From positions 1-64,000 of the forward strand of contig NZ_FMBC01000024.1 of NCBI RefSeq assembly GCF_900094795.1: a stretch of 64,000 bases of DNA, written 5' to 3'. This document shows, one piece after another, positions 1 through 64,000 of this stretch. Every line of letters begins with the position of its first letter. The stretch's first letter is position 1. A model generated the notes under the pieces. The model searched no databases, was not told where the DNA came from, and worked only from the letters and a program-made list of their open reading frames with translations. This DNA comes from Kosakonia oryziphila (GTDB lineage Bacteria; Pseudomonadota; Gammaproteobacteria; Enterobacterales; Enterobacteriaceae). The translations under genes and the position numbers were made by a program.

Positions 1-326
1 GACCTCTGCTGACTTCTCGCTCCGGTTAATGACCGTTGCCCTTTCAGACATAAGGCGAGATCTCCCCAGGTAAGAACGCACTCCTTCATCACACAACCGC
101 CGCATCTACGCCGTTTTGCCCTGGTCACAAGAGTTTCGCGGTTCCTTGCCCGCTCGCCCTGCTCGACAGCGCCTCCTATGCGATTTTTGTTCATCGGCTC
201 ATGATTTATGCTCCACGCTTCCTCCCCACATTCGGTCGCCCTCATGCAGTTGCGCTTCACTTCTTTCGCTATGACCAGCTTAAGGCGGGACTTTCACCCA
301 CAGGAGTGCGCCCATGCTGGGCGCAC
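1..326 (-). mobile_element. Group II intron, 5' part (truncated by window edge)
   Basis: Read on the minus strand from 326, the sequence opens with the group II 5' boundary GTGCG. This lies in a perfect hairpin (arms GTGCGCCCA and TGGGCGCAC, loop GCA), followed by GGGTGAAAGTCCC. Further in are GAAACTCTTGTGACC, TACCTGGGGAGATCT and GAGAAGTCAGCAGAGGTC, the kind of text I know from domain I and the stretch before the maturase ORF of bacterial group II introns. The reverse transcriptase/maturase and domains V-VI would lie beyond position 1. The 5' splice site abuts the T-tract of the murA terminator, the target type used by group IIC introns. An AAAAA run (complement of 184-188) could be EBS1 pairing with the T-tract. 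Class IIC and the EBS assignment are inference. A 62-codon plus-strand reading frame (201-389) across this region is judged spurious. Confidence 0.82.
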
Positions 327-359
327 AAAAAAGAAGCCGCAACGCTACGCGTCACGGCT
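327..359 (-). terminator. Rho-independent terminator of murA
   Basis: On the minus strand an 11-bp stem (349-359 with 335-345, two G-T wobbles, 3-base loop) is followed by TCTTTTTT. It begins 62 bases past the murA stop codon. The T-tract ends exactly where the group II intron begins. Confidence 0.88.
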
Positions 360-421
360 ACCTTCAAAAGATTAACTGACAAGCATTAGAGCGGAGACTC
401 TTTTTTATCGCTAACTGTTGC

Positions 422-1681
<1,260 letters not shown>

Positions 1682-1736
1682 TCATCTGATCTCTGTTAAG
1701 AATTCACACGCGCAGCGGGGCAAGCCCCACCTACGC

Positions 1737-1991
1737 TCAAAAACCGTTTAGTTTACGATCGCGAGCCCACTCTTGCGGCGTATACGCTTTGATCGACAGG
1801 GCATGAATACGGTTATCCGCGATGTATTCCATTAGCGGGCCATAGATGGTTTGCTGTTTCTTTACCCGGCTCATGCCGTCAAAAATCTCACCCACAGCGA
1901 CAACCTGAAAGTGGCTGCCATCGCCAGTGACGTGGGCTTCCTGGAGAGAGAGTGCGTTCATAAGCACTGTCTGAATTTCATGATTTTCCAT
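1737..1991 (-). CDS. ibaG: BolA-family acid stress protein IbaG
   Basis: An 84-residue BolA-like protein. In E. coli IbaG (YrbA) binds monothiol glutaredoxins through an Fe-S cluster and is linked to acid resistance. The start [16 protein letters not shown] was chosen because it matches the 84-residue family form. The frame stays open upstream to 2060, but those codons do not look conserved. The C-terminal half carries the BolA pattern with [18 protein letters not shown]. The stop lies 55 bases before the murA start, so the two are probably co-transcribed. A terminator at 2063-2095 separates ibaG from mlaB, so ibaG-murA needs its own promoter in 1992-2062, which I could not place with confidence. 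Confidence 0.95.
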
Positions 1992-2062
1992 GGGCGTAAA
2001 TATCATCTGATAGTGAAAACAGTCACACATCTTAGAGGAAAGTGACGCAGTCTTAAACAAGC

Positions 2063-2095
2063 AAAAAGCCCCATCAATATGAAGGATGGGGCTTT
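2063..2095 (-). terminator. Terminator of the mla operon
   Basis: A perfect 11-bp stem (2065-2075 with 2085-2095, 9-base loop) is followed on the minus strand by a run of T. It lies just past the mlaB stop. The stem also carries short A/T ends, so it may work weakly in the other direction. Confidence 0.85.
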
Positions 2096-2117
2096 AGATA
2101 GTAACGCTTTGAAAAAA

Positions 2118-2411
2118 TTAGCGAGGGAGTACATCTCCGGGCAGGTTATACAGTGCCGCAAGCGTCGCAACACTGTCACTCATGCCAGCCAGCGAAATAG
2201 CAGCACCCTGATTTTTTCCTTCAGCAATAAGATGAATCAATAAAGCGACACCAGCCGTATCAACGCGGGTCACGCCCTGTAAATTGATGCACGTTACACC
2301 TTTCATTGCCTCGACGCGTGCATTATATAGTGGGTCGAGAACGTCCTGGTCCAGTTCCCCCTGCAACATCAGGCTTTCACCCTCGCGCGACCAGCTGAGC
2401 TGCGGCGTCAT
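2118..2411 (-). CDS. mlaB: Phospholipid ABC transporter STAS-domain subunit MlaB
   Basis: A 97-residue STAS-domain protein that binds the ATPase MlaF in the inner-membrane MlaFEDB complex, which moves phospholipids between inner and outer membrane. The STAS core is seen in [24 protein letters not shown]. The start MTPQLSW was chosen because its ATG overlaps the mlaC stop (ATGA at 2408-2411), the usual arrangement. The longer upstream frame lies inside mlaC. It is the last gene of the operon, followed by a terminator. Confidence 0.95.
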
Positions 2412-3046
2412 TGCTTCTTCTCGTCCAGGGTAATTTTCTGGCGGGAAATAGACTGCAATTCCGCAGTCAGACCATCTATACCTTTCGTACGCAGCAGATC
2501 GCTCCACTCATTCTGTTTTGTGGTGATCATACTGACCCCTTCGGCAATCATGTCGTAGACCTGCCAGCTTCCGCTCTGAGTGTTTTTACGCCACTGGAAA
2601 TCCAGTCGCACAGGCGGACGGCCATTTGGATCAATAATGGTTACGCGAATCGGCACAATAGTGGCATCGCCCAGCGGCTGTTCCGGCGCGATCAGATAAG
2701 TCTGTCCATGATACATCGCCAGCGCCTGGCCATAAGCCTGTTTCAGATACTCACGGAAAGCGGCAAAATACGCGTCTCGCTGCGCTGGTGTAGCTTCTTT
2801 ATAGTAACGGCCCAACACCAGCGCACCAGCATACTTCACCTGCACATACGGCAGCAGTTCCTGATCGACGATGTTACGCAGGTAATCTGGGTTAGCGCGG
2901 ATCTGCGGTTGTTCATTTTTGAGGCGATCGAACGTTTTCTGCGCCGCATCTTTCATTGCAGCATACGGGTTGCTTTGATCGGCAGCGACTGCCGCACCCA
3001 GCGGTGCCACTATCAACAGGGCAACCATTAATAAGCGTTTAAACAT
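2408..3046 (-). CDS. mlaC: Periplasmic phospholipid-binding protein MlaC
   Basis: MlaC carries phospholipids across the periplasm between the outer-membrane MlaA-porin complex and the inner-membrane MlaFEDB complex. The protein has 212 residues, about one more than in E. coli. It starts with a clear Sec signal peptide ([20 protein letters not shown], cleavage near residue 22). The mature part holds the Tol_Tol_Ttg2 fold pattern, including [20 protein letters not shown]. It sits between mlaD (15-base gap) and mlaB (4-base overlap). Confidence 0.96.
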
Positions 3047-3061
3047 AACTCGATTCTCCTC

Positions 3062-3613
3062 TTAATTCGTCTGACCAGCAGATGGTGCTGCTTGAGTATT
3101 CCCTTCGCCATGCACGGCCGCATCGCCTGAATTCTTATTTTCACCGCCTTTACTGTTGTAAAGGAATTGTCCGATGAGATCCTCAAGAACTATCGCGGAC
3201 TTGGTGTCCTGAATTGTGCTGCCATCTTTGAGCATTGAGGTTCCCATTTCTGGATCGTCAAACCCGACATTCAGCGCCAGGTACTGTTCCCCCAGCAAAC
3301 CCGACGTACGGACAGCTAGTGAACTGGTATCCGGGATCTGGTTATAGCGATCTTCGATATCCAGCGCCACGCGCGGCAGATAGGTTTTAGGATCGAGCGA
3401 GATATCAGCAACGCGACCAATAACTACCCCGCCAATGCGGATCGGCGAGCGCACTTTCAGGCCGCCAATATTGTCGAATGTCGCGTAAACGCGGTAGGTC
3501 GGTTGAGTACGCATTGACGTGACATCCGCCGCCTTCAGGCAAATGAAGAGTGCGGCCAGAAGCGCCAACACCAGAAAAACACCTACCCAGATTTCACTTT
3601 TTTTCGTTTGCAT
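3062..3613 (-). CDS. mlaD: MCE-domain phospholipid transport protein MlaD
   Basis: MlaD is anchored in the inner membrane by one N-terminal helix (about residues 7-27) and forms a hexameric MCE ring above the MlaE permease. The MCE domain runs from about residue 38, with the motif FDNIGGLKVRSPIRIGGVVIG. The start MQTKKSEIWVG gives 183 residues, as in E. coli; an in-frame ATG five codons upstream is less likely. The low-complexity tail (GEGNTQAAPSAGQTN) differs from E. coli, as expected for this disordered end. Confidence 0.95.
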   Translation of the reverse strand: MQTKKSEIWVGVFLVLALLAALFICLKAADVTSMRTQPTYRVYATFDNIGGLKVRSPIRIGGVVIGRVADISLDPKTYLPRVALDIEDRYNQIPDTSSLAVRTSGLLGEQYLALNVGFDDPEMGTSMLKDGSTIQDTKSAIVLEDLIGQFLYNSKGGENKNSGDAAVHGEGNTQAAPSAGQTN

Positions 3614-3617
3614 GAAC

Positions 3618-5220
<1,603 letters not shown>

Positions 5221-5449
5221 TTTCTTTTCCTTTCGACCTTATCGGATATAAGCATGACGCTTGCTAACATTTAAAACCCACTATTTTTGCAGAATATTAC
5301 CTGCGGAGGTTAGCGAAAGCTGGCATTTGTTTTACTTTTGAGCCGCATAAAGTCAAAATTAGGAATCATTACGCTATGCGTAACGTCCGGTTTCACACGA
5401 CATAGCGGCCTGCAAACCGGCAGAATTATACCTTAAGAAAGGACGTTAG
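5221..5449. promoter_or_regulatory. Divergent mlaF / yrbG intergenic region
   Basis: A 229-base gap between two divergent operons that must carry promoters in both directions. It is AT-richer than the flanking genes. I see no convincing -35/-10 pair or strong dyad that I could assign. Confidence 0.4.
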
Positions 5450-6424
5450 ATGCTTTTAGCCACGGCGCTATTGATAATTGGTTTACTCCTGGTGGTCTAC
5501 AGTGCCGATCGTCTGGTGTTCGCAGCTTCGATACTTTGCAGGGCATTAGGCGTACCGCCTTTAATCATCGGGATGACCGTTGTCAGTATTGGCACGTCAT
5601 TACCAGAAATTATCACTTCGGTTGCAGCCTCCTTTCATGGCCAGCTTGATCTGGCTATCGGTACTGCCATCGGCTCTAACATTACTAATATCTTATTGAT
5701 TCTCGGCGTCGCGGCGCTGCTGCACCCTTTTACCGTGCATTCTGATATTCTGCGTCGTGAATTACCGCTAACCTTGTTAGCCAGCCTGCTGTCTGGCGCT
5801 GTGCTTTACGATGGGCAGCTAACGCGCGTAGATGGCATTATTTTATTGTTATTAGCCGTGCTATGGCTGGTTTTCATTGTTAAAATTGCCCGCCACGCCG
5901 AGCATCAGGGCAATGATAGCCTGACACGAGAGCAACTGGCTGAATTGCCTCGCGATGGCACGCTCTCTGTAGCCTGCCTGTGGCTGGGCGTCGCGCTGAT
6001 TATTATGCCGATGGCTACGCGCATGGTGGTGGATAACGCCACCGTGGTGGCGAATTATTTTGCGATCAGCGAACTCACCATTGGCCTGACGGTTATTGCC
6101 ATCGGTACCGGGCTTCCAGAACTGGCAACAGCCATTGCGGGAGCACGCAAGGGGGAAGACGATATTGCGATAGGCAATATCATTGGATCCAACATTTTTA
6201 ATATTGCTATCGTGCTTGGCTTGCCTGCACTGATTGCGCCGGGCGCGTTTAACCCGATGGCTTTTACGCGTGATTATGGCGTGATGCTACTGGTCAGCGC
6301 CATTTTTGCCCTCACCTGCTGGAAACGTAAGCAGATCAGTAAGGGCGTGGGCGCGCTGCTGTTTAGCGGGTTTATCGTATGGCTGGCGATGCTGTACTGG
6401 CTGTCGCCGCTTTTGACTGGATAA
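5450..6424 (+). CDS. yrbG: Inner-membrane calcium/sodium exchanger-family protein YrbG
   Basis: A 324-residue protein of the Ca2+/cation antiporter family with two repeats of about five helices. Each repeat has the ion-binding motif: GTSLPEIITS near residue 48 and IGTGLPELATA in the second half. Both are followed by the GSNI stretch (AIGSNITNILLILG and IIGSNIFNIAIVLG). The physiological substrate in enterobacteria is not settled. It heads the yrbG-kdsDC-lptCAB operon and ends 13 bases before kdsD. Confidence 0.95.
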   Translation: MLLATALLIIGLLLVVYSADRLVFAASILCRALGVPPLIIGMTVVSIGTSLPEIITSVAASFHGQLDLAIGTAIGSNITNILLILGVAALLHPFTVHSDILRRELPLTLLASLLSGAVLYDGQLTRVDGIILLLLAVLWLVFIVKIARHAEHQGNDSLTREQLAELPRDGTLSVACLWLGVALIIMPMATRMVVDNATVVANYFAISELTIGLTVIAIGTGLPELATAIAGARKGEDDIAIGNIIGSNIFNIAIVLGLPALIAPGAFNPMAFTRDYGVMLLVSAIFALTCWKRKQISKGVGALLFSGFIVWLAMLYWLSPLLTG

Positions 6425-6437
6425 TCGGATACGCATT

Positions 6438-7424
6438 ATGTCGCAAATAGATTTGCAGCCGGGTTTTGACTTTCAACAAGCAGGCAAAGACGTCCTCAAG
6501 ATTGAACGTGAAGGCCTCGCACAGCTTGATCAATATATCAACCATGACTTCGCTCAGGCGTGCGAGAAAATGTTCTATTGCTCTGGCAAAGTGGTAGTGA
6601 TGGGGATGGGCAAATCCGGCCATATTGGCAGAAAAATGGCGGCGACATTCGCCAGCACGGGCACCCCTTCCTTTTTTGTCCATCCCGGCGAGGCGGCTCA
6701 CGGCGATCTGGGTATGGTCAGCCCACAGGATGTGGTGATCGCCCTGTCAAACTCTGGCGAGTCAAACGAAATACTGGCGCTGATCCCGGTACTGAAACGG
6801 CTAAAAGTTTCGCTGATCTGTATGACGAGTCGCCCGGAAAGCAGTATGGCGCGCGCAGCGGATATTCATCTCTGCGTGAAGGTGCCTAAAGAAGCCTGCC
6901 CGCTGGGCCTGGCGCCGACTTCTAGCACTACTGCCGCACTGGTAATGGGCGATGCGCTGGCGGTTGCGCTGTTGAAAGCACGCGGGTTTACCGCAGAGGA
7001 TTTCGCCCTCTCTCACCCTGGTGGCGCGCTGGGACGCAAGCTGTTGTTGCGGGTAAACGATATTATGCACATCGGCGACGAGATCCCGCATGTCCGCAAG
7101 ACTGCCAGTTTGCGCGACGCACTACTGGAGATCACGCGCAAAAATTTAGGTATGACGGTGATCTGCGACGATCTGATGAAGATCGAAGGTATCTTTACCG
7201 ACGGCGATTTACGTCGTGTATTTGATATGGGTGGAGATGTACGCAACATGGGTATTGCCGACGTGATGACACCTGGCGGCATCCGCGTACGGCCTAATAC
7301 GCTGGCAGTCGATGCGCTGAACCTGATGCAGTCCCGCCACATTACCTCGGTTATGGTTGCCGATGGCGACCAGTTACTGGGTGTGTTACATATGCATGAT
7401 TTGCTACGCGCTGGCGTAGTGTAA
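6438..7424 (+). CDS. kdsD: D-arabinose 5-phosphate isomerase
   Basis: KdsD converts ribulose 5-phosphate to arabinose 5-phosphate, the first step towards Kdo for the LPS inner core. The 328 residues hold an N-terminal SIS sugar-isomerase domain with GMGKSGHIG (56-64) and HPGEAAHGDLGM, then two CBS domains covering about residues 205-328. Length and start match E. coli. It stands in the same operon as kdsC, which acts later in the same pathway. Confidence 0.97.
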   Translation: MSQIDLQPGFDFQQAGKDVLKIEREGLAQLDQYINHDFAQACEKMFYCSGKVVVMGMGKSGHIGRKMAATFASTGTPSFFVHPGEAAHGDLGMVSPQDVVIALSNSGESNEILALIPVLKRLKVSLICMTSRPESSMARAADIHLCVKVPKEACPLGLAPTSSTTAALVMGDALAVALLKARGFTAEDFALSHPGGALGRKLLLRVNDIMHIGDEIPHVRKTASLRDALLEITRKNLGMTVICDDLMKIEGIFTDGDLRRVFDMGGDVRNMGIADVMTPGGIRVRPNTLAVDALNLMQSRHITSVMVADGDQLLGVLHMHDLLRAGVV

Positions 7425-7438
7425 AGAAGGACATCAGA

Positions 7439-8005
7439 ATGAGTAATGCTGGCGCGTCGCTTCCAACCTGTTATGGGCCGGTTAGCACGCAAGTCATGAG
7501 CAAAGCGGAAAAAATTCGCCTGTTGATCCTCGATGTGGACGGCGTGCTATCCGATGGCCTTATCTATATGGGCAATAATGGGGAAGAGCTAAAAGCGTTT
7601 AACGTTCGCGATGGCTATGGGATCCGCTGTGCGCTAACTTCCGGCATTGAGATCGCCATTATTACCGGTCGAAAAGCTAAACTGGTAGAAGATCGTTGTG
7701 AAACACTGAAGATTAAGCACCTGTATCAGGGCCAGTCAGATAAACTGCTGGCCTACCGTGAATTACTGACCAGGCTGGCGCTAACGCCGGAGCAGGTTGC
7801 CTATGTGGGTGACGATTTAATTGACTGGCCGGTGATGGCCGAAATTGGTCTAAGCATTGCTGTCGCCGATGCGCATCCTTTGCTGTTTCCGCGTGTCGAT
7901 TACGTTACGCGCATCAATGGAGGTCGCGGCGCAGTCCGTGAAGTGTGTGATTTGTTGCTGCTGGCGCAGGGCAAGCAGGATGAGGCCAAAGGGCAATCGA
8001 TATGA
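7439..8005 (+). CDS. kdsC: 3-deoxy-D-manno-octulosonate 8-phosphate phosphatase
   Basis: KdsC removes phosphate from Kdo 8-phosphate in the cytoplasm, giving free Kdo for lipid A-core assembly. The 188-residue HAD-family enzyme has motif I DVDGVLSDG (32-40, nucleophile Asp32) and motif III GDDLIDWPVM, with the small C0 cap typical of this tetrameric phosphatase. The stop codon overlaps the lptC start by four bases. Confidence 0.97.
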   Translation: MSNAGASLPTCYGPVSTQVMSKAEKIRLLILDVDGVLSDGLIYMGNNGEELKAFNVRDGYGIRCALTSGIEIAIITGRKAKLVEDRCETLKIKHLYQGQSDKLLAYRELLTRLALTPEQVAYVGDDLIDWPVMAEIGLSIAVADAHPLLFPRVDYVTRINGGRGAVREVCDLLLLAQGKQDEAKGQSI

Positions 8006-8577
8006 GTAAAACCAGACGTTGGGCCATCATTCTACTGGCGCTGGTCGCTTTGGTACTGATTGGTATTAACCTGACTTCTCAGGATGAACCTGGACAAACC
8101 ACAACTGACGACAAAGCGCCAACCTACACCAGCAAACATACCGACACGGTGGTTTATACCCCGGAAGGTGCGCTCAACTACCGCTTGATTGCGCAAAATG
8201 TCGAATACTACTCCGTCGATGGCGTGAGTTGGTATGCGCAACCAGTGTTGACAACTTTTGATCAGAACAAAATACCGACCTGGTCGATTAAGTCAGATAA
8301 AGCGAAATTAACAAGCGACAGAATGCTTTACCTTTATGGGCATGTTGAGGTCAACGCATTGACAGCAGATTCGCAGCTACGAAAAATCACCACAGATAAC
8401 GCCCAGATCAATCTGATAACACAGGATGTTACTTCCGATGATCAGGTAACATTGTACGGAACAACATTTAATTCCACCGGCCTGAAAATGCGCGGCAACT
8501 TACGCAGCAAAAACGCCGAGCTGATTGAAAAGGTTAGAAGCTCCTATGAAATTCAAAACAAACAAACTCAGCCTTAA
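8002..8577 (+). CDS. lptC: LPS export protein LptC
   Basis: LptC is a bitopic inner-membrane protein that takes LPS from the LptB2FG transporter and hands it to LptA. The 191 residues start with one membrane helix (about 7-24), followed by a periplasmic OstA-like beta-jellyroll domain. The gene overlaps kdsC by 4 bases and lptA by 32 bases, as in E. coli, so translation of the three is probably coupled. Confidence 0.96.
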   Translation: MSKTRRWAIILLALVALVLIGINLTSQDEPGQTTTDDKAPTYTSKHTDTVVYTPEGALNYRLIAQNVEYYSVDGVSWYAQPVLTTFDQNKIPTWSIKSDKAKLTSDRMLYLYGHVEVNALTADSQLRKITTDNAQINLITQDVTSDDQVTLYGTTFNSTGLKMRGNLRSKNAELIEKVRSSYEIQNKQTQP

Positions 8578-9100
8578 CCTGGTTCTCGCCAGTACGCTTC
8601 TTGCCGCTGCGCTTCCGGCTTTTGCCGTGACCGGTGATACCGAGCAGCCGATCCATATTGACTCCGATCAGCAGTCACTGGATATGCAGGGCAATATTGT
8701 CACCTTCACCGGCAATGTCGTGGTGACGCAGGGAACCATTAAAATCAACGCCGATAAAGTGGTGGTAACGCGCCCGGGCGGCCAGCAAGGTAAAGAGATT
8801 ATTGATGGCTATGGCAACCCAGCCACATTTTATCAGATGCAGGACAACGGCAAGCCGGTGAAAGGTCATGCTTCACAGATGCACTACGAACTGGAAAAAG
8901 ATTTTGTCGTGCTGACTGGCAAAGCCTATCTCGAGCAGTTGGACAGCAACATCACTGGCGACAAAATCACCTACCTGGTGAAAGAGCAGAAAATGCAGGC
9001 GTTCAGCGACAAAGGTAAACGCGTCACCACAGTACTGGTGCCGTCGCAGTTGCAGGACAAGGGCAACACCCAAACCCCGGCTCCTAAGAAGAGTAACTAA
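8546..9100 (+). CDS. lptA: Periplasmic LPS bridge protein LptA
   Basis: LptA molecules stack into a periplasmic bridge that carries LPS from LptC to LptD. The start MKFKTNKLS was chosen because it begins a proper signal peptide (cleavage after ALPAFA, about residue 27) and gives 184 residues, close to the 185 of E. coli. The OstA domain includes HIDSDQQSLDMQGNIVTFTG. The C-terminus is rich in Pro, Lys and Gln, as is usual. The start lies inside the end of lptC. Confidence 0.96.
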   Translation: MKFKTNKLSLNLVLASTLLAAALPAFAVTGDTEQPIHIDSDQQSLDMQGNIVTFTGNVVVTQGTIKINADKVVVTRPGGQQGKEIIDGYGNPATFYQMQDNGKPVKGHASQMHYELEKDFVVLTGKAYLEQLDSNITGDKITYLVKEQKMQAFSDKGKRVTTVLVPSQLQDKGNTQTPAPKKSN

Positions 9101-9106
9101 TTCGTT

Positions 9107-9832
9107 ATGGCAACATTAACTGCAAAGAATCTCGCGAAAGCCTATAAGGGTCGCCGCGTGGTTGAAGACGTCAGCCTGACCGTTAACTCCGGCGAAATTG
9201 TTGGGCTGCTTGGCCCTAACGGTGCAGGGAAAACGACCACATTTTATATGGTGGTCGGGATTGTTCCGCGTGACGCGGGCAATATCATTATTGATGACGA
9301 CGATATCAGCTTGCTGCCACTGCATGCGCGCGCGCGTCGCGGCATCGGTTATTTACCGCAGGAAGCATCTATTTTTCGTCGTCTGAGCGTGTATGACAAC
9401 CTGATGGCGGTGCTTCAGATCCGTGAAGATTTAACTTCCGAGCAGCGCGCCGATCGCGCTAACGAATTGATGGAAGAGTTCCATATTGAGCATCTGCGCG
9501 ACAATATGGGGCAGTCCCTTTCGGGTGGTGAACGTCGCCGCGTTGAAATTGCACGCGCACTGGCGGCAAATCCTAAATTTATCTTGCTGGATGAACCCTT
9601 CGCGGGTGTCGATCCTATCTCGGTTATCGACATCAAACGCATCATTGAACACTTACGTGACAGCGGGTTAGGTGTGTTAATTACTGACCACAATGTTCGC
9701 GAAACGCTGGCGGTGTGTGAACGTGCATATATCGTCAGTCAGGGGCATTTAATTGCTCATGGCACACCGCAGCAAATCCTTGAAGACGAACACGTTAAGC
9801 GCGTATATCTTGGGGAAGACTTCAGACTCTGA
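9107..9832 (+). CDS. lptB: LPS export ABC transporter ATP-binding protein LptB
   Basis: The cytoplasmic ATPase that drives LPS extraction from the inner membrane with LptF, LptG and LptC. The 241 residues show Walker [10 protein letters not shown] (36-44), signature [15 protein letters not shown], Walker [14 protein letters not shown] and switch His in ITDHN. Spacing to lptA is 6 bases. lptF and lptG are not in this window and lie elsewhere in enterobacteria. Confidence 0.97.
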
Positions 9833-9880
9833 TAGGGTAGAGTTTATTGAGGTATTTTGTCGGAGAGTGCTGCTCTGAAT

Positions 9881-11314
9881 ATGAAGCAAGGTTTGCAATT
9901 AAGGCTAAGCCAACAGCTAGCTATGACGCCACAACTGCAACAGGCTATCCGCTTGTTGCAGTTGTCCACGTTAGAACTTCAGCAGGAACTTCAGCAAGCG
10001 CTGGAGAGTAATCCATTGCTGGAACAAGCCGATCTTCATGAAGAAGTGGATAGCCAACAAACTCAGGAAAATGAAGGCCTGGATACCGTAGACGCGCTCG
10101 AACAGAAAGAGATGCCTGAAGAGTTGCCGCTTGACGCCAGTTGGGATGAGATTTATACCGCCGGAACGCCTTCCGGCAGCAGTCATGATTATATCGATGA
10201 TGAACTACCGATTTATCAGGGTGAAACGACACAGTCTCTTCAGGATTACCTGATGTGGCAGGTGGAGTTAACGCCGTTTTCCGATACCGATCGCGCCATC
10301 GCAACCTCTATCGTCGATGCAGTCGATGAGACAGGCTATCTTACTGTGTCGCTTGAGGATGTACTGGAAAGCATGGGCGATGAAGAAGTCGGTCTTGATG
10401 AAGTTGAAGCAGTGTTAAAGCGCGTCCAGCGTTTCGATCCGGTTGGCGTAGCTGCGCGCGATCTGCGTGACTGCCTGTTGATCCAACTTTCCCAGTTCGC
10501 GAAAGATACCCCCTGGTGCGAAGAGGCCCGCCTGATCATCAGCGATCACCTCGAGCTGCTCGCCAACCACGATTTCCGCACGCTTATGCGCGTCACGCGT
10601 CTTAAAGAAGATGTGCTGAAAGAAGCAGTAAATTTGATTCAGTCGCTGGATCCGCGCCCCGGCCAGTCGATCCAGACCGGCGAACCAGAGTATGTCATTC
10701 CGGATGTGCTGGTGCGTAAGCATAACGGGCGCTGGACGGTAGAACTGAACTCTGACAGCATTCCCCGTCTGCAAATCAACCAGCACTACGCTTCAATGGG
10801 CGGCGGCGCGCGTAATGATGCCGACACCCAATTTATCCGCAGTAATTTGCAGGAAGCGAAGTGGCTGATCAAAAGCCTTGAAAGTCGTAACGACACGCTA
10901 TTGCGCGTCAGCCGCTGCATCGTCGAGCAGCAGCAGGCATTCTTTGAACAGGGTGAAGAGTTTATGAAACCGATGGTGCTGGCGGATATCGCCCAGGCCG
11001 TCGAAATGCACGAATCCACGATTTCCCGTGTGACAACTCAGAAGTATCTGCACAGTCCTCGCGGCATTTTTGAACTGAAGTATTTCTTCTCCAGCCATGT
11101 GAATACGGAAGGCGGCGGCGAAGCCTCGTCAACAGCCATTCGCGCGCTGGTTAAGAAATTAATCGCCGCAGAAAACCCTGCAAAACCACTGAGCGACAGT
11201 AAGCTGACGACGCTACTTTCCGATCAAGGAATTATGGTAGCGCGGCGTACCGTTGCGAAGTACCGAGAATCTTTATCCATTCCGCCGTCTAACCAACGTA
11301 AACAGTTGGTGTGA
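9881..11314 (+). CDS. rpoN: RNA polymerase sigma-54 factor
   Basis: Sigma-54 directs RNA polymerase to -24/-12 promoters of nitrogen-regulated genes and needs AAA+ activators. The 477 residues have the Gln-rich region I ([20 protein letters not shown]), the acidic region II (about 50-110), the core-binding region and the RpoN box [10 protein letters not shown] (454-463). The ATG at 9881 was chosen because it gives the standard length and N-terminus; an in-frame TTG eight codons upstream is not needed. The rpoN-hpf-ptsN-rapZ-npr order is the enterobacterial one. Confidence 0.97.
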
Positions 11315-11336
11315 CCCAACCGATAAGGAAGACACT

Positions 11337-11624
11337 ATGCAGCTTAACATCACAGGACAAAACGTCGAGATCACTGATGCTTTACGTGAATTTGTTAACA
11401 GCAAATTTGCCAAGCTTGAGCAGTATTTCGAAAGGATTAATCAGGTCTATATTGTGTTGAAAGTGGAGAAAGTGATCCATACCTCGGATGCAACCCTGCA
11501 TGTAAATGGAGGCGAGTTGCATGCCAGCGCGGAAGGACAAGATATGTACGCTGCCATTGACGGTTTGATTGATAAACTGTCGCGGCAACTCACGAAACAC
11601 AAAGATAAACTAAAACAACACTAA
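11337..11624 (+). CDS. hpf: Ribosome hibernation promoting factor HPF (short form)
   Basis: Short HPF binds the 30S decoding centre in stationary phase and helps RMF form 100S dimers. The 95-residue protein is a single domain with the family pattern MQLNITGQNVEITDALREFV and YVVLKVEK-like strands. The start at 11337 follows a purine-rich site (AAGGAAG). An in-frame upstream ATG at 11253 lies inside rpoN and is rejected. Confidence 0.96.
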   Translation: MQLNITGQNVEITDALREFVNSKFAKLEQYFERINQVYIVLKVEKVIHTSDATLHVNGGELHASAEGQDMYAAIDGLIDKLSRQLTKHKDKLKQH

Positions 11625-11651
11625 TTGTCCGGGCGTTCGGTTGACGCGTTG

Positions 11652-11680
11652 CACCCTACCGCAACCCGGTAGGGTGTTTA
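11652..11680 (+). terminator. Hairpin between hpf and ptsN
   Basis: A perfect 9-bp GC-rich stem (11652-11660 with 11668-11676, 7-base loop) is followed by only a short TTTA. It may attenuate or process the transcript rather than end it, since ptsN follows closely and is usually in the rpoN operon. Confidence 0.5.
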
Positions 11681-11705
11681 GCTCTGACGGCGCTTAGGTG
11701 AAATT

Positions 11706-12197
11706 ATGATGAATAACGATTCCGCTCTTCAACTGAGCAATGTCCTTAACCAGGAATGTACACGTAGCGGCGTTCACTGCCAGAGCAAGAAACGTGCTCT
11801 GGAAATTATCAGTGAACTGGCGGCAAAACAGCTCGGCCTGCCGCCACAGGTCGTTTTCGAAGCCATCCTTACGCGTGAGAAGATGGGCAGTACCGGTATT
11901 GGTAACGGTATTGCTATCCCCCACGGTAAGCTCGAAGAGGACACGCTGCGCGCCGTCGGCGTTTTTGTACAGCTCGAAACGCCCATTGCTTTCGACGCTA
12001 TCGATAATCAACCCGTCGATCTGCTGTTTGCACTGCTGGTGCCTGCGGATCAAACCAAAACGCATCTGCATACGCTCTCACTGGTAGCCAAACGGCTCGC
12101 GGATAAAACCATTTGCCGTCGCCTGCGCAGTGCGCAGAACGATGAAGAGCTGTATCAGATAATCACGCAGACAGAAGGCGAAAGCGACGATGCGTAA
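11706..12197 (+). CDS. ptsN: Nitrogen PTS enzyme IIA (EIIA-Ntr)
   Basis: The last acceptor of the regulatory PTS-Ntr phosphorelay (PtsP to NPr to EIIA-Ntr). In E. coli the unphosphorylated form controls potassium uptake and other targets. The 163-residue PTS EIIA type 2 domain has the phosphorylated His73 in GIAIPHGKLEED. No transporter IIB/IIC is nearby, in line with a purely regulatory role. Its partner npr lies two genes downstream. Confidence 0.97.
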   Translation: MMNNDSALQLSNVLNQECTRSGVHCQSKKRALEIISELAAKQLGLPPQVVFEAILTREKMGSTGIGNGIAIPHGKLEEDTLRAVGVFVQLETPIAFDAIDNQPVDLLFALLVPADQTKTHLHTLSLVAKRLADKTICRRLRSAQNDEELYQIITQTEGESDDA

Positions 12198-12239
12198 CGG
12201 GAAGAACACCTTTTTTGTCGTTGTAGGGAGAAACGGTTC

Positions 12240-13094
12240 ATGGTCCTGATGATCGTAAGTGGTCGTTCTGGCTCAGGCAAATCCGTGGCCCTGCGCGCCC
12301 TGGAAGACATGGGTTTCTATTGTGTCGATAATCTGCCGGTAGTGCTGCTACCGCAGCTGGCGCAGACGCTCGCCGAGCGTCAGACCTCTGCCGCCGTCAG
12401 TATTGATGTCCGTAATATGCCGGAATCACCGGAAATTTTTGAACAGGCGATGAGCAGCCTGCCTGATGCATTCTCGCCGCAGTTGTTGTTCCTTGATGCT
12501 GACCGCAACACGCTGATTCGGCGCTACAGCGATACGCGCCGCTTACATCCTCTTTCCAGCAAAAATTTATCGCTGGAAAGTGCTATTGATGAAGAGAGTA
12601 ACCTGCTGGAACCACTGCGTTCCCGCGCGGACTTGATCGTCGATACCTCAGAAATGTCGGTACATGAACTCGCCGAAATGCTGCGCACCCGCCTGCTCGG
12701 CAAGCGAGAGCGCGAACTGACCATGGTCTTTGAGTCGTTCGGCTTTAAGCATGGCATTCCTATTGATGCTGACTACGTCTTTGACGTTCGCTTTCTACCT
12801 AACCCGCACTGGGATCCGAAGCTGCGCCCGATGACAGGTCTCGACAAACCTGTCGCGGCGTTCCTCGATCGGCATACCGAAGTGCATAATTTTATTTACC
12901 AGACCCGCAGTTATCTTGAACTGTGGTTACCGATGCTGGAAACCAACAACCGTAGCTATCTGACTGTCGCTATCGGTTGTACCGGTGGCAAACATCGTTC
13001 TGTTTATGTCGCCGAACAGTTGGCGGATTATTTCCGCTCACGCGGTAAAAACGTTCAGTCCCGTCACCGTACGCTGGAAAAACGCAAAACATGA
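12240..13094 (+). CDS. rapZ: RNase adapter protein RapZ
   Basis: RapZ binds the small RNA GlmZ and delivers it to RNase E, setting the level of GlmS and hence of glucosamine 6-phosphate for the cell wall. The 284 residues hold an N-terminal P-loop (GRSGSGKS, 8-15) and a C-terminal domain with the conserved [17 protein letters not shown]. The basic tail, [18 protein letters not shown], is the RNA-binding end in E. coli. It overlaps npr by four bases. Confidence 0.96.
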
Positions 13095-13363
13095 CCGTAA
13101 AACAAATTGTTGAGATCACCAATAAACTGGGCATGCATGCGCGCCCGGCGATGAAACTGTTTGAGCTGGTACAGGGATTTGATGCAGAAGTGTTACTGCG
13201 CAATGACGAAGGTACCGAAGCGGAAGCCAGCAGCGTGATTGCATTGCTGATGCTGGACTCCGCGAAAGGGCGGCAAATTGAAGTCGAAGCCAGCGGCCCG
13301 CAAGAAGAAGAAGCCCTGGCAGCCGTGATCGCCCTGTTTAACGCGGGCTTTGACGAAGACTGA
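13091..13363 (+). CDS. npr: Phosphocarrier protein NPr
   Basis: A 90-residue HPr-like protein that passes phosphate from PtsP to EIIA-Ntr. The phosphorylation site His16 lies in [13 protein letters not shown]. The second region has [13 protein letters not shown] in place of the Ser46 motif of HPr. It is the last gene of the rpoN cluster and stops just before the convergent mtgA (1-base gap), so the two transcripts probably overlap. Confidence 0.97.
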
Positions 13364-13364
13364 A

Positions 13365-14096
13365 TTAGTACAGCTTATTGCTTTGCAAAAAGCCTTCCCC
13401 TCCGAGTTGGCGCATCTGGCGCAGGATCCACGCCTGGCGGTTGCGAACATAGCCGGATGGTGCTGCCGCCTGAAATTGTATTGGATTCGGCAGTACTGCC
13501 GCCAACAATGCCGCTTCCGACATACTTAACCGGCTGGCCGGTTTGTGGAAATAACGCTGAGCCGCCTCTTCCACGCCAAAGACGCCGTCGCCAAACTCTG
13601 CAATATTAAGATACACCGTCAGGATACGCCGTTTTGTCCATACCACTTCCATCACCAGCGTCAAACCGGCTTCCAGCCCTTTTCGCACCCAACTTTTGCC
13701 GTCCCATAACAGCAGGTTCTTCACCGTTTGTTGAGAGATCGTCGACGCGCCACGAATACGGTTCTCATTGCGTTCATTATGTGAAAGTGCCTTTTGGATC
13801 GCGCTAAAATCCAGCCCCCAGTGATCGGGGAAACGCTGATCCTCTGCGGCGACAACGGCCAACGCCATCCACGGCGAAATCTCATCCATACTGACCCAGT
13901 CGGAATGAGCAACATAACCAAAATTACCCGTCAGCCATGCCTCAATTTGCCGTTCGACCATCACGGCAGAAAATGGCACAGGCAGAAAGCTGAACAGCAC
14001 AATGCCGCCGCCCCATAAAATGGCCAGTATCAGTAAAATCCGTAGCGCAATACGTTTCAGCATAGTTTTCATCTGGCCGCGAAAGCGGTTTCTCAT
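13365..14096 (-). CDS. mtgA: Monofunctional peptidoglycan glycosyltransferase MtgA
   Basis: MtgA polymerises lipid II into glycan strands and joins the division site in E. coli. The 243 residues have one N-terminal membrane helix (about 15-38) and a GT51 domain with the catalytic Glu85 in [12 protein letters not shown], then [14 protein letters not shown] and the second Glu region [18 protein letters not shown]. There is no transpeptidase domain. The start overlaps the elbB stop by four bases (ATGA). Confidence 0.95.
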
Positions 14097-14746
14097 TCCG
14101 CCAGCACCAATACGCGCGCAACCAGCTTTTCAATCCCCGCCGCTGCCTGAGCAATATTCTCAGCAAGCATATACGCTGGCGTGGTTACTACTTTGTTCTC
14201 TTCATCCACCACAATATCGTCCACCGGGCACAGCACATGTTCCGCGCCCATCTCTTCCAGTACTTCAGCGATATCGACATCTGTACCGATGGTCAGACGC
14301 AGCGGGAAGTCAAAAATTTTCGGCAGCAACGCCGGAGCGATGCACATAAATCCCAGTGGTTTACCCACCCGATGCATCTCCAGCACGCATTGTTTAAGCG
14401 TATTATCAACAACGCACGCGCTGCCATGGCTGGCGAAATTACTCAAATTTTTGGCCGCACCAAAACCACCAGGCACAATCAGCGCATCCAGATCATTTAC
14501 TGATAGTTGTGCCAACGGCCGGATATTTCCACGCGCAATTCGGGCGGCTTCGACCAGCATATTGCGGCTCTCAGTCATAACATCACCCGTAAGGTGATTC
14601 ACTACATCGCTCTGCCATTTATTCGGCGCGAAACAAACTGCCTCAGCGCCTGAACGGGCGATCGCCAGTAACGTGATCACTGCTTCATGGATTTCCGCAC
14701 CGTCATAAACACCCGCTCCGCTGAGAATCACGCCTACTTTTTTCAT
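14093..14746 (-). CDS. elbB: Glyoxalase / DJ-1-like protein ElbB
   Basis: A 217-residue member of the DJ-1/PfpI class I amidotransferase-like family. E. coli ElbB shows glyoxalase activity. The nucleophile-type Cys is in [13 protein letters not shown]. The ATG at 14746 was chosen over one three codons upstream because AAAGG is correctly spaced only for it. From memory, E. coli has Cys in the first glycine loop (SGCGVYDG), while this protein has Ala (SGAGVYDG). The gene shares a 4-base overlap with mtgA. Confidence 0.93.
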
Positions 14747-14852
14747 TTTGCTCATCCTTTATGCAACGTACTGTTGGTAATTAAAAATTTTGATAAGGGA
14801 GCCTTGCTTCACACATTTTACTGATTGATGTAACAAACCATTTAAGATTTGC

Positions 14853-14858
14853 TATCTT
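14853..14858 (+). promoter_or_regulatory. Probable -10 element of the arcZ promoter
   Basis: TATCTT lies 2 bases before the expected ArcZ 5' end (GTGCG at 14861). The -35 region (TGTAAC near 14829) is weak. Assignment rests on the position relative to the recognisable RNA. Confidence 0.5.
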
Positions 14859-14860
14859 GT

Positions 14861-14987
14861 GTGCGTGTGGTCGAATTTTTTCAGGCTACGCCCTTGCAAA
14901 CAAAGAGTAAAAATTACGGCGCAGCTACAGTTTCCCTGGTGTTGGCGCAGTATTCGCGCACCCCGGTTAATCCGGGGTCATTTTTTT
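14861..14987 (+). ncRNA. arcZ: Small regulatory RNA ArcZ
   Basis: ArcZ is an Hfq-dependent small RNA that activates rpoS translation and represses flhDC and other mRNAs. It is processed to a 3' fragment of about 56 nt. The 3' part here, from TTTCCCTGGTGTTGG through CGCAGTATTCGCGCACC, matches E. coli ArcZ as I remember it. It ends in the terminator stem ACCCCGG-TTAAT-CCGGGGT followed by CATTTTTTT. The 5' half (GTGCGTGTGGTCGAATTTTTTCA) is more diverged. It lies between elbB and arcB as in E. coli, and its T-tract overlaps the last arcB codons on the other strand. ArcA represses arcZ in E. coli, and ArcZ in turn lowers arcB. Confidence 0.92.
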
Positions 14988-17320
14988 CCAGCATCCACTG
15001 ACGCAACCCAGGCTTTCAGTACCGCCACATCGTTCTGCCACTCCTGTTTCATCTCTTCCACCCATTCGCCGACATTGTCCCACCAGGCTGGGAGATCGGC
15101 AGACTGGATCTGTTGCCCCAGTTGCTGCAGATGGCGTAAACCGACAGAGCCTGCCGCGCCCTTAATTTTATGCCCCTCTTCGGTTATGCCTTTCTGATCG
15201 CGTGCCGTAAGATTTGACTCAAGCACATTGAGATAGCCCGGCATCATTTTCTCAAAGACAGCCAGCCCATCAGTGATCAATTTAGGCCCAACCAGTTCGA
15301 TATATTGCTCAAGCATGGCCGTATCCAGCACCGTTTGTACTTTGCTGTTATCGACAGTTGTCACGTGCTCCTCCTCGTTGGAGTGTGTATCCCAGAACTT
15401 TTTAATCATGGCAGTTAATGCCGGGACCGCCAGCGGTTTGCTCAAGACGTCATTCATGCCCGCATCGAGATACTCTTGTTTGTTTTTCAGCACGTTGGCC
15501 GTCAGAGCTACCAGCGGCGGAAGATCTTCGCGCGGGTAACGGCTGGTTAGTGCACGGGAAATATCCAGCCCGGTCATGTCCGGCAACTGAATATCTAACA
15601 GCAGCAGATCGTATTCGCCAGGGGCAAACATCTCCAGCGCAGCGCTTCCGGTCATTGCTACGTCGACACTGCAACCCAGCTTTTCCAGCACCGAGCGCGC
15701 GACAATGACATTCAGCTCAATGTCCTCAACCAGCAGCACATGCAGTGCGGGTAACGGCATATCATCATCTTCGAAAGCGTCATCAACCTCTTCGGCCACT
15801 GCAGGCGCATGGACGGTCAGTGTAAAGATGGACCCGGCACCGGTCTGGCTGCTGACAGAGATATCACCTCCCATTTTTTTGGCGAGGCGACGCGAAACGG
15901 CCAGGCCGATACCCGTCCCCGTTGCTGGCTTGCCGCCGTGGCTATCTTTCACCTGATAATACATGGCAAAGATCTTATCCTGCTCGTCGCGAGGAATACC
16001 GATACCGGAATCCTGCACTTCGAAGTGCAGCATTTCACCTTCGTCGTAGCGAACGCGCACTTCAACCTGCCCTTGCGGGGTAAATTTCACCGCATTGCTG
16101 ATCAGGTTCCACAGAATCTGCCGCAAACGCGTACCGTCGGTAACCACCTTGTGCGGCAGCGGTAACGTTGGCTCCAGTACAAAACGCAGACCTTTTTGAT
16201 GCGCCTGCAAACCGGAAAGGTTTTCCAAATCGGCAAGGAAACTGGTGAAATCCAACGGCTGGTTATCAAGCTGAACTTTGCGGCGCTCCATTTTATCCAT
16301 ATCGATAATATCGTTGAAGATATTCCCCAGCGTCACGGCCGAGACATGGATTGTCTTCAGGTATTTCTCTTGTTCCTGCGTCAAATCCGTGTCGAGCAGG
16401 ATCCGGCTCAGGCCAACTATGCCATTCAGCGGTGTACGCAATTCATGGCTAATAGTGGAAATAAAGGTGGTCTTATCACGGCTGGCCCGCTCCAGCGCAT
16501 CCTGGTAGCGTTTTCGCTCAGTAATGTCGCGACCAAAGCCCATCAGTCCGTGACGTTTACCCACACGGTCGTAATAAGGCACTTTACGGATTTCAAAACA
16601 GGCTTTGCGCCCGTCCGGATAATCCAGCCACTGTTCGTAGGTCAGCGATACGTTATGACGAAAGACTTTTTCATCAGTTTCGATGACTTTGGCTGCGGCC
16701 TCCTCCGAATAGACATCCTGCGGTTTCAGGTGAATGAGCTGCTTCTCGCTCTTGCCGGTCAGCAGTTCCATCGCCCGGTTACAGCCGGAAAACTCTTTAT
16801 CTTCGTTACGGTAGAAAACCAAATCCGGTGAAGCATCAAGGAAAGAACGCAGAAAGGAGGATTGTTGTTCGAGTTGGATCTGCGTTTGCTTACGCTCCTG
16901 CATCTCTATCTTTAGCTGCTCAAAGGTAGCCAGGCGCTCCGCTTCAGCTTTTTCGCGATCGCTGATCTCCTGGTTAAGCTGGGCAATATTATCTTTTAAC
17001 TGCACATTGAGCTTCAGATCGCGATCGCGCATCTCTTCAAGTTTTTCTACCAACCGCGACAACCGCTGGCGAGACTCTTCCAGTTGCTCGACCACCACCG
17101 ATAAGAAGTAGACCGCCCACGGGGTGATCAGCAGACCGAAAAAGATCGAGCGGATAACATCGATGCTTTCTACCTGCCCCTGTAATACCATGGTGACCGC
17201 CATCTGCACGACGATTGCCAGTACCACCAGTGCTAAAGCCAGCAGCAAGGAAAAGCGCACCAGACCAAGCTTCATCATCAGATCGACGTAGTATTGCGCC
17301 AGTAAACGGATTTGCTTCAT
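14978..17320 (-). CDS. arcB: Aerobic respiration sensor histidine kinase ArcB
   Basis: ArcB senses the quinone redox state and passes phosphate through its own His-Asp-His relay to ArcA. The 780 residues hold two N-terminal membrane helices, a coiled linker, a PAS domain (SFLRSFLDASPDLVFYRNED) and a kinase with the phospho-His in ISHELRTPLNG (near residue 292). The ATPase core follows (DSGIGIPRDE, GTGIGLAVSRR), then a receiver with the Asp in LLLLDIQLPDMTGL (near 576) and an Hpt with EEGHKIKGAAGSVGL (near 717). The start MKQIRLLAQYY was chosen over an in-frame ATG six codons upstream. The stop overlaps arcZ. Confidence 0.97.
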   Translation of the reverse strand: MKQIRLLAQYYVDLMMKLGLVRFSLLLALALVVLAIVVQMAVTMVLQGQVESIDVIRSIFFGLLITPWAVYFLSVVVEQLEESRQRLSRLVEKLEEMRDRDLKLNVQLKDNIAQLNQEISDREKAEAERLATFEQLKIEMQERKQTQIQLEQQSSFLRSFLDASPDLVFYRNEDKEFSGCNRAMELLTGKSEKQLIHLKPQDVYSEEAAAKVIETDEKVFRHNVSLTYEQWLDYPDGRKACFEIRKVPYYDRVGKRHGLMGFGRDITERKRYQDALERASRDKTTFISTISHELRTPLNGIVGLSRILLDTDLTQEQEKYLKTIHVSAVTLGNIFNDIIDMDKMERRKVQLDNQPLDFTSFLADLENLSGLQAHQKGLRFVLEPTLPLPHKVVTDGTRLRQILWNLISNAVKFTPQGQVEVRVRYDEGEMLHFEVQDSGIGIPRDEQDKIFAMYYQVKDSHGGKPATGTGIGLAVSRRLAKKMGGDISVSSQTGAGSIFTLTVHAPAVAEEVDDAFEDDDMPLPALHVLLVEDIELNVIVARSVLEKLGCSVDVAMTGSAALEMFAPGEYDLLLLDIQLPDMTGLDISRALTSRYPREDLPPLVALTANVLKNKQEYLDAGMNDVLSKPLAVPALTAMIKKFWDTHSNEEEHVTTVDNSKVQTVLDTAMLEQYIELVGPKLITDGLAVFEKMMPGYLNVLESNLTARDQKGITEEGHKIKGAAGSVGLRHLQQLGQQIQSADLPAWWDNVGEWVEEMKQEWQNDVAVLKAWVASVDAGKK

Positions 17321-17421
17321 AGAGGTTCCCTCGGACAATTCCGCTCAATAATACTCAATTCTGGGCAAGGTATTGAAGCTTGTGTGAAAAATGCGGGGAG
17401 GGCAGGGGTTTCACCGTCGGT

Positions 17422-18348
17422 TCAAGTGGGCAATTGCCAGCAGCGTCCGAGAGCCGAACCTTGTCCACCCTGCTCATTCAGGTAGCGATCCAGCTCCACC
17501 ATGCCGGTCCAGCGGTTTTCACACCATAGCGGCGCCAGCAGCGTCGGGCGACGTGCGCTGGCGGAAACGCGATGATAGATAACCTCTGGCGGCGTATGGC
17601 GAATCATCTCCCCGGCAATAACAGTATACTCTTCCAGGCCAATACCGTTCAGTCGGCCGGCTTCCCATGCCTTCGCCATAATACTGCCTTTCACAATATG
17701 CAGCGGATGCAGCTTAATGCCATCGACACCAGTTTCTGTAACGCGCTGTAGGGTCTCCAGGCAATCCATGAGACGTTCCCCTGGAAATCCGACAATCAAA
17801 TGCGTGCAGACCTTCAGGCCGCGTTTACGGGCCTGCTGTGTCGTTTTCTGGTAGCAGGCGAAATCATGTCCACGGTTGATGCGATGCAATGTTTTATCAT
17901 TAGCGGTTTGCAAGCCCAACTCCAGCCACACTTCATAGCCCTGTTGGTGGTATTCACAAAGCAAATCCAGCACGACTTCCGGCACGCAATCAGGGCGCGT
18001 ACCAACGCACAAACCGACAATATTCGCCTGGCTTATCGCCTGCTGGTACATCGACCGCAGTACCTGCACTTCCGCCCAGGTGCTAGTGTAAGCCTGGAAA
18101 TAAGCGAGATAGCGGCGAGCGCGATTAACGAGGTTTGCCTGATGAGCAAGCTGGGCAGCAATGGATTGGTGTTGCTGTGCCTCATCAGCAAAAGAAGCGA
18201 CATTACAGAATGTACACCCACCGCGACCAATGGTGCCATCACGGTTTGGGCAGCTAAAACCACCATGCAAAGTGAGTTTATGTACTTTTTCTCCATACCG
18301 GCGAGCAAGATCCCCACCAAACATATTGACTAATTTCTGTAACTGCAT
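17422..18348 (-). CDS. yhcC: Radical SAM protein YhcC
   Basis: A 308-residue radical SAM protein. The Cys cluster that would bind the 4Fe-4S centre is seen in FSCPNRDGTIGRGGCTFCN. The conserved LCVGTRPDC and LELGLQTANDKTLHRINRGH follow, a pattern shared with the Elp3-like/TIGR01212 family. The substrate is unknown. The start MQLQKLVNMFGGD gives the E. coli length; the upstream in-frame codons to 18402 look non-coding. The gene stands alone between arcB and gltB, on the opposite strand to gltB. Confidence 0.93.
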   Translation of the reverse strand: MQLQKLVNMFGGDLARRYGEKVHKLTLHGGFSCPNRDGTIGRGGCTFCNVASFADEAQQHQSIAAQLAHQANLVNRARRYLAYFQAYTSTWAEVQVLRSMYQQAISQANIVGLCVGTRPDCVPEVVLDLLCEYHQQGYEVWLELGLQTANDKTLHRINRGHDFACYQKTTQQARKRGLKVCTHLIVGFPGERLMDCLETLQRVTETGVDGIKLHPLHIVKGSIMAKAWEAGRLNGIGLEEYTVIAGEMIRHTPPEVIYHRVSASARRPTLLAPLWCENRWTGMVELDRYLNEQGGQGSALGRCWQLPT

Positions 18349-18639
18349 AATCTGAAAGGCCGCCCTGACGAAAGGGTGTAGCCTGCCACTTTTAGCTTTC
18401 ATCGGCGATGACCTGGATCAATCGCCCTGGAAGGCTTTTATTCATTGCATAAACAGTCAATATAATCGCAATTTCATTCACCTCAATAACAATTACTTTT
18501 CCTTATATTCTTGTCTTATTTTGCAGAAATACGCACGGAAGTGAAAAACAGTGTCTTCATGCAACCATTGACCACAAAAGCAGAATAAAAATCTGCCGCT
18601 AAAGACACTTTCAGAACAGAACATCAGAAACCATGCTTT

Positions 18640-18661
18640 GGTATAGTGAGTCAGATCACAC
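18640..18661 (+). promoter_or_regulatory. CRP-like site upstream of gltB
   Basis: GTGA-N6-TCAC (18646-18649 and 18656-18659) matches the core of the CRP consensus on both arms. E. coli gltBDF is known to respond to CRP as well as Lrp and IHF. That this particular site is used here is inference. Confidence 0.55.
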
Positions 18662-18782
18662 TACACTATCGCTTGTCGTTGCGTTTCATGAATGTAAAAA
18701 CATTAAATAATCATAAATATCAAATAGATAATCCATCCTTAGCACATTTTTGTATAAATAAGCTCGGCATTTGACCTGTGTA

Positions 18783-18808
18783 CGGATTCCCGATAACTTG
18801 GGAATCCG
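18783..18808 (+). repeat. Perfect 9-bp inverted repeat in gltB leader
   Basis: CGGATTCCC at 18783-18791 pairs with GGGAATCCG at 18800-18808 around an 8-base loop. A second stem, 8 bp with a 3-base loop, follows at 18823-18841 (GATGAGCA/TGCTCATC). Neither has a T-tract, so these are leader structures or operators rather than terminators. Confidence 0.7.
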
Positions 18809-19020
18809 CTGGAAGCTTTCTGGATGAGCAGTCTGCTCATCATATTTATGCAGTAATTGAGATTCCCTCTTAAGCAAGTCCTCAACACTTGTGTATCGAT
18901 GCGAAAAGGATATTAAAGAGGGCGACATGCGAGGCATATGCCCCGTCGCCATGCTCTTTTTACGCCTGTGCGTATCGATCGATGGAGGGTGTCTCGTAGA
19001 GCCTGGGGAGGTTCACTGAT

Positions 19021-22000
19021 ATGTTGTACGATAAATCTCTAGAGAGAGATAACTGTGGTTTCGGCCTGATCGCCCACATAGAAGGCGAACCTAGCCACAA
19101 GGTAGTGCGTACTGCTATTCACGCACTGGCCCGAATGCAGCACCGCGGCGCCATCCTTGCCGATGGTAAAACCGGCGACGGTTGCGGTCTGCTGCTGCAA
19201 AAACCCGACCGTTTCTTCCGTATTGTGGCGGAAGAACGCGGCTGGCGCTTAGCCAAAAATTACGCCGTGGGCATGCTGTTCCTGAATCAGGATCCAGAAA
19301 AAGCCAGCGCGTCGCGTCGCGTTGTTGAAGAAGAGCTGCAACAAGAAACCCTGTCGATCGTCGGCTGGCGCGATGTGCCAACCAACGAAGGGGTGCTCGG
19401 TGAAATCGCCCTCTCCTCGCTGCCTCGTATTGAACAAATTTTCGTTAACGCCCCGGCAGGCTGGCGCCCGCGCGATATGGAGCGTCGTCTGTTTATCGCT
19501 CGTCGCCGCATTGAAAAACGCCTGCAAGAAGATAAAGAGTTCTACGTTTGTAGTCTCTCCAACCTGGTGAACATCTATAAAGGTCTTTGTATGCCGGCAG
19601 ATCTGCCGCGCTTTTACCTGGATCTGGCGGATCTGCGTCTGGAATCGGCCATTTGCCTGTTCCACCAGCGCTTCTCCACCAACACCGTACCACGCTGGCC
19701 ACTGGCGCAGCCGTTCCGCTACCTGGCACACAACGGTGAAATCAACACCATTACCGGTAACCGCCAATGGGCGCGCGCGCGCACCTACAAATTCAATACG
19801 CCGTTGATCCCGGATCTTCATGATGCTGCGCCGTTTGTCAACGAAACCGGTTCAGACTCAAGCTCAATGGATAACATGCTTGAGCTGCTGCTGGCTGGCG
19901 GGATGGATATCGTGCGCGCCATGCGTTTGCTGGTGCCGCCAGCCTGGCAGAATAACCCGGATATGGATCCGGACCTGCGCAGTTTCTTCGACTTTAACTC
20001 CATGCACATGGAGCCGTGGGATGGTCCGGCGGGCATCGTGATGTCCGACGGTCGTTTCGCTGCCTGCAACCTTGACCGTAACGGTCTGCGCCCGGCGCGC
20101 TATGTCGTCACCAAAGACAAGCTGATCACCTGCGCTTCAGAAGTGGGGATTTGGGATTATCAGCCGGACGAAGTGGTGGAAAAAGGCCGTGTCGGCCCGG
20201 GCGAACTGATGGTTATCGATACCCGCGACGGGCGCATTCTACATTCGGCCGAAACCGATGACGATCTGAAAAGCCGCCACCCCTATAAAGAGTGGATGGC
20301 GAAAAACGTTCGCCGTCTGGTGCCGTTTGAAGATCTGCCTGACGAAGACGTCGGTACCCGCGAGATGGACGACGATCTGCTGGCAAGCTACCAGAAGCAG
20401 TTTAACTACAGCTTTGAAGAGCTGGATTCGGTTATCCGCGTGCTAGGTGAAAATGGCCAGGAAGCAGTCGGTTCCATGGGCGATGATACTCCATTTGCAG
20501 TGCTCTCAAGTCAGCCACGCATTATTTATGACTACTTCCGCCAGCAATTTGCGCAGGTAACTAACCCGCCGATCGATCCGCTGCGTGAAGCCCACGTTAT
20601 GTCGCTGGCTACCAGCATCGGTCGCGAAATGAACGTCTTCTGCGAAGCAGAAGGCCAGGCACATCGCCTGAGTTTCAAATCACCGATCCTGCTGTACTCC
20701 GATTTCAAGCAACTGACGACGATGGAAGAGGAACACTACCGCGCTGACACGCTGGACATCACCTTTGACGTGACCGAAACGTCGCTGGAGGAGACCATCA
20801 AAGCGCTGTGTGATCAAGCAGAGCAGATGGTGCGTAACGGTACTGTATTGTTGGTACTCTCTGACCGTAACATCGCCAAAAATCGTCTGCCGGTTCCGGC
20901 GCCGATGGCGGTGGGCGCGATCCAGACCCGTCTGGTGGATAAGAGCCTGCGCTGCGATGCCAACATTATTGTTGAAACAGCAAGCGCCCGTGACCCGCAC
21001 CACTTTGCGGTGCTGCTCGGCTTTGGTGCGACGGCCATCTACCCTTACCTGGCGTATGAAACTCTGGCGAAACTGGTCGACAACAATGCCATCGAGAAAA
21101 ATTACCGTACAGTGATGCTGAACTACCGTAACGGCATCAATAAAGGGCTGTACAAAATCATGTCCAAAATGGGCATTTCGACGATCGCCTCATACCGCTG
21201 CTCAAAACTGTTTGAAGCCGTGGGTCTGCACGATGACGTTGCTGCACTCTGCTTCCAGGGCGTTATCAGCCGTATTGGCGGCGCGGGCTTTAGCGACTTC
21301 CAGCAGGATCTGCTGAACCTCTCTAAACTGGCCTGGCTGGTGCGTAAACCGCTGTCGCAGGGCGGGCTGCTAAAATATGTCCACGGCGGCGAATACCACG
21401 CCTATAACCCGGATGTCGTGCGCACGCTGCAACAGGCAGTTCAGAACGGCGAGTACAGCGATTATCAGGCGTATGCGAAGCTGGTTAACGAACGCCCGGC
21501 GGCTACGCTGCGCGATTTGCTGGCCATCACACCAAACGGTGAAGCGGTCAGTCTGAAAGATGTGGAACCAGCGACCGAGCTGTTTAAACGCTTCGATACT
21601 GCAGCGATGTCTATCGGCGCGCTCAGCCCGGAGGCTCACGAAGCGCTGGCAGAAGCAATGAACAGCCTCGGCGGCTTCTCCAACTCCGGTGAAGGCGGTG
21701 AAGATCCTGCACGCTATGGCACCAATAAAGTGTCGCGTATCAAGCAGGTTGCTTCTGGCCGCTTTGGCGTAACGCCAGCGTACCTGGTGAACGCTGATGT
21801 TATTCAGATCAAAGTCGCACAGGGAGCAAAACCGGGCGAAGGCGGTCAGCTACCGGGTGACAAAGTCACGCCGTACATCGCCAGGCTGCGCTACTCCGTA
21901 CCCGGCGTAACGCTGATTTCTCCGCCGCCGCACCACGATATCTACTCAATCGAGGATCTGGCGCAGCTAATTTTCGACCTGAAGCAGGTCAATCCGAAAG

Positions 22001-23481
22001 CGATGATCTCTGTGAAGCTGGTTTCCGAACCGGGCGTTGGTACCATTGCTACCGGTGTGGCGAAAGCCTATGCCGATCTGATTACTATAGCCGGCTACGA
22101 CGGTGGTACTGGCGCAAGCCCGCTCTCTTCGGTGAAATATGCCGGTTGTCCGTGGGAACTGGGGCTGGTAGAAACCCAGCAAGCGCTGGTCGCTAACGGT
22201 TTGCGTCACAAGATCCGTTTGCAGGTGGATGGTGGTCTGAAAACCGGACAAGACATTATCAAAGCCGCAATTCTGGGCGCCGAAAGCTTTGGTTTCGGTA
22301 CCGGACCGATGGTCGCGCTGGGCTGTAAATACCTGCGAATTTGTCATCTGAACAACTGCGCAACCGGCGTAGCGACTCAGGATGACAAACTGCGTAAGAA
22401 CCACTATCACGGTCTGCCGTTCAAAGTGACCAACTACTTTGAATTTATCGCCCGTGAAACTCGTGAGTTAATGGCGCAACTGGGCGTGAAACGCCTGGTC
22501 GATCTGATTGGCCGCACCGATCTGCTGAAAGAGTTGGACGGTTTTACCGCCAGGCAGCAGAAACTGGATCTGGCGAAGCTGCTGGAAACCGCCGAGCCGC
22601 ACCCTGGCAAAGCGCTGTACTGCACGGAAAACAACCCGCCGTTTGATAATGGCGTACTGAACGCGCAGTTATTACAGCAGGCGAAACCCTATGTCGATGA
22701 GAAGCAGAGTAAAACTTTCTGGTTCGATATCCGCAACACCGATCGTTCCGTGGGGGCTTCGCTGTCTGGCTATATCGCACAGTCTCACGGCGATCAGGGG
22801 CTGGCAGCCGATCCGATTAAAGTGCATTTCAGCGGCACCGCAGGACAGAGCTTTGGCGTGTGGAATGCAGGGGGCGTTGAACTCTATCTGACCGGCGATG
22901 CCAACGACTATGTTGGTAAAGGCATGGCGGGCGGTTTGCTGGCGGTGCGTCCGCCGGTGGGTTCGGCCTTCCGCAGCCATGAAGCGAGCATTATCGGTAA
23001 CACCTGTCTGTATGGTGCAACTGGTGGTCGTTTGTATGCAGCGGGCCGCGCAGGCGAGCGTTTTGCGGTTCGTAACTCCGGCGCCATCACGGTTGTAGAA
23101 GGCATAGGTGACAACGGCTGTGAATATATGACCGGCGGCATTGTTTGCGTGATGGGTAAAACCGGCGTCAACTTTGGCGCAGGGATGACCGGCGGCTTTG
23201 CCTATGTACTGGATGAAGACGGCGAATTCCGTAAACGCGTTAACCCGGAGCTGGTGGAAGTGCTGAGCGTCGATGACCTCGCCATCCATGAGGAGCATCT
23301 ACGCGGTCTGATCACCGAGCATGTGCAACATACCGGTTCTCAACGCGGCGAAGAGATCCTGGCGAACTGGCCGGCATTCTCATCTAAATTCGCCTTGGTG
23401 AAACCAAAATCCAGCGATGTAAAAGCCCTGTTAGGTCACCGTAGTCGTAGCGCGGCAGAGTTGCGCGTGCAGGCGCAGTAA
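19021..23481 (+). CDS. gltB: Glutamate synthase (NADPH) large subunit
   Basis: GltB forms two glutamates from glutamine and 2-oxoglutarate, using electrons from GltD. The 1486 residues start with a short propeptide. Cys12 (in ERDNCGFG) becomes the N-terminal nucleophile of the class II glutaminase domain. The central domain, the FMN/3Fe-4S synthase domain ([15 protein letters not shown], then [20 protein letters not shown]) and the C-terminal beta-helix with Gly-rich repeats ([31 protein letters not shown]) follow in order. Length matches E. coli. It has a long, probably regulated leader, and gltD follows after 9 bases. Confidence 0.98.
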
Positions 23482-24909
<1,428 letters not shown>

Positions 24910-24934
24910 TACTCATATAGCGACAGCGACCCAT

Positions 24935-24958
24935 AAGGAGGCTTCGGCCTCCTTTTTT
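24935..24958 (+). terminator. Terminator of gltBD
   Basis: An 8-bp stem AAGGAGGC/GCCTCCTT (24935-24942 with 24947-24954) closed by a stable TTCG tetraloop runs into a T-tract. It begins 26 bases past the gltD stop. Confidence 0.92.
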
Positions 24959-24975
24959 ATTGGCGAATCGCGGAT

Positions 24976-25003
24976 AGTAAAACAGGGCCATTCGGCCCTG
25001 TTT
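24976..25003 (-). terminator. Terminator of sspAB
   Basis: A perfect 10-bp stem (24980-24989 with 24994-25003, loop ATTC) ends on the minus strand in a short T-run, directly after the sspB stop. It faces the gltBD terminator. Confidence 0.85.
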
Positions 25004-25005
25004 GA

Positions 25006-25509
25006 TTACTTCACTACCCGCAACGATGGGCGTCCACCGCGCGGCGGCGGATCGTCATCAGGGCCGTTGTCCTGATCATCAGCATGATCGGGTTTATCAC
25101 CGTCGATAACCGACATCACTGTCTCGCCTTCCTGCGCTGAAGTCTCGAGGTCGTCATTCATAATAGCGACGTCTTCATCGTAGGCAGCTTCCGGTTCGAA
25201 CATGGTTCCCGCGCCGTTTTCACGAGCGTAAATAGCCAGTACAGCCGCCATCGGCACCGCAACCTGACGCGGCACGCCACCGAAGCGCGCATTGAAACGC
25301 ACCTCGTCGTTCGCCAGCTCCAGGTTACCTACCGCTCGCGGTGCGATGTTTAACACAATTTGACCGTCACGCGCATACTCCATCGGCACGCGAACATCCG
25401 GCAACGTCACATCAACAACCAGATGCGGCGTTAGCTGATTATCCAGTAGCCATTCATAGAAGGCCCGCAGCAGATACGGACGGCGTGGAGACAGTTGTGA
25501 CAAATCCAT
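25006..25509 (-). CDS. sspB: ClpXP adaptor SspB
   Basis: SspB binds ssrA-tagged proteins and brings them to ClpXP. The 167 residues have the folded substrate-binding domain (about 1-115, with SPRRPYLLRAFYEWLLDNQLTPHLVV and VRFNARFGGVPRQVAVPM). A flexible acidic linker follows, then the C-terminal ClpX-docking peptide (RGGRPSLRVVK). It lies 4 bases behind sspA. Confidence 0.97.
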   Translation of the reverse strand: MDLSQLSPRRPYLLRAFYEWLLDNQLTPHLVVDVTLPDVRVPMEYARDGQIVLNIAPRAVGNLELANDEVRFNARFGGVPRQVAVPMAAVLAIYARENGAGTMFEPEAAYDEDVAIMNDDLETSAQEGETVMSVIDGDKPDHADDQDNGPDDDPPPRGGRPSLRVVK

Positions 25510-25513
25510 TCAG

Positions 25514-26152
25514 TTAACCCCGGCCAAGGCGCATTTCGCGTTCGGCTTCAGTCAGAGAAGCCAGGAAGGAATCACGCTCAAATACGCGTGTCATGTATCC
25601 TTTGAGCTCTTTGGCACCTGCGCCGCTCAGCTCGATGCCCAGTACCGGTAAGCGCCACAGCAGCGGTGCGAGGTAGCAGTCAACAAGGCTGAACTCGTCG
25701 TTCAGGAAGTAAGGTTTCTGGGTGAACAACGGACCAATTGCCAGCAGCTCTTCACGCAGTTGTTTACGGGCGGCATCGGCCTGCGCGCCGCTGTTGTTCT
25801 GGATGATATTCATCAGGGAATACCAGTCCTTTTCAATGCGGTGCATGTACAGGCGGCTTTCACCACGCGCGACCGGGTAAACCGGCATTAGCGGCGGATG
25901 AGGGAAACGCTCGTCCAGATATTCCATAATGATGCGTGATTCCCACAGGGTGAGTTCACGATCTACAAGTGTCGGTACGCTTTGATTCGGGTTGAGGTCA
26001 ATCAGATCCTGAGGAGGATTATCCTTTTCCACGTGCTCAATTTCGAAGCTGACACCTTTTTCGGCCAGCACGATACGGACCTGATGGCTATAGATGTCCA
26101 CAGGACCAGAAAACAGCGTCATTACCGAACGTTTGTTGGCAGCGACAGCCAT
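25514..26152 (-). CDS. sspA: Stringent starvation protein A
   Basis: SspA is a GST-fold protein that binds RNA polymerase. In E. coli it lowers H-NS in stationary phase and supports acid resistance and phage P1 late genes. The 212 residues carry the thioredoxin-like N-domain (MTLFSGPVDIYSHQVRIVLAEKG), a cis-Pro region (NPNQSVPTLVDRELTLWESRIIMEYLDE) and the helical C-domain with the PHPP surface loop (RFPHPPLMPVYP). It heads the sspAB operon. Confidence 0.97.
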   Translation of the reverse strand: MAVAANKRSVMTLFSGPVDIYSHQVRIVLAEKGVSFEIEHVEKDNPPQDLIDLNPNQSVPTLVDRELTLWESRIIMEYLDERFPHPPLMPVYPVARGESRLYMHRIEKDWYSLMNIIQNNSGAQADAARKQLREELLAIGPLFTQKPYFLNDEFSLVDCYLAPLLWRLPVLGIELSGAGAKELKGYMTRVFERDSFLASLTEAEREMRLGRG

Positions 26153-26463
26153 GAAAACCTCCAGGTATATTCAAGAATTTACTGCTACCGGACTTACTCG
26201 ACCGGTCAGATGTGAGTTACCTACCCGCCCGTACTGTCACTTTCGTTCAGGAAGCAAACAAAAAATGAACAATCCCAGCCATTTGGGCAGAAAATTGGAT
26301 GATAGTTTACCAGATTTTGCGGGGTTTGTGGTGAGGGGATTCCGCAAATACAGAAAAAGACGCAATAAATGATTGATTACTGTGGATAACGTAATTTTTA
26401 TCCATAAAAAAACCCGGCTTGCACCGGGTTTTTCGCCAATCGTTCTGCCGAAGCAGAAAGCAA
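26153..26463 (-). promoter_or_regulatory. sspA upstream region and rpsI 3' end
   Basis: A 311-base gap between rpsI and sspA, both on the minus strand. It holds the rpsI terminator (26405-26433). The rest, AT-rich around 26290-26390, should contain the sspA promoter. I do not see a clear -35/-10 pair. Confidence 0.5.
26405..26433 (-). terminator. Terminator of rplM-rpsI
   Basis: A 10-bp stem (26408-26417 with 26424-26433, 6-base loop) is followed by seven T on the minus strand, 31 bases past the rpsI stop. Confidence 0.92.
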
Positions 26464-26859
<396 letters not shown>

Positions 26860-26871
26860 CTATAATCCCGA

Positions 26872-27324
<453 letters not shown>

Positions 27325-27465
27325 TTACACGTTGGTGAACACCCAAACGCCTAAATACAAGTGAGGTTCACACGACATTGTCCAGTAAACCTACCCCTTC
27401 GGATATGTTTAGCCGGCACACAAGAGTTTCGGGAAAAAAACCTTGTAGTAACGTGGGGTCGCAGG

Positions 27466-27471
27466 ATTATA
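27466..27471 (-). promoter_or_regulatory. Probable -10 of the rplM promoter
   Basis: A perfect TATAAT on the minus strand, 166 bases before the rplM start, is followed by a GC-rich CCTGCGACCCC stretch typical of growth-rate-controlled promoters. The -35 hexamer is not clear. Confidence 0.5.
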
Positions 27472-27565
27472 GAGAAGTCGTGGGCAAAGATCGACCCCTT
27501 TTTGTGATTTGGCGTGGCTTTTGTACAAGGCTAATCCCTCTCCCGCCGGAAAAGGGATTTAGCGA

Positions 27566-28693
27566 TTACGGCATATGCGCACGCTTGAGATATTCTTCGC
27601 TCTGCATCTCTTGCAGACGGGACAAACAGCGCTGAAATTCAAATTTCAGCCGCTCGCCCTGATAAATCTCATGCAGCGGCGCGGCCGCACTCACCACCAG
27701 CTTAACGTGGCGCTCGTAAAACTCATCCACTAAAGCAATAAAGCGTCGAGCTTCGCTCTCCATCAACGGCGTCATTACCGGCACTTCGAACAACATTACG
27801 GTATGGAACAAGCGTGAGAGTGCAATGTAATCGTGCTGGCTACGAGCATCGACGCAGAGCGTAACAAACGACACCGCCAGCGTCTGGTTTTCCACGCCCA
27901 GCGTCGGCAGCGCACGGTGATTAATCTCCAGCGCTGGCGCATGCTCGCGGTTTACGCCCGCCAGTGCTAACCATAACGCATCCATTTGCCGCGCGGTCTC
28001 ATTGTTCAGCGGAGTCAGCCATAAGTGCGCCTGGGTTAATGTGCGCAGACGATAATCGACACCTGCATCGACATTCATCACATCGCAAAACTGTTTGATG
28101 GCATCGATAGCAGGTAAAAAGCGCGAGCGCTGCAAGCCGTTGCGGTAGAGCTCATCGGGTGGAATATTCGACGTCGCCACCAGCGTAATACCACGGGCGA
28201 ACAGCGCTTTCATAAGCCCCCCCAGCAGCATGGCGTCGGTAATATCCGAAACGAAAAATTCATCGAAGCACAGCACATCGGTTTCAGCTTTGAAACGATC
28301 GGCAACAATTTCCAGCGGATCGCTATGTCCCTGAAGTGAGGTTAGCTCTTCGTGAACGCGCAACATAAAACGGTGAAAGTGCAGACGTTGTTTACGCTCA
28401 CCCGGCAGGCTCTGATAAAACATGTCCATCAGCCAGGTTTTGCCACGACCAACGCCGCCCCACATATAGAGGCCACGCACCGGAGCACTCTGCCGCGGTT
28501 CACATTTTCCCAGCAGTTTGCCGAACTTCGCCAGCAAACCACCGCTTGCCGGTGTGCTATAGTCGCTGCGGGTAATAAGTTCTTGATAGATATGCTCCAG
28601 CCGCTGAACGGCTTCTTTTTGCACGTCATCTGGCTGATGGCTTCCCTCGTTGAGAGCGCCGTTATATCGCGATGTCGGGGTAAGGCTTTGCAT
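27566..28693 (-). CDS. zapE: Cell division ATPase ZapE
   Basis: ZapE (YhcM) is an AAA ATPase that acts on the Z ring during constriction in E. coli. The 375 residues show Walker A GGVGRGKT (79-86), Walker B VLCFDEFFVSDI and the sensor stretch LVATSNIPPDELYRNGLQR, typical of the AFG1 family. The C-terminal end LQEMQSEEYLKRAHMP is also conserved. It is divergent from zapG. Confidence 0.96.
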   Translation of the reverse strand: MQSLTPTSRYNGALNEGSHQPDDVQKEAVQRLEHIYQELITRSDYSTPASGGLLAKFGKLLGKCEPRQSAPVRGLYMWGGVGRGKTWLMDMFYQSLPGERKQRLHFHRFMLRVHEELTSLQGHSDPLEIVADRFKAETDVLCFDEFFVSDITDAMLLGGLMKALFARGITLVATSNIPPDELYRNGLQRSRFLPAIDAIKQFCDVMNVDAGVDYRLRTLTQAHLWLTPLNNETARQMDALWLALAGVNREHAPALEINHRALPTLGVENQTLAVSFVTLCVDARSQHDYIALSRLFHTVMLFEVPVMTPLMESEARRFIALVDEFYERHVKLVVSAAAPLHEIYQGERLKFEFQRCLSRLQEMQSEEYLKRAHMP

Positions 28694-28881
28694 GGTGTTA
28701 TTGTTGTTCCTTGAAAATCGATCGCCCCCACAGGGTTGACGAAAAAAAGCCGTTCTACACTACGCGATGATTTGTCAGGATTCCACTTCTACTCCAGAAG
28801 CGGTTATAGTGGCACTATCAGGCGCAGGCAAGAAGCTTGCGGCCCACACCCTACGGAATCACAAAATAACGGGAGAAGTAC

Positions 28882-29280
28882 ATGACCTGGGAATACGCGC
28901 TAATCGGATTGGTTGTCGGCATTATCATTGGTGCCGTGGGTATGCGTTTCGGAAACCGTAAATTGCGCCAGCAACAGGCCTTGCAGTATGAACTGGAAAA
29001 GAATAAAGCGGAGCTGGAAGAGTATCGTGAAGAGCTGGTGAGCCATTTTGCTCGCAGCGCGGAACTGCTCGACAATATGGCGCATGATTATCGCCAACTG
29101 TATCAGCACATGGCGAAAAGCTCGACCAGCCTGCTGCCGGAAATGTCCGCAGAAGATAATCCGTTCCGCAACCGTCTGGCCGAATCTGAAGCCAGTAACG
29201 ATCAGGCGCCGGTGCAGATCCCGCGTGATTATTCTGATGGCGCTTCCGGTCTGTTGCGCGGTGGTGCAAGCCGTAAATAA
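28882..29280 (+). CDS. zapG: Inner-membrane division/envelope protein ZapG (YhcB, DUF1043)
   Basis: A 132-residue protein with one N-terminal membrane helix (about 3-22, YALIGLVVGIIIGAVGMRF), a coiled coil (about 25-85, ELEKNKAELEEYREELVSHF) and a low-complexity tail. Family members link cell division and envelope synthesis (YhcB/LapD/ZapG). Its start follows AACGGGAGAAG, a good ribosome-binding site. It precedes degQ by 171 bases; a 7-bp GC-rich hairpin (29305-29323) without T-tract lies between. Confidence 0.94.
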   Translation: MTWEYALIGLVVGIIIGAVGMRFGNRKLRQQQALQYELEKNKAELEEYREELVSHFARSAELLDNMAHDYRQLYQHMAKSSTSLLPEMSAEDNPFRNRLAESEASNDQAPVQIPRDYSDGASGLLRGGASRK

Positions 29281-29451
29281 TCCGCTCAGTTATCTGATTT
29301 TTTCGGGCGCGTTTGCCGCGCCCCTCCCCTTCTTGAGCATCACAGCTATTATTTAGTCATTCACATCATTGTTACCCGGTTGAAATTTCAATAACATCAA
29401 ACTGTTTTGGGGCGTCATTCCTTTCACTTTAGGTTACGAGAGCCAGCATCA

Positions 29452-30825
29452 ATGAAGAAACCAACCCTGCTGTTGAGTGCATTTGCGTTAAGTGTCGGGT
29501 TAACTCTCTCGGCACCGTTTCAGGCGATGGCCGCCATGCCATCACAATTGCCCGGTCAGGGCGCGTTACCAAGCCTTGCGCCCGTGCTGGAAAAGGTATT
29601 GCCTGCGGTGGTTAGCGTGCAGGTAGAGGGGACGACGTCACAAGGCCAGAAAGTTCCTGAAGAGCTTAAGAGGTTTTTCGGCGACGATGTGCCGGATCAA
29701 CCGCAGCAGCCGCAACCTTTTGAAGGGTTGGGTTCCGGCGTGATCATTGATGCCGCGAAAGGCTACGTGTTGACAAATAATCACGTGATCAATCAGGCGC
29801 AAAAAATCAGCGTGCAGTTGAACGATGGCCGCGAGTTCGACGCCAAACTGATCGGCGGTGATGATCAGAGCGATATTGCTCTGCTGCAATTACAGAATGC
29901 CAGTAACCTGACGCAAATTGCGATTGCCGACTCCGATAAACTGCGCGTCGGCGACTTTGTCATTGCCGTCGGCAACCCGTTCGGCCTTGGGCAGACAGCC
30001 ACTTCCGGGATTGTTTCCGCACTGGGCCGCAGCGGCCTGAATCTGGAAGGGCTGGAGAACTTTATCCAGACGGATGCCTCCATCAACCGCGGTAACTCCG
30101 GCGGTGCGCTGCTTAACCTCAACGGCGAACTTATCGGCATTAACACCGCTATCCTCGCACCAAGCGGCGGTAGTGTGGGGATTGGCTTCGCTATTCCGAG
30201 CAATATGGCGCAAACCCTCTCCAGACAATTAATTCAGTTTGGTGAGATCAAACGTGGTCTGTTGGGCATTAAAGGCACGGAAATGAGTGCGGATATCGCT
30301 AAGGCCTTTAATCTTAACGTTCAGCGCGGCGCTTTTGTCAGTGAAGTACTGCCTAACTCCGGTTCGGCAAAAGCCGGGATTAAATCCGGTGATGTTATCG
30401 TCAGTCTGAATGGTAAGCCGCTGAATAGCTTTGCCGAACTGCGTTCACGTATTGCCACGACGGAGCCAGGCGCGACAGTGAAGCTCGGCCTGCTGCGCGA
30501 TGGCAAGCCACTGGATGTGGAAGTCACGCTGGATAAAAGCACCTCTTCATCCGCCAGCGCCGATCTGATTTCACCGTCCTTACAGGGTGCAGAACTGAGC
30601 GACAGCCAGCTCAAAGACGGCACCAAAGGCATTGCGATAAATAATGTCGAAAAAGGCAGCGCAGCCGCGCAGGCCGGTCTGCATAAAGATGATGTAATCA
30701 TTGGTATCAACCGTGAGCGCGTTCAGTCAATCGCTGAAATGCGTAAAGTGCTGGAAACGAAACCTTCGATAATGGCGCTGCATATCGTGCGCGGCAATGA
30801 CAGTATCTATCTGCTGCTGCGATAA
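29452..30825 (+). CDS. degQ: Periplasmic serine endoprotease DegQ
   Basis: DegQ degrades and chaperones misfolded periplasmic proteins. The 457 residues start with a signal peptide (MKKPTLLLSAFALSVGLTLS, cleavage after QAMA). The trypsin-like domain carries His in TNNHVIN, Asp in QSDIALLQL and Ser in RGNSGGALLN. Two PDZ domains follow. The start at 29452 was chosen for the signal peptide; an in-frame upstream ATG at 29407 would add 15 unlikely residues. Confidence 0.97.
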   Translation: MKKPTLLLSAFALSVGLTLSAPFQAMAAMPSQLPGQGALPSLAPVLEKVLPAVVSVQVEGTTSQGQKVPEELKRFFGDDVPDQPQQPQPFEGLGSGVIIDAAKGYVLTNNHVINQAQKISVQLNDGREFDAKLIGGDDQSDIALLQLQNASNLTQIAIADSDKLRVGDFVIAVGNPFGLGQTATSGIVSALGRSGLNLEGLENFIQTDASINRGNSGGALLNLNGELIGINTAILAPSGGSVGIGFAIPSNMAQTLSRQLIQFGEIKRGLLGIKGTEMSADIAKAFNLNVQRGAFVSEVLPNSGSAKAGIKSGDVIVSLNGKPLNSFAELRSRIATTEPGATVKLGLLRDGKPLDVEVTLDKSTSSSASADLISPSLQGAELSDSQLKDGTKGIAINNVEKGSAAAQAGLHKDDVIIGINRERVQSIAEMRKVLETKPSIMALHIVRGNDSIYLLLR

Positions 30826-30834
30826 ATCCCTCAC

Positions 30835-30865
30835 TCTCCGGACATCATCATGTGATGTCCGGAGA
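30835..30865 (+). repeat. 13-bp inverted repeat between degQ and degS
   Basis: TCTCCGGACATCA (30835-30847) pairs perfectly with TGATGTCCGGAGA (30853-30865) around a 5-base loop. There is no T-tract, so it is more likely an mRNA 3'-end stabiliser or a leaky terminator than a strong terminator. Confidence 0.75.
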
Positions 30866-30912
30866 ACTCATGTTATGCTGCTGCCGTTCTTCCTTTTAGC
30901 GATAATCCCATC

Positions 30913-31980
30913 ATGTATGTAAAGCTTTTACGTTCAGTTGCAATCGGTTTGGTTGTGGGTGGCCTGATCATCGTCGCCATGCCTTCGCTGCGCAAAAACA
31001 TCCCCCTTAGCGCTCCCCAGCTTGAAAGCGCTGACGAAACGCCAGCCAGCTATAACCCGGCAGTACGACGCGCAGCGCCCGCTGTGGTCAACGTCTATAA
31101 CCGCAGCCTGAATAGCTCCACTCATGATCACCTGGAGATCCGTACGCTTGGTTCCGGCGTGATTATGGATCAGCGTGGCTACATCATTACCAACAAGCAC
31201 GTTATCAATGATGCGGACCAGATTATCGTTGCCCTGCAGGATGGCAGGGTGTTTGAAGCATTGCTGGTTGGTTCGGATTCTCTGACCGACTTAGCGGTGC
31301 TGAAGATCAACGCGACCGGCGGTCTGCCGGTGATCCCCATCAACACAAAACGTACTCCGCATATCGGCGATGTGGTGCTGGCAATCGGTAACCCATACAA
31401 CCTTGGTCAAACGACAACGCAGGGGATTATCAGCGCTACCGGGCGTATCGGTCTGAACCCGAGCGGGCGGCAGAACTTTTTACAGACCGATGCCTCTATC
31501 AACCATGGGAACTCCGGCGGCGCGCTGGTCAACTCGCTGGGCGAACTGATGGGCATTAACACGTTGTCGTTTGATAAGAGCAACGACGGCGGAACACCGG
31601 AAGGCATCGGTTTTGCCATCCCTTTCCAGTTGGCCACCAAGATTATGGATAAGCTGATCCGCGATGGTCGGGTGATCCGGGGTTACATTGGTATCGGCGG
31701 GCGAGAAATTGCGCCTCTGCATTCGCAAGGCGGAGGTATCGACCCGATTCAGGGGATCGTAGTTAACGAAGTTTCGCCTGGCGGTCCTGCCGCGCGTGCC
31801 GGGATTCAGGTGAATGACGTCATCACCTCCGTCAATGGTAAAGCTGCCGTTTCCGCGCTTGAAACTATGGATCAGGTCGCCGAGATCCGCCCGGGGTCCG
31901 TCATTCCGGTTGAAGTGATGCGCGACGATAAGAAGCTGACTCTGCAAGTCACCATCGAAGAGTATCCGGCAACTAACTGA
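30913..31980 (+). CDS. degS: Inner-membrane serine protease DegS (site-1 protease)
   Basis: DegS cuts RseA when outer-membrane protein C-termini bind its PDZ domain, starting the sigma-E response. The 355 residues have one N-terminal membrane anchor (about 5-24), a protease domain with His96 (ITNKHVIND), Asp in LTDLAVLKI and Ser in HGNSGGALVNS, and a single PDZ domain. It follows degQ by 87 bases. Confidence 0.97.
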   Translation: MYVKLLRSVAIGLVVGGLIIVAMPSLRKNIPLSAPQLESADETPASYNPAVRRAAPAVVNVYNRSLNSSTHDHLEIRTLGSGVIMDQRGYIITNKHVINDADQIIVALQDGRVFEALLVGSDSLTDLAVLKINATGGLPVIPINTKRTPHIGDVVLAIGNPYNLGQTTTQGIISATGRIGLNPSGRQNFLQTDASINHGNSGGALVNSLGELMGINTLSFDKSNDGGTPEGIGFAIPFQLATKIMDKLIRDGRVIRGYIGIGGREIAPLHSQGGGIDPIQGIVVNEVSPGGPAARAGIQVNDVITSVNGKAAVSALETMDQVAEIRPGSVIPVEVMRDDKKLTLQVTIEEYPATN

Positions 31981-31983
31981 TTG

Positions 31984-32021
31984 CCATAAAAAACCGGAGC
32001 GCAGTCTCCGGTTTTTTATGG
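31984..32021. terminator. Bidirectional terminator between degS and mdh
   Basis: A perfect 16-bp inverted repeat (31984-31999 with 32006-32021, 6-base loop) carries an A-run on one side and a T-run on the other, so it can end both the degS transcript (plus) and the mdh transcript (minus). Confidence 0.93.
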
Positions 32022-32034
32022 TAGCAATAACACG

Positions 32035-33852
<1,818 letters not shown>

Positions 33853-33860
33853 TATCACTT

Positions 33861-33890
33861 TTCCCCCGCCTCGATTGCGGGGGAATCTTC
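33861..33890 (+). terminator. Terminator of argR
   Basis: A 9-bp stem TTCCCCCGC/GCGGGGGAA (33861-33869 with 33877-33885, 7-base loop) starts 8 bases past the argR stop and is followed by TCTTCT. The T-tract is weak. Confidence 0.75.
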
Positions 33891-34160
33891 TGACTCTCCC
33901 CCTTCGCTCGCGACTTTTCACTCACATTAATTTAACCGTTAGTGCGATTCTCTGTTTCAAAATGCCGGTGTAGTGAATGCCATCGCACAAAAAATCAAAT
34001 TCAAATATCTATATGATTTTCTTAGATATCACTAATTATTTTTCAATCATCCTCAGGATTTTTATGCGTTTTAGTTATAAAAAATGATTTCAATAAGCCA
34101 TAATTACCATAGAAACAATTAGCATGATATTAATTTTTTCAGTGACTAGTGTATACTTGA

Positions 34161-34182
34161 TTTTGTGATGAGGGTCACGAAA
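34161..34182 (+). promoter_or_regulatory. CRP-like dyad at the yhcN promoter
   Basis: GTGA-N6-TCAC (34165-34168 and 34175-34178), with TTTT before and GAAA after, matches the CRP core. It lies just downstream of a possible -10 (TATACT), a position that would suit repression. Use by CRP is inference. Confidence 0.45.
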
Positions 34183-34230
34183 CAAGACCCCAATGAATTG
34201 AAGTTAAAGAATACGACGAGGTTAAGAATC

Positions 34231-34494
34231 ATGAATATCAAATCAACTGTTGCAACGCTTAGCATTCTCTCAGCACTGTCATTTGGCGCTTTTGCTGCAG
34301 ATTCCATCAGCGCAGACCAGGCGCAATCACGCCAGTCTCTGGGCACCGTATCCATAGGAGCTGTCGCCTCCTCGCCAATGGATATGCGTGCTGAGCTGAA
34401 CAAAAAAGCGGAAGAGCAAGGCGCTTCTTCTTATCGCATTATCGAAGCGCGTACCGGGGACAACTGGCACGCAACAGCCGAGCTGTACAAATAA
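34231..34494 (+). CDS. yhcN: YhcN/BhsA family periplasmic stress protein (DUF1471)
   Basis: An 87-residue protein with a signal peptide (MNIKSTVATLSILSALSFGA, cleavage after AFA near residue 22) and one DUF1471 domain ending in the family signature ARTGDNWHATAELYK. E. coli YhcN answers to peroxide, cytoplasmic acid stress and biofilm growth. The start was chosen for the signal peptide and E. coli length; the in-frame upstream ATG at 34165 is too early. Position next to argR is conserved. A close relative follows immediately. Confidence 0.95.
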   Translation: MNIKSTVATLSILSALSFGAFAADSISADQAQSRQSLGTVSIGAVASSPMDMRAELNKKAEEQGASSYRIIEARTGDNWHATAELYK

Positions 34495-34592
34495 GTTTTA
34501 CCGATAACCCTATGTCATCACTCAACGGTGCCAGGCACAAAAATAGCAGTTCAATCCTCCCTGCCGTTGAGACTCTCTTAAGGAGACAAACT

Positions 34593-34856
34593 ATGAAACG
34601 CAATCTACTCATCGCATCCCTTGGCCTTGCATCCCTGATCTCTTTCGGCGCAAGCGCTGCAACGATGGTTAACAGCGAACAAGCAAGCAACCTGCAACCT
34701 ATGGGCAGTGTGTCGGTTTCACAGGTTGCTGGTGTACCAATGGATATTCGCCAGGAACTCTCCGCGAAAGCTGACCAGGCGGGCGCCAGCAGCTATCGCA
34801 TCGTTGAAGCACGTACGGGCGATCACACCCACGTCACGGCGGAACTGTATAAATAA
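34593..34856 (+). CDS. Second YhcN-like DUF1471 protein
   Basis: A tandem paralogue of yhcN, also 87 residues: signal peptide MKRNLLIASLGLASLISFGA (cleavage after ASA), then DUF1471 with SVSVSQVAGVPMDIRQELSAKA and the end ARTGDHTHVTAELYK. It clearly shares ancestry with the gene before it, but the N-terminal mature part has diverged. AAGGAG lies correctly before the ATG at 34593. The 98-base gap and the single terminator at 34883-34908 suggest that both are on one transcript. Function is presumably a periplasmic stress role; specific role unknown. Confidence 0.92.
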   Translation: MKRNLLIASLGLASLISFGASAATMVNSEQASNLQPMGSVSVSQVAGVPMDIRQELSAKADQAGASSYRIVEARTGDHTHVTAELYK

Positions 34857-34882
34857 ACCCTCGTCGTCTAGTCCGACGACTT

Positions 34883-34908
34883 GCCCCTGCCTGTCAGGGG
34901 CTTTTTTT
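34883..34908 (+). terminator. Terminator of the yhcN pair
   Basis: A 7-bp stem GCCCCTG/CAGGGGC (34883-34889 with 34895-34901) is followed by seven T, 26 bases past the stop of the second yhcN-like gene. Confidence 0.92.
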
Positions 34909-34911
34909 GGT

Positions 34912-35181
34912 TCAGCGCACATTAAAACGCAGCTCGCCTTCCAGCTCCTCTTCTGCTTCATCAAACAACAAGATCAATGCGCCAAAACGGCGGCGCTGTT
35001 GCTCCGGCAGATGAACAAACTCAATCTCCAGCGGTAAAGGTAATGTTCCCGCCATCACCGCATCCCACAATGAATCAAGATCGTGAATTTTGTCGCTTCC
35101 TAGCTCGAACTGGCGCGAGAAATCCCGGTAGAACGCGCCCTGATCATCGATGTTTTTAAAATCGAAAGTGTAGGTATTCAT
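34912..35181 (-). CDS. yhcO: Barstar-family protein YhcO
   Basis: An 89-residue protein of the barstar-like (RNase inhibitor) family, with the pattern [24 protein letters not shown] and [24 protein letters not shown]. coli YhcO belongs to the same family; no cognate RNase is seen nearby. The start MNTYTFDF at 35181 was chosen over one four codons upstream because it matches the family N-terminus. It lies 46 bases downstream of the aldehyde dehydrogenase and may share its transcript. Confidence 0.92.
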
Positions 35182-35227
35182 TGTTTCCGCCACCAGCCCA
35201 ACAGGGCGGCATCTGCCGCCCGCCGCG

Positions 35228-36682
35228 TTATAATCCGCCGAGATGCAGGGTTTTCACCTCAAGAAACTCCTCCAGCCCCAGCACCGACCCTTCACGACCC
35301 AGCCCCGACTCTTTCACTCCGCCGAACGGCCCCAGTTCGGTGGATACCGCGCACTCGTTAATACCGATCATTCCGCTCTCGATGGCCTGCGAAACACGGA
35401 ACACACGAGACAAGTTTTGCGTATAGAAGTAAGCTGCCAGTCCAAACGGTGTCGCATTCGCGCGCTGGACAACTTCTTCCTCACTGGTAAAGCGGAAACA
35501 GGCTGCCACCGGGCCAAATGTCTCTTCCTGTGCCAGTTTCATGCCATCGCTACAATCGCCCAGTACAGTTGGTTGCCAGAAGTTACCGCCAAGACTGTGT
35601 GCTTTACCGCCAGCCAACACTTTAGCGCCTTTGGCCACAGCATCTTCCACATGTTCACGCACTTTTTCAATGGCGGCAGGCTCGATCAATGGCCCCACCA
35701 CGACTCCCTCTTCCAGACCATTTCCCACTTTCAATGCGCTTACCGCCGTACTCAACTTTTGCGTAAAAGTGTCATAGACAGACTCATGAATATAGAAGCG
35801 GTTTACGCTGACACAGACCTGGCCGGCATTGCGGAATTTGTTAGCAATCGCCCCCTGCACTGCCGCATCAATGTCGGCATCTTCAAAAACGATATACGGC
35901 GCGTTGCCTCCTAGTTCCATCGACACTTTTTTCATGGTTTCGGCGGCATTGCGGACCAGCGTTTTCCCTACCGCAGTCGAGCCGGTGAAAGAGATCTTAC
36001 GCACTTCGTGGCTGGCCATAATCGCATCGCTGATTTCTGCCGTGTTACCGGCAACCGCATTGAGCACACCATCCGGTACGCCCGCTTTCTTCGCCAGTGC
36101 CAACAAGGCAAACGCACTAAGCGGGGTATTGTTCGCCGGTTTGATAATACCGGTACACCCTGCCGCCAGCGCTGGTCCCAGCTTGCGGGTTAACATCGCC
36201 ATCGGGAAGTTCCACGGCGTGATAGCCGCCACCACACCTACCGGTTCCCGGGTTGCCAGAATGCGCGAACCCGGCTTGATCGGCGGGATAATTTCACCGT
36301 TGGCACGTTTTGCCTGTTCGGCAAACCACTGAATAAAGCTGGCGGCATACTCGACTTCCCCCTCAGCTTCTTTCAATGGTTTCCCCTGTTCGGTGGTCAT
36401 TAAGCGCCCTAGCCAGCTTTTATTCTCAATGATCAATTCATACCAGCGATAGAGGATGACGGAACGCTCTTTCGCGGTTTTCGCCCGCCAACCAGCAAAA
36501 GCCCGACTCGCCGCAGCAATGGCATCCTCGGTCTCTTTTTTACCTGCTTTAGCGACGCTGGCGATGATTTCACCGGTGGCCGGATTCAGAACGTCAAATG
36601 TGGTGTCCAGCGATTTCCAGACACCATCCACCAGATAGCCTGTCTGAAAAAGTGGGCTGTCCTGCAATACCTGCGTTGTCAT
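35228..36682 (-). CDS. NAD(P)-dependent aldehyde dehydrogenase, succinate-semialdehyde dehydrogenase type
   Basis: A 484-residue ALDH-superfamily enzyme. It has the cofactor region [31 protein letters not shown], the general base Glu256 in MELGGN and the catalytic Cys290 in GQVCVSVNR. Overall it resembles GabD-like succinate-semialdehyde dehydrogenases. GabD has CVC at the active site as I recall, whereas here it is CVS, so redox switching would be absent. The start [10 protein letters not shown] was chosen over an ATG 12 codons upstream. K-12 has no such gene between yhcO and aaeB. The neighbouring aae efflux genes hint at aromatic or semialdehyde metabolism; the substrate is not proven. Confidence 0.88.
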
Positions 36683-36729
36683 TTGTTCTCCCGATCGGTG
36701 TGTTATCTGCTCCCACAAAGTATAGCCAT

Positions 36730-36757
36730 AAAAAAACCGACGCTTTTTAGCATCGGT
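36730..36757 (-). terminator. Terminator of aaeXAB
   Basis: On the minus strand an 8-bp stem ACCGATGC/GCGTCGGT (one G-T wobble, 6-base loop) is followed by a T-run, just past the aaeB stop. It separates aaeB from the aldehyde dehydrogenase gene, which therefore needs its own start or readthrough. Confidence 0.85.
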
Positions 36758-36763
36758 CTCTGT

Positions 36764-38731
36764 TTAGTTGCTGGTCAGCGCATGCTGATATTTGTGGAGC
36801 ATCCCGGTTAATCGTTGTACCGGCTCGGTCACCTGCGGCGGCGCATCCCAGATGCGCAGTTTCTCCTGGTAGATATCCAGCTCTTCCAGCAGTCGCATAA
36901 AATAACGCAGTCGTTTGTTATCCGATCCGGCCGAAATCACTTGCGACGCGGTACGGCGTAATTGGCGATGAAAAGCGGAAAGATCATCGTTGATCGGCAC
37001 CGGCGCATCGCGCAGACGCTGGTGGGCAATAATCAACGTTAGTGCCAGACGAAACTTCGCCACATCGCCGGGGAATTTGTTCAGTAGTAAAAACAGTTGC
37101 TGGTACAGCGCAGGCAGGTGGTTCTCTTTACGTCGCGCCGTATTGGTGGTCATTGCCGATACCGCCGCCGAAACAAATTGATTCAACAACGTACGCCCGG
37201 TGCGCGCCTGCGAGTTATCCCGTACCAGAAGCAAAACCACCATAGCCAGCACCACGCCCACTAACTGGCCGAGCGCATTGTCGAGAAACTGGCTGAATTT
37301 AAAGGTCATTGGGTTATCAAGCACCAGAATGTTGATGGTACCCGCCAGCGTCGCCATCGAACCCAGACGGCGCTTCTGTACCTCAATGCCGATGAAAAAG
37401 GCCAGCACAGCCAGACTGATACAGAGCAGCAGCATGCTTTGTTGCGTCGAGGGAATAATCACCAGATAGAATAATGCGCCAATCGGTAGAGCCCACAGCA
37501 TGCCGTAGATAAAGTCTTTTGCCACCATTTTCGGATTCGGCAGACGCATCGCCAGCGAGGTAACGACAGCAATCATTACCATTGATCCACTGCCGGATGT
37601 CCAGCCGGTCCATAGCCAGAAAAGCGTGCCCAGCATGCACGATAAGGTGGTGCGCCAGAAGTTAACCATTGCATGGTGACGTTCGGCAGACTCCGGTTTT
37701 ACCACCTCCTCACCCTGCAGAACCTCTTCTTCAACTGCACTGATTTTAGCATTACCGATGACACCGCGTTTCAGCAGCAGGTAGCGCGTCGCCGCCCCCA
37801 GCCAACTGTAGATGGTTACCGGCGTATCACGCTCACCGGTCCAGGCCAGCACCCGGCGCATGCGTTTCAATTGCTTATGCACATCCTGCGCATTGTTGAC
37901 AGGATCCGCGAACAGTTCCCGGAAGGTATCCGTAACCAGTTCCGGACGCGTATTCTGAATAATGTAGGTTTCGCAAGCCTGAGTAATCAACGTCAATGAC
38001 AGCGTGTTGATTACTTTTAACCGTCGGTTAGCACGCCCCCAGCGGGAGGATTCAATCTTCAGGTTGCTGCGCATGCCTTCCAGCGCGGTGGTACGGCGCA
38101 CCAGCGCAGCCCACGCTTGATCGACCTCTTCGCTATCGCCGTGCTTGATGCACAATTGCATCAGTTGATAGTGTGCCACCAGCAGAGCGTCCAGCTCACG
38201 GTCAATCTCACGTTTGATCGAGCGTGGGGAAAACAGAAGATCGGCAACAATGGCGCAGAGGATCCCGACGACAATTTCGCTACAACGCTCCACGGCATAT
38301 TGCGGCGCCAGCAGCGGTTCGGTCTGAATGGTAACGACGATGATTAACGCAGTATATCCTGCCAGCCCCCAGGCATAGGAGTTTTCAACACGTACCAGCG
38401 AGGAGAGCCAAGTACAAAAACCGGCCCAGATACAGCACACCATCAGCATTAACAGCGGTGTGCGGATCAAGACAATGATGATCGCCAGACCAGCAATACA
38501 GCCGATAAACGTCCCGACAATACGCAGCATCCCGCGGTAACGGATAGCGCCGGAATAGGGCTCGCCACCAGCCGCAAACGCCGGACCAGCCGCAACGATC
38601 GCGGCGGTCAGCACCGCCCAACGGGGTGTTTCAAGCTGAAAGTGAAAACCAACAAACAGCGCCAGCACCACGGCAAAGGCCAGCTTGACGGCAAAGCGCA
38701 AATGCTGGCTGGCTATAGACAACAGCCCCAT
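36764..38731 (-). CDS. aaeB: p-Hydroxybenzoic acid efflux pump subunit AaeB
   Basis: AaeB is the inner-membrane pump of the AaeAB system, which exports hydroxylated aromatic acids as a metabolic relief valve in E. coli. The 655 residues form the FUSC pattern: an N-terminal block of about six membrane helices, a cytoplasmic region, a second helical block (about 355-500) and a C-terminal cytoplasmic part. Length matches E. coli. The gap to aaeA is 5 bases. Confidence 0.96.
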
Positions 38732-38736
38732 AGCGA

Positions 38737-39669
38737 TTACCCCAACTCACGCAGACGGTGGGCCATTTTACGGAAGAAGGAATCCTTGCTCTCGTCACGA
38801 TCGGTTTTCCCGGTCACGACAACGGTCGCGGTAGTGCCTGCAGGCCAAAGATTTCCCTGCTGTTTATCGAGGCGAATACGTACCGGTACGCGCTGGGCCA
38901 GACGAACCCATTCCAGGTTAGAATCGATAGTCGCCATCCCTTTACTATCGTTGCTGCTGCTGGAGTTGGTGACACCGGCGGCAATACTGTCCACCGTGCC
39001 TTTCAGCACCATGTTACTGCCGAGCGGCGTGATCTCTGCCCGGTAACCAGGACGAACGCCTTCGAGTTTGGTCTCTTCCATATAAGCCAGAATATAGAAG
39101 GAGTGCTGTTTCACCAACGCCACAGCGGTTGAACCGCGGGTAATAAACTCACCAGCGTAAACATTCAGGTTGGTCACCCAACCGTCAGCTGGCGCACGAA
39201 TGATTGTACGCTCCAGATCAAGTTTCGCCAGGTCGCGGGCCGCTTGCGCTTTCGCAAGCTGATGCATCGCCGTTTGCAGTATGTTATTCGCCTGGTCGAT
39301 CTCTTCGCGCGACATTGCCTGTACCCCTAACTGGTTACGACGCCCAGCCTCACGGCGCTTCTCGTTGACCAGCGCCTCGTAATAAGCAACATCCGCTTCA
39401 TCCTCTGCCAGCGCTTTCTGGTAGCGCGGCTGATCGATGGTGAACAGTACTTGTCCCTCTTTTACCAGTTGGTTGTCATGCACATTGACCGATGTCACCA
39501 GCCCGGTGACATCTGGCGCAATGGCAACCACATCCGCGCTGAAGCGCGCATCGCGCGTCCAGGGAGATTCGGTGTAATAGACCCAGGCGCGGAAAATTGC
39601 GATGAACGCCAGGATAACCATAACGACCGTAATAGCGGTACGGGAGATATTTCTTGTTAGTGTTTTCAC
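38737..39669 (-). CDS. aaeA: p-Hydroxybenzoic acid efflux pump subunit AaeA
   Basis: The membrane-fusion (HlyD-type) partner of AaeB. The 310 residues have an N-terminal membrane helix (about 12-30), a lipoyl-type half motif ([23 protein letters not shown]), a coiled hairpin, and the second half ([21 protein letters not shown]). The GTG start at 39669 was chosen because the sequence [16 protein letters not shown] aligns with the E. coli N-terminus. The ATG 30 codons upstream would read through aaeX. Confidence 0.95.
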
Positions 39670-39676
39670 TTCGACC

Positions 39677-39880
39677 TCAAACAAACAGACGCGACAGCAG
39701 GTAAAACAAGCAGCAGTACAACGCTGTATTAAATAAAGCGGGATGCCAGACGAAATCATAGATTCCGGTGGGGATCAGCATCCGTCGTACCAGCCAGAAA
39801 ATCGCCAGTGACAAAATCAATTCAAAAAAAATCGGAGGGAACGACAAACCGAACACCACGATTACGGGAAACAGACTCAT
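39677..39880 (-). CDS. aaeX: Small membrane protein AaeX (DUF1656)
   Basis: A 67-residue protein with two membrane helices ([20 protein letters not shown] and a second around residues 45-65). It is the first gene of the aaeXAB operon in E. coli. Its exact role is unknown, but the DUF1656 family nearly always accompanies this pump. Confidence 0.95.
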
Positions 39881-39959
39881 GTTGACCTTGATTCGAGAAC
39901 AAGCAGGTGAAATCGTTTTTACGTCACCGCAGGAATAGGACAGGAGTGCCAGGGCGAGA

Positions 39960-40001
39960 GTGACGTGAATATTCTTAAGAGTGACGTGAATATTCTTAAG
40001 A
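39960..40001. repeat. Perfect 21-bp tandem direct repeat
   Basis: Two identical 21-bp units, 39960-39980 and 39981-40001, each starting GTGACGTGAATATTC and ending TTAAGA. Each unit holds the palindrome GAATATTC. The 21-bp period is two helical turns, so both copies face the same side of the DNA. Confidence 0.95.
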
Positions 40002-40039
40002 GATAGTATATTAACGTAACTGTTATGCTGTTATCTATA

Positions 40040-40061
40040 TTGTGTGATCTAAATCACTTTT
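40040..40061 (+). promoter_or_regulatory. CRP-like site before aaeR
   Basis: TGTGATCTAAATCACTTT (from 40043) is very close to the CRP consensus, with both GTGA and TCAC arms at six-base spacing. It lies 20-35 bases before the aaeR start codon. Confidence 0.65.
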
Positions 40062-40076
40062 AAGTAAGAATGAATA

Positions 40077-41000
40077 ATGGAACGACTAAAACGCATGTCG
40101 GTGTTTGCCAGGGTAGTGGAATTAGGTTCCTTTACCGCCACCGCCCGACAGCTGGAAATGAGCGTTTCGTCCATCAGTCAGACGGTGGCGAAGCTGGAAG
40201 ATGAATTACAGGTCAAGCTGCTAAACCGCAGCACACGCAGCCTGGGGCTAACCGAAGCCGGAAAAATTTACTATCAGGGATGTCGTCGCATGTTGCATGA
40301 AGTACAGGACGTCCATGAGCAACTTTACGCTTTCAACAACACACCGATTGGCACACTGCGCATTGGTAGTTCTTCAACCATGGCGCAAAATGTGCTGGCA
40401 AAAATGACGGCAGAGATGCTAAAAGAGCATCCTGGGTTGACCGTCAACCTGGTAACCGGCATCCCGGCGCCGGATTTGATCGCCGACGGACTGGACGTGG
40501 TGATCCGCGTCGGCGCACTGCAAGATTCCAGCCTCTTCTCCTGCCGCCTTGGCGTGATGCCAATGGTGCTCTGCGCGGCGAAAAAATATCTTGCCCAATA
40601 TGGCGTGCCGGAAAAACCAACCGACCTGGCAAATCATTCGTGGCTAGAATACAGCGTTCGCCCGGATAATGAGTTTGAACTGATCGCGCCGGAAGGGATC
40701 TCAACGCGGCTGATCCCACAAGGACGGTTTGTCACCAACGATCCGATGACGCTGACTCGCTGGCTGACCGTCGGTGCCGGACTGGCTTATGTCCCGCTGA
40801 TGTGGGTGATCGATGAGATCAACAGCGGCCAGTTGGAGATCCTGCTGCCGCGCTATCAGTCCGATCCGCGCCCGGTTTATGCGCTATATACGCAAAAGGA
40901 TAAGCTCCCGCTGAAAGTGCAGGTCTGTATTAACTATATGACGGAATATTTTATTGAAGTGGCGAAGGTGTATCAGGGAATGCAGGGACGTAGCGCTTGA
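40077..41000 (+). CDS. aaeR: LysR-type regulator AaeR
   Basis: AaeR activates aaeXAB in response to aromatic carboxylic acids in E. coli. The 307 residues carry the N-terminal LysR helix-turn-helix (FARVVELGSFTATARQLEMS then SISQTVAKLEDELQVKLLNRSTR) and a C-terminal periplasmic-binding-like effector domain. The arrangement divergent from aaeX is the usual one for a regulator and its target. Confidence 0.96.
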   Translation: MERLKRMSVFARVVELGSFTATARQLEMSVSSISQTVAKLEDELQVKLLNRSTRSLGLTEAGKIYYQGCRRMLHEVQDVHEQLYAFNNTPIGTLRIGSSSTMAQNVLAKMTAEMLKEHPGLTVNLVTGIPAPDLIADGLDVVIRVGALQDSSLFSCRLGVMPMVLCAAKKYLAQYGVPEKPTDLANHSWLEYSVRPDNEFELIAPEGISTRLIPQGRFVTNDPMTLTRWLTVGAGLAYVPLMWVIDEINSGQLEILLPRYQSDPRPVYALYTQKDKLPLKVQVCINYMTEYFIEVAKVYQGMQGRSA

Positions 41001-41006
41001 GCGGAT

Positions 41007-41032
41007 AACCCTCTCCCCGCAGGAAGAGGGTT
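41007..41032. repeat. Palindrome between convergent aaeR and tldD
   Basis: AACCCTCT (41007-41014) pairs with AGAGGGTT (41025-41032) around CCCCGCAGGA. No T-tract follows. A similar CCCTCTCCC palindrome lies at 27537-27561, between zapE and rplM. Confidence 0.6.
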
Positions 41033-41039
41033 GTAACGA

Positions 41040-42491
<1,452 letters not shown>

Positions 42492-42569
42492 TTACTCATC
42501 GTTGCCGCCACATCGGGCAATAAAAAAAGCGATACAAGGAGCTTGAGGCAATTCGCTGATGCCGTCAAA

Positions 42570-45500
42570 TCATTGCGTTTTGTCCGTGCGCGGCTGGCGC
42601 AGGACTTCGTTAATCTGCGGCTGATCAACCGGGCCAGTAATGCTGTAGCGCAGAATAGAGACTTTATTCCATAGCGGCCCCAGCACTTTACTGGCGGCAA
42701 ACACTGCCGCGCCTACGATCGGGTTGACGGCGAAAGCGGCCGCCACGCCTACGGTTGCCGAAATTTCCGGTGCCACAACCGCTTCAACATTCAGTTCGCG
42801 GCGCACCAGATCGACCGAACCTTTCATCGCGATATCGGCTTCCAGCCCATCCACCAGCGTATCATCGCTGTGCAGCACGCCATCTTTGATCCATGCGGTG
42901 CTGCGAATCGAATCAAACCAGAACCCTTCACTACTGAAGGTATCGCTAAAATCGAAGCGCAGTTTGCGCAGCAGCGCATCGACACTGAACAAGCGCAGTA
43001 ACTGGCCCGCATGACCAGTGCTGATATCAGTGATCATCCCTTTACCCAGCCGCGTACGTAAAATGCCGTTCAGCGACTCTTCCTGCGGTTGCCACGGCGG
43101 ACTACGCCAGTGCAGGTCATAGTTGATATCGAAAGAGGAGTCGCGTATCGGCGTCGAGACGCCAAAGAAACTCGCTGCCGAGTCGAGTTTCTCACCACGC
43201 AGTACACCTTTCAGCGACGTGCGTTCTGCCCCTTCCCGGTTAACCCATTCGCCGTCTGCCGTCAGACGCGCGGTGCCACTATCCACCAGGCCATTCGCCA
43301 GCGTCAGCGTATCGCCATTAATCGAAAAATCACCGTCGATGCGGCCATATTTTTGTCCCCATAGCCAGCATTCAGCACAGCGCAACTGCAAATCCGGCCA
43401 GCCGGTAAAATCAATACGGGTTTTGCCACGCAGCAACGTCGATGGCGACGAAATGTCATCATCATTCGGCTGCATATTAGATGGATTGTAATAGAGGTAA
43501 CGGATGGCCGCTTGCCACGGCGCATTCTTGCGCAGCGTCAGCGTACCGCTAATTTCCCGCGCCTGCGCCTCAATGGTAGAGCCGGAAAGCTGCGGCTGCG
43601 AGACGATACTCAGATTATTCCATTGCTGCCCGCCCAGCGTCAGCGCTGGCGTGCGCAACGTGATGCTGGACGGGAAACTCGTTGAATTACTGACATTATC
43701 CGCCACACCCTGGTGGAATAGCGCCAGCCACTGCGCACCGTTCATGGCGGGGAGATTCAGCTCCAACCCGGGCTTTTCCGGCAATGGCGGAAGGGTGCGA
43801 CTATCCGAGGTCCAAATCCCACGATCAAGCGTGAGTTTGTTGTTAAGCAACCAGCGGCTGTTGAAGTGATTATTGCTACCGGCGTTACCGGTCAGCGCAA
43901 AGCCACGCAGATCGCCATCCACTTTCAGTTTTACCGGCAGTGCTTTACCTGCTGCTTTATCCAGCGGCGGCGGCAAGGTGCTGGCGATATTACTCAGGTC
44001 GCCATCAATATTGACCTTGTAGTTCGCACCGCCGCTATGCGGCAGCTCAATTCCAACATCCCCTTTCCATGCAACGCTGCCGCCGAGCGCAGACTCAAGC
44101 TGTGTAGGTAATACGCCCGTGCGCGCTGGCTGCCATTTGCCATTGAGATTGACCGCTACCTGATACGCCTTGCCGCCTTCAGTAGTGGAAAAATCGAGAT
44201 TCAGAGGCTGATTAAACCAGGTCGCCTGTAACGGCTCGCTTTTCAGAGTGCCATTATTGAAACTGAATTTGCCACTGAGGTTTTTCAGCGTGCTGTTGAG
44301 CGGCTTGATAAACAAGCTATTGTTACGCAGCACCACATCGCCTTTGGCAACGGTCATCTCGCCATCCAGAGGAATATCAAGATGTAAGCGAGCGCTTACG
44401 TCGCCATCAAGTTGCAGTTCATCCAGCGCGCTGGCCAGCGTATCGTGCAGTGGAGTCTCTTTGAAGTAGGGGCCAACTGCTTTGCCCGGGCCGTTAATAT
44501 CGGCATCGATCAGCAGATTCTCTTTTTCATAATCAGGAATAACCGCAGTCAGATTGCTGGCGGTCACACCGCCCAGGGCCGCCTTATCGCTTTTCATCCA
44601 CAGACCGTCATTGAGAAAATCCAGCTTAATATCCAGATTTTTCAGCGCTGGCCAATCAGGCTGAAAAGCAAAGGTCGCATTGTGCAGCGGCACCAGCACT
44701 TCAAACTGGCCTTCATTGTGCTTATAGGGGAATAAGTGCGGGTTGCCGCCGTACACCAGCGTGGCATCCTGCGCCTGCCCACCTTTAATGGCAGCGCTAA
44801 GATATGACACCAGCGCTTTGCCCATCAGGTTTTGCGGGAAGTAGCGCCAGGACTGCCCGGCGTCGGAAACATTGATCCCCGCCAGAATGCCAAGCCAGGG
44901 CTCATCATCCTGCGGCTGGAGATAACGGAAACCTCCATGCGCATGTAGCGCGTTCGCCTGCACATCAATGTTATGACCATCAAGCTGGAAGCCATGTTCG
45001 TTCTTCTGCCAGTTCAGCGTGGCGTCCGCTTTCTCAATTTCGAGCGGTGCCGGGAACACGCCGACGTACGGCATTTTCGCCTGCGTCACCGCGCCCGTTA
45101 AGCGCCCATCAACGAGACTGCCTTCCAGCTTGCCGCTGAAATGCTCAACACCCGGCAACAACTGCCACTGTTTCCAACGGATATCTTTCCACTGTGCCAG
45201 GAAACGCGTTTTGTCGGTTGCCTGCAACGGGATATCCAGTGCCAGTTGCTCCAGCGAGCCTTCTGGTTGCATGGTGCGCCAGATGTCGGACAGGGACGGC
45301 GAGATCTTCTGCGCAATCGGCAGCAGCCCTTCCAGCCCACTCAATTCAAGGTTGTTGGCGCGAATGCGTAATTCATCACTGCCAATGCTGTTCACCCCAC
45401 CCACTTCCTGCGCCGGAACCCAGGCGAAACTCAGCGCACCCTGCGGCCATGCGCGGTCATCAATAGCGATACGTGTTACCGGCACATCAAACTGCCAGCC

Positions 45501-46382
45501 TTGCTGTTGACGGGAAACATGGACGGTCAGGTTATCGACCGTCAAACGGTGGGTGGTTGCCTGCTCTCCCTGCCAACTGGCGCCACCTTTTTTCAGCCAC
45601 ACATCGCCGCTTTCCACCACACCTTTATCCAGCGTCATCCAGCCCTCAAGGCTAAAACGGGCAGAATCGAGCGCCACATTGTCCTGCATCCACTTACCGA
45701 GCCATGGTTTAACATCGATATCATCGGCTTGCAGCCAGACACGGCCATTATTCAGCAGCCCGTTGTCGTCGCGGAGATCCATCCGAACCTGCATCACACC
45801 ATGCTGCCCGGTCAGGCTCGAGAGGCTGACTTGCCCCTCGGCGCGGTGACGATCGTTGCCGTTAAGCCATGTTAGCTGCGGGATCGCCAGTTCAGCGCGT
45901 TGGCCGGAAAGCGTCAGAAAACTGACGCGGCTGTCGCGAAGATCGAAATGATCAAACTGGCGTAAGAAGAGGTCGCTGATGCGATCGCTGGCAATCGGCT
46001 CACCATTGTCATTCCGCTGCAACGGCGTATTGGTGCGCGCGATCAGTTGATAAAAGGTGAGATCACGAAACTGCCAGCGCAGGTGGAGCAGGCTCTGCCA
46101 GACATCCAGTGCCAGCGTCACGCGCTTAACGGAAAGATCGCCGCCATCATTCAGGCGGGCTTTGAGATCGCGCACTTCCAGCTCAGGGCCGAAATTCTCC
46201 CAGCGCGCCTGCAACTGACTGGCCGAAACCGGAATGCCGGTTTGTGCCGTGATGCGCGTCAGGATCTCCTCGCGCCAGTTATCCAGGTGCGGCAACACCA
46301 GGCGCAAACCACTCACCAACAGCGCCGCGATAACAATCAGCGTCGCCCCTGTAAGCAGCAATATCCCCGGCAGTCGCCTCAC
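42570..46382 (-). CDS. yhdP: AsmA-like envelope lipid transport protein YhdP
   Basis: A 1270-residue protein with one N-terminal membrane helix (about 5-27) and a very long periplasmic body of AsmA/DUF3971 beta-groove repeats. E. coli YhdP, with TamB and YdbH, is thought to bridge the periplasm and carry phospholipids to the outer membrane. The C-terminal AsmA-like end (VDGLEADIAMKGSVDLVRREL) and Pro-rich tail are present. It lies between rng and tldD. Confidence 0.95.
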   Translation of the reverse strand: MRRLPGILLLTGATLIVIAALLVSGLRLVLPHLDNWREEILTRITAQTGIPVSASQLQARWENFGPELEVRDLKARLNDGGDLSVKRVTLALDVWQSLLHLRWQFRDLTFYQLIARTNTPLQRNDNGEPIASDRISDLFLRQFDHFDLRDSRVSFLTLSGQRAELAIPQLTWLNGNDRHRAEGQVSLSSLTGQHGVMQVRMDLRDDNGLLNNGRVWLQADDIDVKPWLGKWMQDNVALDSARFSLEGWMTLDKGVVESGDVWLKKGGASWQGEQATTHRLTVDNLTVHVSRQQQGWQFDVPVTRIAIDDRAWPQGALSFAWVPAQEVGGVNSIGSDELRIRANNLELSGLEGLLPIAQKISPSLSDIWRTMQPEGSLEQLALDIPLQATDKTRFLAQWKDIRWKQWQLLPGVEHFSGKLEGSLVDGRLTGAVTQAKMPYVGVFPAPLEIEKADATLNWQKNEHGFQLDGHNIDVQANALHAHGGFRYLQPQDDEPWLGILAGINVSDAGQSWRYFPQNLMGKALVSYLSAAIKGGQAQDATLVYGGNPHLFPYKHNEGQFEVLVPLHNATFAFQPDWPALKNLDIKLDFLNDGLWMKSDKAALGGVTASNLTAVIPDYEKENLLIDADINGPGKAVGPYFKETPLHDTLASALDELQLDGDVSARLHLDIPLDGEMTVAKGDVVLRNNSLFIKPLNSTLKNLSGKFSFNNGTLKSEPLQATWFNQPLNLDFSTTEGGKAYQVAVNLNGKWQPARTGVLPTQLESALGGSVAWKGDVGIELPHSGGANYKVNIDGDLSNIASTLPPPLDKAAGKALPVKLKVDGDLRGFALTGNAGSNNHFNSRWLLNNKLTLDRGIWTSDSRTLPPLPEKPGLELNLPAMNGAQWLALFHQGVADNVSNSTSFPSSITLRTPALTLGGQQWNNLSIVSQPQLSGSTIEAQAREISGTLTLRKNAPWQAAIRYLYYNPSNMQPNDDDISSPSTLLRGKTRIDFTGWPDLQLRCAECWLWGQKYGRIDGDFSINGDTLTLANGLVDSGTARLTADGEWVNREGAERTSLKGVLRGEKLDSAASFFGVSTPIRDSSFDINYDLHWRSPPWQPQEESLNGILRTRLGKGMITDISTGHAGQLLRLFSVDALLRKLRFDFSDTFSSEGFWFDSIRSTAWIKDGVLHSDDTLVDGLEADIAMKGSVDLVRRELNVEAVVAPEISATVGVAAAFAVNPIVGAAVFAASKVLGPLWNKVSILRYSITGPVDQPQINEVLRQPRTDKTQ

Positions 46383-46436
46383 GCCTCTCTCCTTGTCAAC
46401 CCAATCAGACCCGCTCGTGCCTCAGCACGCTGCGCA

Positions 46437-47906
46437 TTACATCATGACTACGTCAAACTGCTCCTGATTATAGAGCGGCTCGATTTGCACTTTTACCTGC
46501 TTGCCGACGAAGATTTCCACTTCGGCCAGCGCATGCGACTCTTCACCTTTCAGGGTTTCCGCTACCGCAGGTGAAGCATAGACCAGGAAGCGATCGGAAT
46601 CGTAGGCATGGTGGACGCGAACGATCTCGCGCATGATCTCATAGCACACAGTTTCCACGGTTTTTACCGTTCCCCGGCCATGACAAGTGGGACATTCGTT
46701 ACACAGGACGTGCTCCACGCTCTCGCGCGTGCGTTTGCGGGTCATCTCTACCAGCCCAAGCTGGGAAAAACCGTTGATACTGGTTTTCACCCGATCTTTG
46801 CTCAGCGCCTGTTCCAGCGAATGCAGCACGCGACGGCGGTGATCCTCATTATTCATATCAATAAAATCAATGATGATAATGCCGCCAAGATTACGTAACC
46901 GTAGCTGCCGGGCGATCGCCTGAGTGGCTTCGATGTTGGTGTTGAAGATGGTGTCGTCGAGGTTACGATGTCCAACAAATGCGCCTGTATTAATATCGAC
47001 AGTGGTCATCGCTTCGGTTTGATCGATGATCAGATAGCCACCAGATTTCAGTTCGACCTTGCGCTCCAGCGCGCGCTGAATTTCGTTTTCCACATCGTAG
47101 AGATCGAAGATCGGCTGGCGACCGCTGTAATGTTCCAGTTTGCTGGTCATTTCCGGAATGTATTCGGCCGTAAACTCAAGCAACGCCTCAAAGGTCAATC
47201 TCGAATCAACGCGGATACGATCCAGATGCGCATCGGCAAAGTCGCGCAGTACACGCTGCGCCAGCGCCAATTCGCCATAGAGTTTACAGCGCGTCTGCTG
47301 GCGTTTCTTGCGCTCCATCACTTTCGTCCAGACACGCTTAAGATAAGCGGCATCAGAAGAGAGATCCTCTTCGCACACACCTTCGGCAGCAGTACGAATA
47401 ATAAAGCCGCCCTGCTCATCGCAGTAGCGGGCCACCACCTGCTTCAGGCGCTCGCGTTCGGCTTCACTTTCAATACGCTGGGAAACGCCAACGTGCGCCG
47501 CACCCGGCATAAACACCAGATAGCGGGACGGTAGCGTAATATCTGTGGTGAGGCGAGCGCCTTTGGTGCCGAGAGGATCTTTGACCACCTGCACCATCAG
47601 ATCCTGCCCCTGGCGAACCAGTTCGGAGATATCGCGAACGGTGAAGTTTTTCTGCTCTTCGCCGGCGACGCATTCGGTATGCGGCATAATGTCGGAGGCG
47701 TGTAGAAACGCCGCCTTTTCCAGGCCAATATCTACAAAAGCCGCCTGCATACCTGGAAGTACCCTGCTGACACGACCTTTGTAGATATTGCCTACTATCC
47801 CGCGCCGTGCTTCGCGCTCGATGTGAATTTCCTGAAGAATACCGCCGTCAATATAGGCGACGCGTGTTTCCGATGGTGTAACGTTGACCAACAATTCAGC
47901 CGTCAT
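46437..47906 (-). CDS. rng: Ribonuclease G
   Basis: RNase G matures the 5' end of 16S rRNA and cuts some mRNAs. The 489 residues have the N-terminal S1 domain ([23 protein letters not shown]), the catalytic DNase I-like part with metal-binding Asp in [12 protein letters not shown] and IIIIDFIDM, and the zinc-link [11 protein letters not shown]. The start MTAELLVN was chosen over an in-frame ATG six codons upstream. It overlaps the maf gene end by 11 bases. Confidence 0.97.
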
Positions 47907-48489
47907 GATTATTTCTCCCTTCACGCAGTGCGTTAAAATTGCTCAGCAATTCCCAGGTTTCCACCAGCGGTAAACCCACAACGGCATGATAACTACCGTT
48001 AATTTTCCTGACGAAACACCCACCCAGACCCTGAATGCCGTACGCGCCAGCTTTATCCAGCGGTTCTTTGCTTTCGACGTAGGCGGCAATATCCTTTTCT
48101 GATAACACTCTGAAGGTCACTTCTGTTTCCACCAGACAATCGAGCAGATGCTGGCGATCGGCCAGCACCACAGCGGTCATGACCTGGTGTGTTTGCCCGG
48201 AAAGCAAACGTAACATACTGGCAGCATGAAAGGAGTCTTTCGGTTTTTCAAGCACTTCACCATTAAATATCACAATCGTGTCCGCACCTAACACCGGCAA
48301 ATCGCGAGGCGCCATCGCTACGCCCGCCAGCGCCTTCTCACGTGCGAGGCGCAGAACATACTGCCGCGCGTTCTCCTGCGGCTGGCGTTGTTCTTCAATT
48401 CCCGGAACGATACGTTCGAAAGCCACACCTAATTGAGTGAGCAGTTCCTGACGACGGGGAGAGCCGGAAGCGAGCCAGATATCTGTCAT
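47896..48489 (-). CDS. yhdE: Maf-family dTTP/UTP pyrophosphatase YhdE
   Basis: A house-cleaning nucleotide pyrophosphatase that prefers dTTP, UTP and modified pyrimidine nucleotides. The 197 residues start with the Maf motif [12 protein letters not shown] and carry the catalytic Asp region [18 protein letters not shown] and the end loop [14 protein letters not shown]. It lies between mreD and rng in the same direction, as in E. coli. Confidence 0.95.
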
Positions 48490-48497
48490 AACAACCT

Positions 48498-48986
48498 TTA
48501 TTGCACCGCAAACTGCTGGCGGATCTTACGCATTAACAGGAAGAGCCACGGCCAAAGCACGCCATTTACGAGGCTGCTCCAGAAAATGTTAGGCTTGAAC
48601 GAAACGTTAATTACCAGGAACTCAGCCCAGAAAACAATCACTTCGGTCGCCAACGACAACAACATTACCACCAGCGCCTGTTGCCAGAGCGCCAGATTAC
48701 GGAATAACTGAAATTTCAGTGCAACCAGATAGGCGACAATGCTTAATGACAACGCACGAACACCCAGGGTGGATCCGCTAATCAGATCCAGTATGGCACC
48801 CATAGCGAAACCCGTACCGACATTTACGCGATGCGGGAGCGCCAGGATCCAGTAAAGCAGAATAAGCAGCACCCAATTTGGCCGGTAAACAATAATGTCG
48901 TCCGGCCAGGGCATGATTTGAAGCAACAGAGCAATGAAAAACGAGAGCCAGATAACCCAGCGCCCCTGGCTACGGTAACTTGCCAC
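48498..48986 (-). CDS. mreD: Rod shape-determining protein MreD
   Basis: A 162-residue inner-membrane protein with about five or six helices, part of the elongasome (MreBCD, RodZ, RodA, PBP2) that guides cylindrical wall growth. Its start overlaps the mreC stop by one base, so translation is coupled. Confidence 0.96.
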
Positions 48987-49984
48987 TATTGCCCTCCCGG
49001 AGAGAGTTGCGGCGGCGGCTGTGTAATACCGGTTGCCGGAGCAGGCATCGGCGCAGGCGGCCCCATCACGTCAGGTGAAGGCAGAACCTGAGGCATCATT
49101 TGCAGCAGACGTTCATTCGCCACGCGATGCACATCTTCCGGCGTCCGTGGATTGGTACCGTTACGATCCGCGCCCCACAGCAGCAACAGATAACGTAAAC
49201 GTTGCAGGCCCGCCGTCGGACGCGCCTGAATCACCGTGTACGCACGCTGCGTATCCAGTTTCACCGATGAAACAACGGCAACCGGATATCCTTCAGGGAA
49301 ACGACCACCAAGGCCGGAAGTAACCAGCACATCGCCCACGCGAATATCGGTGTTTGCGGGCAGGTGTTCCAGTTGCAGATCATCGGTACAACCGTTGCCA
49401 GCGGCAATCACGCGGATATCGTTACGCAGAACCTGAATCGGCAGCGCATGCGTCGCATCGCAAATCAGCAGCACACGGCTGGTCAGTTTCGCTACGGCGA
49501 CTACCTGACCGACGACGCCTTTGTCGCTGATCACCGGTTGGCCTTCGTAAACGCCGTTCGCGCTGCCCTTATCGATCACAACCTGATCGCTGTACGGATC
49601 GTTCACCGTCGAAATCACCTGGGTCACCATCTTCTGCTCATCCTGACGCAGTGGCGATCCCAGCAGTTCCCGCAGGCGCGCGTTCTCCTGTTTGTACTGC
49701 CCTAACATCAGCAGTTCGCTGTTTTTCAGTAGCAGTTCCTGACGCAACGCCCGATTTTCAAGCTCGAGTTGGTCGCGCGATGCCAACGTTTGCGACACGC
49801 TATCGAGTAATTCACGGGGACCGTTGGAAATAAAATAGAAGGGACTGACGGCAGTATCCATGTACGTTCTGATCTGGCTGAACGTACCGAGGCGGCTGTC
49901 GGCAATGATGACTCCAAGCGCCACCAAAACCGCCAGAAAAAGGCGAATCTGTAGCGACGGGCCACGGCTAAAAATTGGCTTCAT
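48986..49984 (-). CDS. mreC: Rod shape-determining protein MreC
   Basis: MreC links cytoplasmic MreB to the periplasmic wall enzymes and activates PBP2. The 332 residues have one membrane helix (about 10-28), a coiled coil (about 65-110) and two beta-barrel domains (from about 115). A Pro-rich disordered tail ([20 protein letters not shown]) follows and is a little shorter than in E. coli. The start is 61 bases behind the mreB stop. Confidence 0.96.
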
Positions 49985-50045
49985 AGGCTTTGCGTATTCT
50001 CAGGCCAGACAGAACCGGAGCGAATCACTCCGGTTCTGACGCGGA

Positions 50046-51396
<1,351 letters not shown>

Positions 51397-53340
51397 TCAA
51401 ACCGAGTATCTTTGCGAATATTTTTTCACATTGGTATCGAGCGGTTGAGAAGATGCGAAAAAATCGCCCTGCCCCCCGACAACGCCCCGCTCCACCAACG
51501 TCTGCCATTCAGCCCGTGCACGAACGCCAGTCGCAAAAACGCGTGTCCGTGTACCTTTGCACGCCTCCACAAGACTCTGAACCAGCAACTGATTTTCGGT
51601 ACGCTTTTCAATGTTCCTGACCAGTCCCGGATGCAGCTTTAATAACTCCACATCCAACACTTTAATCCAACTGGTGCTCACCAACGTCAGACCCGCCTGC
51701 ACCACCGCTACGCGCGCGCCCAGAGCGTTAATTAATCGCACCACCGACTGTAACCGGCTGATATGTTGACAAACATCAGCCTCAGCAAGTTCAAAAATAA
51801 TCCGTTTACGTTGAGATTTTTCGCATTCCATTAATGTGTCGCGCAGCCAGCGTTGAAAACGCGGGCGTACCAGAGACTGAACTGTCACCTGCATTGCCAG
51901 ATTTTCTTCCGGCCAGAACCTCAGAAAAGGAATAAGACGAGTGATCTGCTGGCGGTCATACTCTTCGGAGAGCCCAAACTGGAACACCATCGGCATATAT
52001 TCTTCGGCGATCACCTCCTGTTCACCATCGAAAATACGGCACATCAGTTCACGGTGATGCACCAGCCCGTCGCGATTGACGGCGGGTTTCTGATAAACGC
52101 GCGGCCCCCCCCGGCTCAGCATCTGTTCTATCAGCGTCCGCCAGCGCACATTGCCACGCCCTTGCTCGGGTAATGAATCATCATAAACCGACCAGCTGTT
52201 ACCCCCCTGCAATACCGCATTACGCGTCGCAGCTTCCGCATGCTCCATCACTTGTTCCGTTGACTGGCCGCTACGCCATGCACAAACACCAATGTGCATA
52301 ATATCTTCGCGGTTTTGTGCCTTACTATGCGGCAGCCCATCAACAGATTTCAGGAGCTGCCCGGCGATACTTTCCGCTTCCTTTAATGTTCGGTGTGGCA
52401 ACAGCACGGCAAAATCGCTGCGTTGATAACGTGCCAGCAGCGCGCCTGGGTAACGCATAATAAAAGTGGAAAGTAAGTTGATGAGGGTGAAAAAATACTC
52501 TTCCGCCGCCGTATTCAGCCCCCAGTTCTCGCGCATGAGATCGAAATCTGGCAGGCGGATCATCATTACGACCCCGTGTGAACCTACTTTTTCCTGATCT
52601 TCCAGCAAGGTCGCCAGTTGGTTATCAAAAAACAGACGGTTGTTCAGGCCGGTACGTGTATCTTGCGCCGCATAAGAGCGGATCAGCGTATCCATCCGGC
52701 TGCGCTGATCGCTGGCGAACTGGATATCGGTCAGCAGCACATCGAGCGCGCTGCTGGTGCGTGATGGCCACTCGTAGATGCTGCCGCGAACCTGCGGGCC
52801 TCGCTCGCCATTAAGGATCCGCGTCGCTCGACCTTCCAGCAGTTCCTGTCCGGAAAGCTGACGACGCAGCCAGCGAACAGCAAGAAAGATAATGACGATC
52901 ATAAAACCGATCGCGACAGTCAACGGCGCCGAATTGACCAGAGAACGAAAGTAGTTGGCCATCGGATCCTGATAGATAAGCGAAATCGTGAGACCGGGGT
53001 TTTTCAGTGCAGGAATGAGCAGTTCATGGGTCTGCAAACTACTGCCTGCCGGACGGTAGCTGCCGTTGTGCACATAACTGAGCAGGGTTTTCTTCCCCTG
53101 CTTGATCTCAATTTTAATGATATCCAGCGGTACCATCAGCTCATCAAACTGACGAGAAAGCCGGTTAACAGGAGTAGATATCAGGCGGGTATCCACAACC
53201 GCTGCGACCGCTGCCACACGGTTAGCGACTTTGTCTTGTATGGCATTATAAAAGCTCAGTGAGCAGCCAATCAGCGTGATGAAAATCGCCAACGCGGTCA
53301 GCAGCGTCACAAAAGCGGAAAATTTCGTCGTTAATCGCAT
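51397..53340 (-). CDS. csrD: RNase E specificity factor CsrD
   Basis: CsrD targets the small RNAs CsrB and CsrC for RNase E decay and so tunes CsrA. The 647 residues have two membrane helices (about 8-30 and 135-155) around a periplasmic part, a HAMP-like linker, and degenerate GGDEF and EAL domains. The GGDEF motif reads RSDF (in RYQRSDFAVLLPH) and the EAL motif reads ELM (HRELMCRIF), so neither cyclic-di-GMP synthesis nor hydrolysis is expected. It lies upstream of mreB; acuI, its K-12 neighbour, is absent. Confidence 0.95.
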   Translation of the reverse strand: MRLTTKFSAFVTLLTALAIFITLIGCSLSFYNAIQDKVANRVAAVAAVVDTRLISTPVNRLSRQFDELMVPLDIIKIEIKQGKKTLLSYVHNGSYRPAGSSLQTHELLIPALKNPGLTISLIYQDPMANYFRSLVNSAPLTVAIGFMIVIIFLAVRWLRRQLSGQELLEGRATRILNGERGPQVRGSIYEWPSRTSSALDVLLTDIQFASDQRSRMDTLIRSYAAQDTRTGLNNRLFFDNQLATLLEDQEKVGSHGVVMMIRLPDFDLMRENWGLNTAAEEYFFTLINLLSTFIMRYPGALLARYQRSDFAVLLPHRTLKEAESIAGQLLKSVDGLPHSKAQNREDIMHIGVCAWRSGQSTEQVMEHAEAATRNAVLQGGNSWSVYDDSLPEQGRGNVRWRTLIEQMLSRGGPRVYQKPAVNRDGLVHHRELMCRIFDGEQEVIAEEYMPMVFQFGLSEEYDRQQITRLIPFLRFWPEENLAMQVTVQSLVRPRFQRWLRDTLMECEKSQRKRIIFELAEADVCQHISRLQSVVRLINALGARVAVVQAGLTLVSTSWIKVLDVELLKLHPGLVRNIEKRTENQLLVQSLVEACKGTRTRVFATGVRARAEWQTLVERGVVGGQGDFFASSQPLDTNVKKYSQRYSV

Positions 53341-53632
53341 CCCTGTGTTAACTCCGTTGTATTAAAGGAAAAGACGATACCGACCCAAAGTTTCTTAAAA
53401 AGTAAGCACTAACTTTCAAATCTAACCGTGATATGGAAGAGTCAGGAGTAAAGTTAGAAAAATCCTGGGCCGTTTTACCCCTGCGAGTATAGTCCTCATA
53501 GATATTTTTCCAATCAGCAATCATATGGATTATTGTTTTCGGTAAATGCCCCCCAATGTTTGGTAACACACTCCCACTCGCACTATCGCATCGCTTACAC
53601 CATGCTTATTAAAAAAATTCGCGGAGGATGCA
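53341..53632 (+). promoter_or_regulatory. Divergent csrD / msrP intergenic region
   Basis: 292 bases with the promoters of csrD and msrP. AT-rich, with no gene and no hairpin that I would call a terminator. Confidence 0.4.
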
Positions 53633-54631
53633 ATGAAGAAAAAACTGACTGAAGCCGACGTAACTGCTGAATCCGTATTTATGTTACAGCGCCGCCAGGT
53701 GCTAAAAATGCTGGGTATTGGCGCGATGACGCTAAGTTTGTCGCCGATGGCGCAGGCGGATCTGCTGGATTGGTTTAAAGGTCATGACCGTCCGAAAGCC
53801 CCCGCAGGAAAACCCCTCGATTTCAGCCAGCCAGCGCAGTGGCAAGCTAAACTTACGTTAACACCGGAAGATAAGGTCACTGGCTACAATAACTTTTATG
53901 AATTTGGTCTGGATAAAGCCGATCCCGCAGCTAACGCCGGGGAGATGAAAACCGATCCCTGGACACTGACCATTGATGGCGAAGTAGCGAAACCGTTAAC
54001 CCTCGATCACGCAGCGCTGACGTCGCGCTTCCCACTAGAAGAGCGTATTTATCGCATGCGTTGTGTCGAGGCGTGGTCGATGGTCGTGCCGTGGATTGGT
54101 TTCCCGCTGCATAAGCTGTTGGCGTTGGTCGAACCCACCAGCAACGCAAAATATGTCGCTTTCGAAACGCGTTACGCACCGGAAGAGATGCCGGGGCAAA
54201 AAGATCGGTTTATCGGCGGTGGCTTGAAATACCCCTATGTCGAAGCCCTACGTATAGATGAAGCAATGCATCCGTTAACGCTGTTGACGGTGGGCGTCTA
54301 CGGCAAAGCGTTACCGCCGCAAAATGGCGCGCCAATTCGGCTGACCGTACCGTGGAAGTATGGTTTTAAAGGCATTAAATCAATCGTCAGCATTAAGCTC
54401 ACCAGTAAACGGCCCCCCACCACCTGGAACCTCGCCGCACCAGACGAATATGGTTTTTACGCTAACGTGAATCCGCATGTGGATCACCCGCGCTGGTCAC
54501 AAGCAACAGAGCGCTTTATTGGTTCCGGCGGTGCGCTTGATGTAAAACGACAGCCAACATTACTGTTTAACGGCTACGCTGAAGAAGTGGCTTCGCTTTA
54601 TCACGGGTTGGATCTACGGGAGAATTTTTGA
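53633..54631 (+). CDS. msrP: Protein-methionine-sulfoxide reductase catalytic subunit MsrP
   Basis: MsrP (YedY) is a molybdopterin enzyme that repairs oxidised methionines in periplasmic proteins. The 332 residues begin with a Tat signal ([11 protein letters not shown] with the twin Arg at 20-21, cleavage after AQA). The Mo-coordinating Cys144 is in [14 protein letters not shown]. It is followed without a gap by msrQ. In K-12 the pair is yedYZ at another place on the chromosome. Confidence 0.97.
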
Positions 54632-55231
54632 GTGCGTTTAACGGCAAAACAGGTTACCTGGCTTAAAGTCGCTTTACATCTGGCGGGTCTGTTGCCTTTT
54701 CTCTGGCTGTTCTGGGCGGCAAATCAGGGCTACTTCAGCGCCGATCCGGCCAAGGATATTCAGCACTTTACCGGCAGAATGGCGCTGAAATTCCTGCTGG
54801 CGACGCTGTTGATAACACCGCTGGCGCGTTATGCGAAACAACCTTTATTGATCCGCACACGGCGACTGCTCGGGCTGTGGTGTTTTGCCTGGGCGACCCT
54901 TCATCTGACCAGCTATACGCTGCTGGAGCTTGGTATCAATAATCTGACGCTGCTCGGTCAGGAGCTGGCTACGCGTCCTTATTTAACGCTGGGAGCCGTA
55001 AGCTGGCTGATTTTGCTGGCGCTGGCAGCCACATCAACGCAGTGGGCACAGCGCAAAATGGGCAAGCGCTGGCAACAATTACATAACTTCATCTATCTGG
55101 TGGCGATCCTCGCCCCAATTCACTATCTTTGGTCTGTAAAGATTCTCTCTCCGCAGCCGCTCCTGTACGCCGCTGCCGCGATCGTGTTCCTGGCATGGCG
55201 TTACAAGAAGTTCCGCCAATGGTGGCGTTAA
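54632..55231 (+). CDS. msrQ: Heme-binding membrane subunit MsrQ
   Basis: MsrQ (YedZ) passes electrons from the quinone pool to MsrP. The 199 residues make about six membrane helices of the ferric-reductase-like heme b fold, with candidate heme His in [21 protein letters not shown] and LHNFIYL. The GTG start directly after the msrP TGA stop was chosen because the N-terminus [13 protein letters not shown] aligns with the family. Confidence 0.95.
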
Positions 55232-55465
55232 TGCAACAATCTGTGCAGTTTCCCGCAAATCTATTATCCTTGGCACCCATATATCAGCCAGGTGGTGAAT
55301 AATCTTCCCTGATAAGACCAGTATTTTGCTGCCAAATGCTACGAAATCGTTATAATGTGCCACTTTGGTTTTCACGGCAGGGCTTTCAGCCTTTAACAAC
55401 GTGACAACCATGCAACCAAGGTATATTTTGTTTTTTACCGGAAAATTGCAGGAGATAGCAGCACA

Positions 55466-55918
55466 ATGGCGGACAAATTGCGTATTTTGCTTTTAAACGG
55501 CCCCAATCTGAATATGCTGGGAACCCGTGAACCCAAAACTTACGGTTCGCTCACCCTGCAGCAGATTGTTAACCGTTTAACAAATGAAGCGGAAGCGCTA
55601 AACGTCACGCTCACGCATTTTCAGTCGAACGCCGAGTTTGCGTTGATCGACCGTATTCATCAGGCAAAAGACACTGTGGACTTCATCCTGATCAATCCGG
55701 CCGCTTTTACGCATACTAGCGTCGCGATTCGTGATGCGTTGCTGGCGGTGGATATCCCGTTTATCGAGATCCATCTGAGTAATGTCCATGCGCGCGAGCC
55801 ATTCAGACATCACTCTTATCTCTCCGATATCGCTGTCGGCGTTATCTGTGGATTAGGCGCCGATGGTTATACATACGCTTTACAGACAGCGGTAAAACGC
55901 CTGTCACAAACACACTAA
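55466..55918 (+). CDS. aroQ: Type II 3-dehydroquinate dehydratase
   Basis: A 150-residue type II enzyme that dehydrates 3-dehydroquinate in the shikimate pathway. It has the flexible lid loop with catalytic Tyr26 ([17 protein letters not shown]) and the His region [19 protein letters not shown]. coli K-12 uses the unrelated type I enzyme AroD instead; many other enterobacteria carry both. It precedes accB by 21 bases and is probably co-transcribed with accBC. The promoter should lie in 55232-55465. Confidence 0.97.
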
Positions 55919-55939
55919 ACAAGAGTACGGAACCCACTC

Positions 55940-56404
55940 ATGGATATTCGTAAGATTAAAAAACTGATCGAGCTGGTTGAAGAATCAGGCATCTCCGAAC
56001 TGGAAATTTCTGAAGGCGAAGAGTCTGTTCGCATCAGCCGCAGCGCGCCGAATGCTGGTTACCCGATGATGCAGGCTTATGCTGCGCCGGTAGCTCAGCC
56101 TGCACTGGCAGCCGCTGTCGTACCAGCCGCAACCGCTACGGAAGCACCTGCTGCTGCCGCAGAAATCAGTGGCCACATCGTACGTTCCCCGATGGTTGGA
56201 ACCTTCTATCGCACTCCGAGCCCGGACGCAAAAGCGTTTATCGAAATCGGCCAGAAAGTCAACGTGGGCGACACCCTGTGCATCGTTGAAGCCATGAAAA
56301 TGATGAACCAGATCGAAGCAGATAAAGCAGGCGTGGTGAAAGCCATTCTGGTGGAAAGTGGCCAACCGGTTGAATTTGACGAGCCGCTGGTCGTCATCGA
56401 ATAA
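55940..56404 (+). CDS. accB: Biotin carboxyl carrier protein of acetyl-CoA carboxylase
   Basis: AccB carries the carboxyl group on biotin in the first step of fatty-acid synthesis. The 154 residues have an N-terminal dimerising part, an Ala/Pro-rich linker (about 45-75) and the biotinyl domain with the modified Lys120 in VEAMKMMNQ. It lies 10 bases before accC. E. coli AccB represses its own operon. Confidence 0.98.
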
Positions 56405-56414
56405 CGAGGCGCAC

Positions 56415-57764
56415 ATGCTGGATAAAATTGTTATCGCTAACCGCGGCGAGATCGCACTGCGTATTCTTCGTGCCTGTAAAGAGCTGGGCATCAAGACTGT
56501 CGCTGTGCACTCCACCGCGGATCGCGATTTAAAACACGTACTGCTGGCGGACGAAACGGTTTGTATCGGTCCGGCACCGTCCGTGAAAAGCTATCTGAAC
56601 ATCCCGGCGATCATCTCTGCTGCCGAAATCACCGGTGCCGTGGCGATTCACCCGGGTTACGGCTTCCTTTCAGAGAATGCCAACTTTGCTGAGCAGGTTG
56701 AACGCTCCGGCTTTATCTTTATCGGCCCGAAGGCCGACACCATTCGCCTGATGGGCGACAAAGTGTCCGCGATTACTGCCATGAAGAAAGCCGGCGTACC
56801 GACCGTTCCGGGTTCTGATGGCCCGCTCGGCGATGATAACGACGTTAACCGCACACATGCTAAACGTATCGGTTATCCGGTAATTATCAAGGCCTCCGGC
56901 GGCGGCGGCGGTCGCGGCATGCGCGTTGTGCGCAAAGATGCCGACCTGGCGCAGTCCATCGCCATGACACGTGCGGAAGCGAAAGCCGCTTTCAACAACG
57001 ACATGGTATATATGGAGAAATACCTGGAAAATCCTCGCCACATCGAGATCCAGGTACTGGCAGACGGCCAGGGCAACGCCATCTATCTGGCCGAGCGCGA
57101 CTGCTCCATGCAGCGCCGTCACCAGAAAGTGGTCGAAGAAGCGCCAGCGCCGGGCATTACCCCGGAACTGCGTCGCTATATCGGCGAACGCTGCGCCAAA
57201 GCCTGTGTCGATATCGGTTATCGCGGAGCGGGTACGTTCGAGTTTCTGTTTGAAAATGGCGAGTTCTACTTCATTGAAATGAACACCCGTATTCAGGTTG
57301 AGCACCCGGTTACCGAGATGATCACCGGTGTTGACTTGATCAAAGAGCAGCTGCGTATTGCAGCCGGTCAGCCGCTCTCCATTAAGCAGGATGAAGTTGT
57401 GGTCAGAGGCCATGCGGTGGAATGCCGTATCAACGCCGAAGATCCGAACACCTTCCTGCCAAGCCCGGGTAAAATCACGCGCTTCCACGCGCCGGGTGGT
57501 TTTGGCGTTCGCTGGGAATCGCACATTTACGCCGGCTATACCGTGCCGCCGTATTACGACTCCATGATCGGCAAACTGATCTGCTACGGTGAGAGCCGCG
57601 ATGTGGCGATTGCGCGCATGAAGAATGCGTTGCAGGAACTGATAATCGACGGTATCAAAACCAACGTGGATTTGCAGACCCGCATCATGAACGACGAGAA
57701 TTTCCAGCACGGTGGCACCAACATCCACTACCTGGAGAAAAAACTCGGCTTGCAGGAAAAATAA
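56415..57764 (+). CDS. accC: Biotin carboxylase subunit of acetyl-CoA carboxylase
   Basis: AccC carboxylates biotin on AccB with ATP and bicarbonate. The 449 residues have the biotin carboxylase N-domain ([17 protein letters not shown]), the ATP-grasp with Gly-rich loop [14 protein letters not shown], and the metal/active site stretch [18 protein letters not shown]. The start at 56415 was chosen over an in-frame ATG at 56358 inside accB. A strong terminator follows. Confidence 0.98.
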
Positions 57765-57781
57765 TCTGCAATCAGCGCAAG

Positions 57782-57806
57782 AGGCCGGATTTTCCGGCCT
57801 TTTTTC
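57782..57806 (+). terminator. Terminator of accBC
   Basis: An 8-bp stem AGGCCGGA/TCCGGCCT (57782-57789 with 57793-57800) with a 3-base loop runs into TTTTTT, 17 bases past the accC stop. Confidence 0.93.
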
Positions 57807-57872
57807 TTTTTCTCTCCCCTCATCTTTTCCATAGGGTACAATCCCCGCTTTCTTCATCCACAAGGGAAAAAA

Positions 57873-58115
57873 ATGGACAATCGTTTTGTTCAGGCCCACA
57901 AAGAAGCCCGCTGGGCGCTGTGGCTGACCCTTCTTTATCTTGCTGCATGGTTAGTGTGCGCTTACCTACCAGGTACAGAGCAGGGATTCACCGGCCTGCC
58001 GCGCTGGTTTGAACTGGCCTGTCTGTTGACGCCGCTGGTCTTTGTGCTGCTGTGCTGGGCAATGGTGCACTTTATCTTCCGTGATATTCCGCTGGAGGAT
58101 AACGATGCAGAGTGA
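57873..58115 (+). CDS. yhdT: Small membrane protein YhdT (DUF997)
   Basis: An 80-residue protein with two membrane helices (about 14-34 and 48-70) and a charged C-terminus ([10 protein letters not shown]). The family sits almost always directly before panF; its own role is unknown. It overlaps panF by 11 bases. Confidence 0.95.
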   Translation: MDNRFVQAHKEARWALWLTLLYLAAWLVCAYLPGTEQGFTGLPRWFELACLLTPLVFVLLCWAMVHFIFRDIPLEDNDAE

Positions 58116-59556
58116 AATTATCGCCGTACTGGTTATCTACCTGATCGTAGTATTCGGCCTCTCCTTCTATGCTATGCGCCAGCGCAGCAAAGGCGCGTTC
58201 CTCAGTGAATACTTCCTCGGCAGCCGCTCGATGGGCGGTTTTGTGCTGGCAATGACGCTGACGGCAACCTATGTCAGCGCCAGTTCATTTATCGGCGGAC
58301 CAGGCGCGGCCTATAAATTTGGCCTCGGCTGGGTATTACTGGCGATGATCCAAGTGCCGACCATCTGGCTCTCTTTGGGTATCCTCGGCAAAAAGTTTGC
58401 CATTCTGGCGCGTCGTTACAATGCGATTACGCTGAACGATATGCTGATGGCTCGCTACCAGAACCGTGCGGTTGTGTGGATCGCCAGCCTTACTCTGCTG
58501 GTTGCCTTTGTCGGTGCCATTGCCGTGCAATTCATCGGCGGTGCGCGTCTGCTGGAGACTGCCGCCGGGATCAAGTACGAATCTGGCTTGCTGATCTTTG
58601 GCATCACCATTGCGCTGTACACCGCCTTTGGCGGTTTTCGTGCCAGCGTACTCAATGATACGATGCAGGGTATGGTGATGTTGATTGGCACGTTGGTACT
58701 GTTGATCGGCGTGATCCATGCCGCTGGTGGGCTACACAGTGCGGTGGAGACGCTGCAACAGATTGATCCGCAACTGGTAAGTCCGCAAGGCGCCCACGAT
58801 ATCCTTTCACCTGCATTTATGACCTCATTCTGGGTGCTGGTCTGTTTTGGTGTGATTGGTTTGCCGCATACCGCCGTTCGCTGTATTTCCTATAAAGATA
58901 GCAAATCTGTTCATCGCGGCATTGTTATCGGCACTATTGTCATCGCGTTGTTAATGCTGGGAATGCATCTCGCTGGCGCTCTCGGCCGCGCCGTGTTGCC
59001 GCATCTTTCAGTACCAGATCAGGTGATCCCAACGTTAATGGTTGAAGTTTTACCCCCCTGGGCTGCCGGGCTGTTTCTTGCTGCGCCGATGGCGGCGATC
59101 ATGTCGAACGTCAATGCGCATTTATTGCAGGCTTCGGCCACGATCATCAAAGATCTGTGGTTGAGCGCCCAGCCGACTAAAATTCGTCATGAACCGCGTT
59201 TAAAACGGATCTCCACCGTGACAACCCTGGTACTCGGCGTGCTGATGATGCTGGCGGCATGGCGCCCGCCAGAAATGATTATCTGGTTAAACCTGCTAGC
59301 GTTTGGCGGTCTGGAAGCGGTATTTCTGTGGCCGCTGGTTTTGGGGTTGTACTGGGAGCGGGCGAATGCTGCTGGCGCATTGAGCGCCATGGTCACGGGC
59401 GGGGTACTGTATGCCGTTCTTGCCACGTTTAATATTCAGTACCTGGGCTTTCATCCGATTGTGCCCTCGTTGCTGTTAAGTTTGCTGGCCTTCGTCGTTG
59501 GGAACCGTTTTGGTCAACCAACACCGCAGGCTCCGACTGTTTCTGTTAATGAATGA
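58105..59556 (+). CDS. panF: Sodium/pantothenate symporter
   Basis: PanF imports pantothenate, the coenzyme A precursor, with sodium. The 483-residue member of the sodium-solute symporter family has about 12-13 helices and the SSS pattern [16 protein letters not shown]-like and [19 protein letters not shown]. The start at 58105, inside the end of yhdT, gives the E. coli length; the frame open from 58042 is rejected. Confidence 0.96.
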
Positions 59557-59567
59557 AGAGTTACGAC

Positions 59568-60449
59568 ATGCCATGGATCCAACTTAAACTGAACACCACC
59601 GGCGCAAATGCTGAAGATCTGAGCGATGCTTTGATGGAAGCGGGTGCGGTATCCATTACGTTCCAGGATACGCACGACACACCCGTGTTTGAACCATTGC
59701 CAGGTGAAACTCGCCTGTGGGGTGATACCGACGTTATCGGCCTGTTTGACGCCGAAACAGAGATGACCGATGTGGTCGCCCAGCTTGCGCAGCACCCACT
59801 GCTGGGCGAAGGCTTCCCCCATAAAATCGAGCAACTGGAAGATAAAGACTGGGAGCGCGAATGGATGGATAACTTCCATCCGATGCGCTTTGGCGAGCGG
59901 TTATGGATCTGCCCAAGCTGGCGCGATGTACCGGACGAAAACGCGGTCAACGTGATGCTCGATCCAGGTCTGGCGTTCGGCACCGGCACTCATCCAACGA
60001 CAGCGCTGTGCCTGCAATGGCTGGACAGCCTCGATCTGAACGGCAAGACAGTGATCGACTTTGGCTGCGGCTCGGGGATCCTGGCGATCGCGGCGCTGAA
60101 ACTGGGTGCTGCAAAGGCGATCGGCATTGATATCGATCCGCAGGCGATCCAGGCAAGCCGTGACAATGCCGAACGTAACGGTGTCTCCGATCGTCTGGAT
60201 CTGTATCTGCCAGAGGCACAGCCTGAAGCGATGAAAGCCGATGTGGTGGTCGCTAATATCCTGGCTGGACCTCTGCGGGAACTGGCACCACTAATCAGCG
60301 TACTGCCCGTTGAGGGTGGCCTGCTGGGGCTTTCCGGTATCCTCGCCAGCCAGGCAGATAGCGTCTGCGAGGCTTATGCTGAACTCTTCACGCTCGATCC
60401 GGTGGTCGAGAAAGAAGAGTGGTGCCGTATTACCGGTTGTAAAAAATAA
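59568..60449 (+). CDS. prmA: Ribosomal protein L11 methyltransferase
   Basis: PrmA trimethylates several amino groups on L11. The 293 residues have the N-terminal substrate domain ([22 protein letters not shown]) and a Rossmann methyltransferase domain with the SAM loop [20 protein letters not shown] and the NPPY-like [11 protein letters not shown]. The start MPWIQL at 59568 was chosen over an ATG five codons upstream. It follows panF by 11 bases. Confidence 0.97.
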
Positions 60450-60456
60450 GCATTTG

Positions 60457-60484
60457 GGCATGGTCATCTGACCATGCCTCTTTC
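60457..60484 (+). terminator. Hairpin terminator after prmA
   Basis: A 10-bp stem GGCATGGTCA/TGACCATGCC (60457-60466 with 60469-60478, 2-base loop) followed by TCTTTC, 7 bases past the prmA stop. The T-tract is short, so ending may be partial. Confidence 0.65.
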
Positions 60485-60529
60485 AGCGCAATAATCCTCT
60501 CTCCCCTGACAATTCTCCGGTAATATAAC

Positions 60530-60554
60530 CAGACAAATCGTATGGATTTGTCTG
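60530..60554 (+). repeat. 10-bp inverted repeat before the carbonic anhydrase gene
   Basis: CAGACAAATC (60530-60539) pairs perfectly with GATTTGTCTG (60545-60554) around GTATG. It lies 24 bases before the start codon, so it could be an operator or a leader hairpin. Confidence 0.75.
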
Positions 60555-60578
60555 ACGAAAATTCACCGGAAGAATATG

Positions 60579-61319
60579 ATGAAACATGTTACTGGCAAGA
60601 CAGCGCTGCTGGCGCTAAGCATGATCTCGGCTTCAGCATTCGCATCACACTGGGGCTACGAAGGAGAAGGTTCACCAGAACACTGGGGCGAGCTGGATGA
60701 GGCGTACAAGACCTGTCAAAGCGGAATGAACCAGTCGCCTATTAATATTGATTCGACCGCAAACACCCATCTATCCCCGCTGGAAACGCACTATATTGAT
60801 GGCCCTGTGACGTTGACAAACAATGGCCATACCATTCAGGCAAGTGAACAGGCTGACACCCGCGATTCCATCACTCTGGATAAGCAATCCTGGATATTAC
60901 AACAGTTCCATTTCCACACGCCGAGTGAAAACACCGTGCATGGCAAGAAATACGCGATGGAAATGCACCTGGTCCATAAAAATGCCGATGGGGAGTTGGT
61001 GGTGGTTGCGGTCATGTTCGATAAAGGCGCCGCGGCCCCGGAGCTGGAAAAACTGTGGAGCGTTATGCCTCAGCAGGCTGAGCAGAATGTCACCATCAAG
61101 CAGGATCTGAACCTGAATAAACTGTTGCCGAAAGATAAAACTTACTGGCGCTTCAGCGGCTCACTGACCACCCCACCGTGCTCTGAAGGTGTCACCTGGA
61201 TTGTGCTTAAGCACCCCCTGACTGTTTCAGCAGAACAGCTTGAGAAATTCACCCATACAATGCATCACGATAATAACCGACCGGTACAGTCTCTGCATGG
61301 TCGCGTTGTGGTCGAATAA
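60579..61319 (+). CDS. cah: Periplasmic alpha-class carbonic anhydrase
   Basis: A zinc enzyme that interconverts CO2 and bicarbonate, here in the periplasm. The 246 residues begin with a signal peptide (cleavage after SAFA, mature SHWGYEGEG). They carry the alpha-class motifs: QSPINID, the three zinc His (111, 113 and 130 from this start) in QQFHFHTPSENTVHGKKYAMEMHLVHK, and the C-terminal FSGSLTTPPCSEGVTWIV. Two adjacent ATG codons are possible; the second gives better spacing to GGAAG. Klebsiella has a similar enzyme, K-12 has none. It sits as a single gene between prmA and dusB with its own upstream dyad. Confidence 0.95.
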   Translation: MKHVTGKTALLALSMISASAFASHWGYEGEGSPEHWGELDEAYKTCQSGMNQSPINIDSTANTHLSPLETHYIDGPVTLTNNGHTIQASEQADTRDSITLDKQSWILQQFHFHTPSENTVHGKKYAMEMHLVHKNADGELVVVAVMFDKGAAAPELEKLWSVMPQQAEQNVTIKQDLNLNKLLPKDKTYWRFSGSLTTPPCSEGVTWIVLKHPLTVSAEQLEKFTHTMHHDNNRPVQSLHGRVVVE

Positions 61320-61649
61320 CGCGCAGCTTTCACATTACGATCATGCTCTAAATGCGACTCAGATCGCAAAAAAGAGGGGAAGTCTGCTGCTAAAAAAAGC
61401 AGATTATCCCGCTCAGAGGATGTATTTATTCAGAATATGGTGAGAAGTTACGGGAAATTGTAAGCTTCCATAAAATAACTATTCACGCGTAACTCAATGA
61501 TTTAAAGGATGAATAATTTTCAACGGGAAGATTGAGTGGCTATTCCTTGATCTACAACAGAGGATTGCTCAAAGTTTGGCCTTTCATCTCGTGCAAAAAA
61601 TGCGTAATATACGCCGCCTTGCAGTCACAGTATGGTCATTTCTTAACTC
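61320..61649 (+). promoter_or_regulatory. dusB-fis upstream region
   Basis: 330 bases without a gene. It holds the dusB-fis promoter at its right end (61582-61617). The AT-rich part before it would be the place for the Fis and IHF sites known in E. coli; I did not map each site. No clear terminator follows cah. Confidence 0.65.
61582..61620 (+). promoter_or_regulatory. dusB-fis promoter
   Basis: TTTCAT (61582-61587), a 17-base spacer, then TAATAT (61605-61610) followed by the GC-rich discriminator ACGCCGCC. The sequence is nearly the same as the E. coli fis promoter as I remember it. The GC-rich discriminator is what makes that promoter sensitive to ppGpp/DksA and growth rate. Confidence 0.85.
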
Positions 61650-62615
61650 ATGCGCATCGGACACCACCAGCTTAGAAATCGCCTGATCGCAGCCCCTATG
61701 GCAGGTATTACCGACCGGCCGTTCAGGACGCTGTGCTACGAGATGGGAGCCGGTTTAACCGTATCCGAGATGATGTCGTCTAACCCGCAGGTCTGGGAAA
61801 GCGATAAGTCCCGCCTTCGGATGGTGCACATTGATGAACCAGGTATTCGCACTGTGCAAATTGCAGGGAGCGATCCTGATGAAATGGCGGAAGCCGCACG
61901 TATTAATGTGGAAAGCGGCGCCCAGATTATTGATATCAATATGGGTTGCCCGGCAAAAAAGGTGAATCGCAAGCTGGCAGGCTCGGCTCTGTTGCAGTAC
62001 CCGGATCTGGTGAAGTCTATCCTGGCCTCGGTAGTGAATGCAGTGGATGTGCCTGTTACGCTGAAGATTCGCACAGGCTGGGCTCCGGAACACCGTAACT
62101 GCGTAGAAATTGCCCAACTGGCCGAAGAATGTGGCATTCAGGCTCTGACCATTCATGGACGCACCCGCGCCTGTTTGTTCAATGGAGAAGCTGAGTACAA
62201 CAGTATTCGGGCAGTTAAGCAGAAAGTTTCCATTCCGGTTATCGCGAATGGCGACATTACTGACCCGCTAAAAGCCAGAGCTGTACTCGACTATACGGGA
62301 GCTGATGCTCTGATGATAGGACGTGCCGCTCAGGGAAGACCCTGGATCTTCCGGGAAATCCAGCATTATCTGGACACTGGGGAGCTGCTTGCCCCACTGC
62401 CGCTGGCAGAGGTTAAGCGCTTGCTTTGTTCGCATGTTCGGGAATTGCATGACTTTTATGGTCAGGCAAAAGGGTACCGAATTGCGCGTAAACACGTCTC
62501 CTGGTATCTCCAGGAGCACGCTCCAGATGACCAGTTTCGGCGCACATTCAACGCCATAGAGGATGCCAGCGAACAGCTGGAGGCGTTGGAGGCATACTTC
62601 GAAAATCTTGCGTAA
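61650..62615 (+). CDS. dusB: tRNA-dihydrouridine synthase B
   Basis: DusB reduces uridine 17 in the D-loop of tRNA using FMN. The 321 residues form a TIM barrel with the catalytic Cys100 in [12 protein letters not shown], the FMN phosphate site [15 protein letters not shown] and a C-terminal helical tRNA-binding domain. It is the first gene of the dusB-fis operon and affects Fis translation in E. coli. Confidence 0.97.
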
Positions 62616-62638
62616 TGAAATAAAGAGCTGACAGAACT

Positions 62639-62935
62639 ATGTTCGAACAACGCGTAAATTCTGACGTACTGACCGTTTCTACCGTTAACTCTCAGGATCA
62701 GGTAACCCAAAAACCGCTCCGTGACTCGGTAAAACAGGCACTGAAGAACTATTTTGCTCAACTAAATGGTCAGGATGTTAATGACCTGTATGAGCTGGTA
62801 CTGGCTGAAGTTGAACAGCCACTGTTGGACATGGTGATGCAATACACCCGTGGTAATCAGACCCGCGCGGCGCTGATGATGGGCATCAACCGCGGCACGC
62901 TGCGTAAAAAACTGAAAAAATACGGCATGAACTGA
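62639..62935 (+). CDS. fis: Nucleoid-associated regulator Fis
   Basis: Fis bends DNA, activates rRNA promoters and helps site-specific inversion. The 98 residues are essentially the E. coli protein, with the beta-hairpin arms (about 11-26) and the C-terminal helix-turn-helix [21 protein letters not shown] (about 72-92). It lies 23 bases behind dusB and is followed by a terminator. Confidence 0.99.
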
Positions 62936-63406
62936 TTCTGAATCAGTCAGTTGTATTGATAAAAAGGCGCAACTCGGCATGGGGAAGCGCCTTTTTTATC
63001 AAATTGGCTACACTGCTGGCTACACATAAACGTGTACTCATTACGGCTTATGGTAATAAACTTAGCCCGCTGGATAATTTTTCCTGAGAATAATTAAGTA
63101 GTTAAATAAAAGCACATAACGGCGCTTTTATTCTACCTGAACGATAAACTGGATTATTATTCGTGCACAGTCAATTTCACAATGCTGTTCCCGGCTGGCC
63201 ATTAATCTTTTTTATTGTCCGTTTCATCTTTTCTGCATTTTCCCTTCCCGGCTACACGTTTCTCTCCATGATGTTTACACGGCACATAAATTGAGATTAT
63301 TACACCAAGGAATCGTCGTTACCGGGTGGTAAAATAACCACCATCAACTCAGAAGAGATATCACGAGTATTGATATCGGGAGTTGTGTTTATTTCGAGGT
63401 AACATT
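62936..63406 (+). other. fis / yhdV intergenic region
   Basis: 471 bases: the fis terminator, then AT-rich sequence with only short chance ORFs and a 6-bp hairpin (GGTGGT/ACCACC at 63325-63342). K-12 has yhdJ, yhdU and acrS-acrEF between fis and yhdV; I see no remnant of them here. The yhdV promoter should lie in the right half. Confidence 0.6.
62963..62998 (+). terminator. Terminator of dusB-fis
   Basis: An 8-bp stem AAAGGCGC/GCGCCTTT (62963-62970 with 62987-62994) with a 16-base loop runs into a T-run. Confidence 0.85.
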
Positions 63407-63628
63407 ATGAAAAACTTCATTGCTGTAGCATTACTGACAACACTGCTTGCCGGTTGTGCTCATGATTCTCCTTGCGTGCCAGTGTATGACGATCAGGGCC
63501 GACTGGTACATACCAATACCTGTATGAAAGGGACAACTCAGGATAACTGGGAAACTGCCGGAGCGATTGCGGGTGGTGCAGCGGCGCTGGCTGGTCTGAC
63601 GCTCGGCATCGTGGCGTTGACCCGATAA
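63407..63628 (+). CDS. yhdV: Small lipoprotein YhdV
   Basis: A 73-residue protein with a lipoprotein signal (MKNFIAVALLTTLLAGCAHD, lipobox LLAGC with Cys17). A short polar stretch follows (PVYDDQGRLVHTNTCMKGTTQD), then a Gly/Ala-rich hydrophobic C-terminus (AGAIAGGAAALAGLTLGIVAL) of glycine-zipper type. It is close to E. coli YhdV, whose role is unknown. The start at 63407 follows GAGGTAAC and fits the signal. Confidence 0.93.
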   Translation: MKNFIAVALLTTLLAGCAHDSPCVPVYDDQGRLVHTNTCMKGTTQDNWETAGAIAGGAAALAGLTLGIVALTR

Positions 63629-63634
63629 ATTGAC

Positions 63635-63658
63635 AAAAGCGCGGCTTACCGCGCTTTT
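63635..63658 (+). terminator. Terminator of yhdV
   Basis: A perfect 10-bp stem AAAAGCGCGG/CCGCGCTTTT (63635-63644 with 63649-63658, loop CTTA), 6 bases past the stop. It could work in both directions. Confidence 0.92.
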
Positions 63659-63721
63659 GATTTATTGTGGTGCACTCTTTTTCTCGCCAGTAAATGATCA
63701 GCATTTCATACCTGTTGTTAT

Positions 63722-63847
63722 TCAAAAATAAATGATTAACCGCCGCGCATTAACACCCTGTTTTTTATATATCCACCCTTTCTTCGTGAGCTGATTCACA
63801 AACTCTGTCCATTCACTATATTGCTTATATTCATCCGCGAAACTCAT
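63722..63847 (-). CDS. Possible 41-residue small protein
   Basis: An open frame of 41 codons beginning MSFADEYKQYSEWTEFVNQ and ending NARRLIIYF. The composition (charged and aromatic, Trp at 13 and 25, no odd rare-codon run) looks protein-like and more so than other chance frames in this AT-rich end. It has no membrane helix. The region before the ATG lacks a clear ribosome-binding site, and I do not recognise a family. It ends towards the yhdV terminator, which could serve both genes. Confidence 0.35.
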   Translation of the reverse strand: MSFADEYKQYSEWTEFVNQLTKKGWIYKKQGVNARRLIIYF

Positions 63848-64000
63848 TTGTTAACAAAAAGTAATTTTTGTGATTTTTTTGCTCCATTTTGTGGCGTAGG
63901 TTGTATTTTTGCACCATTACGAGGCGTTTATTTTATTTTTTCCTGTCTACACTCTCAATATTGCGTATACGCCCCTTTCAAACACGTCATTCGCAATATT

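Follow-up and report, generated by a model that had tools for sequence, protein, structure and literature searches.

A group IIC intron behind the terminator hairpin of an IS4-type element downstream of murA in Kosakonia oryziphila

The window analyzed here is a stretch of 64,000 nt from the genome of Kosakonia oryziphila (G000, an assembly of 129 contigs), and it starts at the left end of contig C92. On the minus strand, murA (422-1681) is followed by an A-tract with a half-stem (406-389), by TAATGCTTGTCAGTTAATCTTTTGAAGGTAGCCGTGACGCGTAGCGTTGCGGCTTCTTTTTT (388-327) and by GTGCGCCCAGCATGGGCGCACTCC..., which extends from 326 to the contig end. The features at this locus are as follows.

1-326, minus strand: 5' portion (326 nt) of a group IIC intron, GTGCGCCCAGC..., recognized by RF02001 and by two more genome copies; it runs off the contig.
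74-245, minus strand: match to group-II-D1D4-3 (RF02001), whole model 1-170, 100.9 bits, E 2e-19, gathering 32 (Rfam).
142-147, minus strand: EBS1, AAGGAA, intron nt 180-185, in the 8-nt loop of GCGG-GCAAGGAA-CCGC, from covariation and the hairpin fold.
184-188, minus strand: AAAAA, the earlier EBS1 candidate; a conserved motif of D1 that reads AAGAA in 48 of 51 copies.
327-332, minus strand: T6 tract, the IBS1, pairing with EBS1 as A-T, A-T, G-T, G-T, A-T, A-T.
327-388, minus strand: outermost 62 bp of an IS4-type end; the sequence recurs at 7 other places in the genome.
335-359, minus strand: terminator hairpin of the IS4-type element, 11 pairs and a loop of 3, from the terminator scan and fold.
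377-379, minus strand: tnp stop codon in the C41-type frame, within the IS4-type end.
388-372, minus strand: IS tip, TAATGCTTGTCAGTTAA, part of the IS4-type end.
389-406, minus strand: remaining left half of the native murA terminator (AAAAAA GAGTCTCCGCTC), interrupted by the IS; relatives L027 and L028 have AAAAAAGGGAGCCTCTGCTCCCTTTTTT.
422-1681, minus strand: murA, an ORF of 419 aa named from its E. coli matches.

Elsewhere in the window, the ArcZ small RNA gene was recognized at 14865-14973 (+) (RF00081, 89.5 bits; Rfam).

The intron starts with GTGCG at 326 on the minus strand, directly after the T6 tract, and is oriented in the same sense as murA. On both points an earlier reading of this DNA, made from the letters alone (the sequence-only reading), was correct. 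The match to the full RF02001 model indicates that the ribozyme core D1-D4 is present in the window. The break at the contig end is attributed to a cut in the assembly, as is usual for repeats.

The 5' end of this intron occurs three times in the genome, on C92 (the window), on C121 (100% identical over 329 nt) and on C59 (88 nt, identical). All three copies lie directly behind a hairpin and a T-rich tract, and C121 and C59 are the further copies behind terminators that the sequence-only reading had proposed to look for. Three 3' ends were located on C64, C65 and C20, each with the C-terminus of a reverse transcriptase (RT), a candidate D5 and ...CCTATGCCGAT. Together with GTGCG at 326, these junctions agree with the group II boundary rule GUGYG...AY. 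When C59 and C20 are joined, the result is GGCCTTTTTCTTT followed by TCTG, the exact uninterrupted site in the same-genus relatives L270-L272. Likewise, joining C121 and C65 yields GGCTTTTTCTTT followed by TGTG, the exact uninterrupted site in the same-genus relatives L278-L280. Both empty sites are precise, with neither duplication nor loss, and the search for empty sites in relatives, also suggested earlier, was thus successful for two of the three copies.

For the window copy itself, C64 was taken as the right-hand part because after the intron 3' end it reads TACTGCTCTTGGGTAATA, IS sequence that continues the hairpin-bearing IS of the window. C64 ends within an invasin-like reading frame that runs on into C77, which carries sfsB, the gene adjoining murA in relatives. 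Based on the IS sequence and the invasin frame shared by C64 and C77, C64 is probably the right-hand neighbor of the window. C64 and C77:1-3900 constitute an island between murA and sfsB that is absent in relatives. Found in it are IS6-like end repeats (GGCACTGTTGCAAAG), a recombinase of the phage integrase family and a gene that resembles inverse autotransporters/invasins and has Big_1 repeats.

Another type of group II intron (GTGTGCCGGGCATGC...), here called the second type, is also present in several copies, with 5' ends on C31, C35, C39 and C79 and 3' ends on C32, C50, C58, C73 and C86. These five 3' ends were considered for the intron at murA and rejected, as they differ from those on C64, C65 and C20, and were attributed to the second type. 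The second-type copies on C31, C35 and C39 also lie behind terminators. The 5' end on C79 (1-400) is unlike the other three, with the remainder identical, and on C32 (1-400) the intron 3' end is followed by about 36 nt that resemble the C79-type 5' end. These arrangements may be mosaic or nested copies. Additionally, C26:53511-54299 holds part of yet another group II intron with a D5 of 65 bits and a partial RT, near transposase-like sequence.

The sequence-only reading had expected an RT and a 3' junction to the left of the window. The junction and the RT C-terminus were recovered, on the other contigs described above, and the RT core was not. Only the last 80 aa of the RT are assembled, with 67% identity to the C-termini of relatives, and a PF00078 search of the genome gave two unrelated loci only, so the assembly lacks the central part of the intron, in which most of the RT is encoded. 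The candidate D5 of the 3' halves is a 34-nt hairpin with a 4-nt loop and a 2-nt bulge (-22.4 kcal/mol). Rfam gave no D5 match in the three 3' halves at E<=0.001, and the RF00029 match in the relative L054 reached 37.9 bits, under the gathering score of 40.

Full-length copies of the lineage are about 1.83 kb and encode RTs of 430-470 aa. The RT of a Leclercia relative (L055) has the GsI-IIC RT as its best match (424 bits) and scores 325 and 278 bits against two other group II intron RTs, which we take to be of the IIC type. Its matches to the T. elongatus maturase (143 bits) and LtrA (131 bits) are far below these. This protein of 430 aa possesses RVT_1 and GIIM (X domain) and nothing else, the endonuclease domain being absent. 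The assignment to group IIC made from the sequence is upheld by the siting at terminators and by the closeness of the relatives' RT to the GsI-IIC RT. The window intron is a new member of an already known intron kind, and its behavior is that of a textbook group IIC intron. Versions of the same intron of about 650 nt that lack an ORF are found in a Zoogloea sp. MAG (L110 and L163) and on a Cupriavidus campinensis plasmid (L054). The two Zoogloea copies are identical at 653 of 653 positions behind different hairpins, which suggests recent movement with the RT supplied in trans.

Three papers describe the insertion of IIC (class C) introns behind rho-independent terminators and the reverse splicing of the IIC intron RNP into a DNA hairpin with a T-rich IBS1 (PMC8919778, PMC4424553, PMC3522654). 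The lineage of the window intron was searched for with a pattern of 43 bases taken from its 5' end (GTGCGCCCAGCATGGGCGCA...), which was found in at least 120 stretches from beta- and gammaproteobacteria. The sites tested were 125 distinct upstream sequences, comprising the matches listed, the window and four others; a stretch from an insect-pathogen plasmid (L237) was left out. Under a fixed rule for terminator-like sequences, a stem of at least 5 pairs and a T-rich tail, 118 of the 125 distinct sites among the matches listed were terminator-like, compared with 79 of 2400 control positions (3.3%) from the same loci. Mean folding energies were -21.0 kcal/mol for the sites and -11.7 kcal/mol for the controls, and most of the 7 misses still show a hairpin by eye. 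The siting of the intron at terminators is therefore far above chance, and the idea that such introns choose terminator-like stem-loops is confirmed for the lineage and for all three copies in this genome. The attC target that characterizes the IIC-attC introns was not found, as these three sites are terminators. In E. coli MFDS1022581 (L056, 2049097), an intron with 79% identity lies behind the hairpin that ends an IS200/IS605 element, beside a TnpB gene, another IS-associated hairpin used as a landing site. Around position 435 of L221, an intron copy directly follows the 3' end of another intron (...CCTATGCCGATG), forming a tandem.

The pairing of EBS1 with the T-tract was examined by covariation. 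Within the first 200 nt of the intron, mutual information peaks for target positions -1, -2, -3 and -4 with intron nt 180, 181, 182 and 183, which is an antiparallel arrangement. Over 51 copies, 89% of the EBS1-IBS1 cells are paired, compared with 58% for shuffled targets (maximum 67%; none of 2000 shuffles reaches the observed value), although kinship among the copies means that the target shuffle gives no strict probability. Shifted EBS1 registers pair at 34-68% in the same 51 copies, and the loop itself varies among copies (AAGGAA, ATGAAA, CAGAAA, GTAAAA and others). The placement of EBS1 at 142-147 is carried by this register test and by the changing loop sequences. The sequence-only reading had proposed that AAAAA at 184-188 pairs with the T-tract. 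T6 is indeed the IBS1, but its partner is 142-147, since 184-188 pairs only at the shuffle mean, has no association with the target and reads AAGAA in nearly all copies. No antiparallel covariation past -4, which is relevant to EBS2, was seen in the mutual information tables. For EBS3, no column was prominent among 23 full-length copies; the +1 position is T in all three copies of this genome.

The hairpin at 359-335, about 60 bp from murA, folds at -21 kcal/mol (z -3.1) and was the sole terminator-like site behind murA in the terminator scan. Its earlier identification as the terminator of murA did not hold. In a search with the murA end, the 62-69 bp preceding the intron recurred at seven more loci in the genome (C38, C128, C118, C102, C48, C43 and C41), with the hairpin repeated with small changes in each. 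Two domains of IS4 transposases, PF13006 and PF01609 (Pfam), are found in the C41 copy. The hairpin was also considered as the last codons of tnp; its reading frame varies between the IS copies. L027 and L028, two close relatives, have a native terminator behind murA and then sfsB, and the IS-type hairpin is absent behind murA. The left half of the native terminator is still present in the window (AAAAAAGAGTCTCCGCTC), where folding gave no terminator fold, and the IS begins inside the hairpin. This retained half and the start of the IS within the hairpin indicate that the IS entered murA's terminator and that the intron lies behind the inward-facing hairpin of the IS. At the murA site, no transposase gene is left in the window or on the C64 side; the IS terminal repeat is present there. 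Presumably, the IS hairpin now terminates murA transcription.

This nesting of intron and IS prompted an examination of IS4-type ends in several genera. The sites were window 327-406, L240, L241, L257, L267, L285, L293 and the IS ends of G000. An A-tract lies 9-22 bases outside the IS4-type end at 48 of 56 distinct ends, compared with 6.4% of control positions. The seven complete copies have exact target duplications of 11-14 bp, and in six of them the duplicated sequence forms the tip of a strong hairpin with an A tract and a T tract beside it, for example aaaaaggCGCCGATGGCGccttttttt. Thus, IS4-type elements appear to target the hairpins of intrinsic terminators, a result to be read as a strong lead and not as a survey, since the sites were used as encountered, an element may have been counted at both of its ends and the elements are related. 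The IS4-family element ISRm22 is known to target REP palindromes (PMC1525189), and no report of IS4 targeting of terminators was found in the literature searched.

Taken together, the window almost certainly contains the 5' portion of a retromobile group IIC intron, which reverse-spliced directly behind the tnp-3' hairpin of an IS4-type element, the IS having inserted earlier in the terminator hairpin of murA. The position, the hairpin, the copies, the empty sites of two of the three copies, the covariation of EBS1 with IBS1 and the RT class of the relatives support this directly. An IS4-type element would first have entered the hairpin of murA's own terminator, and the group IIC intron would then have reverse-spliced directly behind the inward-facing tnp-3' hairpin of the IS. 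The target would be chosen by the DNA hairpin and by pairing of EBS1 (AAGGAA) with the T-rich IBS1. Reverse splicing by the intron RNP and priming of cDNA at replication forks may be supposed by analogy with IIC introns, for which such priming is known. The locus would then read murA, native half-terminator, the 62-bp IS end (hairpin and T6), intron, truncated IS (C64), accessory island and sfsB, with an intron of about 1.8 kb that would end in ...CCTATGCCGAT and be followed by TACTGCTCTTGGG.

Other accounts of the locus are possible in principle. The presence of a well-formed hairpin about 60 bp behind murA could be taken to mean that the intron lies behind the native terminator of that gene, with AAAAA at 184-188 as EBS1. 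This is refuted, and retains hardly any probability, because the hairpin, together with its flanks, belongs to an IS4-type end with seven other loci, relatives carry another terminator directly behind murA and 184-188 has no association with the target. It is also very improbable that the window sequence is a dead, leftover 5' fragment without a full-length insertion. The contig does stop inside the intron and the RT core is unassembled, but three 5' ends are balanced by three 3' ends, exact empty sites result when two of the pairs are joined, and C92 and C121 have the same 5' end over 329 nt. These matched ends and this identity have the look of recent full-length copies collapsed by short-read assembly.

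A further alternative concerns the order of events, in that the intron could have arrived as cargo of the IS4-type element instead of moving into an IS that was already in place behind murA. An intron-free copy of the exact murA-type IS variant was not found, which counts in favor of this account. The other two copies in the genome, however, lie outside any IS, and the intron is absent behind the hairpin in all seven other IS ends, which makes arrival as cargo unlikely, if less so than the two accounts above. The reverse splicing of the intron into a resident IS is accordingly preferred.

The intron shares the GTGCG start and ...AT end with IIC (class C) introns such as B.h.I1 and GsI-IIC and, in the Enterobacterales, Di.ze.I1 and So.gl.I1. 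Also shared are an RT with an X domain and without an endonuclease domain (here in relatives) that is closest to the GsI-IIC RT, the siting directly behind intrinsic terminators and EBS1 as the main exon contact. As points of difference, the present lineage (43-mer GTGCGCCCAGCATGGGCGCA...) had no match here to a named intron, and the terminator of the window copy is borne by an IS. The IIC-attC introns of integrons have a hairpin-containing DNA target in common with this lineage, but their hairpins are attC sites and those here are terminators. RmInt1-type introns of S. meliloti are likewise group II introns nested in an IS. RmInt1, however, homes to a defined IS sequence under another target rule, while here the IS merely supplies a terminator. 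The IS elements share with the IS4 group the inverted repeats TAATGCYKRTCAGTTAAG, a length of 1411-1434 bp, duplications of 11-14 bp and an Nterm_IS4 transposase. What sets them apart is the preference for the tips of intrinsic-terminator hairpins seen in the present elements.

In conclusion, the identity of the terminator at the murA locus and the position of EBS1 have been corrected, and 51 natural copies show how, in this intron lineage, the EBS1 loop follows the target. The main interest lies in the nesting of intron and IS and in the target preference of the IS4-type elements. On balance, we favor the view that two unrelated mobile elements home on intrinsic terminators and nest. The IS4-group elements would insert at hairpin tips, with the tip as the duplication, and their own conserved, inward-facing tnp-3' terminator would restore the stop of the invaded gene and create a landing site for IIC introns. 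The wider rule, which is testable, would be that two or more unrelated kinds of mobile DNA use terminators as safe harbors, and that one kind can supply the harbor of the other.
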